From: Candidatus Poribacteria bacterium
GTDB taxonomy: Bacteria > Poribacteria > WGA-4E > WGA-3G
Length of the DNA stretch: 48,614 nucleotides
NCBI GenBank assembly: GCA_009843785.1
Contig: VYCT01000158.1
Span: 7,966 to 56,579, forward strand
Direction of reading: 5' to 3'
The position numbers and the translations under genes were made by a program. Shown here piece by piece: positions 1 to 48,614 of this stretch; position 1 is the first letter of the stretch; each line of letters opens with the position of its first letter. The notes under the pieces are model-generated. The model did not search any database, was not told where the DNA came from, and saw nothing but the letters and a program-made list of their open reading frames with translations.

Positions 1-67
1 TTGGCAGTCGGACGAGGGGACCTCGCCCCTACGAACCGTCCTCTGTGAAAGATAAGGTGTCTATTTA
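1..67. repeat. Direct repeat, copy 1 (67 bp)
   Basis: This segment recurs at 326-392 with one visible mismatch (G at 56, A in the other copy). It contains the palindromic core GACGAGGGGACCTCGCCCC, which resembles other intergenic palindromes in the window (for example 13039-13059). The identity with copy 2 ends where the small inverted-repeat element at 69-290 begins. Confidence 0.85.
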
Positions 68-68
68 T

Positions 69-290
69 ACTAAACTTTGGACAGTTTTAAGACGATATAC
101 ATATCGCCCCTACGGGGCTTAGGACTTGGTAGGTATGCCGTTTCTATAGACATTTCGTCCCTACGGGACTGACCTTTGGTGCAGTAGAGTTTATTTTTCT
201 GCGAGTTTGGTTTGTGTAAGGAACCTTGAAAAAATCAGAGATGCTTTGAAAATCGGGCATGAATCTAACCGAAATTGTCCAAACTTTAGT
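69..290. mobile_element. MITE-like element with 19-bp terminal inverted repeats
   Basis: The left end (69-87, ACTAAACTTTGGACAGTTT) and the reverse complement of the right end (272-290, ACTAAAGTTTGGACAATTT) match at 17 of 19 positions. The element is flanked by ATTTAT on both sides (63-68 and 291-296), which looks like a target-site duplication. It is about 222 bp and has no coding capacity. Its interior holds two short palindromes containing the words CCCTACGGGG and CCCTACGGG. The same terminal repeat occurs at 46951-47074. Non-autonomous transposition is inferred; no transposase is in the window. Confidence 0.65.
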
Positions 291-325
291 ATTTATAGTG
301 CCCTCTAAAAATCATAAGACACATT

Positions 326-392
326 TTGGCAGTCGGACGAGGGGACCTCGCCCCTACGAACCGTCCTCTGTGAAAGATAAAGTGTCTATTTA
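326..392. repeat. Direct repeat, copy 2 (67 bp)
   Basis: This is the second copy of the segment at 1-67. It runs on into different sequence after CTATTTA, without the inverted-repeat element. The copies may come from a duplication or from two insertions of the same palindromic family. Confidence 0.85.
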
Positions 393-423
393 ATTGTTGG
401 TTTCACTATAAATAACGGTTTTC

Positions 424-452
424 TTGAAATAATTTTCGACTTGCGTTAGTAT
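424..452 (+). promoter_or_regulatory. Candidate sigma-70 promoter for the 495 gene
   Basis: TTGAAA at 424-429 and TAGTAT at 447-452 are separated by 17 bp, about 40 bp before the chosen start at 495. This is a sequence match only. The rest of 393-480 holds nothing else I can name. Confidence 0.4.
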
Positions 453-494
453 GTACGGCAAGTACTACTTCATAAGCAAATGGAGGAACGTGGG

Positions 495-1208
495 ATGAAA
501 TGGCTAAAATATGGGTGGTTTGCGATGATAGCGATGCTAATCAGCATACCTGTTGTCTTCGCAGCCCATGAGGAAGATAAAGGGCCCGAGAAATTCGGAC
601 GTTACGAATTCAAGGAACAAGACATTGCAGCAGCAACGGATGAATGTGATGCTGGTGGAGCGTCGGGGCCTGAATTCGTGCCGACCGTCCGAGACAATGA
701 ACCGAATTTGGCACTCCTCAAGGATGCGAAACCAGAAGCTTCCTCACAGTTAGAAGGGTGGTGTCCGCGTAGACACTGCGTAGAATACCTCAACGACGGT
801 TTTTACAACAACTGTCGGAGTTGGATTATCGGTCCAATACCGGGGTGGGCACAAATTGACATGGGTGATGTCGCGAATGTGAACCGTATCTATTTCGCGA
901 GCGATCATGCACAAGATTTCCAGGACCGGACAACGGCTGATTTTGATATTCTCGTTGCAACTACGAAAGCGGATCCCAATTCCGAAGCGAACACGTGGAC
1001 GAAGGTCTATACGCACAAGGGAGATCCTATTAGCGAGACAACTGAGTTCACCTTCAAAGATGTAGAAGCCCGGTGGTTGCGCCTCCATATTCGCGCGAAC
1101 GGTGGCGCGCGTGTTGATGAAATCGAGATTTATGGTGGACGTGATCCGATGGCTGTTGAGCCGGACGCGAAACTTACCACGACATGGGCAGAGATAAAAA
1201 CAGAGTAA
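495..1208 (+). CDS. Secreted discoidin (F5/8 type C)-like protein with C-terminal tag
   Basis: A 237-residue protein. Residues 1-24 form a signal peptide (basic start, hydrophobic MIAMLISIPVVFA, then AAHEE) with no lipobox cysteine. Residues about 65-215 resemble a galactose-binding or discoidin jelly roll: N-L-A-L-L-K near the start, WAQIDMGDVANVNRIYF in the middle and EIEIYGG at the end, a fold that usually binds carbohydrate. The last residues, VEPDAKLTTTWAEIKTE, form a tag shared with the proteins at 1285 and 13085. I chose ATG 495 because GGAGG lies at 482-486, 8 nt upstream; the upstream ATG at 480 would put that site inside the gene. The ligand is unknown. Confidence 0.75.
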   Translation: MKWLKYGWFAMIAMLISIPVVFAAHEEDKGPEKFGRYEFKEQDIAAATDECDAGGASGPEFVPTVRDNEPNLALLKDAKPEASSQLEGWCPRRHCVEYLNDGFYNNCRSWIIGPIPGWAQIDMGDVANVNRIYFASDHAQDFQDRTTADFDILVATTKADPNSEANTWTKVYTHKGDPISETTEFTFKDVEARWLRLHIRANGGARVDEIEIYGGRDPMAVEPDAKLTTTWAEIKTE

Positions 1209-1219
1209 GATTGCTATCT

Positions 1220-1246
1220 GTAGGCGAGGTTTAAAACCTCGCCTAC
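1220..1246. repeat. Perfect 13-bp palindrome between secreted-protein genes
   Basis: GTAGGCGAGGTTT at 1220-1232 is repeated in reverse complement at 1234-1246 around one A. No T-tract follows, so it is not a classic terminator. It belongs to the dispersed palindromes seen across the window and could still act as an mRNA stabiliser or attenuator between the two genes. Confidence 0.8.
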
Positions 1247-1284
1247 AACAAACAAGGTAGAGAAAGAAATTGCAATATGTCCGC

Positions 1285-2028
1285 ATGAAAACTTCCATAG
1301 GGCAGGTAACTCTTATTGTTGTACTGACGCTGTGTGTCAGCATCAGTTATGCTGAGATCTTATTTCACGACGATTTTGAGCGTCAAGAAATTGACCGCGC
1401 TCAATGGGCACCGCAAGTGAGTTGGGGACTTAAGGAGAATGACACGCGACATGATGTGCTTGATAGAAGAGTGCTCGACGTTTGGGGCGGCGGTGCGGGG
1501 TTGACGCTTACCGATTTCCCCGAAGAATTCGACTACTACGCTGATTTCAATGCAAAAAATGGCGGTTCGTTGGGGTTCGTTTTCCACGCGAGGAACGACA
1601 AATACTTCTATATGCACGATATCTCAACTGCTGGTTCTAAGCACGCACCACAACACATCGGATGGCATATAAACCTTGAGAACAATTGGTCCGTCGAAAC
1701 AACGCCTTTCGCAGATGAAAGAAAACGTAGGCAGAATGTTTGGTACCGCGTCAAGTTTGAAGTGCGCAAGAACTACAAGTTTAAGGCATACCTCGGTAAA
1801 GTTGGCGCGAAATGGAATAGTCTTGTTTTTGTCGGAGAATGGATTGATAGTGAGGAGAGATACGAAAAGGGTAAAATCGGTTTCTACGCGCGAGGCGGTA
1901 ATCGGGGCGCGGCCGCCCATCACGCGCAATTAGATAATATTTTTGTCACCACCCCGGGATTTAACATCTTTCCTGTTGAATCCAGAGGCAAACTCGCGGT
2001 AACGTGGGGAAACCTTAAAACACAATGA
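1285..2028 (+). CDS. Secreted DUF1080/LamG-like beta-sandwich protein
   Basis: About 247 residues with an N-terminal signal peptide (MKTSIGQVTLIVVLTLCVSISYA). The body begins ILFHDDFER and continues with LGFVFHARNDKYFYM and later EKGKIGFYARGG. This pattern is typical of concanavalin-like sandwich domains such as the 3-keto-disaccharide hydrolase or laminin G families. It ends with VESRGKLAVTWGNLKTQ, the tag also found at 1208 and 13085. An in-frame TTG at 1270 is an alternative start; neither has a clear ribosome-binding site. The stop overlaps the next start in ATGA, which suggests translational coupling to the oxidoreductase. Enzymatic activity is not shown. Confidence 0.7.
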   Translation: MKTSIGQVTLIVVLTLCVSISYAEILFHDDFERQEIDRAQWAPQVSWGLKENDTRHDVLDRRVLDVWGGGAGLTLTDFPEEFDYYADFNAKNGGSLGFVFHARNDKYFYMHDISTAGSKHAPQHIGWHINLENNWSVETTPFADERKRRQNVWYRVKFEVRKNYKFKAYLGKVGAKWNSLVFVGEWIDSEERYEKGKIGFYARGGNRGAAAHHAQLDNIFVTTPGFNIFPVESRGKLAVTWGNLKTQ

Positions 2029-3035
2029 ACTCTCAAAAACGATTGACAATAGGCATTATCGGTTCTGGCAATATGGGCAGACATCATCAGAGAATAGCAA
2101 CCGAGTACGGCGCAAGCGTCGTTGCGGTCCATGACGTGCAACTTGAGGCAGCACGCGAACTCGCAACGCATACTGACGGAGCACTCGCCACTACCGATTT
2201 AGATGCTTTTTTCGATATAGAAATGGATGGAGTGGTTATCACAACACCACCCCCTATTCGCTTTGAACCTATTCAGATGGCGTGCGATCGCGGTATTTCC
2301 GTCATGGTCGAGAAACCGCCTGCGCTGAATATGATTGAAGGTAGAAAGTGCCTTGAAGCCATTGAGAAAGCAGGTATCATCGCCGCCGTGGGATTCCAAC
2401 TCCGCTATCATCCGCTCTATGAACGGTTGAAGGCGTTAATCGCTTCGGAGACGGTACACCTCGTCCGGACGGTCTGCACCGTCAATTATTACCTTAGCTT
2501 CAGCATGGCACCATGGTTCTTGCAGTATGAAATAAGTGGGGGGCCCTTGCCTGAACAGGCGGTGCATGTATTGGATTGTGCGCGGTTTGTTATGGGAAAC
2601 CCGAAACCCGTGCAAGCACATGCTTTGGCTACTAAAAATATGGCACTGGAACGGACCGAATTTGATGCGGAAAACGCTATTCAGATGACTTACCAGTTGG
2701 ATAACGGCGTTTTCGGAACACACATGAATCACTGCGGCACAGAAGGATTTACTTTCGAGGTTGAAGTCGTCGGACCGCATTTGCGACTACACGCACACAT
2801 GACAGATAACACTATTCGCGGGTACCTTAACGGTGAAACTGTTAATGAACCGGCAGTCTCCGAAAACAGTTTAGGCTTAGACAAAACTGAGGCGTGGCTG
2901 CGCGCCATTGAAACTGGTGACAGGACACTCATCCGCTCGCCTTTTGCGGATGGCGTGCAGACACTCGCCTTAATTGATGCCGCGGTCCAGAGCCGCGACA
3001 CTGGTAGATTTATTAATGTGGAAGAATTGAGTTAG
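2025..3035 (+). CDS. Gfo/Idh/MocA family NAD(P)-dependent oxidoreductase
   Basis: A 336-residue protein. An N-terminal Rossmann fold shows GIIGSGNMGRHH at residues 9-20, followed by the EKP signature in MVEKPPALN near residue 102, which places the catalytic lysine. EQAVHVLD near residue 180 fits the active-site histidine helix of the C-terminal alpha/beta domain. The family oxidises or reduces sugars, inositols and related compounds in the cytoplasm; the substrate cannot be read here. The start overlaps the stop of the upstream secreted carbohydrate-binding-type gene by 4 nt, so a role in sugar use is plausible. A second family member lies at 35070-36035. Confidence 0.88.
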   Translation: MNSQKRLTIGIIGSGNMGRHHQRIATEYGASVVAVHDVQLEAARELATHTDGALATTDLDAFFDIEMDGVVITTPPPIRFEPIQMACDRGISVMVEKPPALNMIEGRKCLEAIEKAGIIAAVGFQLRYHPLYERLKALIASETVHLVRTVCTVNYYLSFSMAPWFLQYEISGGPLPEQAVHVLDCARFVMGNPKPVQAHALATKNMALERTEFDAENAIQMTYQLDNGVFGTHMNHCGTEGFTFEVEVVGPHLRLHAHMTDNTIRGYLNGETVNEPAVSENSLGLDKTEAWLRAIETGDRTLIRSPFADGVQTLALIDAAVQSRDTGRFINVEELS

Positions 3036-3106
3036 AAAAGCGGATAGACGGGTAAGCACTTGAAGTTTTCAATCCACTTCATCGAACCGCAAGGAAAATT
3101 AAAAAA

Positions 3107-3445
3107 ATGGTAGATTGGATTTATTTTCGGAATAGCTGAAACTCATGCAAAAAAGTGCAAGAGTTTCTTGACACACATAATGTACAAGCAGAAAACCGTA
3201 CGGACGCTCGAAAAGAGAAAATGGATGCTGAAACGGTATGGGCTTTAATGGGCGATGCGAAGCAGATTGTTGTCGCGAAAGGGAAGCGCGTTGAAACTTT
3301 CGTGCCGTCTGATGACACACAAGCACCGATTTTGAAAGCGGTCCTCGGTCGTAGCGGTAGCCTGCGCGCACCGACAGTCCAGAGTGGAGATGTCTTTTTT
3401 GTCGGCTACAATGTAGCACTCTATGAGAACCCACCGTTTGTCTAA
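3107..3445 (+). CDS. Candidate selenoprotein, Spx/ArsC-like thioredoxin fold (in-frame UGA at 3137-3139)
   Basis: ATG 3107 has AAGGA at 3091-3095. The frame reads MVDWIYFRNS, then TGA at 3137-3139, then NSCKKVQEFL and onward to the stop at 3443-3445: 112 residues if UGA is read as selenocysteine. The context S-U-N-S-C-K-K matches the S-C-T-S-C-R-K redox site of Spx and ArsC-family proteins, with U replacing the first cysteine. The remaining fold is intact: strand WIYFR, helix KKVQEFLDTHN, and a late R-A-P-T-V segment followed by GDVFFVGYN, as expected for the cis-proline region. Without readthrough only a GTG-initiated fragment (3155 onward) would be made, lacking the first strand and both redox residues. 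The role is probably thiol or selenol redox chemistry; the substrate is unknown. The selenocysteine machinery is not in this window. A sequencing error or pseudogene remains possible. Confidence 0.75.
3139..3166 (+). promoter_or_regulatory. Candidate bacterial SECIS hairpin
   Basis: Directly after the UGA, AAACTC (3139-3144) pairs with GAGTTT (3161-3166). After a single A-A mismatch, TGCA (3146-3149) pairs with TGCA (3156-3159), closing a six-base loop AAAAAG (3150-3155) that contains a G. Bacterial SECIS elements lie within the coding sequence just downstream of UGA and usually carry a G in the apical loop. This loop sits slightly closer to the UGA than in Escherichia coli fdhF. Confidence 0.6.
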
Positions 3446-3466
3446 ATCCAACGAGGACGAAAACTG

Positions 3467-4234
3467 ATGGCAACCATTGAAAAAATTTTGATTACGGGTG
3501 CAAGCGGATATTTAGCGCAATTTATTATTGACCGGTTGTACGGCACGTATGAACTGACGCTGACTGACATCGTTGAACTGGATCAGGTGCCTGCAAACAC
3601 GACCTTTATCAAGGCGGATGTGACAAACGCTTCTGAGATTGAGGCAGCGTGTGCCGAGCAGGATGCGGTTGTGCATCTCGTTGCCTTGGTACGAGGACGG
3701 TCTGATAAACCTGCTTCGTTATTTGCGGATGTGATGGTGAAGGGTACATGGAATGTCGCTGAAGCCTGCGTCCGACAAGGTGTACGGAAACTTGTGAACA
3801 TATCAAGTATATCGACGTGTCCTCCGGCTCCCGGCGTAAAATTGCCGTACGAGGTCGGTGATGATTTTCGGTTTGGCTCTGGAGATCTCTACTATGCGCT
3901 TGCGAAGTACCTCGGAGAGCGGATCGGCGCAGCCTACCATCAGGCACACGGATTAGATGTAATTCATGTCCGTCCTGGGGTTATCGCTGGCGATGGACAA
4001 AACCCCGGTCCAGCAGCCCCTGATGTTGTAACGGATCCTTGGTTCGTTTATGTGGATCCGAGAGATGTCGCGCTGTGTGTCGCCCGCGCACTTGAGACGG
4101 AAACGGTAAAATATGGGGCTTATAACGCCGTTGCTGGACGTACGGATTCCCGTTTTTCGTGGCAACAGGCAGCAGATGATTTAGGATATTCTCCAGAGCA
4201 CAACTGGCCAGATATCCCCGGCGGCGAGACGTAA
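3467..4234 (+). CDS. NAD-dependent epimerase/dehydratase (extended SDR)
   Basis: A 255-residue cytoplasmic protein with the nucleotide-binding motif ITGASGYLAQ near the N-terminus, an acidic strand end (LTLTDIVELD), FIKADVTN, LVNISSIS for the catalytic serine strand, and YYALAKYLGE carrying the Y-x-x-x-K pair. These define the NAD-dependent epimerase/dehydratase group, which usually acts on nucleotide sugars. At 255 residues it is short for the family, with a reduced C-terminal substrate domain. GAGGA lies about 9 nt before ATG 3467. It follows the candidate selenoprotein by 21 nt and is 2 nt from the methyltransferase start, so it may share their transcript. Confidence 0.82.
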   Translation: MATIEKILITGASGYLAQFIIDRLYGTYELTLTDIVELDQVPANTTFIKADVTNASEIEAACAEQDAVVHLVALVRGRSDKPASLFADVMVKGTWNVAEACVRQGVRKLVNISSISTCPPAPGVKLPYEVGDDFRFGSGDLYYALAKYLGERIGAAYHQAHGLDVIHVRPGVIAGDGQNPGPAAPDVVTDPWFVYVDPRDVALCVARALETETVKYGAYNAVAGRTDSRFSWQQAADDLGYSPEHNWPDIPGGET

Positions 4235-4236
4235 AG

Positions 4237-5673
4237 ATGCTTATGACCTCTGAAAACAATGAACCTCAATCAGAAACTACCGAACTGCGTGAGCAAATCG
4301 CCGCCCTTGATGCTGAACTCACTGAAGATTTTAAAGCCCAATTCTCGGTAGCCCCATTTCTATCTCGGAAAATCGTCAGTTTTCAAGGAAATAAAGACAA
4401 ACCCGCCTATGGTTGGTATAAATACAAAGAAGCCTTCTCAGCAAGCCTTGTTGAATATTTCCTCGGTAGTTACGACGGACAAATATCAGGAAAGGTGCTT
4501 GATCCGTTTGCTGGGATAGGCACAACCCTGTTTGCGGCGAGTTCGCAAGGCATCCCTGCTGATGGTATAGAATTGTTGCCTATCGGTCAAGAGATTATTC
4601 ATGCCCGTCTTTTGTCGGAAAGAGAAATGTCATCGGATGATCTCGCTACACTTGAGTATTGGATAACCGCTCTCCCTTGGAAGGAATGCCCAGAAAGAGT
4701 GTCATTCAGTACAATCCGAATCACAGAGAACGCTTATCCACAAGAAACAATAGAGGCGATTGAGAGGTACAGAGGTGCACTTCAACGAGAAAACGAGAAA
4801 ATTCAGGCAATCTTGCGTCTTGCACTCCTCTGTGTTTTAGAGAGTATCAGTTACACCCGAAAAGATGGGCAATATCTGCGTTGGGATGCTCGCTCAGGTA
4901 AAAGGCGACCTGGTACAAAGGCTTTCGACAAAGGTGAAATTCTCGCTTTTGATGCTGCCATAACTGCCAAACTCAAGGAAATTTTATCGGATGTCCGCGA
5001 TGTTGATATGCCTGTAACACTGTTCCCTGTTAATCGGGCAGTTGAGGATATTCAGTTATTTGAAGGTTCATGTCTTGAAATTCTGCCGACGCTTGAAGCA
5101 GCTGCCTACGGGGCAGTTATGACCTCGCCACCTTATTGCAACCGCTACGATTACACGCGGACTTATGCCCTTGAACTGGCGATGTTAGACTTGACCCAGG
5201 CAGAAGTTTCTAACCTACGGCAAGAAATGCTCAGTTGTACTGTGGAAAATCGAGAGAAAGATTTATTGAAAATTTGTCCACAGTGGACCCCTTTTATAGA
5301 GGCAGCCAACCAGCAAAAGTTACTACAAACAATATATACCTATCTTGATCACGAGAAGGCATCTGGTGCTTTAAACAATAACGGGATTCCGAGAATGGTT
5401 CGCGGATATTTCTCTGAAATGGCGTGCGTTATCGGTGAATGCGCCCGCGTTCTAAAACCCAATGCCCGTCTTTTCATGGTAAACGATAATGTACGCTATG
5501 CAGGGGTGAGCATCTCCCTAGACACGATTTTATCCGACATCGCACAGTCCCTCGGTTTTGAGGTAGAAAATATCCTTGTTGTTCCCGGTAAAAAAGGAAA
5601 TAGCAGTCAACAAATGGGGACGTATGGACGTGTGCCACTTCGGAAATGCGTGTATGTCTGGAGAAAAAAGTAG
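4237..5673 (+). CDS. Site-specific DNA methyltransferase (amino-MTase, DPFAG/TSPPY)
   Basis: A 478-residue protein. The AdoMet-binding motif DPFAGIGTT lies near residue 88 and the catalytic TSPPYCNRYDY near residue 292, so motif I precedes motif IV. S-P-P-Y is typical of N4-cytosine or N6-adenine amino methyltransferases. The roughly 200 residues between the motifs may hold the target-recognition part. The C-terminal part (LKPNARLFMVNDNVRY) is normal for the fold. No restriction gene is adjacent, so it could be a solitary methyltransferase or the remnant of a system. It starts 2 nt after the SDR stop. The recognition sequence cannot be read. Confidence 0.85.
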   Translation: MLMTSENNEPQSETTELREQIAALDAELTEDFKAQFSVAPFLSRKIVSFQGNKDKPAYGWYKYKEAFSASLVEYFLGSYDGQISGKVLDPFAGIGTTLFAASSQGIPADGIELLPIGQEIIHARLLSEREMSSDDLATLEYWITALPWKECPERVSFSTIRITENAYPQETIEAIERYRGALQRENEKIQAILRLALLCVLESISYTRKDGQYLRWDARSGKRRPGTKAFDKGEILAFDAAITAKLKEILSDVRDVDMPVTLFPVNRAVEDIQLFEGSCLEILPTLEAAAYGAVMTSPPYCNRYDYTRTYALELAMLDLTQAEVSNLRQEMLSCTVENREKDLLKICPQWTPFIEAANQQKLLQTIYTYLDHEKASGALNNNGIPRMVRGYFSEMACVIGECARVLKPNARLFMVNDNVRYAGVSISLDTILSDIAQSLGFEVENILVVPGKKGNSSQQMGTYGRVPLRKCVYVWRKK

Positions 5674-5689
5674 TGCTATATCTTAGAAA

Positions 5690-6266
5690 CCATAAGGGTC
5701 AATTTAAAAAAATCAGGACTTATGCAATTTTGACGATATGACGCTCCGTTAGACGGTAAACTGTCCAGAAACACAGACGTTCTCACGGCACAACCTAACA
5801 GGTTTGCGGCGTACTCGCCCAGATGCGACGTGCATCATGCTACCAAAGAGCGATCTGCGTAAGTTCTAAAAACAACCGCTACGGCCCCAGGACCTGTAGG
5901 TTCGGTTTCCTAACCGAACCGGATCCTACGCGAAAACCTTGAAAACTTCAAAAACCTCTTTAGTCCTGTAGGTTGGGTTGCACGGATCCCACCCAAAACG
6001 TGAAAATTATAGAAAAACATAACTTTTTCCAGAGACACCGCATTCACCAGAGACCAAGTGAAACCCAACGCTTTTGATGTGAAGTTACCGGGACGCTGAC
6101 TGTGTAGTTTCACTATGTTCTTGAATGCCTACAGTAGAAAACTATTGCCTTTCAGGTGTGTTTGGCATATCAATATCCAACTTCTCAACGCCGTTCAACC
6201 CAACCTACGGGATTTGAAAATCATCGGGTCTGGACAGGTTGACTTTGGCTAAATTGACACCTATGG
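5690..6266. mobile_element. Possible non-autonomous element bounded by 17-bp inverted repeats
   Basis: CCATAAGGGTCAATTTA at 5690-5706 matches the reverse complement of 6250-6266 (CCATAGGTGTCAATTTA) at 15 of 17 positions. No clear target duplication flanks it and no transposase is inside. It may be a composite of older insertions. Confidence 0.4.
5899..5920. repeat. Palindrome with TCCT loop
   Basis: GGTTCGGTT (5899-5907) and AACCGAACC (5912-5920) form a 9-bp hairpin around TCCT. A related hairpin with the same loop and different arms lies at 46650-46669. Confidence 0.75.
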
Positions 6267-6378
6267 ATTTTCAGAAGGTTTTTTATGCTATTCTTGGTAG
6301 GTTTGTGCTATTGATTGATGCATTTTTTGGCATTGCGTCATGCAAAACATACATATTCGGACATTAATTCATTTTTTG

Positions 6379-6407
6379 TTGCACATATTTTGTATAGGTG
6401 TTAAAAT
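6379..6407 (+). promoter_or_regulatory. Candidate promoter upstream of the truncated methyltransferase
   Basis: TTGCAC (6379-6384) and TAAAAT (6402-6407) are 17 bp apart. The distance to ATG 6740 is over 300 bp, so the link to that gene is weak. Confidence 0.25.
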
Positions 6408-6739
6408 ATATCTGACGTTAAGAAAATTCACGGTCTCGCGTGGATTACGTCAGGGCAGCTTCCTAATTTCTTAGGTGCGCCGCAGGTACTACGAATACCC
6501 GCGACGCTTCAGCACTGCCATAGTACGAGTATGACAGCGCTGGTTTCTATTGTATCACAGTGGACGCTTTGTGTGTGAGATTAATGGGAACCAGCACCCT
6601 ATAGGGAAGGTTGCCGAATACCTTTCTATTCCCTCGCGATGCGCGCATCAGCGCACCCACCCCTATAGTCCTGTCATTTTTCTTAGACCCAGAGAAAAGG
6701 GTATGCCTTTACTCTCATGTTGCAGTCTACGAGAGGACT

Positions 6740-7642
6740 ATGAACACTCCATTTGCAAACACGCTCTATTACGGCGATTGCCTTGATATTATGGCGGGTT
6801 TTCCAGACAGTTATATTGACCTGATCTGCCTCGATCCGCCGTTCAACTCCAACGAGAAATACAACAAGGTTTTCAAGGATTCAGGACTCCGCATCGACCC
6901 ACAAATCAAGGCGTTTGATGATGTCTGGCTCTGGGACAACACGTCCGCAGAACGCGTTGAACGCGTCAAGAACGCTGTCGCTAACCCCGACGATCTCGTG
7001 CTTGATCCTTTCGCGGATTGTGGTACGACGATAGAAGCTGCGAAAAAAAACGGGAGGGATGTTATCGGTATAGACATCCTGCCCTTCGCACTCCGTTTGA
7101 TAAACCGTTACCGCCTTGCCCCTAACGGTATAACGCCACTTCCTATCGAAGGTGTGCCTGTTGATATGGACACTGCCCGTCAATTTGCCAAAACCGTTCC
7201 GTTCAAGTTCCAAGACTGGACGATCTCACTCATAGATGGCTTGGCATCCAACCCACAGAAAGTTGGCGATGATGGTATTGATGGATTTGGAATGTTCCTT
7301 AACACGCCAGATAACATGGATCGCAAAGCGATTATCGTTCAAGTGACAGGTGCCTCCGGCTCACAGAAGGCGAAGTTTGATAGACTTCACGCGAATATCC
7401 GAAACGAGAACGCCGCGATGGGTATCCTAATCACACTCGATGCGCAAACTGCACAGCGTAATTGGAAACATACCTTAGACCCTGTAAGGATGGGCGAAAC
7501 CACTTATGCCCCTATACAGTGTTTTTCCGTTGAGGAATACTACCGAAACAACGAGCGATGGGATCGGATATTGACACTCCCCTCGCTGGCAAATCCGTGG
7601 ACCGGGAAGCATATGCAGCAGAAGATTTTATTTGAGGCGTAG
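6740..7642 (+). CDS. Methyltransferase-nuclease fusion with its central part missing
   Basis: A 300-residue protein. Residues 1-60 match the beginning of beta-type DNA methyltransferases: TLYYGDCLDIM, then LICLDPPFNSNEKYN (motif IV). Soon after WLWDNTSAERVERVKNAVANP the sequence jumps to DDLVLDPFADCGTTIEAA (motif I), and the C-terminus carries an Mrr-like nuclease region with VGDDGIDGFG and KAIIVQVTGA. In full-length relatives as I recall them, about 200 residues including the target-recognition part separate these motifs; here only about 35 do. The frame is kept, so this is a clean internal deletion or an assembly collapse. ATG 6740 follows GAGAGG closely; an upstream TTG at 6611 adds residues with no resemblance to the family. 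Methylation activity is unlikely. Confidence 0.7.
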   Translation: MNTPFANTLYYGDCLDIMAGFPDSYIDLICLDPPFNSNEKYNKVFKDSGLRIDPQIKAFDDVWLWDNTSAERVERVKNAVANPDDLVLDPFADCGTTIEAAKKNGRDVIGIDILPFALRLINRYRLAPNGITPLPIEGVPVDMDTARQFAKTVPFKFQDWTISLIDGLASNPQKVGDDGIDGFGMFLNTPDNMDRKAIIVQVTGASGSQKAKFDRLHANIRNENAAMGILITLDAQTAQRNWKHTLDPVRMGETTYAPIQCFSVEEYYRNNERWDRILTLPSLANPWTGKHMQQKILFEA

Positions 7643-7656
7643 TGGAGGGAAGGTAA

Positions 7657-7929
7657 ATGCCGATTGGAAGTGAATCTGATAGAGACATCATCAGACCGAA
7701 ACATCAAATGGCAGTGCCGGGACTTGGCGTATTCATTGCACCGAAAGCCGTCGCCCGTTTATTTCAACTTCATGACTATACCCGTTGTCCGAACTTCCGA
7801 AAAAAGCATGCGCCGATGGAGAGAATTCTCTATCCAATCCTACGTCCAAATGTCTATTATTCCCCGCGGATGTTTCACCTACACCAAGCGAGAAGATTTA
7901 AGAACGAGAAGCGGAAGGAGGGACAATGA
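7657..7929 (+). CDS. Small uncharacterised protein, possibly translated
   Basis: A 90-residue basic frame that I do not recognise. In favour of it: GGAGGGAAGG lies just before ATG 7657, and its stop overlaps the next start in ATGA, with that gene's ribosome-binding site (GGAGGGACA) inside its last codons. Against it: an overlapping frame (7664-7945) looks equally protein-like, and the composition, rich in Arg, Pro and His, is unusual. It may be a decayed remnant. Confidence 0.35.
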   Translation: MPIGSESDRDIIRPKHQMAVPGLGVFIAPKAVARLFQLHDYTRCPNFRKKHAPMERILYPILRPNVYYSPRMFHLHQARRFKNEKRKEGQ

Positions 7930-8576
7930 AAGAAGCCATAGTTGAACAAGCAGTCACAACCTATTTCAATAGGCAATTCCCGCGATTTTCAACATCACAG
8001 CAGTGCGGAGTCCAGTTCGGTATACGAAACGGCATCGCGGATGTTGTTCTGCATCAACCCATTAGAGATCAAACAGGATACTTTGTCGCGATTGCGGAGT
8101 GCAAGACATCACCCCTCCCTATCCCACGAGCACAAGCAAGAGCACAGTTGAAAGGTTATATGAGTGCTACGAACACACAGTATGGTGTTCTGGCTGTCGG
8201 CGAGAATCCCGAGGATTGGGAGTTCTGTGAGAATAAGTATAACAATTGGTTTGCTCAGATTGATCAGGAAGATTTTGAACGGGGCATTAAGAAGTGGAAA
8301 CCTGTATCGGCAAGAATTTCACACTGGTGGAAGCGGATTGCCCTGTTTTTAGGTGTTCTGTTTATTGTTAGTGTTTCATCACTTCTGTTGCTGTGGCCCG
8401 ATCCCCCAGAGCCAATTGTTTATATCACAGAGACGGGCAAGAAATACCATACCTACAATTGCAATTTTTTGGAGCAATACGCTGATGGAAAGTTTGCAAT
8501 TTATTTGGATGAAGCGAAAAAGAATTATGACCCTTGTCGGATTTGTTCCCCGCATAGAACAGAAAAATCAAGGTAA
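7926..8576 (+). CDS. Membrane-anchored PD-(D/E)XK nuclease-like protein with Cys-rich C-terminus
   Basis: A 216-residue protein with three parts. Residues 1-110 resemble the nuclease-like N-terminus of type I restriction subunits: GIADVVLH supplies the acidic residue and FVAIAECKT supplies E-x-K. Residues about 138-160 are one hydrophobic membrane segment (RIALFLGVLFIVSVSSLLLLWP). The tail carries ITETGKKYHTYNC and later YDPCRICSPH, a small Cys/His motif often seen at the C-terminus of secreted or nuclease proteins (my recollection), which may bind zinc. Translation is probably coupled to the small upstream ORF. It converges with the ATPase on the opposite strand, overlapping by 9 bp. A membrane-tethered nuclease beside an ATPase suggests, without proving, a defence role. 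Confidence 0.6.
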   Translation: MKEAIVEQAVTTYFNRQFPRFSTSQQCGVQFGIRNGIADVVLHQPIRDQTGYFVAIAECKTSPLPIPRAQARAQLKGYMSATNTQYGVLAVGENPEDWEFCENKYNNWFAQIDQEDFERGIKKWKPVSARISHWWKRIALFLGVLFIVSVSSLLLLWPDPPEPIVYITETGKKYHTYNCNFLEQYADGKFAIYLDEAKKNYDPCRICSPHRTEKSR

Positions 8577-9485
8577 TTCCGTAAGCAACTCCGCTTTCGT
8601 TTGTTCAATTCTATTTTGGAGTCCTGCCGAACGGTTATAGAGATCCTCAGCTATATCCAAGTGATCTTCGGGTTCTATGCCTGCAATAAGGTCAAATGGG
8701 AGTTCTGTGACCGGCTCGTTCTTATGGAACTGCCACGCACCGACCTCTTCTGCTTTCAGGTAGTCTGCTGATTCACTTGTGGATTCTCCGTGTTTTCGCA
8801 ATTCACCTTCGCGAATGAGGTTTCCGATCTGTTGGAGGAGGAAGTTGCTATGTGTTGTAATTAGGACGCGAACACCGGCTCGGACCAAACGAGCAATGGT
8901 TTGGGCGATTTTGGTTTGTGCTCCTGGATGCAGGTGAGATTCAGGTTCTTCAATAATGAGCAAGTCACCCCGTTTAATGATACCTCGCAGAAAGAGAACT
9001 AAGGGCGCGAGTTCGGATACCATCGCCGAGGAGTGGCTCATCCGCAGCGTATATTCTGACTGCTCTGGACGGTACAGAAATTCAGGGGACGCTTCTGGGG
9101 CAGGACGTTTAACCTCTATTCTGCCTTCCAGCAGTTCCGTCTCCAGTTGTTCAGCGACGCGACGTATACTGCTTGACGGTCTCTTGCGTTCCTTGTAGTT
9201 AACGATCTGCTCCAGAAAATCCGCTATCATTCCCGAAAATGTAGATACTTCAAGGTAATCTAACCCCTCTCGCGTTGCTTGCAGAGCAGTTACGATTTGT
9301 ATGATACCACTCCGAGCGGTTGGCAAGTAGTATGCGTTCCTTGTTTGCCGATATACCGTGTAAATATGCGTGGCAAGATAAGTCTTGCCGGTGTTACTTT
9401 CACCGACAAATACAGTCAGCGGACGTAGGTCTATTTCTGCCTTTTCTATGGGACCGAAGTTTTGGACGTTAATGTAGATGTCCAC
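8568..9485 (-). CDS. AAA (OLD/ABC-type) ATPase, compact form
   Basis: A 305-residue protein beginning VDIYINVQNFGPIEKAEIDL, the usual opening of AAA_15/AAA_21 ATPases. The Walker A motif is GESNTGKT near residue 30, Walker B is LLIIEEPESHLHP, and the switch histidine is in ITTHSNFLL. Relatives are normally longer; the segment between Walker A and the signature region is short here, so an internal loss is possible. I prefer the GTG at 9485 because GGAGAAG lies 8 nt upstream. The longer frame to 9566 adds 27 residues unlike the family and ends at the target duplication of the element at 9568. Such ATPases often pair with nucleases in phage defence. Confidence 0.75.
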   Translation of the reverse strand: MDIYINVQNFGPIEKAEIDLRPLTVFVGESNTGKTYLATHIYTVYRQTRNAYYLPTARSGIIQIVTALQATREGLDYLEVSTFSGMIADFLEQIVNYKERKRPSSSIRRVAEQLETELLEGRIEVKRPAPEASPEFLYRPEQSEYTLRMSHSSAMVSELAPLVLFLRGIIKRGDLLIIEEPESHLHPGAQTKIAQTIARLVRAGVRVLITTHSNFLLQQIGNLIREGELRKHGESTSESADYLKAEEVGAWQFHKNEPVTELPFDLIAGIEPEDHLDIAEDLYNRSAGLQNRIEQTKAELLTELP

Positions 9486-9567
9486 TGTTTCTTCTCCTAT
9501 TGGTAATGACTTTGAATTAATTATATGTTTATCTGGGAGCAATTGCAAGGGAAACAAGAGTCTCATT

Positions 9568-9688
9568 CAGGGCTATTTAGTTTTCGCGTTTTTCAGCGTT
9601 TTGGACGGAAGATCGCGAGCACAACTCGCTCCTACAGAAGAGGATATTTGAAAAAACGAGCGAAAATATAGAGAACTAAATGACCCTG
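9568..9688. mobile_element. MITE-like element with 10-bp target-site duplication
   Basis: The ends CAGGGCTATTTAGTT (9568-9582) and, reverse complemented, CAGGGTCATTTAGTT (9674-9688) match at 13 of 15 positions. GAGTCTCATT flanks both sides exactly (9558-9567 and 9689-9698). The 121-bp interior has no gene and contains a palindrome-type segment (GCGAGCACAACTCGC). The perfect 10-bp duplication indicates a fairly recent insertion. No transposase is nearby. Confidence 0.75.
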
Positions 9689-9706
9689 GAGTCTCATTGC
9701 CTCAGT

Positions 9707-11404
9707 TTATCTTGTGCTTTGACCGTCTACAATCCCATGTCCCTCTTTGATGCGGAGAATTTGGTTTGATTTCAGATTAGAAAACTGATCCTTATGTCCG
9801 CTTTGCCAGTGGATTTCGAGGGTGTCAACCTTTGTATTCTCTCCGAGTCCGAAGTGAAGGCGCAAATCATTTTGCGAAAGATAGCTCGCACCACTGCGAA
9901 CCTCTTTGAATAAAGATAGTTCTCCCGCTTTCACAATTATTTTTGTGCCGATACCGGATGCATTGCTCTGCGTGCCAATGGGCTGGATCGTTAGCCAATG
10001 ATTGCTATTGCCACCCTCGTTTCTGAGAAGCGTTGCGGGTTGATTAGAGTTGTTGAGGAAAATATCAATATCCCCGTCATTGTCGTAGTCGCCGAACGCT
10101 GCACCGCGGCTAACCTTCTTGGGCAATTGTGCCAGTCCAATCTCAACAGATGCATCAGTAAAATGATATGTGCCGTTTCGTTGGCGTGTGTTGCGGAAAA
10201 GTAGGTCAGATTGTGGATAAGTGCTATCCGAGAACAGCGCGATATTTTCTTGAAGATGTCCATTGGCAACAAAGATGTCCAATAGACCGTCGTTATTGTA
10301 ATCAAAGAATTCGACTGCCCACTTGAAATATGGTAGTGTCACTGCGCCAATCCCGGCAGTAAAAGAGACATCGGTAAAAAAAGCAGCACTCTCATTTTGA
10401 TAAAGGACCACTGGCAGTGAGGAGGCATTGCTGACAACGAGATCAAGGTAGCCGTTGTTATCGTAATCGCCGAACGCGCTGCCCATGCCGCTTCCGGGAA
10501 AACCGTTCCCATCATAGCCTGTGCCGGTGAGGTCGGCAGTCTCAGTAAAGGTGCCGTCCCCGTTGTTCCGGTAAAGCAGGTCTGCCTCCATATCATTGGC
10601 GATATGAAGGTCTGGATACCCATCATTATCGTAATCTCCGACTGCAACCGCGAGACCGAGCGCGCGGTGTGAGATTCCCGCAGCTTCAGTGACATCCGTG
10701 AAAGTACTATCGCCGTTATTGCGATAGAGGATGTCAGGTTCGCTAACAAAATGACTGCCAGCAATCTGATCCGTCGGGCTACAATACGTTCGGATACCCC
10801 GTGTCTCCCACCAGCGATTTTCTTCAATCGAGAATTTCATATAATTGACGACATAGAGGTCAACATCACCATCATTATCGTAGTCGAGAAAGGCACAACT
10901 TGTTCCCCAGCGTTCATCGCCAACCCCAGCTTTTTGTGTAATATCGGTAAAAGTGCCGTCACGGTTGTTATGATAAAGCCGATTATGCCCATAGTTGGTT
11001 ATGTAGATTTCGGGGTAACCATCGTTATCAATATCTGCAGAGGCGCATCCGACGCCGTAACCGGTATCTCCGACACCTGCCTTCTGCGTGATGTCGGTAA
11101 AAGTGCCGTCGCCGTTGTTTCGATAGAGTGTGTTTCGCGGGAGATGTGTTTGAGAAGAGTCTTCAGCGAATGGCGGTGGGATATGCGTCGCATTCACTAT
11201 ATAAAGGTCGAGAGCCCCATCAACGTCAAAATCAAAAAAGAGTGCCCCGGATCCGAGGGTTTCAATAAGATACTTTTCGCCGGTTCTGCCGTCAACATGC
11301 TGAAATGAAATGCCTGCAGCGGCAGTCGCGTCAACGAATTGGACTTCCGTGAAAGCGGCGGCGGGCAGAATGAAAAAGAGAACGACATAATGGAGACATC
11401 TCAT
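9707..11404 (-). CDS. FG-GAP/VCBS-repeat protein with ASPIC/UnbV C-terminus
   Basis: A 565-residue secreted protein: an N-terminal signal peptide (LHYVVLFFILPAAAF), then about seven beta-propeller repeats whose calcium-type loops read D-x-D-x-D-G-x-x-D (for example FDVDGALDLYIV, DYDNDGDVDLYVV and DYDNDGDIDIF), with R-N-N-G-D-G-T-F-T-D between them. The last 110 residues (NHWLTIQPIGT, GIGTKIIV, SGASYLSQNDLRLHFGLG, LEIHWQSG) match the ASPIC/UnbV domain, as in CRTAC1-like proteins. Likely an extracellular or periplasmic binding protein. It starts inside the stop of the TPR gene (ATGA), so the two are probably co-translated. Confidence 0.9.
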   Translation of the reverse strand: MRCLHYVVLFFILPAAAFTEVQFVDATAAAGISFQHVDGRTGEKYLIETLGSGALFFDFDVDGALDLYIVNATHIPPPFAEDSSQTHLPRNTLYRNNGDGTFTDITQKAGVGDTGYGVGCASADIDNDGYPEIYITNYGHNRLYHNNRDGTFTDITQKAGVGDERWGTSCAFLDYDNDGDVDLYVVNYMKFSIEENRWWETRGIRTYCSPTDQIAGSHFVSEPDILYRNNGDSTFTDVTEAAGISHRALGLAVAVGDYDNDGYPDLHIANDMEADLLYRNNGDGTFTETADLTGTGYDGNGFPGSGMGSAFGDYDNNGYLDLVVSNASSLPVVLYQNESAAFFTDVSFTAGIGAVTLPYFKWAVEFFDYNNDGLLDIFVANGHLQENIALFSDSTYPQSDLLFRNTRQRNGTYHFTDASVEIGLAQLPKKVSRGAAFGDYDNDGDIDIFLNNSNQPATLLRNEGGNSNHWLTIQPIGTQSNASGIGTKIIVKAGELSLFKEVRSGASYLSQNDLRLHFGLGENTKVDTLEIHWQSGHKDQFSNLKSNQILRIKEGHGIVDGQSTR

Positions 11405-12549
11405 TGTTTGTCGGAATGCTCTTTCTGTTTTTCACGTGCATGTTGTGCTTCATCTGTGAATCCAATCGTGTCACAAATTTGAGCGAGTGTATCCCAATAG
11501 TTCGCCTCAGTGGGTGCGAGACGGACGGCAGTTCGCGCGTGGGAGAGTGCCTTGTCCAAATCCGTTTTCAATTCGGTATAACAAACTGCGATATTGTTAT
11601 GTGCAATCGCGAGTTCCATATCAGTAGCGAGTGCCTGCTGATACGCCGTAATCGCGAGGTCAACTTTTCCGTGTTTATGGTAAGCATGTCCCAAGTTGTA
11701 ATGTGCAGTTGCTAAGTTGGGATCGAGCGAGATAGCTTGTTTATAGGTTGCCACCGCATCCTCAAATCGGCGCCGCGCGAGGTAAACGATGCCGAGATTG
11801 TTATAGCCTCTTGCGTCATCCGGGTGCTTTTTTACCCACATTTCGGCTTTTTCGAGGAGCGGATCTGTTTGACGGAGCCGTTTAAAAAACGCCATTGCTG
11901 TGGCAGCCTTTTCCTTTGCGCCGCGTTTGACGTAAATCTGAGCGAGTTGATAGTGTGCCTCCGTATAATCCACCTGAATTTCGATTGCTTTTTTAACAGC
12001 GGTGATCGCTGCATCTAAACGTCCGTGTTTTGTATAGACTTTACCTAATCCGAGAATCGCGCTGGCACTTTTTGGATTGAGGCGTGTGGCTTTTTTATAG
12101 GCGCGTGCGGCCCCTTCAAGCTCGCCCTGTTTTAAGTGGACTTCACCGAGTCCGGTATAGGGGTCCGCCCATTCTGCGTCAATAGCGATTGCACGTTCAA
12201 ACGCTTCAGCGGCGCGTGAGAATGTCCCTTTCTTGAGGTAAACGATCCCGATGTTATAATGCGGTTCTGCTGTCATGGGAGACAGCGCAAGTGCCTTCTG
12301 ATAAGCATGAAGTGCGGCATCGTATTGCTTCAGTTCGGAATATGCGACACCGAGTCTGTTGTAAATGATAGGGGAATTTGGCGCGAGCGCGATAGCTTTT
12401 TTGTATTCGGAGATGGCTTGCTCGAATTCTCCGAGATTATGGTAGGTGGTCGCACGCTGATAGTGCTTTTCAGCGGTTGAAACGTCGGATAAAGTTGTGT
12501 TTCCAAAAGCACCGAAGATAATAATAAATAGGAGGAAATATTTTAGCAT
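11401..12549 (-). CDS. Secreted TPR-repeat protein
   Basis: A 382-residue protein with a signal or anchor segment (MLKYFLLFIIIFGAF) and about ten tetratricopeptide repeats from residue 28 onward, e.g. YHNLGEFEQAISEYKKAIAL and LGVAYSELKQYDAALHAYQK. TPR arrays mediate protein contacts. ATG 12549 is supported by GGAGGGAAG just upstream; the longer frame to 12624 lacks such a site and would bury the signal sequence. Overlap with the UnbV gene (ATGA) suggests that the two products work together, a pairing I recall from other bacteria with CRTAC1-like proteins. Confidence 0.88.
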   Translation of the reverse strand: MLKYFLLFIIIFGAFGNTTLSDVSTAEKHYQRATTYHNLGEFEQAISEYKKAIALAPNSPIIYNRLGVAYSELKQYDAALHAYQKALALSPMTAEPHYNIGIVYLKKGTFSRAAEAFERAIAIDAEWADPYTGLGEVHLKQGELEGAARAYKKATRLNPKSASAILGLGKVYTKHGRLDAAITAVKKAIEIQVDYTEAHYQLAQIYVKRGAKEKAATAMAFFKRLRQTDPLLEKAEMWVKKHPDDARGYNNLGIVYLARRRFEDAVATYKQAISLDPNLATAHYNLGHAYHKHGKVDLAITAYQQALATDMELAIAHNNIAVCYTELKTDLDKALSHARTAVRLAPTEANYWDTLAQICDTIGFTDEAQHAREKQKEHSDKQ

Positions 12550-12663
12550 ACGCTTCCCTCCAATGTAAGGACAGCGTTTGCACCGCCCTATAGTCTGTTG
12601 CGTTAGAGTCAGCGCGCGTTTCAATTTGAAGCCGCCATAGATGCGGTCTGTGACAGTGTCGGT

Positions 12664-12957
12664 CTATTCGATAAAATTTTCGCGCTTGAGAAGCAGCGTA
12701 AGCATCTCTTTGATTTCGGTGTATCGTGCTGCCAAAACATTGAGCTCTTGTCGAAGATCTCGATTCTCTTCCGTGAGTGTATCTACTTCTTTCGTGAGTC
12801 TATCTACTTCCGCTTGTAGTCTGCCATTTTCCGCTTGTAGTCTGCCATTCTCTCGTTCAAGGATAGCGATTCTTCGGAAGAGCCAAGCGAATCCGATGAT
12901 TCCGATGCTTACGATGCCTATGTCAATAACGGTGATTCCAAACCAGCTGAAATCCAT
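12664..12957 (-). CDS. Membrane-anchored coiled-coil protein
   Basis: A 97-residue protein with one N-terminal membrane segment (ITVIDIGIVSIGIIGFAWLF) followed by a long heptad coiled coil (LERENGRLQAENGRLQAEVD, then LTKEVDTLTEENRDLRQEL). Two 7-residue units E-N-G-R-L-Q-A repeat exactly. ATG 12957 has AAGGAAG upstream. Function unknown; the shape fits a small scaffold at the inner membrane. A similar design with the anchor at the other end occurs at 36145. Confidence 0.6.
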   Translation of the reverse strand: MDFSWFGITVIDIGIVSIGIIGFAWLFRRIAILERENGRLQAENGRLQAEVDRLTKEVDTLTEENRDLRQELNVLAARYTEIKEMLTLLLKRENFIE

Positions 12958-13038
12958 TTTTGGCTTCCTTATAACATAACAGTATATATGCGATGTGATG
13001 TGTTGGTGTTTTGTCGGGTTCAAATTGATAGGTTTTTA

Positions 13039-13059
13039 GGGACGAGGCGACCTCGTCCC
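13039..13059. repeat. Palindrome GGGACGAGG/CCTCGTCCC
   Basis: A 9-bp perfect stem with a CGA loop, lying between the coiled-coil and LamG genes. The following CACGAAGAAC resembles the sequence after the palindrome at 11-30 (TACGAACCG), so both belong to one dispersed family. Confidence 0.75.
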
Positions 13060-13084
13060 CACGAAGAACAGTCTGGATAAAGGG

Positions 13085-13858
13085 TCAGTCGCGATCCGTT
13101 TTAATACTCGCCCAGGTTGTCGCGAGTTTTTCTGCGGGTTCCACGGGTAGGAAGTCACCTGTCATAATTTCTTCGATTTCTGCCGCGGTGAGAATTCTAT
13201 TGAAGATAAACACCTCGTCAATAATACCCGTGAAAAATTCTTCGCCGGGATGGCGTGCCCCAACCATAATGGAGCCGTCAATCTCAGCAACAGTTGGCGG
13301 TTTATCTCCGCCGCCGGCTTTCTTAGCATCGTTATAGATGACAACCTCTGATTTCGTGTCGTGGGTCACTGCGAGGTGGACCCAATCATCGGGTTGAATG
13401 TCATCGCTAACGGCTTTTTGTGCCCAATTGGGGGCACTCGACCAGAAATAGGTTTTACTGTCACCTTTTTTAAAAATTGATGCCCACTTCAGGGAGCCTG
13501 CTGTTACCATGTAATTCCAGTCGCGAATTTGGTCATCGCCACGCTTAACCCAAAAAGCGATAGAAAACTGTTCTCTTAGTTGTAAAGTATCGTTGATAGG
13601 TACTTTTACGTGCTGTCCCTTCGTTCCGTCAAACTCTAACGCTTTGCCGAACTGTCCGTCCACCCATGACGGGCTTTTGATAAGTTCGCCATCGTGACCA
13701 TGCACAGAACTATCTGCGGCATTGTCCCCCTTGCCTTCATCAAAGGAGAGGTATAAAACAAGGGATTTATCATCCAACCCAGCATATAAAGATGTTGTAA
13801 GGGTGAACAATAAGAATATTGCGACAAGCACCCCTATAAATTGTTCAAATTTGAGCAC
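13085..13858 (-). CDS. Secreted LamG (concanavalin-like) domain protein with C-terminal tag
   Basis: A 257-residue protein: signal peptide (FIGVLVAIFLLFTLTTSLYA), then a LamG/concanavalin-like domain from LVLYLSFDEGKGDNAADSS to GIIDEVFIFNRILTAAEIEE. This arrangement is common in secreted carbohydrate-binding proteins. It ends with VEPAEKLATTWASIKTDRD, the tag seen at 1208 and 2028. GTG 13858 is chosen because GGAGG lies 8 nt upstream; the frame extends to TTG 13876, which would place that site inside the gene. The ligand is unknown. Confidence 0.82.
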   Translation of the reverse strand: MLKFEQFIGVLVAIFLLFTLTTSLYAGLDDKSLVLYLSFDEGKGDNAADSSVHGHDGELIKSPSWVDGQFGKALEFDGTKGQHVKVPINDTLQLREQFSIAFWVKRGDDQIRDWNYMVTAGSLKWASIFKKGDSKTYFWSSAPNWAQKAVSDDIQPDDWVHLAVTHDTKSEVVIYNDAKKAGGGDKPPTVAEIDGSIMVGARHPGEEFFTGIIDEVFIFNRILTAAEIEEIMTGDFLPVEPAEKLATTWASIKTDRD

Positions 13859-13988
13859 AATGTATTCCTCCTTCAATCATACAAAACAAGGTAAAATTTG
13901 CTAAAACAGCAAATCGGACATTAAGAGAAAAACTAACTTAAATTTGGGCGACCGCGCAATTACATGGTTAGTTCAAGGGAGAAGTAAT

Positions 13989-15752
13989 TTAACAAGCACC
14001 ACATTTTTTACAGACGGTCGTATCACACTCGCTGGTCATAAAACCTTTTTCGTGCTTATTGAACTCAAGTTGTAAGAATTGGGGTTTAACGTTCAAGTCG
14101 AGATGGTCCCACGGGTTGACTTCATGTAGTGGGCGTTGCCGCGTTGCGTAAAAATCTGGCATCATCCCGTGTTGGCGGAAGGCTTGGTTCCATGATACAC
14201 CGTTCGCAAGTTCAAGGATGACTTTTCCGAGTCGTCGGTCACCGCGTGCGAAGGTGGCTTCTTGGTGTGCGAGTCTGGCACTTGCAGACCCGACTTTTAT
14301 GCTACCAAGTTGGTTAATTTCACGTTTCAGGAAATCCAGTTTTCGTGAGATGGTTTTCGGGGGTTCCATTGCTACCCACTGGAAAGGTGTATGTGGCTTC
14401 GGTACCATGGGTGAGATGGTAAAACTGATACGGGCAATCCTTCCTGTCCGCTTCGCATGCGGGAGGAGGATCGTACGCATCTCTTTTGCCATATCTACGA
14501 TCGCCTGAACATCTGCAGGCGTTTCATGGGGAACACCGATGAGGAAATAAAGGCGAAGGTTAAGAATATCACGCTTCAACGCTTCCTCGAAAACGTGATA
14601 GAGTTGCTCGCGCGGAATCGCTTTATTGACGACCTTTTGAAGTTCTTCAGTGGCAACTTCTGGGGCTATGGTGATAGTGCCTTGTTCACTGTCTGCGAGT
14701 GCATCGAGCAAGGGCGCCCGGACCGTTTCAGCGCGAAGTGAAGCACAAGAGATACGGAACCCACGTTCAACGAGCCCTGTAGCGATCTCGTCGATTTGCG
14801 GATGGTCAGAAATAGAAGCGCCGACCAGTCCGATCCTATCCGTAATACCGCGTGCCCGTTCTGCGAGTGCGAGTGTGTTTTCGACAGAACGCCGCCTCGG
14901 CCATCGACGAGCATAATCGGCAACACAAAAACGACACTGTCTACCACACCCGCGCACGATTTCAATGAGATGTGCATTCGCGAACTCAGTGTTCGGTGTG
15001 TGGATGTGTGTACAAGTTTCGACATCGTCAAGTTGTGGGACAGCCCCAGCTTGAATTTGGGGTGGGACACCGGGTTTTGCGGAGACCGCCTCAATCGTCC
15101 CATCATCGTGATAGGTTACGTCGTAAAGACTTGGCACATAAAGCCCTGGAACAGTCGCTAACGTTTCGAGTAACTCACGCTTCGGGGCACCAGACTGTTT
15201 CCATGCATTAAAATGTGCCATGAGTTGATGAACGACAAGTTCGGCTTCGCCAACAACGAAGACATCAACGAAATCGGCAATGGGTTCTGGATTATAAGAG
15301 ATATTGATACCGCCAGCGACAACGAGCGGGTCCCATTCTGTACGTGCTGCAGCGAGCGGTGGTATATTGGCAAGCTGTAAAGTGCGCGGAATATTTACAT
15401 AATCCGATTCAAAGGAGACAGAAAATCCGATAACATCAAACTGGTTGAGTGCTGTTTGTGTCTCAAACGAGAAAAGCGGCTTTTTCTGCTTGACAAGTTT
15501 CTGAATGTAACTCGTCTCTGGCACAAAAACGCGCTCACAAGCGGTATCCTTTCGAGCGTTGAGAATTGCATGGATAACCTGAACACCGAGGCTTGACATT
15601 CCAAGTTCATAAGTGCTTGGATAGACAAGGGCGAATCTGTTAGGTTTTCTGAAATTATAATGCGCACTGTGTTCTTCGCTGCGCAGATGTTGGTAGTGCT
15701 GGCGTAGGTCCACTATTTCCTCATGTGTAATAAGGTTCGCTCGAAAGCGCAC
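13989..15752 (-). CDS. B12-binding-type radical SAM protein (TIGR03960-like)
   Basis: A 587-residue cytoplasmic protein. The N-terminal 230 residues form a Rossmann-like region (ALVYPSTYELGMSSLGVQVI, DVIGFSVSFESDY, VAGGINISYNPEPI, VVGEAELVV) as in B12-binding radical SAM enzymes. The cluster motif is in RGCGRQCRFCVADY (C-x-x-x-C-x-x-C), followed by SAM-binding elements (IGLVGASISDHPQI, TITIAPEVATEELQKVVNK). The C-terminus has CDTTVCKKCGAC, possibly ligating an extra cluster. The family is uncharacterised. It lies downstream of ftsZ on the same strand with a 183-bp gap. The GTG start has only a weak ribosome-binding site. Confidence 0.85.
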   Translation of the reverse strand: MRFRANLITHEEIVDLRQHYQHLRSEEHSAHYNFRKPNRFALVYPSTYELGMSSLGVQVIHAILNARKDTACERVFVPETSYIQKLVKQKKPLFSFETQTALNQFDVIGFSVSFESDYVNIPRTLQLANIPPLAAARTEWDPLVVAGGINISYNPEPIADFVDVFVVGEAELVVHQLMAHFNAWKQSGAPKRELLETLATVPGLYVPSLYDVTYHDDGTIEAVSAKPGVPPQIQAGAVPQLDDVETCTHIHTPNTEFANAHLIEIVRGCGRQCRFCVADYARRWPRRRSVENTLALAERARGITDRIGLVGASISDHPQIDEIATGLVERGFRISCASLRAETVRAPLLDALADSEQGTITIAPEVATEELQKVVNKAIPREQLYHVFEEALKRDILNLRLYFLIGVPHETPADVQAIVDMAKEMRTILLPHAKRTGRIARISFTISPMVPKPHTPFQWVAMEPPKTISRKLDFLKREINQLGSIKVGSASARLAHQEATFARGDRRLGKVILELANGVSWNQAFRQHGMMPDFYATRQRPLHEVNPWDHLDLNVKPQFLQLEFNKHEKGFMTSECDTTVCKKCGAC

Positions 15753-15935
15753 CTATGAAGTAAAAACAACGGGACACGCTTGGAAGACGCGTCTACAAGC
15801 AAAATGTGAAAGCGATATACGCTACATTGTGTTATCAAAACGCAACGTAACTTTAACCATAGTTAAGGAACCCAATCAAGATATCACACTGACTTTAAAA
15901 AGGTGTATGGATAGGAGACAATATAGCCTTCATGC

Positions 15936-17258
15936 CTATTTGTCGTTCCGGTTTCTTTTTTGAACGCGTAGAAAGGCTGGAATTTCCCAGTCCGTATCGC
16001 GCTGCTGTGCCCCTTGATCCCTTCTTCGGGCGGGTTTCCGTCCACTGTCTTGTGGCGGTTGCTCTTGCTCCACAGGTTGCTCTGGTTCGGGTCTCTGTCT
16101 GCGGGTTGGCGTAGCCGCTCTATTAGATGACACTCTACCGCCCGGTCGGGTCCTGCCTGCCCTTGCCATACGTTGTTCCGATAAAGCCGATGGCTGCCGC
16201 TGATAAACATCGGCGTCATCATATCGTGCGGATGGGGTTCCACTTCCACCACTTCCAGTCCCTGATGTCTCGGCTCCGAGTGCGTATCCGGCATCAGAAT
16301 CAAAGCCTGTTGCGATGACAGTCACCAGGACTTCATCGTCGAGTTCCAATTCATCTTTGTAAACGAGACCGAAGATAATTTGCGCCTCGGGCGCAGTATC
16401 CTTAATAACCTGCATAGCTTCATCGAGTTCGTGCATCATGAAATCGGGAGGCGCGGTGATGTTGACAATCATACCGACAGCGCCAGCGATGTTGGTCTGT
16501 TCGAGGAGCGGAGAACTGATAGCCTGCTCGGCTGCGAAAGGGGCGCGATTATCGCCATTACCATGTCCCATACCCATCAATGCGCTTCCGGCACCTCGCA
16601 TAATGGATTCAACGTCGGCAAAGTCGACGTTAATTTCGCCGGACTCAGTAACGATGTCAGAGATGCTTTTTACCCCATGGAGGAGGATCTCGTCTCCAAT
16701 GCGGAACGCCTCTCTAATTGGCAATTTCCTGTCCATGGTGTCAATAAGGCGCTGGTTTGGAACAACAATTACGGAATCGGCGGCTTGACGGAGTTCTTCA
16801 AGTCCTTCCTCGGCAATTGTGGCGCGGCGTTGTCCTTCAAAGTTAAAGGGACGTGTCACAACCGCGATCGTAAGTGCCCCGCGTTCTTTTGCTTGTGAAG
16901 CGATGAGTGGTGCAGCACCGGTCCCGGTCCCGCCACCCATACCGGCGGTAATGAAGACCATGTTTGCATTTTCGACGATAGTCTGCAGATGTTCCCTATC
17001 CTCCTCAGCAGCTTTTCGACCGATCTCTGGGTTGGCACCGGACCCTAAACCTTCGGTTGTATTAAGGCCGATCGAGATTTGAGTGGCACCGCGGCAGGTC
17101 AAGAGTGCTTGCTGGTCGGTGTTGACAGCATAAAACTCTATGCCAGTGATCCCGGCTTCAATCATACGTTTCACAGCATTGCCACCCGCTCCACCGACAC
17201 CGATGACTTTGATTTTCGCGCGTAAGTTTTCAAATTCCTCTTGTTCAAATTCTATCAT
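15936..17258 (-). CDS. ftsZ: Cell division protein FtsZ
   Basis: A 440-residue tubulin-like GTPase that forms the division ring. Visible motifs are VGGAGGNAVKRM near the N-terminus, GGGTGTGAAP (tubulin signature loop), the catalytic-loop region NVDFADVESIM, and the ending DWEIPAFLRVQKR, the conserved peptide that binds FtsA. A disordered linker of about 100 residues rich in Arg, Gln, Pro and Glu separates the GTPase core from that peptide. It is the last gene of the division cluster and has its own strong promoter (17376-17404) plus a leader of about 110 nt. Confidence 0.98.
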   Translation of the reverse strand: MIEFEQEEFENLRAKIKVIGVGGAGGNAVKRMIEAGITGIEFYAVNTDQQALLTCRGATQISIGLNTTEGLGSGANPEIGRKAAEEDREHLQTIVENANMVFITAGMGGGTGTGAAPLIASQAKERGALTIAVVTRPFNFEGQRRATIAEEGLEELRQAADSVIVVPNQRLIDTMDRKLPIREAFRIGDEILLHGVKSISDIVTESGEINVDFADVESIMRGAGSALMGMGHGNGDNRAPFAAEQAISSPLLEQTNIAGAVGMIVNITAPPDFMMHELDEAMQVIKDTAPEAQIIFGLVYKDELELDDEVLVTVIATGFDSDAGYALGAETSGTGSGGSGTPSARYDDADVYQRQPSALSEQRMARAGRTRPGGRVSSNRAATPTRRQRPEPEQPVEQEQPPQDSGRKPARRRDQGAQQRDTDWEIPAFLRVQKRNRNDK

Positions 17259-17273
17259 GTTGGCTTTCAGTTA

Positions 17274-17294
17274 CTATAACGGAAGACACAGCAA
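17274..17294 (-). other. Possible six-codon leader ORF before ftsZ
   Basis: A perfect AGGAGG (17302-17307 on the reverse strand) stands 7 nt before TTG CTG TGT CTT CCG TTA TAG, ending 15 nt before the ftsZ start. ftsZ itself has only a weak site, and its frame is closed by an upstream TAA, so AGGAGG cannot serve an extended FtsZ. Translation of a mini-ORF coupled to ftsZ is inferred. Confidence 0.3.
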
Positions 17295-17375
17295 CCTAAT
17301 TCCTCCTATCATTGTAGCCTCAATCCCGGACCGAGGTTCCTTTATAACTTTTGTTGGTTCGCTTTTTCACATTAA

Positions 17376-17404
17376 ATTATACGCTATTAGAAAGGTTAAG
17401 TCAA
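17376..17404 (-). promoter_or_regulatory. Near-consensus sigma-70 promoter for ftsZ
   Basis: On the reverse strand TTGACT (17404-17399) and TATAAT (17381-17376) are separated by exactly 17 bp. It lies between ftsA and ftsZ and predicts a start near 17369. Confidence 0.7.
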
Positions 17405-17456
17405 GTATTCCTGAAAGTCTAACTCGGATAAGACTTACTTTCTTACGGAAGTAGAC

Positions 17457-18683
17457 TTAATATCCGAACCATTCTTTGATGCGTTGCAGGAAATTCCCAA
17501 CGCCACTATCGCGGTGACGTGCGTCGTGTTCCTCCTCTTGCCGCCGTAAAGATTCACCATAAAGCGCAAGTCCGATGCCCGTCGCATACATCGGGTGATT
17601 CACTCGATCAGTTAAGCCTTGTAACCCTCGCGGGTACCCTATCTGAACACGCAACTGCAGCACGGCTTCAGCGAGTTCTTGAAGCCCATCCATAAGTGCC
17701 GTACCGCCTGTGAGCACAAGCCCTCCTGGAAGTGGGATGTCCCCCAATTCATAACCAATCACTTCTAAGATTTCTACCATACGGTACTCAATAATTTGTG
17801 CAAGCTCGACTCGGTCGATAAAGCGCGGAGGTGTAGACTCACTCGTGACTGGGATAGACCTCACTTCATCTGGGTCGACTAATTCCGTCCAAGCGCAGCC
17901 TCGATGTAGTTTTAGGTCTTCTGCTTCTGGAAGGGTGACTTTTAAGTATTGAGCAATGTCGTTGGTGACGTGCTGCCCGCCGACGGGGACAACTGCTGTA
18001 TGTTGAATAGAATCCTCTTTATATATGACGATTTCGGTTGTTCCATCACCGATGTCAACCAAGGCAATGCCAACTTCACGTTCATCCTTTGAAACGATTG
18101 CCTGTGTTGCAGCCAGGGGAGCGGCGACAAGCGTTTCTACGATAGGCACGCCTGCCTTTTCAATACTATTGAGCAAATTCTGAATAGCCGTTGTACCGCC
18201 TGTGATAATGTAAGCGTAAGCTTCAAGCCGCGCGCCAGACATCCCAATCGGTTCTCTGATACGGTCCTGAGCATCAACAACAAAATTTTGCTGGATGACA
18301 TGCAATATCTCTCGGTCAGCCGGAATAGAAATCGCTTTTGCCGCTATCATCGCTCTATCAACATCGTCATGTGAAATTTCGTTATTCGCGACAGAAACGA
18401 CACCGTGCGATGTTTGTCCAATGATATGCTCACCGGAAATGCCGACACAGACAGAGTCTATTTTCACGCCCGCCATTAATTCTGCATTCGCAATCGCTTT
18501 ACGGATAGCCTCCGCTGTTTGGTTAATATCAACGACAACACCTGCTCGAAGACCTTCGGAGCGCGCATGACCAACACCAATCACGCCAATTTTTTCGGTG
18601 CTACCCTGCAACGTATTTCCAACAACGACTGAGATTTTGCTTGAACCGATATCAAGACCTGCAATAATATTTTGTTTTGGCAT
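17457..18683 (-). CDS. ftsA: Cell division protein FtsA
   Basis: A 408-residue actin-like ATPase that tethers FtsZ to the membrane. The phosphate-1 motif is GLDIGSSKISVVVG at the N-terminus, phosphate-2 is ALVDIGDGTTEIVIY, and the adenosine motif is LVLTGGTALMDGL. The C-terminus ends in an amphipathic helix (FLQRIKEWFGY), the usual membrane-targeting peptide. GGGAGGTG lies about 11 nt before ATG 18683. The gap of about 200 bp to ftsZ holds an ftsZ promoter. Confidence 0.97.
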   Translation of the reverse strand: MPKQNIIAGLDIGSSKISVVVGNTLQGSTEKIGVIGVGHARSEGLRAGVVVDINQTAEAIRKAIANAELMAGVKIDSVCVGISGEHIIGQTSHGVVSVANNEISHDDVDRAMIAAKAISIPADREILHVIQQNFVVDAQDRIREPIGMSGARLEAYAYIITGGTTAIQNLLNSIEKAGVPIVETLVAAPLAATQAIVSKDEREVGIALVDIGDGTTEIVIYKEDSIQHTAVVPVGGQHVTNDIAQYLKVTLPEAEDLKLHRGCAWTELVDPDEVRSIPVTSESTPPRFIDRVELAQIIEYRMVEILEVIGYELGDIPLPGGLVLTGGTALMDGLQELAEAVLQLRVQIGYPRGLQGLTDRVNHPMYATGIGLALYGESLRRQEEEHDARHRDSGVGNFLQRIKEWFGY

Positions 18684-18787
18684 TTAATTGTTTTCACCTC
18701 CCTTTCCCATAAACATCTTAGACATCAAGGCCGATGAATAGGGATCGTACTTTATCCTTCTACCTATCAGTGTCTACGAAATAGGGA

Positions 18788-19684
18788 CTATTCGCTTTCT
18801 GCGAATCCCCCTAAGTAGACGGTATCTTGAAATCTTGCATCCAAGTACGGCTGTGTTTCCACTGAGTTCTCCCTGATAAGTTGAAGCACTTGGATTTTGT
18901 GCTGTTTTACAAACAGAGCGATATGGTGAAGCCCCAATTCAATCGCATCAGCGGCAAACCAAACAGACACCGGGAAAGCGTCAAGTTGGAGTTTTATCTT
19001 CTGGGGATCGCTTGCGTCGATACTTTCTATCTGTGCCGCAAGATTTCGTTCCTGAAGCAAGGCTGTCTTTAAGATTTCTAATCCTAATGCAACTTCGGGC
19101 ATCCCGACAGCAGCACCAACTTTCGGTAACTCATCACTGACTGCCCTGAGTATGACCATCTTTCCAAATTTCTCAGATATCTGCGGATGCGTATCTTCTT
19201 TGTCTATATGTTTTAACACATGTCCTTCACTATCTACCAAGAAAAACGAACTATTCCCATTAACGGCGGCATTCGCAGTAGGATCAACTCTCAGGCGTAC
19301 AAAAGGTTCACGCTCAGTGATTTTGATGGTTAACATCCGCTTCATCACGTGTTTGGTAACGTGAGCGTCTTTGATATAACTCAGATGTTTCTTGAGATAG
19401 ATAGATGTTTGTTCTTCAGAGTCTGTGACGATATTTTGCAGCTGCTCCCCCAGGGCATCATAAATTTGTACATCAGTATAGTGCATGTTCCCAGAAAGTG
19501 CAAGCGAAACATATTCAGCACCAAAAAAACTGAGTACTATCTTGCCGATGAACGATAAAGTCAGCACGATGGCAAGGACGAAAACGACGCGCCGGAACAG
19601 GTAAACCTTGGCATGAGTGCTCTTCCCGAGCCGCTGTGCAGGCCTTGAAATCTGCCGTATGTATCCATCACGCTTTCTGCGCAA
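18788..19684 (-). CDS. ftsQ: Cell division protein FtsQ/DivIB
   Basis: A 298-residue protein with a cytoplasmic basic tail, one membrane segment (FRRVVFVLAIVLTLSFIGKIVL, about residues 29-50), a POTRA-like stretch beginning VSLALSGNMHYTDVQIYDAL, and a C-terminal beta domain. It links early and late division proteins in the periplasm. The assignment rests on topology, size and position between murC and ftsA; sequence conservation in this family is low. The start is TTG 19684, with GGAGGG 7 nt upstream. Confidence 0.85.
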   Translation of the reverse strand: MRRKRDGYIRQISRPAQRLGKSTHAKVYLFRRVVFVLAIVLTLSFIGKIVLSFFGAEYVSLALSGNMHYTDVQIYDALGEQLQNIVTDSEEQTSIYLKKHLSYIKDAHVTKHVMKRMLTIKITEREPFVRLRVDPTANAAVNGNSSFFLVDSEGHVLKHIDKEDTHPQISEKFGKMVILRAVSDELPKVGAAVGMPEVALGLEILKTALLQERNLAAQIESIDASDPQKIKLQLDAFPVSVWFAADAIELGLHHIALFVKQHKIQVLQLIRENSVETQPYLDARFQDTVYLGGFAESE

Positions 19685-19795
19685 GAATGAACCCTCCGTT
19701 TATCTTCCATCGCAAGCGTGTGTTGTCCGCGTAGTGTTCAATGTCGGTGGCTCTTGAAAGTTGAAAATCTATCGCCTAACAGAAGATAAATTTGA

Positions 19796-21163
19796 TTAAT
19801 TTGCTGCCTCAAGTCTACTTAAGAATTCGCGTCCTACTTTACTAATGTCGCCAGCGCCTAATGTAATTACAATATCCTCAGGGCGCGTTATCTTCATCAG
19901 AACATCGGCAATTTCATCTGTGTCTGGGACATAAAGGACGTTTCGATGGCCATGGGCTTGTATGGATTGTGCAAGTTTTTCAGCGGTAACATTTTCGATA
20001 GGTGCCTCGCCAGCACTATAAATTGAGGTGACGATAAGTACGTCCGCTTGATAAAAAGATAGCGAGAATTCGTTTGCTAAATCTCTGACACGTTGGTACC
20101 GGTGTGGTTGGAAAACCGCGACGATACGACGTTTATAACCGTCGCGTGCGCCACTGAGTGCGGCTTTCAACTTCGCTGGATTGTGGGCATAATCGTCAAC
20201 AACAATGATATTATTAACTTCTCCAAGGATCTCAAAACGGCGATGCACCCCTTGAAACGACTCCAGACTCTCCCGAATGCGATCAAACGGAATATCCAGT
20301 TCAAGTCCGACCGCGATTGCTGCTAAGGAATTAGAAATATTATGGCGCCCCGGCATTTTCAGGTGGACCTCACCATACAGGTGTCCGTTTTTGCGAACTT
20401 GATAGCGCGACGTAGGCCCTTCGATCGTAATACCTTCAGCCACCAAATCTGCGCTTGTTTCAAGACCGTAGGTAATATAACGCTTCTTCACTCGTGGGAT
20501 AAACTTCTGGATATTCTCGGCATCCAAACAGAGGACCGCTGCCCCATAGAATGGCACCTTATTAATGAATTTCAGAAAGGTTTCGCCAATTTCATCAACG
20601 CTGTTGTAATAATCCAAGTGATCCGCATCAACGGATGTGACAACGGCAACGGTAGGATAAAACATCTCAATAGAACCGTACGCCTCGTCCGCTTCAATTA
20701 CCATCACATCGCCTTCACCGCTGCGCGCGTGGCTGCCGTCCGTGAGTTTCCCACCGACAACTACTGTCGGATCCAGGCTACTGAGGACAGTAGCAGTCAT
20801 AGCGGTTGTGGTTGTTTTGCCGTGTGTGCCGCTGACAGCAACGCTATAGCGCATTCGGGTGATCTCATTGAGCATCTCCGCCCCCCTGACAATTGGGATC
20901 TTCTGCATCTCTGCAGCAAGGAGTTCCGCATTGTCCGCTGGAATAGCCGGGGAGATAACAATAACATCGGCACCATTTATATGCGATGCGGCATGTCCAT
21001 AATGGATAGTAGCACCCCGGGCGCGCAGATGCTCTGTGGTATATGATTCCTGAATATCTGAGCCGGTCACATGGAACCCAAGATCCAGCAGAATTTCAGT
21101 GATACCACTTAAACCTGCCCCGCCAATACCGATAATATGAATATGTCGTGTTTTTCCAAACAT
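19796..21163 (-). CDS. murC: UDP-N-acetylmuramate--L-alanine ligase MurC
   Basis: A 455-residue cytoplasmic ligase adding L-alanine to UDP-MurNAc. It opens with IHIIGIGGAGLSGI (UDP binding), has the ATP loop SGTHGKTTTTAM near residue 112, SVDADHLDYY, and DDYAHNPAKLKAAL in the C-terminal domain. Length and motifs are normal. In many bacteria murB follows murC; here the next gene is ftsQ after a 111-bp gap, so murB must be elsewhere or replaced. Confidence 0.97.
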   Translation of the reverse strand: MFGKTRHIHIIGIGGAGLSGITEILLDLGFHVTGSDIQESYTTEHLRARGATIHYGHAASHINGADVIVISPAIPADNAELLAAEMQKIPIVRGAEMLNEITRMRYSVAVSGTHGKTTTTAMTATVLSSLDPTVVVGGKLTDGSHARSGEGDVMVIEADEAYGSIEMFYPTVAVVTSVDADHLDYYNSVDEIGETFLKFINKVPFYGAAVLCLDAENIQKFIPRVKKRYITYGLETSADLVAEGITIEGPTSRYQVRKNGHLYGEVHLKMPGRHNISNSLAAIAVGLELDIPFDRIRESLESFQGVHRRFEILGEVNNIIVVDDYAHNPAKLKAALSGARDGYKRRIVAVFQPHRYQRVRDLANEFSLSFYQADVLIVTSIYSAGEAPIENVTAEKLAQSIQAHGHRNVLYVPDTDEIADVLMKITRPEDIVITLGAGDISKVGREFLSRLEAAN

Positions 21164-21230
21164 GTTTTTAAATATTAGGTTTCTGCTCCGTTTTTCCGAT
21201 CTATAATCAAAGCACTCCTACAATGCGGCA

Positions 21231-22487
21231 TTAGTACATGTAGGAAAGAATAGATTTAGCAATGTCATCACTGGCGTGTGGCTTGCCGAGTGCTCGACTG
21301 GCGGCCACCATTTGTTCGTGTGTGTTCTGATCCAGTAGTATATTGGTCAGGGTCTCAACAAGCATTTCTACTGTGAATTTACCTTGTTCCAGCACAACAG
21401 CAGCCCCTTTTTCAGCAACACTGTGTGCGTTTCGTACTTGATCATTTCCCGTCTGTGACGGTAAAGGTATGAAAATTGCAGGGATACCACATGCAGTCAC
21501 TTCGGCAACAGTCATCCCACCTGCTCTGCACACCATAATGTCTGTAATGCTGTAGACTTCCTCAACAGCGTCAAAGAAGGGGCGCACACAGTGTCGGAAC
21601 GCCTTATGTGATTCAAGTCCCCTTTCATATTCGGTTTGGACTGCCTCCATCTCAACGCTACCCGTTTGATGGACAATCTGGATCTGATCGGCAAATCCGG
21701 CTAAGTGTGGCAGTGCAGCAACAACGGCTTCATTAATAGCACGAGCCCCCTGACTCCCGCCCATCACAAAGATTGTTTTCCGATCTGGCAACAATCCGAA
21801 TTTCCGATAAGTTTCCTCATGTCTCGGAAATGCCGCAATTGCCGGACGGATTGGATTTCCGGTCACCTCTATGTGCATAGCGTGTCGGAACGCGTTGCCC
21901 TCGCGAGTTGACTCCATAGCGAGATAGACAGCCTTTGCCCATCGTGCCAAGATACCATTCGTTAAGCCAGCAGAAGCATTTTGTTCTTGGATAGCTATTG
22001 GAATCTTACGAAGGAGTGCCGCTAAAAGCACCGGCCCTGAAACATATCCGCCTGTACCTATGACGACATCTGGTTTCAGTTCCTTCATATACCGCAATGA
22101 TTGAGTGAGCCCCCGCAAAACCTTCCAGATAACTCGGAACCATTGTAAAGTTAAACGGCGTGGAAAACCTGCCACTGAGATCGGTAGAAACCGGAAACCG
22201 TGCTGAGGCACCAGTGTGGCTTCCAATCTGTCTGCCCCACCGATGAACACAATATCTACCGTGGTCGCCATGCGCTGCAGTGCCTGCGCGATGCCGATCG
22301 CCGGATAGATATGCCCCCCCGTCCCGCCGCCTGCAACAACCACCTTTTTGTGTGTCTCTATCTGTTGGGCGGACGCTACATCCCCACTGTTGGTCTCTGC
22401 TAAAGTTGTATTGTAACGCTTAGAAATAGCCATCTTTAAGCCCACCAAAAGGTCCCATTGGGAACTCATCTGAAAAAATCGGTTCAT
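21231..22487 (-). CDS. murG: UDP-GlcNAc transferase MurG
   Basis: A 418-residue peripheral membrane glycosyltransferase that converts lipid I to lipid II. Motifs: VVAGGGTGGHIYPAIGIAQAL, VIGTGGYVSGPVLLAA, FVMGGSQGARAINEAV and MVCRAGGMTVAEV. About 45 residues precede the first motif, longer than usual, so initiation at ATG 22433 (or 22466) is possible instead of ATG 22487. It begins 7 nt after the ftsW stop. Confidence 0.96.
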   Translation of the reverse strand: MNRFFQMSSQWDLLVGLKMAISKRYNTTLAETNSGDVASAQQIETHKKVVVAGGGTGGHIYPAIGIAQALQRMATTVDIVFIGGADRLEATLVPQHGFRFLPISVAGFPRRLTLQWFRVIWKVLRGLTQSLRYMKELKPDVVIGTGGYVSGPVLLAALLRKIPIAIQEQNASAGLTNGILARWAKAVYLAMESTREGNAFRHAMHIEVTGNPIRPAIAAFPRHEETYRKFGLLPDRKTIFVMGGSQGARAINEAVVAALPHLAGFADQIQIVHQTGSVEMEAVQTEYERGLESHKAFRHCVRPFFDAVEEVYSITDIMVCRAGGMTVAEVTACGIPAIFIPLPSQTGNDQVRNAHSVAEKGAAVVLEQGKFTVEMLVETLTNILLDQNTHEQMVAASRALGKPHASDDIAKSILSYMY

Positions 22488-22493
22488 CGCGTG

Positions 22494-23762
22494 TTAGTCT
22501 ACCCGTTGATTGCTGCCTTTTGAAATATTAAGAAGGATACCAACGCTCACCAGACTGAGGACAATTGATGAGCCGCCGTAGCTAATAAACGGCAATGTAA
22601 TGCCTTTCGTCGGCAGCAAACCTATCACAACACCGATGTTAATAAACGCTTGTAAACCGATCAGTGTTGTGATGCCAGTGGCGAGCAAAGATCCAAACAA
22701 ATCACTGGCGTGTCGGGCGATGTGAAACCCTCGCCATACAAATAACATGAAAATAAGTGTTACGGTCACAGTCCCTATAAACCCGAATTCTTCGCCCAAT
22801 ACCGCAAAGATAAAATCGGTGTGTGGATACGGAAGACGTGATATTTTCTGAAGGCTACTATCAATGCCCATTCCGAGGAGTCCACCCCCTTCAAGAGCAT
22901 CCAGCGAACGTGTTAAGTGATAATTCGCTGCATCCGGTGACTTCAACATCGCAAGATAGTCCATGATCCGCTTTAACTTATAAGAGTCCCGAATGACGAT
23001 TAAACTGAGAAGGGCGCCCCCTGCACCAGCGAGCATCAATACATGCCATATACGCATGCCGCCGATAAACAGTACGATACAGACGGTTAGTGCTAATAAA
23101 AATGCCGACCCAAAATCTGGTTGACTGACCACAAGACCGAAAGCGGCGGTTACAATTAAAATATTTGGAAGCACGCCATTAAAGAGACTTCTAATACGTT
23201 CTGGGTTGCGACTTATGAAATTCGCTACATGAATAACCAACGCTATTTTTGCAAATTCGACAGGTTGAAAATTGATAGGCAAACCTATGTTGATCCAGCG
23301 TTTAAATCTGCCCCCTTCTGCACCTTGCACACTCACACTTAAACTTGGCACGAAAACCAATAATAATCCGACAAAAGAGAGAATCACAAGGATGTTCGCG
23401 TACTTCGCATAAAACCTATAGGGTACATAGGAAATCATGAACATACTCACTAAACCGATTGTACATGCGATGATGTGTATTTGCAAGTAACGGTAGCTAT
23501 AGCCATCATAGTGCCTTGAGGAAAGGAGATGGCTTGAACTGTATACCATCAAAATACCTATAGCAATGAGGCAGAAGGTAAGGGCTATTAAGCCTCTGTC
23601 CATTCGCCCAAGGTTTGCTTCAGAGGGTATTTCCGTTATCTGTTCCTGTTGATCTTCAGCAACAGAGTAGAGGCGCGTGTTTGTCCACCAAGGTCCAGAT
23701 TTTTTTCGTTTGGACTTGAAATTTCGCTTGCTACGGGGCGAGTTTTGGTAGTGGCGTAGCAT
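22494..23762 (-). CDS. ftsW: Lipid II polymerase FtsW (SEDS family)
   Basis: A 422-residue membrane protein with about ten membrane segments. The SEDS hallmark VVSQPDFGSAFL carries the catalytic aspartate, and the end has LLPTKGITLPFISYGGSSIV. It makes septal glycan strands with the class B PBP at 31717. A positively charged cytoplasmic extension of about 55 residues (SKRNFKSKRKKSG) precedes the first membrane segment. AGGAAGGA lies upstream of ATG 23762. Confidence 0.96.
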   Translation of the reverse strand: MLRHYQNSPRSKRNFKSKRKKSGPWWTNTRLYSVAEDQQEQITEIPSEANLGRMDRGLIALTFCLIAIGILMVYSSSHLLSSRHYDGYSYRYLQIHIIACTIGLVSMFMISYVPYRFYAKYANILVILSFVGLLLVFVPSLSVSVQGAEGGRFKRWINIGLPINFQPVEFAKIALVIHVANFISRNPERIRSLFNGVLPNILIVTAAFGLVVSQPDFGSAFLLALTVCIVLFIGGMRIWHVLMLAGAGGALLSLIVIRDSYKLKRIMDYLAMLKSPDAANYHLTRSLDALEGGGLLGMGIDSSLQKISRLPYPHTDFIFAVLGEEFGFIGTVTVTLIFMLFVWRGFHIARHASDLFGSLLATGITTLIGLQAFINIGVVIGLLPTKGITLPFISYGGSSIVLSLVSVGILLNISKGSNQRVD

Positions 23763-23820
23763 CGTGGTGTTTTCCTTCCTGCGTTACTTTCGATTCTTAG
23801 AAACCTAATTTGTTGACTTT

Positions 23821-25236
23821 TTAATGAAGCGGTTGAAGCGCGTCAACCGCTGCTTTAAAGTTAGCACCGCGTGCCTTATAGTCGGTGTACATGTCAAAAC
23901 TTGCATTTGCAGGTGACAATAAGACGACATCTCCTGGTGACGCGAGTTTGTAGGCGACCTGTACCGCTTGTGCCATCGTTTTCGCTTTTATTATCTCTGT
24001 TGTATCGGCAAGCGTTTTTTCAATCTGTTGGGTATGCTCACCCAGCATCACAGCGGCTTTGACCCGCGTCTGAACAATTTCACGGAGCGGTGTGTAATCA
24101 TTACCCTTGTCGTAGCCCCCCATTATCAGGACGATGTGAGCGTCTTTTATGGACTCAAGGGCTGCTTTAACAGCCGCCACATTTGTTGCCTTTGAATCAT
24201 CTATGAATTCAACACCCGTCAAAGTTCTTACAGGTTCAAACGCATGCGATAAAGCAGGATGTGATCGGTCGAAGTGTTGAAGAGCTTCTCGGATTTGTGT
24301 TTCTGACACATCAAAAATCAGTCCTACAGCAATAGCAGCGAGGGTGTTTTGCACGTTGTGCGCGCCTCGAAGTGGAATATCGGCAATATCACATATCCTC
24401 TTACGCGTGCCGTTCCATTGCGAAAAGAGCTCCGAACCCTCTCTAAATACCGCTAAAAACGATGAATCTTCAGGCGTACCGCTGTCTGTAAAATAGACCT
24501 TTTTCGCTGGAGTTGATGCCTCGAAATCCTTGACAGCTGCATCCAAACTGTTGAGGATTATCCAGTCAGCACTCGTCTGATTATCAGAAATTTTCTGTTT
24601 TGCTGCTTGATACGCGGACATCGTTCTATGTCGGTCCAGGTGATCGCGCGATAGGTTAAGCACTACGCTAACCCTCGGATGAAAAGTGACAGTACTTTCT
24701 AACTGAAAACTGCTCGCCTCAACAACAACAATATCTTTGCTTGTAAGTTTTTGAACCTCCGCTGCTAATGGAACACCGATGTTGCCAGCAATACAGATGT
24801 TCGGGAACTGACTTCCAGCCTTGAGTATTGCTGCTGTGAGGAGTGTCGTCGTTGATTTACCTTTTGTGCCAGTAATGGCAACAATTGGTGCTGGACATAC
24901 GCTTGCGGCGACCTCTAATTCTCCAAGAATCGGAAGGCCCTGTGCCCGTGCGTCGCGAAGAATCGGAATGTTAAGAGGCACACCTGGTGAAACGACTATA
25001 AAATTGGCATCTGCAATGCAGTCCGCCGGATGCCCATCGAAAAATTTTCGGTATAGATTACAAGTTTCGTCCGATTTGAGAAACGCATTGAGCGCAGCGA
25101 TTTCCGCTGACAACGCTTCGGCAGGACGCGTATCTGTAACTGTGACGGCGGCACCATATCTCCTTAATAATTTTGCGGCGGCAACCCCGCTTCGGTTTAA
25201 ACCAAAGACTGTTACACGTTTCCCCTGTAATTCCAC
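23821..25236 (-). CDS. murD: UDP-MurNAc-L-Ala--D-Glu ligase MurD
   Basis: A 471-residue cytoplasmic ligase that adds D-glutamate. N-terminal VTVFGLNRSGVAAAKLL, the ATP loop AITGTKGKSTTTLLT near residue 120, VLNLSRDHLDRH, FIDDSKATNVAAV and IMGGYDKGNDY are all as expected. It starts with GTG 25236, preceded by GGAGGGA at a good spacing. Confidence 0.97.
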   Translation of the reverse strand: MELQGKRVTVFGLNRSGVAAAKLLRRYGAAVTVTDTRPAEALSAEIAALNAFLKSDETCNLYRKFFDGHPADCIADANFIVVSPGVPLNIPILRDARAQGLPILGELEVAASVCPAPIVAITGTKGKSTTTLLTAAILKAGSQFPNICIAGNIGVPLAAEVQKLTSKDIVVVEASSFQLESTVTFHPRVSVVLNLSRDHLDRHRTMSAYQAAKQKISDNQTSADWIILNSLDAAVKDFEASTPAKKVYFTDSGTPEDSSFLAVFREGSELFSQWNGTRKRICDIADIPLRGAHNVQNTLAAIAVGLIFDVSETQIREALQHFDRSHPALSHAFEPVRTLTGVEFIDDSKATNVAAVKAALESIKDAHIVLIMGGYDKGNDYTPLREIVQTRVKAAVMLGEHTQQIEKTLADTTEIIKAKTMAQAVQVAYKLASPGDVVLLSPANASFDMYTDYKARGANFKAAVDALQPLH

Positions 25237-25270
25237 CGAGATCCCTCCAACGCGCAGTTTAAAACCATAT

Positions 25271-26389
25271 CTATCGAAGTTTCAGTGTACTTAAGGCGAT
25301 CAAGACTAAAATCAGTCCCACAATCCAAAATCTGATGACAACTTTCGATTCTTTCCAACCCGAAAGCAAGAAGTGATAGTGAATCGGCGACATTTTGAAT
25401 ACGCGTTTGCCAAATGTGCGGTACGACCAAACCTGGATAATAACAGACAACGTCTCGGCAACGAAAATGGCACCGACGACCACCAGTAAGAATTCCTGCT
25501 TTATAAGCACCGCGACCGTTCCGAGCGTCGCGCCGAGTGCCAGAGACCCCGTATCACCCATAAAGACTTGCGCCGGATGACCGTTATACCATAAAAACCC
25601 TAAGCCAGCACCGACTAACGCTGCACAGAAAAGTGCCGTAGCTTCGCCACCCACAGGTAGATGGAAGATGTTCAGGTACGCCGCGATCTCGTTGTGGCTC
25701 GTCATGTACCCGACTATCCCTAAAGTGCCAGCGACGAAGAGTGTACACCCAATCGCCAATCCGTCCATCCCGTCTGTAAGATTGACGGCATTAGAAGCCC
25801 CAACGATGACGAGAGTCGCGAAAGGGATAAATAGGATGCCCAAATCTGGCTGCGCATCTTTGAAAAACGGCAGGATTAGGGATGTCCGTGTTGCCGGATC
25901 GTCAGCTTGGGCGGGTCCCCAATGGTAGAGATAGCCCGCAATTGCCAACGCCCCCACCGTTTGCAGCGCGATTTTATGCCACCCCCGAAGTCCTAAGGAT
26001 TGTTGTTTTACCAGTTTGCTATAATCATCGAGAAATCCGAGGCCGCCGAACCAGAGTGTTGTTAATATCATCAAGTAGATATACGGTTGGTCTAAACGCG
26101 ACCAAAATACGACTGATATCAGCACAGACACAATGATGAGGACTCCGCCCATTGTTGGTATGCCGGCTTTGTTCTGATTTTCAGTATGCTGCTGAGCCTG
26201 TGCTACCTCCTCCTGAATATGTTCACCAATGCGCAGCTGCTTCAACTTCCTTATCATAAAGGGCCCCAAAGCGAGGGAAATGAGGAGGGCTGTAGCTGTC
26301 GCATATATTGCGCGAAAACTAATATAGCGAAAGATGTTGAATGGCGAAAAGATTTCAACGAGATTCTCGTAGAGGAGATGATAGAACAT
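25271..26389 (-). CDS. mraY: Phospho-MurNAc-pentapeptide transferase MraY
   Basis: A 372-residue integral membrane enzyme transferring phospho-MurNAc-pentapeptide to undecaprenyl phosphate (lipid I). Motifs: GGLGFLDDYSKLV (catalytic Asp pair), NAVNLTDGMDGLA, FMGDTGSLALG and MSPIHYHFLLSGWKE. In the last motif the usual H-H-H-F-E reads H-Y-H-F-L, a notable variation. ATG 26389 is preferred over TTG 26401. It follows ddl by about 30 nt. Confidence 0.95.
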   Translation of the reverse strand: MFYHLLYENLVEIFSPFNIFRYISFRAIYATATALLISLALGPFMIRKLKQLRIGEHIQEEVAQAQQHTENQNKAGIPTMGGVLIIVSVLISVVFWSRLDQPYIYLMILTTLWFGGLGFLDDYSKLVKQQSLGLRGWHKIALQTVGALAIAGYLYHWGPAQADDPATRTSLILPFFKDAQPDLGILFIPFATLVIVGASNAVNLTDGMDGLAIGCTLFVAGTLGIVGYMTSHNEIAAYLNIFHLPVGGEATALFCAALVGAGLGFLWYNGHPAQVFMGDTGSLALGATLGTVAVLIKQEFLLVVVGAIFVAETLSVIIQVWSYRTFGKRVFKMSPIHYHFLLSGWKESKVVIRFWIVGLILVLIALSTLKLR

Positions 26390-26418
26390 TTTTTTCCACA
26401 AGAAAAGCAGTAGCGATC

Positions 26419-27636
26419 TTATGACGATATTTTACGCTGTGCCCCAAGTTTTTCACCTTTCTTCAATTTGGCAAGGCTCGCCCCTGCTTGACTTAGGAGA
26501 TTGGTCGTATACGTATAGGTTAGCGCATTCTTCTGGGTGTGCGCGGTAAATGCTAAATCAATGAGTTCCGATACAAGTTGCGGAAACTCAATGCCTTGAT
26601 GTGCCCACAAGTAATAACTATATGAACCGGGGATAGTATTAATTTCATTCACGTAAACATTTTGATCGGCATCTACGAGGAAATCAATACGCGCTACACC
26701 GGCACAATCTAAAACCTGAAAGGTACGTGTGGCAAGTTGTTGTATATGTAACGTTAATTTTTCCGAAATGGGTGCAGGAATTTTCCGATCCGCACCCGCC
26801 ATCCCCGAAGAACTTTCGCCTTGATGGATATATTTATCATCAAAACTCAGCAAATTCGCCTGTGTTACGGGTTGTTCGCATACAGAGACTGTCGGTTCAT
26901 CTGTACCCATTACGGCACAATTGATTTCAACAGGGTTCTCAACTGCCATCTCAACGAGTATTCTACGCGAGTAATGTCCGGCTACCTCGACAGCACTGAT
27001 CAGCTCAGTCTGATCTTTGACATGGGTGACACCAATACTTGAACCCCCCATCGCCGGTTTGACGAAGACAGGATAGGGGAGTGTTGTTTCTAAGTTTTCG
27101 ATAATCGCGTCGCGCCCAGGTTCCCACTCACGGTGATCCCACCACAGATATGGCAGTATTGGAAGTTTATTTTCGTTGAGAATCGCCTTCATCATGATTT
27201 TGTCCATACCGACAGCGGAACCGACAACACCCGCACCAACGTAAGGCAAATTCATAAGTTCTAACAATCCTTGGAGTGTTCCGTCTTCGCCATGCATGCC
27301 GTGGATTGATGGAAAAATGACATCTATGGGAAGAACAGTTCTTTTCCGAACTTTCTGGCCGAGCCAATGGTTGGAACTCACAACGAACTTCGGCTCTGGA
27401 TGGAATTCGACGGTAACTTTATCGAAATTGGATGAATGTGGTAGTGTCCCGTCTGTAAAGGTGGATAAATCGCGAAGCGCATCACCGGTTAACCACTCTC
27501 CGTTTTTTGTGACGTAAATAGGAATGACGTGATAGTTTTCTTGTAAAACGAGGCAGACCTGATGTGCGGTTACGATTGACACTTCGTGTTCAGGTGTGCA
27601 TCCGCCAAATATGAGGGCTACATTGTGTTTTGACAT
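26419..27636 (-). CDS. ddl: D-alanine--D-alanine ligase Ddl
   Basis: A 405-residue ATP-grasp enzyme producing D-Ala-D-Ala for MurF. Motifs: FGGCTPEHEVSIVTA, IHGMHGEDGTLQGLLEL, VKPAMGGSSIGVTHV, DDKYIHQ (the K-Y of the omega loop, as in D-Ala-D-Ala rather than VanA-type enzymes) and NEINTIPGSYSYYLW. The C-terminal tail of about 30 residues is extra. In many dcw clusters ddl sits near ftsQ; here it lies between murF and mraY. No clear ribosome-binding site is seen. Confidence 0.95.
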   Translation of the reverse strand: MSKHNVALIFGGCTPEHEVSIVTAHQVCLVLQENYHVIPIYVTKNGEWLTGDALRDLSTFTDGTLPHSSNFDKVTVEFHPEPKFVVSSNHWLGQKVRKRTVLPIDVIFPSIHGMHGEDGTLQGLLELMNLPYVGAGVVGSAVGMDKIMMKAILNENKLPILPYLWWDHREWEPGRDAIIENLETTLPYPVFVKPAMGGSSIGVTHVKDQTELISAVEVAGHYSRRILVEMAVENPVEINCAVMGTDEPTVSVCEQPVTQANLLSFDDKYIHQGESSSGMAGADRKIPAPISEKLTLHIQQLATRTFQVLDCAGVARIDFLVDADQNVYVNEINTIPGSYSYYLWAHQGIEFPQLVSELIDLAFTAHTQKNALTYTYTTNLLSQAGASLAKLKKGEKLGAQRKISS

Positions 27637-27639
27637 TTT

Positions 27640-27760
27640 TTCTGAGTTGTCAGTGTATGAGTTACCAGTGGTCAGTCACCAGTGGCCAGTTAAGAGGGGC
27701 CTTTGTTAATCCAAACTCTGACGCTGGTAACTCCTAAAACTGATAACCGATAACTGACGA
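27640..27760. repeat. Degenerate GTTACCAGT/GTCAGTT word cluster
   Basis: The gap between murF and ddl is built from variants of GAGTTACCAGTGGTCAGT and, inverted, ACTGATAACCGATAACTGAC. They are irregular short words in both orientations, able to fold into imperfect hairpins. They are not CRISPR-like. Similar word clusters occur between genes in several bacterial groups; function unknown. Confidence 0.55.
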
Positions 27761-29413
27761 CTATTCCTTATAGTTGTCGGGGAGGTCGTTCTCAAAAAGA
27801 ACAACATCACCCGCCTGGACCTGTGTTGCTAAATGCTGTTTGACTTCTTCGAGGTTAAGAGCAACAATAATCTGCTGGCTCGGGTATTCGGCAGCCTTTA
27901 AGCCCTCTAAAATCGGTGTGGTGCGTGTAGGTCCGACTAAAATAACCAGATCACAGACATCGGCGGCTTGTTCGCCGAGTCGTCTGTTTTCTTCGTATTC
28001 TCTTTCACCGAGTTCGACCATACCGGGTGTCACCAAGACTTTTTTTCCTGCTCCGATCTCGGTGAGCACTTCAAGTGCCGCTTTTGCACCCACAGGATTC
28101 GCGTTGAAACTGTCATCAATGATAGTTACACCCCCGGCCCCGGCGGTTAATTGTAATCGATGCGGTACAGGTTCAACATTAGCGACTGCTTCCCGAATTT
28201 CTTCAAGTTCCATTCCACATTCCATAGCGACTGTTACAGCAGCGAGGATGTTGGAAACATTGTGTTTCCCTAAAAGTCGCGTTTGAATTTCGGTGTCAGT
28301 AATATCGAATTTCTCAGTATTCGCGTGAACAGTAAAGGCGAGTCCGTTATCAGTGTATCGAACATTCGTCGCGATCAGGTCGGCAGTATCGGCGACCGAA
28401 ACCAGAGGAGACGCTTCCGTAGCATAGCGTCGGACGGGACTCCCTGTCTGTTCCCGTTTATCGGCAAGTCCGGCACAAATTTCGTTATCGCAATTGAAGA
28501 CAGCAAGTCCGTCTGCTGGTAACGATTCAATGAGTTCATATTTTCCTTTTGCAATGTTTTCTATGCTTTTGAACCGTTCTAAATGCTGCGGACCGACAGC
28601 CGTGAGAATACCGATTTCAGGGAGTGCCAAATTGCACAATTCGCGAATGTCGCCACGTTTGTAAGCACCCATCTCGACAATGAATATCTCGTGTTCGGCG
28701 GTCAACTCACCACGGATTACCTTGCAGATCCCCATGGGTGTGTTGTAACTGTCAGGTGTAATCAAGGTATTAAATTTCTGGGATAAAATTTGATGCAAAA
28801 TATACTTTGTAGTCGTTTTGGCATAACTTCCAGTAATACCGATGACTCTCGGTTGAAGGGTCCTAATCCGTTTTCTCGCTGAAAAGAGGTATGCACCGTT
28901 TATTGTCCGTTCCAAAGGATAAATGAGAAGATTCGCGATCGTTAAGTTAATGACGGATATTTCACTAAAAAGGAAAACGGCAATCCGCCATGGACTCGTC
29001 TTTGCTATCAAAACGAGTGTTGTCGCGAGACCTACAAGTAGACAGATCGAAAGCCCGAACACCCGCTTCGCGCGCGCCGTGTAGACAAGCGGTTTTTTCA
29101 CCTCAACCTTTTGCCGCCTCGTGCTCAGATAAACTTGGAACCCACCCCAAGCAACACACAGCATCGGGAAGAACCACGAGTCGTGATACTGTGGATAAAA
29201 CGCTGTGAGGACCAGCAAACCACCAATAACGAGAATCTCTTTAACTTCGAAACAGTTCTTCAGATGCTGACGTATCCACTTCAGATATCTGCCGGTCTTA
29301 TAACCGTCAAGTTGAAGTATATGGAGTCCATTTGTTGTTCTGATGACAGCCCTTGCTAAACACGCTAACGTCGCGAAGTAGAAAAGTATTGTACTTATAC
29401 TCTCCACGGTCAT
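27761..29413 (-). CDS. murF: MurF-type ligase with N-terminal membrane domain
   Basis: A 550-residue protein in the murF position, presumably adding D-Ala-D-Ala to UDP-MurNAc-tripeptide. The usual cytoplasmic substrate-binding N-domain is replaced by about 190 residues with some five hydrophobic segments (ISTILFYFATLACLARAVI, EILVIGGLLVLTAFY, VFGLSICLLVGLATTLVLI and others). The Mur ligase core follows: GITGSYAKTTTKYIL near residue 215, VGPQHLERF, LGKHNVSNILAAV and IIDDSFNANPVGAKAAL. ATG 29413 follows AAGGA; the longer frame to 29497 would overlap the hydrolase by 43 nt. A membrane-bound MurF would sit next to MraY. An ordinary soluble MurF may also exist elsewhere. Confidence 0.85.
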   Translation of the reverse strand: MTVESISTILFYFATLACLARAVIRTTNGLHILQLDGYKTGRYLKWIRQHLKNCFEVKEILVIGGLLVLTAFYPQYHDSWFFPMLCVAWGGFQVYLSTRRQKVEVKKPLVYTARAKRVFGLSICLLVGLATTLVLIAKTSPWRIAVFLFSEISVINLTIANLLIYPLERTINGAYLFSARKRIRTLQPRVIGITGSYAKTTTKYILHQILSQKFNTLITPDSYNTPMGICKVIRGELTAEHEIFIVEMGAYKRGDIRELCNLALPEIGILTAVGPQHLERFKSIENIAKGKYELIESLPADGLAVFNCDNEICAGLADKREQTGSPVRRYATEASPLVSVADTADLIATNVRYTDNGLAFTVHANTEKFDITDTEIQTRLLGKHNVSNILAAVTVAMECGMELEEIREAVANVEPVPHRLQLTAGAGGVTIIDDSFNANPVGAKAALEVLTEIGAGKKVLVTPGMVELGEREYEENRRLGEQAADVCDLVILVGPTRTTPILEGLKAAEYPSQQIIVALNLEEVKQHLATQVQAGDVVLFENDLPDNYKE

Positions 29414-29454
29414 AATTCCTTTTTCTTGTATTGAAATTGTGTCTGTAATGTTTC

Positions 29455-30225
29455 CTATGCGTTTGCGATCTTCAAAAAACTGGCGACAATCCGACAAAAC
29501 TGTGGAAACTGATCAAGATAAGAAAAGTGTCCTGCCTCCTTGAGAACGACCAACCCTGCGTCGGGTATCTCCTTTTCCATAATTTTTCCGAAGGATACGG
29601 GTGTATCCTTATCGTTTTCACCCCAGATGAGCAGGGTTGATGCCGATATCTGTGGTAGTAGCGAACGTAGGTCTTGGTTTACGACCTTGACAAGCGTGGC
29701 TCGCATTCCCCCTGCCTCCTGATAGTCTTTGGAACCGGCGCGGGCAGCCATCGCGTTCGCAAGTCGGACACCAGATTTCCCACATCGACGGAGCAGTTTA
29801 CCAACTTTTGCCATACCGACTCGGAGATAGTATTTGGTCGTTCGCGGCGGTTTAATCCCGGCACTGTCAACAAGGATAAGTTTATCAACTTTTTCAGGGT
29901 GCTCCGCTGAAAGGATAATCGAAATCCGACCGCCAAAGGAGTGCCCAATGAGATGTGCCTTTGGGATGCGAAATTTTTCCAAAAATGCTGTAACAAACTG
30001 CGCGTAGTCGGATGTGTCCCATGCTGTAGGTGGCATTTGACTCTTCCCGAATCCCGGCAAATCCAGCGTGTAGACTTTATGGGAGTGCGCAAGCCATTCA
30101 AAAACCGGTTGAAAACTTGCAGCCTCCGCGCCCCAACCGTGTAGCAGGAGAATAACGTCGCCTTCCCCGGCAACCTGATATGAGATGTTGAGGTTGTTAA
30201 TTTCCGTGCTTGGCATTATAAACAT
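29455..30225 (-). CDS. Alpha/beta hydrolase inside the dcw cluster
   Basis: About 256 residues. Typical fold: VILLLHGWGAEAASF (oxyanion hole), nucleophile elbow LIGHSFGGRIS with the serine, WGENDKDTP with the acid, and KEAGHFSYLDQ with the histidine, so the triad is complete. The substrate is unknown. It lies between murE and murF, 16 nt after the murE stop, in the same orientation, which is unusual for this cluster. A role in wall precursor or lipid-carrier handling is only a guess. ATG 30225 or ATG 30216 is the likely start; the frame extends to 30339 inside murE. Confidence 0.85.
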   Translation of the reverse strand: MFIMPSTEINNLNISYQVAGEGDVILLLHGWGAEAASFQPVFEWLAHSHKVYTLDLPGFGKSQMPPTAWDTSDYAQFVTAFLEKFRIPKAHLIGHSFGGRISIILSAEHPEKVDKLILVDSAGIKPPRTTKYYLRVGMAKVGKLLRRCGKSGVRLANAMAARAGSKDYQEAGGMRATLVKVVNQDLRSLLPQISASTLLIWGENDKDTPVSFGKIMEKEIPDAGLVVLKEAGHFSYLDQFPQFCRIVASFLKIANA

Positions 30226-30241
30226 CGCGCTTGCCGAGCCT

Positions 30242-31720
30242 TTAGAGAGCTGCCAAGATATCTGAAGCGACAACCCTATCGTCAAAGGGAAATCTTTTGC
30301 CGTGAATTTCTTGGTAATCCTCATGACCCTTACCTGCAATTACGACCACATCTCCAGATTTTGCTGTGGCGATTGCGTGATGGATAGCGTCTCGCCTCTC
30401 CGAAATACACACATATTTGGTGTCATGTGGTAAATTTGACACAATCTGTGCAATGATTGCATCAGGATTTTCAGTCCGCGGATTGTCCGATGTGATTACG
30501 CTGTAATCCGCAATTTGGGCAGAAATATTCCCCATTTTGGGACGTTTTCCGTTATCTCGGTCGCCGCCGCACCCGAAAACGCAAATCAACTTCTGTTGGG
30601 TGATACGCTTTGCGGCAGTTAGCACATTCTCTAAACCGTCGGGGGTATGCGCGTAATCAACGATAACGGCAAAGTCTTGCCCTTGATCAATGAGTTCAAA
30701 CCGACCGGGAACCACCGTGGTAGCAAGCCCCTCTTGGATAGCTGCTATTGGACAACCGTAACGCATCCCTACACCGATAGCCGCGAGCGCGTTATAAAGG
30801 TTATATTCTCCGAGCAATCGCAACTTAACAGGGAACCGCCCTTCTGGCGTAACTGCTGTGAATGCCAATCGGTTGTGTGCAAACGCTATATTTTCGGCAT
30901 GCAGGTCAGTTTTATTATCAAGTCCATACATCAACAGTCGTGAACTCCGGCACGTTTCCGAGATGCGTTTTGACACAGGCGAGTCGGTATTCAAAACCGC
31001 AATCCCTTCTTCACTGAGTTGCTCAAATAGCATGAGTTTCGCCTTCAAGTATGCCTCCATTGTCTGATGGTAATCCAGATGGTCCTGAGTAAAATTGGTA
31101 AAGACAGCAGTATCAAAGGCAAGCCCTGCTAATCGCTGTAGTGCTAACCCTTGGGAGGAGGTTTCCATCGTAACGTATTCGACTTCGTCCTTAACGAATT
31201 GGTTGAAGAGGTCATGGAGAGCGAAAGCATCGGGAGTTGTAAGGGCAGCTGGGAGTGTTTTCACTTCGCCTTGAGTGTTTGTGTACTGATGTCCAACCGT
31301 CCCGATGAGTGCGGTTTTTCGTCCACTTGCCTTGAGGATCGTATGTATGAGATGTGCAGTTGATGTTTTACCGTTGGTGCCTGTGATACCGATGAGTTTA
31401 AGGTGTTTTGCAGGATTTCCGTGCCAGTTAGCGGCGAGCAAGGACAGCGCGCGCCGTCCGTTAGGGACCTGCACATAGGTGACAGGTGTTGTTGGTATTT
31501 CTAACGCGGTCACTGGTTTTTCGCCAATGACGGCTACTGCTCCTTTTTGAAGTGCATCCGCGACAAAGATATGGCTGTCCACACTAATACCTTGGTAGCA
31601 GACAAAAATATTACCTTGTTCAACCTCCCGATTGTCGCTAACAATACCCGTAATATCAATATCAAGCGATCCGGTACTCGCAATAAGGTTTAGGCCATGG
31701 AGCAGCTCACGAAACTTCAC
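30242..31720 (-). CDS. murE: UDP-MurNAc-tripeptide synthetase MurE (meso-DAP type)
   Basis: A 492-residue cytoplasmic ligase adding the third stem amino acid. Motifs: ITGIVSDNREVEQGNIFVC, the ATP loop GITGTNGKTSTAHLI, METSSQGLALQRL, FTNFTQDHLDYH and VDYAHTPDGLENVL. SDNPRTENP contains D-N-P-R, which in this family indicates meso-diaminopimelate rather than lysine. The cell wall is therefore predicted to be of the DAP type. The start overlaps the ftsI stop in ATGA. Confidence 0.97.
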   Translation of the reverse strand: MKFRELLHGLNLIASTGSLDIDITGIVSDNREVEQGNIFVCYQGISVDSHIFVADALQKGAVAVIGEKPVTALEIPTTPVTYVQVPNGRRALSLLAANWHGNPAKHLKLIGITGTNGKTSTAHLIHTILKASGRKTALIGTVGHQYTNTQGEVKTLPAALTTPDAFALHDLFNQFVKDEVEYVTMETSSQGLALQRLAGLAFDTAVFTNFTQDHLDYHQTMEAYLKAKLMLFEQLSEEGIAVLNTDSPVSKRISETCRSSRLLMYGLDNKTDLHAENIAFAHNRLAFTAVTPEGRFPVKLRLLGEYNLYNALAAIGVGMRYGCPIAAIQEGLATTVVPGRFELIDQGQDFAVIVDYAHTPDGLENVLTAAKRITQQKLICVFGCGGDRDNGKRPKMGNISAQIADYSVITSDNPRTENPDAIIAQIVSNLPHDTKYVCISERRDAIHHAIATAKSGDVVVIAGKGHEDYQEIHGKRFPFDDRVVASDILAAL

Positions 31721-33513
31721 AACCCGCCTCCTTCTGCGGTAAGGCGTTGCGTTGAGGTTTCCTCTGTTGCAACAGGTGCGAATTCAGGGGATTTTTGCTG
31801 TTGGGGTCCGAAAAACTCTGTCTGTTTCAAGTATTGCATCGTTTGGTCGGCAACTTTCTGGAAAAGGGGGCCAGCGATCTGCCCGCTGAAGCGTGCGCCT
31901 GTCGGTTCATCAAGCATAACGATGATTGACACCATCGGATTTTCCGCTGGTAGGAACCCCATAAAGGACATAATCTCTTTTCCAGCGTAACCTTTACCAT
32001 CTGGTTCTGCTTTTTGGGCTGTGCCTGTCTTTCCTGCCACGCGATAGCCTTCAACACGTGCGCGCCGGCCACTACCGCCCTCAACAACGCCAACGAGTAT
32101 ATCTGTCATCTGTTTCGCCACTTGTGGGTGCAGGACTTGTCGAACTTTGATCGGATAGATCTTTTTAATGACACTCCCGTTGCTGTCTCGGATTTCTCGT
32201 GTGATATGCGGATGGAGGAGCGTGCCGCCATTCGCGATGACATTTAAGGCGTTGACCATCTGAAGCGGTGTCACCATAATCCCTTGTCCAAAGGGCACAG
32301 AACCGAGAGAGTGCGTATCCCAATGCTTGACTGCATAAAGGCTGCCACTGTGCTCATACGGTAGGTCCACACCCGTCGGTTTACCAAACCCGTACGTTTC
32401 AATATAAGCCGCAAGGTTCTCATGCCCCAACTGTTTCACTACCTTAATCATGCCGATATTGCTGGATTTTTGAATCACCTGCTCCAGTGTCAGTATCCCT
32501 TTTGCTGAAACGTCAAGGATAACCCTACCGTTTGAGAGCCGATAGCGACCATTCTCGCAGAAAACCGTTGATTCAGGGGTCATCACTCCTTCATTGAGTA
32601 CAGCGGAAGACGGGACAATCTTAAAAATGGAACCCGGTTCATACGCAAACCAAACGCCGAAATTCCGTTTTGCTGCTTCACTACTGTCGGCGTACATGTT
32701 CAAATTGTACGTGGGGTAACTCGCGAGTGCTAATATTTCAGCCGTTTGAGATGCCATGACAATCACGGTTCCCCGCGGCGCGTTCCACTGTTTGCAAGCT
32801 GCTGCCAATTCTTTTTCAGCAACATCTTGGATATATTCGTCGAGTGTCAAAACAACGCTATACCCGTAATCATCGGTGGATTTCCCGCGAGTTAGCAGCT
32901 TAATCGGTTCATTTCGGGCATCGGCTGCACGCTGTGCAGCTTTACGTTCCTTCGCGCTTAACAGGTAATTGTTGTAATGATACTCGATGCCTTCACCCAT
33001 ATTTTCATCGTTTATATGCCCGATGACTTGCGCTGCAAGTGTCCCCTTCGGATAGGTACGCTTTTGTTCGACTCTGTGCTTTATACCACGGATGTCACGC
33101 TCGATGGAACGAATCTCATCAAGCAATTCATAATCCAGATCCTTTTTGAGCCACACGAACCGTTTATCCTTACGGCGGAGTTGTGTGATCAATTCAGATT
33201 CAGCGACGCCCAGAACGGGTGATAACCTTTCAGCAGCTTTTATCGGATCAGTCTTCATATACTTCGGATCCGCATAAACAGAGAGGCTATGACGACTCAA
33301 AGCTAAAATATTGCCATGCCGGTCCAAAATTTTGCCGCGCTTTATTGTGGCTGTACGTGGAGAGTGCCAAGTGCGCTCAGCTATCTCTTGATGTTCTGTG
33401 TTGTTGAATATCTGCACTATGAACAGTTTACCCACCAGCAACAGAAATCCAACTTGTAGCACTATAAGTATGAAAACGAGACGGCGGACGGATAAATGCA
33501 AATTGTTTTTCAT
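31717..33513 (-). CDS. ftsI: Division transpeptidase FtsI (class B PBP)
   Basis: A 598-residue bitopic membrane protein: one N-terminal membrane segment (LVFILIVLQVGFLLLVGKLF), a dimerisation domain from RGKILDRHGNILALS, and the transpeptidase domain with S-x-x-K in EPGSIFKIV, S-x-N in KSSNIGMIKV and K-T-G in VAGKTGTAQ. It crosslinks septal peptidoglycan with FtsW. No PASTA domain is present, unlike SpoVD-type relatives. The C-terminal 45 residues are rich in Gln and Thr. Confidence 0.96.
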   Translation of the reverse strand: MKNNLHLSVRRLVFILIVLQVGFLLLVGKLFIVQIFNNTEHQEIAERTWHSPRTATIKRGKILDRHGNILALSRHSLSVYADPKYMKTDPIKAAERLSPVLGVAESELITQLRRKDKRFVWLKKDLDYELLDEIRSIERDIRGIKHRVEQKRTYPKGTLAAQVIGHINDENMGEGIEYHYNNYLLSAKERKAAQRAADARNEPIKLLTRGKSTDDYGYSVVLTLDEYIQDVAEKELAAACKQWNAPRGTVIVMASQTAEILALASYPTYNLNMYADSSEAAKRNFGVWFAYEPGSIFKIVPSSAVLNEGVMTPESTVFCENGRYRLSNGRVILDVSAKGILTLEQVIQKSSNIGMIKVVKQLGHENLAAYIETYGFGKPTGVDLPYEHSGSLYAVKHWDTHSLGSVPFGQGIMVTPLQMVNALNVIANGGTLLHPHITREIRDSNGSVIKKIYPIKVRQVLHPQVAKQMTDILVGVVEGGSGRRARVEGYRVAGKTGTAQKAEPDGKGYAGKEIMSFMGFLPAENPMVSIIVMLDEPTGARFSGQIAGPLFQKVADQTMQYLKQTEFFGPQQQKSPEFAPVATEETSTQRLTAEGGGL

Positions 33514-33583
33514 GTTTGACCTATGAAATTAAGATGAATCCAATGCCTTTCAAAAAGGCGAAAAACAACACTAAAAGACGAAA

Positions 33584-33907
33584 CTATTTGTCCCACACGA
33601 TCTGCGAAGCATCTGTCGGTTCAACCATTTCGAGCTCGGTTGCGATTTGTTGAACCCTTTGGATACTGCTTAACGCCGACTCCTCCAATTCAAGTTGATG
33701 AATTTCATCTTGGACGGAGTGTTTCTGTCTTTCGTAGACAGGCTGCCGCAGTAAAGCGACATTTTTCGCGTAAGATGAGAACCAGATGCTACCAGCGAAG
33801 GTACAAAAGGATAACCCTAAGACGACATAGGCTAATGGAAACCTCTTTTTCGGCTGAGGTTCCTCTACTTTCGTGGGACGTGTTGAATAGATATCAGCGG
33901 TCTGCAT
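33584..33907 (-). CDS. ftsL: FtsL-like division protein
   Basis: A 107-residue protein with a short basic cytoplasmic tail, one membrane segment (FPLAYVVLGLSFCTFAGSIWF) and a periplasmic coiled coil (QDEIHQLELEESALSSIQRVQQIATELEM). FtsL proteins share topology more than sequence. The position between rsmH and ftsI makes the call good though not certain. Confidence 0.75.
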   Translation of the reverse strand: MQTADIYSTRPTKVEEPQPKKRFPLAYVVLGLSFCTFAGSIWFSSYAKNVALLRQPVYERQKHSVQDEIHQLELEESALSSIQRVQQIATELEMVEPTDASQIVWDK

Positions 33908-34028
33908 CTTATTGTGCTTTCTAATCGATTATAACTGCTTTTAGAACATCCGATTCGCCGCAAAAACGCATTACTTTCTAAACGTTGGAAATTGTATTAA
34001 AGATACAATTTTTCGTAGCGTCGAGAGG

Positions 34029-34982
34029 TTACAATTTACGAACGACACGTAGTTTGGCACTTCTTGCGCGCGGGTTATGTTGAGTTTCATCGCCACCCGG
34101 TAACACCGGACGCTTGGTGACAATTTCTACTGATGACTTGTGTTCACAAATGCAGATGGGCGTTTTCGGTGGACAGATACACGTCTTGGCACATGTCTGA
34201 AAGCAACGTTTGACGATTCTGTCCTCAAGCGAATGAAACGTGATAACACACAAGCAACCGCCCGGTTTTAACAGTGAGATCGCAACATCTAAAGCTGCTC
34301 CAAGGTTTTCCAACTCAGCATTGACGTGAATCCGCAATGCCTGAAACACACGCGTCGCTGGGTGGATTTTGAATGTCTTTTGCGGGACGGCTTTCTTGAC
34401 AATTTCTGCGAACTGCGTTGTTGTTGTTATCGGTTCCTGTTGTCTCGCTCGGACAACCCGCTCGGCAATCCGTTTCGCGAAGCGTTCCTCGCCATACCGC
34501 CTGAAAATATCCACAAGGACATCTATTGTGCTATCGTTGACGACCTGCATAGCCGTGAGGGTAGCCTGCTTAGCACTCTCCAGCCCTCGTCCGAGATTCA
34601 TACGCATGTCTAAAGGACCGGTGTGATTGAAACTAAACCCACGGTGTGGTGTATCTAACTGTAAGGATGATACGCCTAAGTCAAGTAGAATGCCATCAAC
34701 AGCATGAACTGAGTGTCTTGCCAGTAAGACATCCATTTCAGCAAAATTGCCGTTAATAAGCGAGACCCGCTCACCGAATGTGTGTAGTCTATTTTCAGCG
34801 ACGGTGAGAGCGTCAACATCCAGATCTATGCCAATCAGACGCCCGCTGGGAGCGGAGATTTCCAAGATAGCCGCACTATGCCCACCTAACCCTACAGTTC
34901 CATCTATATAAACGCCCTCCGGCTTCGGGTTGAGAAAATCAACCACTTTATCACACAAAACTGGTATGTGGTGTGTATCCAT
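34029..34982 (-). CDS. rsmH: 16S rRNA (cytosine-1402-N4) methyltransferase RsmH
   Basis: A 317-residue enzyme (formerly MraW). Motifs: HIPVLCDKVVDFL at the start, GTVGLGGHSAAIL for AdoMet, GILLDLGVSSLQLD, GFSFNHTGPLDMRM and CVITFHSLEDRIVKRCF. It begins the wall and division cluster. mraZ, which usually precedes it, is absent; the upstream gene on the same strand is an oxidoreductase. Confidence 0.97.
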   Translation of the reverse strand: MDTHHIPVLCDKVVDFLNPKPEGVYIDGTVGLGGHSAAILEISAPSGRLIGIDLDVDALTVAENRLHTFGERVSLINGNFAEMDVLLARHSVHAVDGILLDLGVSSLQLDTPHRGFSFNHTGPLDMRMNLGRGLESAKQATLTAMQVVNDSTIDVLVDIFRRYGEERFAKRIAERVVRARQQEPITTTTQFAEIVKKAVPQKTFKIHPATRVFQALRIHVNAELENLGAALDVAISLLKPGGCLCVITFHSLEDRIVKRCFQTCAKTCICPPKTPICICEHKSSVEIVTKRPVLPGGDETQHNPRARSAKLRVVRKL

Positions 34983-35016
34983 ACTTGTTCCAACATGACT
35001 TTATACCTTATCACTT

Positions 35017-35046
35017 CTTATAGCTGCTTAGCAAGAAACGTGCCAA
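35017..35046 (-). promoter_or_regulatory. Candidate promoter of the dcw cluster
   Basis: On the reverse strand TTGGCA (35046-35041) and TATAAG (35022-35017) are 18 bp apart, about 35 bp before the rsmH start. No MraZ-type repeats are evident, consistent with the absence of mraZ. Confidence 0.45.
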
Positions 35047-35069
35047 TTATCTCTGCGTTAGGGGCCACC

Positions 35070-36035
35070 TCAGTTATCTATCCGATTTCGATAGATAGCC
35101 GTCACAAGTTCCATTGTCTTGACTGCATCCGCGAAACAGGTTAACGGCTGCTGATTCTGCTGGATACAATCCACAAAGTGCCGACTTTCGCCATAAAATC
35201 CATAGGTTCTGTGAAGTTTGTCAGAATCCGCCGCTGCCTCCGGTGTAATTTCGGTTGTGCCTTCGGGCGTGTGAAGTACCGCGCGTCCACCTGCGTCGGG
35301 ATTGATATAGGCGGAAATTCCACGTGCGTGCATTTCAAATGTATGGATGCGCCCGCCAACTGCCCAATTCGTGCCAAGATATCCGGAAGCACCACTCGTA
35401 AATTTGACGAGTGCGTTGAAACTGTTCTCACGCTCGGAATGGAAGCTATTGATGTCACTGGCAACGGCTTTCACCTCGCCCCCACCAAGCCATCGGAGCG
35501 CGTCTACGGCGTGAATCGCATCACAGGTCAAAACGTCTATCACGCCATCGTAATAGAGCGCATTCGGTGTGTTTTTATGGAAGATTGACATGCATTGGAT
35601 AATGGGACCGTTCGCCTCAACTGTCGCTTTAACCTTTTGTAAAAGCGGGATGAAACGGCGATTAAAACCGACCATTGTTTTACAGCCGTTCTTTTCCGCA
35701 GCAAGTGCCATTTCCTTCGTTTGATGGAGCGTGACACCGGGCGGTTTCTCAATAAAAACATGATGCCCCTGCGAAAGGCAGTGAATAGCAAGCGGGAACA
35801 GGTGTTGCGGCGGCATCAATATATAAACAGCATCTGGTGAGGTTTTCTCAAGCATCTGTCGATAGTCGGTAAACGTCTGATCAATCTCAAACCGTTCCGC
35901 TGTTGCCTGAAGTTTTGATGGCACCAGATCGCACAATCCGACAAGATTAACATCTTCGCACTCTCGGAGCGATGGGTAATGAACACCGTTTGCCATACCA
36001 CCCGCCCCAATTAGGGCAATATTGATTTTTTTCAT
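35070..36035 (-). CDS. Gfo/Idh/MocA family oxidoreductase
   Basis: A 321-residue protein with the Rossmann motif IALIGAGGMANGVHYPSL and the signature VFIEKPPGVTLHQ near residue 97; DAIHAVDALRWLGG supplies the likely active-site histidine. The C-terminal domain is typical. The substrate is unknown. AAGGAGC precedes ATG 36035. It reads toward rsmH, and the gene at 36145 diverges from it. Only distant similarity to the 2025 gene is seen beyond family motifs. Confidence 0.88.
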   Translation of the reverse strand: MKKINIALIGAGGMANGVHYPSLRECEDVNLVGLCDLVPSKLQATAERFEIDQTFTDYRQMLEKTSPDAVYILMPPQHLFPLAIHCLSQGHHVFIEKPPGVTLHQTKEMALAAEKNGCKTMVGFNRRFIPLLQKVKATVEANGPIIQCMSIFHKNTPNALYYDGVIDVLTCDAIHAVDALRWLGGGEVKAVASDINSFHSERENSFNALVKFTSGASGYLGTNWAVGGRIHTFEMHARGISAYINPDAGGRAVLHTPEGTTEITPEAAADSDKLHRTYGFYGESRHFVDCIQQNQQPLTCFADAVKTMELVTAIYRNRIDN

Positions 36036-36061
36036 CTGCTTCGGCTCCTTGATAATTTTCC

Positions 36062-36090
36062 TTGCATATTACACGATGATGTGTTATTAT
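36062..36090 (+). promoter_or_regulatory. Candidate promoter for the 36145-39053 genes
   Basis: TTGCAT (36062-36067) and TATTAT (36085-36090) are 17 bp apart, about 55 bp before ATG 36145, in the divergent gap after the oxidoreductase. Confidence 0.45.
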
Positions 36091-36144
36091 ACAACTGTCT
36101 AATTTCAATCAAACCTACAATCAGGATATAGGGTAGGTAGTTTT

Positions 36145-36456
36145 ATGGAGAATAATAACTTCAACGAACTGCTCCTTCATACATTAAAACAGCTCGGTAT
36201 CCGCTTGGATCGTGTGGATGATCGCTTGGATCGTGTGGATGATCGCTTGGATCGCATGGATGCGAAATTGGATCGGAAGGCCGATAAAGAAGATGTCAAA
36301 CACTTAGCAGAAAAGCTTGATGCTACCAACGAAGCCGTCAAAAACCAGGGGGAACGTCTCGATCAGATTGAAGGCGGAATTAAGACGTTGCAATGGGTGC
36401 TCGGGGTTGAGATAGCTCTCGTCGGCATCATTGTCGCGTTTCTCAAGGCATGTTAG
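36145..36456 (+). CDS. Small coiled-coil protein with C-terminal membrane anchor
   Basis: A 103-residue protein: a heptad coiled coil built on repeated R-L-D-R-V-D-D, continuing through DVKHLAEKLDATNEAV, then a C-terminal membrane segment (WVLGVEIALVGIIVAFL). The shape recalls XhlA-like or other small tail-anchored coiled-coil proteins. The DNA has a 21-bp unit repeated about three times (36202-36264), so the number of heptads may vary between strains. Its last 7 nt overlap the hyuB start. Function unknown. Confidence 0.65.
   Translation: MENNNFNELLLHTLKQLGIRLDRVDDRLDRVDDRLDRMDAKLDRKADKEDVKHLAEKLDATNEAVKNQGERLDQIEGGIKTLQWVLGVEIALVGIIVAFLKAC
36202..36264 (+). repeat. Three tandem 21-bp units within the coiled-coil gene
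   Basis: CGCTTGGATCGTGTGGATGAT at 36202 is repeated at 36223 and, with changes near the end, at 36244. Each unit encodes exactly seven residues (one heptad), so copy changes would stay in frame. Confidence 0.85.
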
Positions 36457-38108
36457 TCGAACCACAATTACCTCCATCTGATTCTTTATTCCATGAAGAT
36501 GCCCACCATAAGGTAACAACAGATATTGTGAACACAGATCCTATTAAATTAGAGCTTTACAAAAACATGCTGACCTCGGTTGCCGAGGAGATGGGTGTAA
36601 CGCTCCAACGGACAGCATTTTCACCGAACATCAAAGAACGGCTTGATTTTTCATGTGCAGTGTTTGACGGTACAGGCAAAATGGTGGCGCAAGCTGCACA
36701 CATTCCCGTACATCTCGGCTCTATGCCGCTTTCCGTCCTCGCAGCGATTGAACATACCGAAATGGCACCCGGTGATATGATCGCCCTCAACGATCCGTAT
36801 CGCGGTGGCACTCACCTACCCGATATCACGCTTGTTGCCCCCGTCTTTTCAAGTGCAAATGGCAGTAAGACAAAAAACGAACCTGTCTTCTTTGTCGCCA
36901 ACCGCGCCCATCACGCAGATGTCGGTGGGATGGCGCCGGGGTCAATGCCGATTGCAACAAGTGTCATCCAAGAAGGCATCCGTATTCCACCTGTCAAACT
37001 TATCCGAGCTGGCGAATTGGATACCGACCTCTGGGAACTGATTCTTGCCAATGTCCGTACACCTGAAGAACGCCGCGGTGATATGGAAGCACAACTCGCA
37101 GCGAACCGCGTCGGCGAACGCCGGTTGCGGGAGATGATAACCAAATACGGCGTAACAGAAATTGCTGCATATATGGAGGAACTGTGTGCGTACGCCAGCC
37201 GAATGATCCGGGCACGCCTCCAAGAAATCCCTGATGGGCGTTACGTATACGCCGATGTACTTGATAACGACGGTATTACCGATGAACCGATTGAAATACG
37301 GGTTGCAATTGAGGTCGAAAATGATACAGCAGTTGTCGATTTTACAGGCACAGCACCACAGGTCCGTGGGTCTGTCAATGCGATTTACGCGATTACGCTT
37401 TCCGCAGTTTTTTACACTTTTCGATGCATCGCTGGGGCAGACGTTCCCGCCAATGCTGGGTGCTTAGAACCCATCCGAGTGATTGCCCCAGAGGGTACGG
37501 TTGTGAACGCGAATTTCCCTGCGGCGGTTGCCGGTGGAAATGTCGAAACATCACAGCGCATTGTTGATGTACTACTCGGTGCATTGGCGCAAGCCTGTCC
37601 CGACCAGATTCCTGCTGCGAGTTCCGGCACTATGAATAATCTCACAATCGGCGGCTATGATGCTTCACGTGGAAAGGATTTTACCTACTACGAAACGATC
37701 GCAGGCGGGATGGGGGCACGCCCGAACCGGGATGGTATTGATGCCATCCACACACACATGACGAATACAATGAACACTCCCATAGAGGCAATTGAGACAA
37801 ACTACCCGATGCAAGTGGCAGAATATGCAATCCGACGTGGAACAGGTGGCACAGGGAAATTTCGCGGTGGTGCCGGTGTTATTCGAGCACTGAAGCTCTT
37901 GACAGATGCGGAAGTTACGATCCTTTCAGAACGCCGAACCCGCGGCCCTTACGGTTTGCAAGGTGGGGAATCCGGACAACCGGGGTGTAATGTGTTAATC
38001 TCTGATGGCGAAGAGCACCCGTTAGCGGGCAAGGTGTCCGTTTCTACGCGCGAAGGCGATGTTATTCGCATAGAGACACCGGGCGGTGGAGGATTCTTGT
38101 CTGAGTAA
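36450..38108 (+). CDS. hyuB: Hydantoinase B/5-oxoprolinase B subunit
   Basis: A 552-residue protein of the HyuB family: PIKLELYKNMLTSVAEEMG, RLDFSCAVFDGTGKMVAQ, HIPVHLGSMPLSV, GDMIALNDPYRGGTHLPDIT, FVANRAHHADVGGMAPGSMP and TPGGGGFL at the end. The family hydrolyses hydantoins or 5-oxoproline with ATP, normally together with a HyuA subunit, which is not next to this gene. The partner may be elsewhere. It overlaps the coiled-coil gene by 7 nt; residues 1-28 lie before the conserved part, so the true start may be later. Confidence 0.9.
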   Translation: MLVEPQLPPSDSLFHEDAHHKVTTDIVNTDPIKLELYKNMLTSVAEEMGVTLQRTAFSPNIKERLDFSCAVFDGTGKMVAQAAHIPVHLGSMPLSVLAAIEHTEMAPGDMIALNDPYRGGTHLPDITLVAPVFSSANGSKTKNEPVFFVANRAHHADVGGMAPGSMPIATSVIQEGIRIPPVKLIRAGELDTDLWELILANVRTPEERRGDMEAQLAANRVGERRLREMITKYGVTEIAAYMEELCAYASRMIRARLQEIPDGRYVYADVLDNDGITDEPIEIRVAIEVENDTAVVDFTGTAPQVRGSVNAIYAITLSAVFYTFRCIAGADVPANAGCLEPIRVIAPEGTVVNANFPAAVAGGNVETSQRIVDVLLGALAQACPDQIPAASSGTMNNLTIGGYDASRGKDFTYYETIAGGMGARPNRDGIDAIHTHMTNTMNTPIEAIETNYPMQVAEYAIRRGTGGTGKFRGGAGVIRALKLLTDAEVTILSERRTRGPYGLQGGESGQPGCNVLISDGEEHPLAGKVSVSTREGDVIRIETPGGGGFLSE

Positions 38109-38126
38109 TTAACACGGAGACCAGCA

Positions 38127-39053
38127 ATGAAAAAACTGACGCGATCAGCATTTCAGAGAGCAAAAGACTTTATAATGGATCAGGGAAGAACGTTGGACCA
38201 AAGGCGTTTTGAATTCCATTTTGAAGATGGACCCGCTGATGCTGTCCTTGCCGCGCTAACACCTTATCAAAACGACGACGGTGGTTTCGGCCACAGTTTG
38301 GAACCTGACATCAGAACACCTTTTTCGTCTGCAATTGTGACCACAGTCGGTTTCCAAATTCTCAGGGAAATTCGGGCACCTGCAAGTCACGGATTGGTGC
38401 GGAAGGGGATCCAGTATTTTATCGCCACCTATGAGGTGTCACAGCAGGTATGGCCTATCATTCCACCTGAAGTGGATGATGCCCCTCACGCACCTTGGTG
38501 GAATTATGAGAATAGTGCCGAAACCTTCGGTCAGTTTCTGGTCAACCCCCGCGCTGAGATTGTCGGATATTTGCACGAATTTAGCGATGGCGTGCCGACG
38601 CAATTGCTGAAGACATTAACAGCGGCCGTTTTGGAGCATCTATATTCTCTACCCGACGAAATGGAGATGCACGACTCCCTCTGTTTCGTAAGGCTCGCGG
38701 AGACAGAGACTCTACCGAATACGGACAAGGTCTGGGCAAAACTCGCTCGAGCGGCTGCGCCCGGTGTTGCCCGGAACGCGGAGCAGTTGACTGACTATGT
38801 TCTCAAACCTCTGTGGTTGGTGCCCTCTCCAGAATCACCCTTAGCTGCTGGGCTCAAGGATGAGGTGGAGATGAACTTGGACTTTGAGATCGAACAGCAG
38901 GGCGAGGACGGCTCTTGGTCCCCGAATTTCTCCTGGGGCGATCAATATCCAGAGGCGTGGCGAACAGCCAAGCGAGAATGGCAATCGAGGTTCACGGTCG
39001 ATACTTTGAAAACATTGAAAGATTTTGGTCGCATTGCGCAAAAGGGTGAATAG
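38127..39053 (+). CDS. Alpha/alpha-toroid (prenyltransferase/squalene-cyclase-like) protein
   Basis: A 308-residue protein with two QW-type repeats: LTPYQNDDGGFGHSLEPD near residue 50 and IEQQGEDGSWSPNFSWG near the C-terminus. These occur in the helical toroid shared by squalene cyclases and prenyltransferase beta subunits. The DxDD motif of class II cyclases is not seen, so cyclase activity is doubtful. GGAG precedes ATG 38127, and it follows hyuB by 18 nt. Confidence 0.6.
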   Translation: MKKLTRSAFQRAKDFIMDQGRTLDQRRFEFHFEDGPADAVLAALTPYQNDDGGFGHSLEPDIRTPFSSAIVTTVGFQILREIRAPASHGLVRKGIQYFIATYEVSQQVWPIIPPEVDDAPHAPWWNYENSAETFGQFLVNPRAEIVGYLHEFSDGVPTQLLKTLTAAVLEHLYSLPDEMEMHDSLCFVRLAETETLPNTDKVWAKLARAAAPGVARNAEQLTDYVLKPLWLVPSPESPLAAGLKDEVEMNLDFEIEQQGEDGSWSPNFSWGDQYPEAWRTAKREWQSRFTVDTLKTLKDFGRIAQKGE

Positions 39054-39098
39054 AAAGTGCTGATTGACTCAATTGGCAGGATCAATTTACTTTGCGCG

Positions 39099-40481
39099 TT
39101 ATGTTAGTGGTCTGCGAATAAACACGATTTGGCCTGCAAAGAAAAACACAACGTTATAAAGCAAAAGAACCACCAGCAGATTGAAATGCATTGATATTAC
39201 GTCTGAAAGGAAAAACTTCGGTGGAACAAAATCTGGTGGATCTGCCTTCAAAATACGTTGTAGGATTTCATAGTCCCCCGTTTCTTCAATATATCTATTG
39301 ACGTGTTCGGCGTATTGGCGACGGTATTGAATAACAGCGCGCCGGAAATTCCATTCGCTGAGAATCCCGGTATTGGCTACATCAGTCGCTAAAAAAACAA
39401 ATGCCGCCGAGGGTGAAATTAGAGAGATGGACAGGTTCATATCGGCTTGCACTTCAACCGCATTGATGAAATTTTGCCGGATTTCTGCTGCCTTTCCGAC
39501 GCTTAGGTTCATCTGTCTCCGCTCCGCTTTCGCGCGGATTTTGTCTATAGTTTGTTTCTCCGCGTCATTTAGAGCTGCAGGATCGCCGCCATGCGCTTTT
39601 ATGAATGCCTCTACTGCCTCGTTGCTCTCTTGCCAAATATCTCCTGAGAGTCTTCGTATATTCTCATGGACCTCATACACTGTAGGGGTAGGGCGCAAAT
39701 AGGCGGCTAAAAATGGACTGAAGTTGGGAATCACTAAAACCATGACGACCCATAACGCCATCAAAAGAGTTAGTGTCGTTTTCGGATGTTTTGTCAAACA
39801 CGATCCAAAAAGCCCAAGCGCACAAAAAACAGATAGGTAAAGCAGAGCGAGGAAAAAAAGAAATAAGGTCGCTACCCAATCAGAGGGACGAAGATTCACA
39901 TTCGGCATCAGGTATAGGAGCAGAATCACACTCATCAGTGCTGGCAATAGAGAAGTGATTAGGCTGAGATAACTCCCAACGAACTTTGCAGTCAAAAGCA
40001 AAGGACGTGAGATGGAATTTACCAACACCAACCGTAAAGTCCCGCGACGAGATTCTCCCGAAATCGTGTCATACGTAAACACGAATGCTAACAGACTCCC
40101 GACGATATTAAAGAAAAAAACAAAATCCAACTGGGAAAAGAGGTAGCGGTTTGGGTTATTAACAAATTGTCGATTGTTCTCAAATTGAGGCCCCATTTTT
40201 GCTTCACTATTGGCATTCAAAGAGAGTTCTTCGTCCAATCCTGTTGCCAAAACCCGCAATGTCGGCAGGTCCCGGTTCATCCAGTACCAACTATACTTAT
40301 TGGTATACAGATAGTCTTTGAGTTTGTAGCCTGTATATAATTGCCGTCCTGCCCAAGTCTTATCCGTCGCTAACATTGCCGTTGAACCGATGAGAAAAAT
40401 CAGTGCAAGGATCATTGACACCGCGAAACGGGCACTGAGGATATGATCATGTATTTCTTTTTTGATTAATGTCCAGAACAT
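39099..40481 (-). CDS. ABC-2 type permease (DUF3526-like)
   Basis: A 460-residue membrane protein: one N-terminal membrane segment (FAVSMILALIFLIGSTAML), a loop of about 90 residues, four further segments starting with QLDFVFFFNIVGSLLAFVF, a large second loop (about residues 270-370) and a final segment. TISGESRRGTLRLVLVNSISR is the coupling motif typical of ABC-2 permeases. No ATPase gene lies beside it. It follows the other permease by 19 nt and the two probably form a heterodimer. Confidence 0.8.
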   Translation of the reverse strand: MFWTLIKKEIHDHILSARFAVSMILALIFLIGSTAMLATDKTWAGRQLYTGYKLKDYLYTNKYSWYWMNRDLPTLRVLATGLDEELSLNANSEAKMGPQFENNRQFVNNPNRYLFSQLDFVFFFNIVGSLLAFVFTYDTISGESRRGTLRLVLVNSISRPLLLTAKFVGSYLSLITSLLPALMSVILLLYLMPNVNLRPSDWVATLFLFFLALLYLSVFCALGLFGSCLTKHPKTTLTLLMALWVVMVLVIPNFSPFLAAYLRPTPTVYEVHENIRRLSGDIWQESNEAVEAFIKAHGGDPAALNDAEKQTIDKIRAKAERRQMNLSVGKAAEIRQNFINAVEVQADMNLSISLISPSAAFVFLATDVANTGILSEWNFRRAVIQYRRQYAEHVNRYIEETGDYEILQRILKADPPDFVPPKFFLSDVISMHFNLLVVLLLYNVVFFFAGQIVFIRRPLT

Positions 40482-40500
40482 GTTTTCCTCAATTCCGCTG

Positions 40501-41679
40501 TCATCTTACATCATAACGATGGAACGCTAAATTTGCTCCCATGAACAGCAAGACGTTCCACAAGAGAAGCAGTTGCAAATCAATCCAAACTGCAGAGAAA
40601 CTGCGTTCCAGTGGCTGGGGGCGATGCACAAACATGGACCATTGTCCCTCTTGTCTCACACCGCGTTTAAGCCATGCGAAAAGTCGCCGTCGATAATCTT
40701 GATAATCTGGTATTCCTGTTTGTGCGAGCGTCGTTGAACCGTGGACGTAGGATGCTAATGGCGAAAGACGGGAGAGGTTTTTTCCTAACGCAATTTGGCG
40801 GTCGATTTTGGAAATGTAGGTATCGTCCATTGACCACAATATCTCTCGTTGTTCCTCAGTGATGTCGTGTTCGGTAACAACCTGTTCCTTCATTTGTCTG
40901 TGCTCACCTTCAGACGGAGCGGGTGCTATTGTCCGCGTCGTTAAAAGCGCGAGCCTCGGTATCCATAACGTCCATATCATCGAGATAAACAGACACAAAA
41001 CGAGGGAAGTTGCCTCTCGATGAACCACTGTAGAAACGAGTAGACCGAGTGTAAAAAACACAGAGAGATAGATTAAAGTAAAACCGATAATGCCGCCGAG
41101 CCGCAGAAAATGTTCACCGGAAAGTGAAACGCTGGAGAAGGTATACATATAGATGAACATGAGCAGCACTGCTGGAGAGAAACTCAAAAGCAGACTGATA
41201 TAGCCGCCGATCCATTTGCCTAATAGGAATGTTGATCGCCGAAGAGAGTTGCTCAGCACCAAGGAGAGGGTATGTGTTTCTTTTTCACCACAAATGCTAT
41301 CATAAGAGAGAAAAATCGTGAGGACTGACAAGACTATGCTGACAATATAGACAAAGTCAGGGGTCTCAAAGAGTTCAAAGATGTGACGCTCCTCACCAAA
41401 ACGCATGAAAACCTGTCCGATGACGTTATATCGAGGATGATAATTTGGGATGACTGGGCGGATTTCATTTGTCCCTTTCGCGATTAGGCTCAGGGGTTGT
41501 GGAGGTCTGGAGATACCTCGAGCCAAATTCGACTGTTTTTCGCGGTGTTGGTAATCGTGCGACATTAAAACGATAGAAATTACACATAAGACGATACACA
41601 CAATGCTTGTTAGGATGTAACGACCACTTGTAAGATTATCAATTAGTTCGTGCTTGATTAAATTACCAAGTTGATGCAT
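40501..41679 (-). CDS. ABC-2 type permease, paired with the 39099 gene
   Basis: A 392-residue membrane protein of the same design: N-terminal segment (YILTSIVCIVLCVISIVLM), extracytoplasmic loop, then SICGEKETHTLSLVLSNSLR followed by several membrane segments and a C-terminal one (LQLLLLWNVLLFMGANLAF). It resembles the downstream permease in layout and in the G-E-x-x-x-x-T-L-x-L-V-L motif. The ATP-binding partner is missing from the neighbourhood. It lies 53 nt after the sigma-factor gene on the same strand. Confidence 0.8.
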   Translation of the reverse strand: MHQLGNLIKHELIDNLTSGRYILTSIVCIVLCVISIVLMSHDYQHREKQSNLARGISRPPQPLSLIAKGTNEIRPVIPNYHPRYNVIGQVFMRFGEERHIFELFETPDFVYIVSIVLSVLTIFLSYDSICGEKETHTLSLVLSNSLRRSTFLLGKWIGGYISLLLSFSPAVLLMFIYMYTFSSVSLSGEHFLRLGGIIGFTLIYLSVFFTLGLLVSTVVHREATSLVLCLFISMIWTLWIPRLALLTTRTIAPAPSEGEHRQMKEQVVTEHDITEEQREILWSMDDTYISKIDRQIALGKNLSRLSPLASYVHGSTTLAQTGIPDYQDYRRRLFAWLKRGVRQEGQWSMFVHRPQPLERSFSAVWIDLQLLLLWNVLLFMGANLAFHRYDVR

Positions 41680-41732
41680 ATTGTTTCCTAAGGCGCATAC
41701 TAACAGTTTACGCTACAAATACGGAACTCACG

Positions 41733-43421
41733 TTATCCTGCTTTCTGTCCGAGAACCTTTAAAAACTCTGGATCATCCTTTACATCCGAGAATCCGGGGG
41801 ACTCAAGGAAAGACGGGTAGTAACTATCCATATAATTATGGCCCCTAACCACATAAGCGTCCTGAGCGATCTTCAAATGGTGTAAAGTCTTCTCGCGATC
41901 CTTCTCGGATGCCCAAATGCTCACAGCAAGCAGAAAGTGACTACCTTCGGTGTAATTTCCCAAATCAATAGCGACTTGTAGGAGACGTTTCGCCGCATTA
42001 TACTTCTTAGACCACACCAGACAACAACCAACGTTGTGAGCAGCGCAAAAAAGCTCGTAAAGATTTACAGGAAAACCTGCATCCAGTTTTTTTAACTCTC
42101 CTTCAATAAATGTGTGCGTTTCGGTGTAGACTTGATCGAAACGATCCCAATCTTCTTGTTTGCTATACAACTGCAGTCGAATCTCTCTCACAGCCAACCA
42201 GTATTTAAAATAAGACCCCCAACCGGGTTTACCATTGGCACGTTCCAACTTTTCTATTTCGAGAAGTGCCGCATCTAAGCAGTCGTTTCTTTGTAATATC
42301 GCTGCTCCGGTTCGGAGAAAATCGCAACGACTGTACTTACTCACTTCAGCGTCTTCTAAGCGTTCAGATGCCTCATTATAAAGTTGAATCCAGTCATCAA
42401 TACGACCTTCCGCTTTCCAACATCCGGCAGCGTTCAGATTAGAAATAGTCCTTAAGACATATTTTTCTGACTGTTTGCATGCCCAACGGTAAAGCCGCGT
42501 CTGCTCTTCAATAGCTTCTCGGTTTCTCCCAACAAATGCAAGACTCTCGACTAACGACTTATGCATCCAATAACGCTCCGTATCATCTGGCGCGTCATTC
42601 ATATAGTTACGGAGTAAAAGTATCCGTTTTTCCATCCCGAGTTTACCCATATATGGGTATATCTCATTAAGAGCAAGATGCACCAACTCAGGTGTGGTTT
42701 CACCCCTAAGCGCGTCTTCAATCTCGTTGGATGCCTCCTTAAGAATATCCGCTCTTGATGTGGGATCAGATTTTACTTTTTCCATGAATGCATCAAAGTT
42801 GCGACGAATATCTTTCACTTTATCAGACATAATAAAATCTCCTTTGGAACCACCCCAAATCTCGCGAATTGTAGGTTCCTCCCTCTTCAACCGCTTGCGG
42901 GCGCGGTGGAGCCGACTCTTGACGGTGTTCGGCGATATACTCAAAAACTTACTAATGTCTTCGCATGTCATACTATCGAGATAATGAAGCGTTACAACAC
43001 TCCGTTCACCCTCCGGTAACTTTTGCAGGAGGCGTTCGATGGCTTCGCGGTGCCGTTCACTCACGAATTCTCTTTGTTGGTCAGTACAGTATCGCGTATA
43101 AGCCAATTCTTCTAATTCCGCTGGTGACATTGCATCTAACGATTCCATCGGAATCCGCTTCTTTTCAAACCACGCGAAACACTGACGCGCAGCAATCACA
43201 TAAAGCCATCCGGCAAACGTATTCGGGTTTTTCAGCGTCGGCAGTTTTTCGTAAACTCTGAGGAATATATCTTGCGTGATTTCTTCAGCAATGTGGAAAT
43301 CACCGATTTTCCGGCGTACGAACGCGTGGACCGGTTTCTGATATTTCCGCACAAGGGTACTGAACGCAGACTCATCACCGGCCAACGTCCGTTCAATCAA
43401 TTGCACGTCATCATTTTTCAT
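41733..43421 (-). CDS. ECF sigma factor with long C-terminal TPR-like extension
   Basis: A 562-residue protein. Residues 1-90 form sigma region 2 (STLVRKYQKPVHAFVRRKIG, EITQDIFLRVYEKLP, FAGWLYVIAARQ), and about 130-185 form region 4 (LPEGERSVVTLHYLDSMTCE, ISPNTVKSRLHRARKRLK). The remaining 370 residues are helical and TPR-like and may sense or bind a partner, replacing a separate anti-sigma factor. Such fusions are known in some ECF groups. AGGAGGTG lies 4 nt before ATG 43421. The ABC permeases downstream may be regulated targets. Confidence 0.85.
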   Translation of the reverse strand: MKNDDVQLIERTLAGDESAFSTLVRKYQKPVHAFVRRKIGDFHIAEEITQDIFLRVYEKLPTLKNPNTFAGWLYVIAARQCFAWFEKKRIPMESLDAMSPAELEELAYTRYCTDQQREFVSERHREAIERLLQKLPEGERSVVTLHYLDSMTCEDISKFLSISPNTVKSRLHRARKRLKREEPTIREIWGGSKGDFIMSDKVKDIRRNFDAFMEKVKSDPTSRADILKEASNEIEDALRGETTPELVHLALNEIYPYMGKLGMEKRILLLRNYMNDAPDDTERYWMHKSLVESLAFVGRNREAIEEQTRLYRWACKQSEKYVLRTISNLNAAGCWKAEGRIDDWIQLYNEASERLEDAEVSKYSRCDFLRTGAAILQRNDCLDAALLEIEKLERANGKPGWGSYFKYWLAVREIRLQLYSKQEDWDRFDQVYTETHTFIEGELKKLDAGFPVNLYELFCAAHNVGCCLVWSKKYNAAKRLLQVAIDLGNYTEGSHFLLAVSIWASEKDREKTLHHLKIAQDAYVVRGHNYMDSYYPSFLESPGFSDVKDDPEFLKVLGQKAG

Positions 43422-43551
43422 GCAACACCTCCTAAAATATGTTGTCTCTCAAAACGTTAAGATAGGAATTGATGACAGAAAGGTTGCATAAAATACAAGA
43501 TTTAGGAAAAATTCTATCATTAAAGTGGGGAAATTTGAAATAGAACGAGAA

Positions 43552-43908
43552 ACTTGAGTTGAGAATAAGCCGGATTCTGTATGTGATGATCATTCATCTG
43601 GGATGGATGTTACCATCCACCTCAAGCGGTTACCTGGGGACGAGGCGGGCAACCTGTATGTGTCCCCGATTTACCTTGCTCCAGATGGGGTTTACATAGC
43701 TCCATAAGTCACCTTATGGACTGGTGCGCTTTTACCGCACCGTTTCACCTGTACAGCGTTTTGAGACGTTGTAGTTTACTTTCTGTTGCACTTTCCATAG
43801 CGTCGCCACTCCTGGGGGTTACCCAGCATCCTGCCCTGCGGAGTCCGGACTTTCCTCATCCCGATGGTAATACTACAATCAGGACGCGACCATCTACTCA
43901 ACTCAAGT
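43552..43908 (-). ncRNA. rnpB: RNase P RNA (bacterial type A)
   Basis: The reverse strand contains the universal segment GAGGAAAGTCCGGACTCC, followed by GCAGGGCAGGATGCTGGGTAA, and near the 3' end ACAGAATCCGGCTTA. The ends pair as helix P1 (ACTTGAGTTGAG with CTCAACTCAAGT, at 43897-43908 and 43552-43563), which sets the borders at about 357 nt. It is the catalytic RNA that trims tRNA 5' leaders. Confidence 0.95.
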
Positions 43909-43914
43909 GCTTCT

Positions 43915-43944
43915 ATTATAATCTATCTGGCAACTTAAAGGCAA
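43915..43944 (-). promoter_or_regulatory. Promoter of rnpB
   Basis: TTGCCT (43944-43939) and TATAAT (43920-43915) on the reverse strand are 18 bp apart and end 6 bp before the RNA. It lies in the short gap after the restriction gene. Confidence 0.7.
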
Positions 43945-43968
43945 CGAAATCGGAACGTCCTTATAGGA

Positions 43969-46596
43969 TTAGGTTGAAGTGATTGTTTCGTTCAATGTCT
44001 CATACCATGAGTCTTCAAATAGCATGCGGAAAGACATCGTTTTGTTACTCGGTGATGTGATATCCATCGTGCCGTGTTGTGTAGCGTTCCGATATGCGAT
44101 TTCTAATGTTTCGATAAGTTTCTGTTTGTAGGTGGTGTCACTGTTGCCCTCAAGGTGCTGCCCCTTGGTTTCAAAGATGCAGAGCCTTTGCGGTCCTGTT
44201 TCACTTCGCTGAACGCAGGCGATAAAGTCTGGATAGACGCGGTCGCGCCGCCACCCTTGCAAGAAATATCCTTGCCTCGCAGCAATACGGTGCCACCATT
44301 GGATTGCGCTCTGTTTGTCTATGTAGAGTGCAAAATCTGTTTCTAACTTGTTAAATTCCGCTTCAAACACCTGTTCAAATAGGTTAAGTTGTAGCGGATC
44401 CCCGTGTGGATGCGTCATCGGTCTCGCTTCAGGTGTGAGGTTGACCACAAGTGTTCTTTCCAGTTGGTAGTTTAATGCACCATCGGCTTGCAGGTTAAAC
44501 TGAATTTTCTGAGCCTCCAATTTTTCTTTAAAAACGGTCTCAGCGAGTTTATCGACGCGAGCATGCAAACGACGCTTCAGGTACTCGGAGAGATATAACC
44601 GGTGCGTGTATAATGTTTCTTCGTCAATACCTTTTACACGGTAGGCAGCAAGAGTTTCTTTTACGATGCGTGCGCCATGCCACGGATTCGGCAACACATC
44701 CCCCAACCGTCGGACGAAAAATGCTACCTCTAAGTTGTGTGCCGCGCTTTCTTGCAACTTTTTATCAATCACGGCTTCGTCTTGGAGGTGAATAGTGGCG
44801 CGGATCTCCTGAAGTTGTGCCTCCTCGCCTAAATTGATAGGTGCCACCGCGTCGAGTTGATACCAGTCAATAGCACTGAGGATGTCACGCTCGTAATTGA
44901 GTTCATGCCAACTCTGCCCCCGTTTATGAAGGACACGCGGTAGAAAAATATCTACATCACGATAGTCTGCCTTACGTTTGATAGTTCGCCGCACACGCTC
45001 CACACCAGTTCCTTCAACAAAGTCGCCTAATCCTGTCAACCCTTCTGCTTCCAACCCTTTCTTGACGTTCGTGACTGCCTTCTTGACCTCCTGATTGTAG
45101 CAGAAGACATAACAACTATCCAGTTCTGGGTGTTTTGTGGCACGGGCGTAGGGTTGGCGCATTACTCTGCCGATGAGCTGCGTCATTGCTGTTGCCGCTG
45201 TGGTGTTGTCAAGAAGTGCAAGCAGGTAAGCAAATGGGCAATCCCACCCCTCCTTCAAGGCATCTTTCGTGATAATGTAACGGACAGGACAGAATGGACT
45301 CATGAGGTCAGTTCCTGAAAGTTCATCTTGATCTGACGATTTCACCTTAACCTGTTCTGCTGGCACCCCTAAAGCGTCAATGAGTTCTTCGCGAGCATCT
45401 TCAGCATGCACGCGTACACCGTCGCGCTGGCTTTTGCCAGTGCGCTCCACACGAATGACTGCAATAGGACGTATATGGCGGTCTTCTGCTTGCTCAAATC
45501 GATTCGCAGCCTCCTCAAGTTTATCGCGTTCTATTTTCGTCTGCGCAAGCGTATATTTCCAATCCGAATTCGGAAAATTCCTGAGTTGAATTGGGAGTTT
45601 AATCATCTCCTCTTCTTTGAGTGCAAGACCGGAGACGTTAACGAGAATGTTGCTGATGCCGAGTTTCGGGGTCGCAGAGAGTTCCAATACAAAACGTGGG
45701 TTGAGCCGATTGACCGCCTCTACAAATGTTTTATTACGGGTAGGATCTGGACTTCCATAAGCTTTGTGTGCCTCATCCAAAATTACTGTTGGGCGGAGTA
45801 TCTTCAGGACGTTAAAAAGGCTCTGTTTGATGAGCGCGTCTTTGGGATTTCTGGCAAGCCGGGGTTGTGCGGTTTGGTCATCTTCTGCTGTTTCAAGATC
45901 GGGGTGTTTTTCCAAGAGTGCCTGATGCTTCCGCATATCGTCCTCAACGGGAAAGAAGGAGGCATAACCGCTGCTATCTCGGAAAATTTTGAGGAATTCC
46001 CTATTTCGGTTCCGGTTTGCAGCAGGAAGCATAAGGAGCATAATACAAAGGTGGTTTTCAATATCCTGTTTCGTGAATCTGTCGTCTTTTTGGAGCAGCT
46101 TGACGCGTCCACCGGAAGCACGCTCCATAATCTGTCTGTATGGATGCTCTTTGTTGCGAAAAGCATCCCATGTCTGTGTGTAGATGGCTCTGGTCGGGAC
46201 AAGCCATAGCACAAAACCTGTACCAAGTTTCAAGTGACGCACAGCCTCTACACCCAACAAGGTTTTCCCGCCACCCGTCGGCACTTTCAGACAAACATGT
46301 GGAATCGGTTCACCGGCGGCACTCTGACGCGAGATGTGTTCTGGAATTATGTCCTGTCCCTGAGCATCTGTGACACCCGGCAACACAGATGCTTTTCGTA
46401 AACTTTCCCACGCTGCGAGCGGATAATCTTCCGCTTGCTTTGCCAAATTCTCTGCCTGCTCTATCAAGAAGTCTGGAATGTCATCTGATGCAAGGTATGC
46501 GGTGGTTTTATCTGCTTGTTGGCGTGCCTCCTTGAGTGCCTCCAGATAGCGGTCCAATGTATCTAATGTTTGTTGTTGGTAGTCTTTAAGTTCCAT
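43969..46596 (-). CDS. res: Type III restriction enzyme Res subunit (helicase-nuclease)
   Basis: A 875-residue protein. Superfamily 2 helicase motifs: VCLKVPTGGGKTLLGVEA (Walker A), VILDEAHKAYG, LELSATPK, ITKDALKEGWDCPFAY and MTQLIGRVMRQPYA. The C-terminus carries a PD-(D/E)XK nuclease: VYPDFIACVQ, then LCIFETKGQHL. It would cut DNA together with the Mod subunit at 47111-48614. ATG 46596 begins MELKDYQQQTLDTL, typical for the family; TTG 46632 gives an atypical extension. All motifs are intact. Confidence 0.92.
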   Translation of the reverse strand: MELKDYQQQTLDTLDRYLEALKEARQQADKTTAYLASDDIPDFLIEQAENLAKQAEDYPLAAWESLRKASVLPGVTDAQGQDIIPEHISRQSAAGEPIPHVCLKVPTGGGKTLLGVEAVRHLKLGTGFVLWLVPTRAIYTQTWDAFRNKEHPYRQIMERASGGRVKLLQKDDRFTKQDIENHLCIMLLMLPAANRNRNREFLKIFRDSSGYASFFPVEDDMRKHQALLEKHPDLETAEDDQTAQPRLARNPKDALIKQSLFNVLKILRPTVILDEAHKAYGSPDPTRNKTFVEAVNRLNPRFVLELSATPKLGISNILVNVSGLALKEEEMIKLPIQLRNFPNSDWKYTLAQTKIERDKLEEAANRFEQAEDRHIRPIAVIRVERTGKSQRDGVRVHAEDAREELIDALGVPAEQVKVKSSDQDELSGTDLMSPFCPVRYIITKDALKEGWDCPFAYLLALLDNTTAATAMTQLIGRVMRQPYARATKHPELDSCYVFCYNQEVKKAVTNVKKGLEAEGLTGLGDFVEGTGVERVRRTIKRKADYRDVDIFLPRVLHKRGQSWHELNYERDILSAIDWYQLDAVAPINLGEEAQLQEIRATIHLQDEAVIDKKLQESAAHNLEVAFFVRRLGDVLPNPWHGARIVKETLAAYRVKGIDEETLYTHRLYLSEYLKRRLHARVDKLAETVFKEKLEAQKIQFNLQADGALNYQLERTLVVNLTPEARPMTHPHGDPLQLNLFEQVFEAEFNKLETDFALYIDKQSAIQWWHRIAARQGYFLQGWRRDRVYPDFIACVQRSETGPQRLCIFETKGQHLEGNSDTTYKQKLIETLEIAYRNATQHGTMDITSPSNKTMSFRMLFEDSWYETLNETITST

Positions 46597-46649
46597 TGTG
46601 CAATCACTTGTAGTAAATTTCCAAACCCACAAACTTCCAGACCGGGTAG

Positions 46650-46669
46650 GTGCGGTTTCCTAATCGCAC
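46650..46669. repeat. Palindrome GTGCGGTT-TCCT-AATCGCAC
   Basis: An 8-bp stem (one G-T pair in the RNA sense) with loop TCCT. It shares the loop and inner bases CGGTTTCCTAA with the palindrome at 5899-5920, while both arms differ in a compensating way. Confidence 0.65.
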
Positions 46670-46670
46670 T

Positions 46671-46886
46671 TTAGAGCGCGATTGTAACTTCCTCAAAAGA
46701 CTCGTTCTCCGTTCGACGAATTGCCTCTTCACGATTGTATTCTATAGTCTCGCGAAGCGTAATTCGTAGTGATTCAAGCAATTCGTCCTTAGTCCGTTCT
46801 TGGCCATTTACGCCGGGAATTTCCTGTATCCAGCCGATCCACCAGCCTTCGTCCTTTTGGATAACAGCCGTATAGGTTTGTGTCAT
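46671..46886 (-). CDS. HicB-like antitoxin-family protein
   Basis: A 71-residue protein: YTAVIQKDEGWWIGWIQEIPGVNGQERTKDELLESLRITLRETIEY is the partial RNase H-like fold of HicB antitoxins (quoted here by its key residues W-W-I-G-W and E-I-P-G-V-N-G-Q). No helix-turn-helix tail and no HicA toxin gene are present, so it is probably an orphan. It sits between the Mod and Res genes on the same strand. Confidence 0.75.
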   Translation of the reverse strand: MTQTYTAVIQKDEGWWIGWIQEIPGVNGQERTKDELLESLRITLRETIEYNREEAIRRTENESFEEVTIAL

Positions 46887-46950
46887 CGGTCTTGTCCTCC
46901 CTTAAAGTGATACAATAAGCGTAGCACGAATTTACAGTAAAATCAAGTCA

Positions 46951-47074
46951 ACTAAAATTTGGACAATTTTAAAATGCCCAAAGGTGTTCCATCAGATGCC
47001 TTCTTCTGTAGCATAGGAAACCGTTAGCCTGTGGCCCTGTAGACAATATGGGGACGAATTGTCCAAAGTTTAGT
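46951..47074. mobile_element. MITE-like element, same family as 69-290
   Basis: The left end ACTAAAATTTGGACAATTT (46951-46969) and the reverse complement of the right end (47056-47074, ACTAAACTTTGGACAATTC) match at 17 of 19 positions. A 12-bp direct repeat AARATCAAGTCA directly flanks both ends (46939-46950 and 47075-47086, one mismatch). The element is 124 bp, has no gene and lies between mod and the HicB gene. Confidence 0.7.
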
Positions 47075-47110
47075 AAGATCAAGTCAAATATGAACAAGGC
47101 AAACCGTTAT

Positions 47111-48614
47111 CTACGCATCCGAAATGCGGTGGATGTTGTACGGAAGTTGGCAGAACGTGATGCCTATATCTGTCAACTCTTTCTGACTGACGAATTTTTG
47201 GGGTGCATAGACGTAGGCTTTTTTACCGGTCTCTTTACATGCTTTGGCAATCTGTTCTGTCCGTTTTCCATCTAACGCAGATTTATTGCTCTCCAAAAAT
47301 TCTAAAGCCGGTTCATAGATGAGATAGAAACGGATGCTGTTGGTTTCGCCGAAGCAGTAATCTTTTTGTTTTCTGATAGAGGTTAATGCACTGCCGGTTG
47401 CGGTATAGGCGATATAGTGTGCTAAATCTTCGTAGGTGGGGAGTGTTTCACCGGTGAGCATGCCTTCTTCGTCAATCGGTTCGCCGAGGGTACAGTAGGT
47501 GAAAGAACCGCCGAGGCCATCTCGCAAGTTTTCATTTGTGGCATTCTCAACACCATTTATGACGCGTCGGACGCGTTCGGCGGTAGTGGTATCAGCATAG
47601 CACTCACATTCGACGAGGATAAACTTTCGGTTCCCACCATCCTCTTTGTTGAGCGCGAGGACAGCGTGGGCAGTGGTACCGCTGCCAGCAAAAGAGTCGA
47701 GGATAATGTCGTTCTGTTTGGTAGCAAGACTAATCAAATCCTTCAACAGTTGAACTGGTTTAGGATTGTTAAAAACTTCTCGGTTGCCAAATATTTGTTT
47801 CAATACAACGGTTCCATTACCACTGCTATATTCAGGTTTGTAAAACAAAGACTTTGGCTTTTTGGTTGGTAAGTCGCCGAGACTGGGTCTCTGTTTTTTG
47901 AAAAGATTGATTCCAGATTTTGTCCGCTCTACTATGATATTGTGAGATTCGACAGATACTTTTTCCTTACTCCATCGCCAACTCATTTCTTCGCCATCTG
48001 TGATTGGAAATAATTTTCTATAATTCTCTTTCTTGGATAAATCTTCAGCGACTGTCAATTTGTTATTCTGATTGATAAATATTGGATAGTACAAATTAGG
48101 TCTCTTAACTCTTGGTGCGTTCACACCAGTAGATTTCAGATTAGCTCCTTTTTTGTAATATCCATAATCGTCTTCCAACCATGTCGTTAATTCTTCCTCA
48201 TCCAATTTAAACTCACCAATCTGAGCAAGTGTTTTGTCTTTTGCCCAACAGAAAGTATATTCATGGGTTCCAGCAAATCCGAATTCATCATTGTTACCTT
48301 TAAGATTCATAACAGTCGGCAAACAAGCAATAAAATTTGATCCATCAAAAATTTCATCCATCATCAAACGTAAATTGTGTACTTCATTATCATCTATTGA
48401 GATGAAAATAACACCATCATCGGACAGCAATTCATGCAATAAATGGAGTCGAGGCCACATCATACACAGCCATTTATCGTGACGCTCCATATCCTCAACA
48501 TCAATAGAGCTATTTTTTTGAAGCCACGCTTGCATCATTGGACTGCTAACGTTATCGTTATAGACCCAATTTTCGTTCCCGGTATTGTAAGGGGGATCAA
48601 TATAGATGCACTTG
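47111..48614 (-). CDS. mod: Type III DNA methyltransferase Mod subunit (5' end beyond window)
   Basis: The open frame runs to the window edge, so the N-terminus is missing; about 500 codons are present. The catalytic motif CIYIDPPYNTGNENWVYND lies in the last 76 bases, followed by SDDGVIFISIDDNEVHNLR, and the AdoMet motif DIILDSFAGSGTTAHAVLAL comes later, giving the beta order (IV before I). The central part (around 47800-48250), where target recognition is expected, looks AT-richer. It is an N6-adenine methyltransferase partnering the Res subunit. The target sequence is not readable. Confidence 0.92.
   Translation of the reverse strand, partial: KCIYIDPPYNTGNENWVYNDNVSSPMMQAWLQKNSSIDVEDMERHDKWLCMMWPRLHLLHELLSDDGVIFISIDDNEVHNLRLMMDEIFDGSNFIACLPTVMNLKGNNDEFGFAGTHEYTFCWAKDKTLAQIGEFKLDEEELTTWLEDDYGYYKKGANLKSTGVNAPRVKRPNLYYPIFINQNNKLTVAEDLSKKENYRKLFPITDGEEMSWRWSKEKVSVESHNIIVERTKSGINLFKKQRPSLGDLPTKKPKSLFYKPEYSSGNGTVVLKQIFGNREVFNNPKPVQLLKDLISLATKQNDIILDSFAGSGTTAHAVLALNKEDGGNRKFILVECECYADTTTAERVRRVINGVENATNENLRDGLGGSFTYCTLGEPIDEEGMLTGETLPTYEDLAHYIAYTATGSALTSIRKQKDYCFGETNSIRFYLIYEPALEFLESNKSALDGKRTEQIAKACKETGKKAYVYAPQKFVSQKELTDIGITFCQLPYNIHRISDA

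Follow-up and report, generated by a model that had tools for sequence, protein, structure and literature searches.

The closest described relatives of the gene reported here make up NCBIfam family NF041106 (ArsC_rel_Se_1, "ArsC family (seleno)protein"). A 2026 review lists this family in its Table 1 as "Arsenate reductase-like protein" with a UxxC motif, among the high-confidence predictions (PMC13188914), and credits it to the Global Ocean Sampling analysis of 2008 (reference 61 of that review; PMC2398784), where a table row reads "Arsenate reductase 2, cd03032, UxxC." We infer that this row and NF041106 denote the same family, which is also listed in a 2022 review (PMC9312934). The first-pass annotation of the locus had supposed that a selenocysteine (Sec) form of this kind was not known as characterized; this held insofar as the reviews give no biochemistry, but the form had already been catalogued both in NCBIfam and in the reviews themselves.

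Two further groups of proteins share features with the gene product. Spx/MgsR and YffB/ArsC-related proteins (TIGR01617; PDB entries 3ihq, 1rw1, and 2kok) have in common with it a thioredoxin fold, an N-terminal (C/U)xxC motif, and a downstream R-x-P, but it scores far under their family cut-off and carries Sec in place of Cys. In its predicted fold, moreover, a single helix is followed by a beta hairpin (53-65), in place of the helical insert of ArsC and Spx. Selenoprotein glutaredoxins and the "UXX-star" Grx-like selenoproteins are likewise small Grx-fold proteins with Sec first in the motif, but they represent different families.

The gene lies at positions 3107 to 3445 (+ strand) of the window, by which we mean the whole 48,614-nucleotide stretch of a Candidatus Poribacteria MAG that was analyzed. 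It consists of a single 112-codon frame running from ATG 3107 to TAA 3443-3445, and a TGA at 3137-3139 is its sole interruption. With this codon 11 read as U, the product has 112 amino acids (MVDWIYFRNSUNSCKKVQEFLDTHNVQAENRTDARKEKMDAETVWALMGDAKQIVVAKGKRVETFVPSDDTQAPILKAVLGRSGSLRAPTVQSGDVFFVGYNVALYENPPFV), and the TGA falls on the first position of the redox motif S-U-N-S-C, the second member of the UxxC pair being Cys14 (3146-3148). A possible Shine-Dalgarno sequence, AAGGA, is located at 3091-3095, with 11-base spacing to the ATG. The mechanical open reading frame list contained only a 96-amino-acid frame from GTG 3155, which lacks the motif. The first-pass annotation had described the locus in these terms, as a frame open but for one TGA at the head of the motif, whose active site would be lost by standard gene calling from GTG 3155, and all of this was borne out. 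It had further remarked that the fold continues in frame on either side of the TGA; in the named relatives, protein identities are 39 to 95% on both sides of this codon.

The product matched NF041106 over the full length of the model (1-107/107) with 120.3 bits against a cut-off of 85 (5e-35); with the same length and the same UxxC motif, it shows no difference from the family at this level. Three other models scored below their thresholds: 12.2 bits for Pfam ArsC (PF03960; gathering cut-off, 24), 17.1 bits for Pfam glutaredoxin (cut-off, 22.9), and 21.4 bits for Spx/MgsR TIGR01617 (cut-off, 75). The protein is thus a member of the ArsC/Spx/Grx fold group, yet neither an ArsC nor an Spx by curated thresholds, and it is a well-supported addition to a known but biochemically uncharacterized selenoprotein family.

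In named genomes we found 22 related loci, 21 of them in Poribacteria (62 to 95% identity) and the remaining one in a Desulfobulbaceae MAG (39% identity). Among 85 Poribacteriota genomes, 71 had a match, 70 of these above the curated cut-off, and in each of the 71 the matched stretch contained a single in-frame TGA and was otherwise free of stops. The phylum of the Desulfobulbaceae MAG (395 genomes) contributed 28 members above the cut-off, all 28 of which likewise had one TGA. Retention of the codon to this extent goes far beyond chance. UGA was therefore present in every homologue when the site was checked for Cys or UGA, and no member with Cys in place of Sec scored above the cut-off in the 480 genomes of the two phyla. 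Because many independent assemblies carry the TGA, a sequencing error at this position is excluded. The 84 distinct proteins that were read out all had Sec11, Arg8, and the motif G-x-L-R-[AS]-P, and 83 of them had Cys14. The sole exception carries Ser in place of Cys14 (U-A-S-S; region L118:1528, genome G137), a hint that one selenol may be enough. One Poribacteriota copy (L087, genome G048) is cut off by a TAA after about 60 codons and was the only apparently broken member seen.

The genome from which the window derives encodes the complete set of selenocysteine genes named in the first-pass annotation, selA, selB, selC, and selD. selA was found with an E value of 5e-157 and selD with 361 bits. 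selB scored 345.6 bits (cut-off, 242) on contig C234; since the selB model also scores weakly on other elongation factors, only this place was counted. The tRNA-Sec (78 bits; anticodon TCA according to ARAGORN) lies 39 bases after the selB match on the same contig. The selD of this genome (G000:C132:36283-37206, locus L059) is itself a selenoprotein gene, with a TGA in KCAG-U-ASK. A short G-rich hairpin with a GGG loop follows its UGA; its stem is comparable to that of the hairpin described below and was not significant against shuffles.

Downstream of the TGA, positions 3155 to 3174 can form a compact hairpin (GUG CAAGA [GUU] UCUUG A CAC) with a stem of 3 + 5 pairs, one bulged A, and a 3-base loop that reads GUU or GGU and is separated from the UGA by 23 bases. 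We take its loop size, leading G, and distance from the UGA to fit the bacterial SECIS consensus. Across 55 distinct Poribacteriota genes, mean synonymous diversity was 0.03 at codons 16 to 22, compared with 0.53 at codons 24 to 100, and none of 100,000 random draws gave a value as low. K16 (AAA), Q18 (CAA), and L21 (CTT) each used a single codon in 55/55 genes, even though leucine has six codons to choose from, and the same was true of E19 (GAG, 54/54) and D22 (GAC, 53/53). In the alignment 97% of the pairs were kept, and double changes compensated at three of the eight pairs (six changes from UA to CG, two from GC to UG, and one from AU to CG). This amounts to 9 double-change cells against 2.1 expected, a value reached in 0/500 shuffles, with the structure picked from the same alignment. 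RNAalifold recovered the stem unprompted, and the fold z score was -2.5. The hairpin of the other phylum is in a slightly different register; two cross-phylum DNA alignments, each of which had a mis-oriented row, were left out of the analysis. On this comparative sequence evidence, we identify the hairpin as a bacterial SECIS element.

When the window sequence is folded alone, the lowest energy belongs to a rival hairpin in which the UGA itself is included (-13.4 versus -7 kcal/mol) and which could compete with the SECIS in this genus. We considered this hairpin, which directly follows the UGA (AACUC.UGCA...UGCA.GAGUU), as a conserved SECIS and rejected it: its covariation equalled that of shuffles, and one pair was broken in 13 of 29 sequences.

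Conservation of the TGA in two phyla, the presence of the Sec machinery, the synonymous freeze, and the covariation of the hairpin together lead us to regard 3107-3445 as almost certainly a genuine selenoprotein gene in which the TGA encodes selenocysteine, as the first-pass annotation had proposed. A TGA that is a real stop, in a decaying pseudogene or ahead of a product translated from GTG 3155, is exactly what standard gene calling yields, but we consider it extremely unlikely. Decay cannot produce a TGA that is conserved, along with the ten codons preceding it, in every member from two phyla; the Sec machinery is present; and the GTG forms the base of the covarying hairpin, with no ribosome-binding site seen before it. 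Reassignment of TGA to Trp or Gly was likewise rejected, since TGA terminates 7 of the 37 large open reading frames in the window.

The AlphaFold2 model of the 112-amino-acid protein was confident (pLDDT, 92.5; pTM, 0.86) and has the order b1-a1-b2-a2-b3-b4-a3-b5-b6-a4. Its top 10 PDB fold matches were all Spx, YffB, or ArsC related, with probabilities of 0.98 to 1.0, modest TM scores of ∼0.5, and a best E value of ∼1e-3 (1.4e-3). The Spx/ArsC relation drawn in the first-pass annotation thus stands only at the level of the fold and is not matched by the Pfam ArsC score, which lies under its cut-off. In the alignment to the ArsC-related chain 2kok, Arg87-Ala-Pro89 (3365-3373), part of the invariant G-x-L-R-[AS]-P, falls on the ArsC/Spx site of the cis-proline and the oxyanion/pKa arginine.

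Motif and fold suggest that the product, which is probably cytosolic and compact, is quite likely a selenol-disulfide oxidoreductase of the Grx/Spx fold with a Sec-Cys pair. In the mechanism that we propose, SelB carrying Sec-tRNA(UCA) would bind the hairpin downstream of the UGA, and selenocysteine would be inserted as residue 11. The nucleophile that attacks a disulfide or another oxidized substrate may then be Sec11, located where helix 1 begins. The resulting selenylsulfide would be resolved by Cys14, while Arg87, beside Pro89, could lower the selenol pKa or bind an anionic substrate, and the enzyme would presumably be recycled by a cellular thiol system.

The name given to the family in the reviews, together with a distant similarity to ArsC and the conservation of the R-x-P motif, would suit a true Sec-dependent arsenate reductase in which Sec11 attacks arsenate and releases arsenite. 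We nevertheless consider this improbable, and arsenate reduction by the product is not supported. The Pfam ArsC score is subthreshold, classical ArsC has a CxxS motif with a single Cys whereas the motif here is UxxC, and no arsenic gene was identified beside 3107-3445. Whole-genome searches returned no match to Pfam ArsC and no SBF/ACR3-type arsenite exporter (PF01758), so that arsenate detoxification is unlikely here. We give still less credence to an Spx-like redox-switch regulator that binds the RNA polymerase alpha subunit and uses the Sec-Cys pair as its sensor. Spx chains are indeed the best fold matches, and UxxC corresponds to the CxxC switch of Spx, but the TIGR01617 score is only 21 bits against the required 75, TM is no higher than ∼0.5, and there is no regulatory partner gene.

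The gene is well suited as a starting point for assaying the catalytic role of the NF041106 family, although it leaves current understanding unchanged. What it adds is the phylum-wide distribution in Poribacteria, the covarying SECIS hairpin, and the absence of a Cys form from the genomes searched. Poribacteria, which are abundant sponge symbionts, retain the use of selenocysteine throughout their phylum, in what appears to be a Sec-only redox protein, and the locus provides a compact and clean SECIS for this lineage in a gene whose active site is dropped by standard gene calling. It is conceivable, if rather doubtful, that the family exists only in the selenocysteine form, which would suggest chemistry in which a thiol cannot replace the selenol. 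Such chemistry might, for example, be of the one-electron, peroxide, or metal(loid) type, or the protein might serve as a redox sensor, in place of ordinary disulfide reduction.

The gene is flanked on the same strand by a GFO/IDH/MocA oxidoreductase gene upstream (2025-3035) and by an NAD-dependent epimerase/dehydratase gene downstream (3467-4234). Both, like an N6/N4-methylase gene, are syntenic in near relatives only, and we rejected a function deduced from these neighbors, to which there is no functional link. No conserved gene partner was found outside the near relatives, where the neighbors are unrelated and, judging from our reading of the sequences, presumably include topoisomerase-IV-like, BioF-like, and rhodanese or NFACT-like genes. 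The sole Rfam match in the window was a class A RNase P RNA at 43551-43905 (- strand; 299 bits).

Finally, two loci in the phylum of the Desulfobulbaceae MAG (L123:1468-1815 and L124:1486-1830; genomes G396 and G152) encode a different, full-size Spx/ArsC-like protein with an in-frame TGA first in the motif (U-T-T-C). These proteins scored 79.9 and 72.7 bits against the Spx/MgsR cut-off of 75 and do not belong to NF041106. They appear to represent an Spx/ArsC-related protein in selenocysteine form, possibly closer to the "Arsenate reductase 2" row of the ocean survey.
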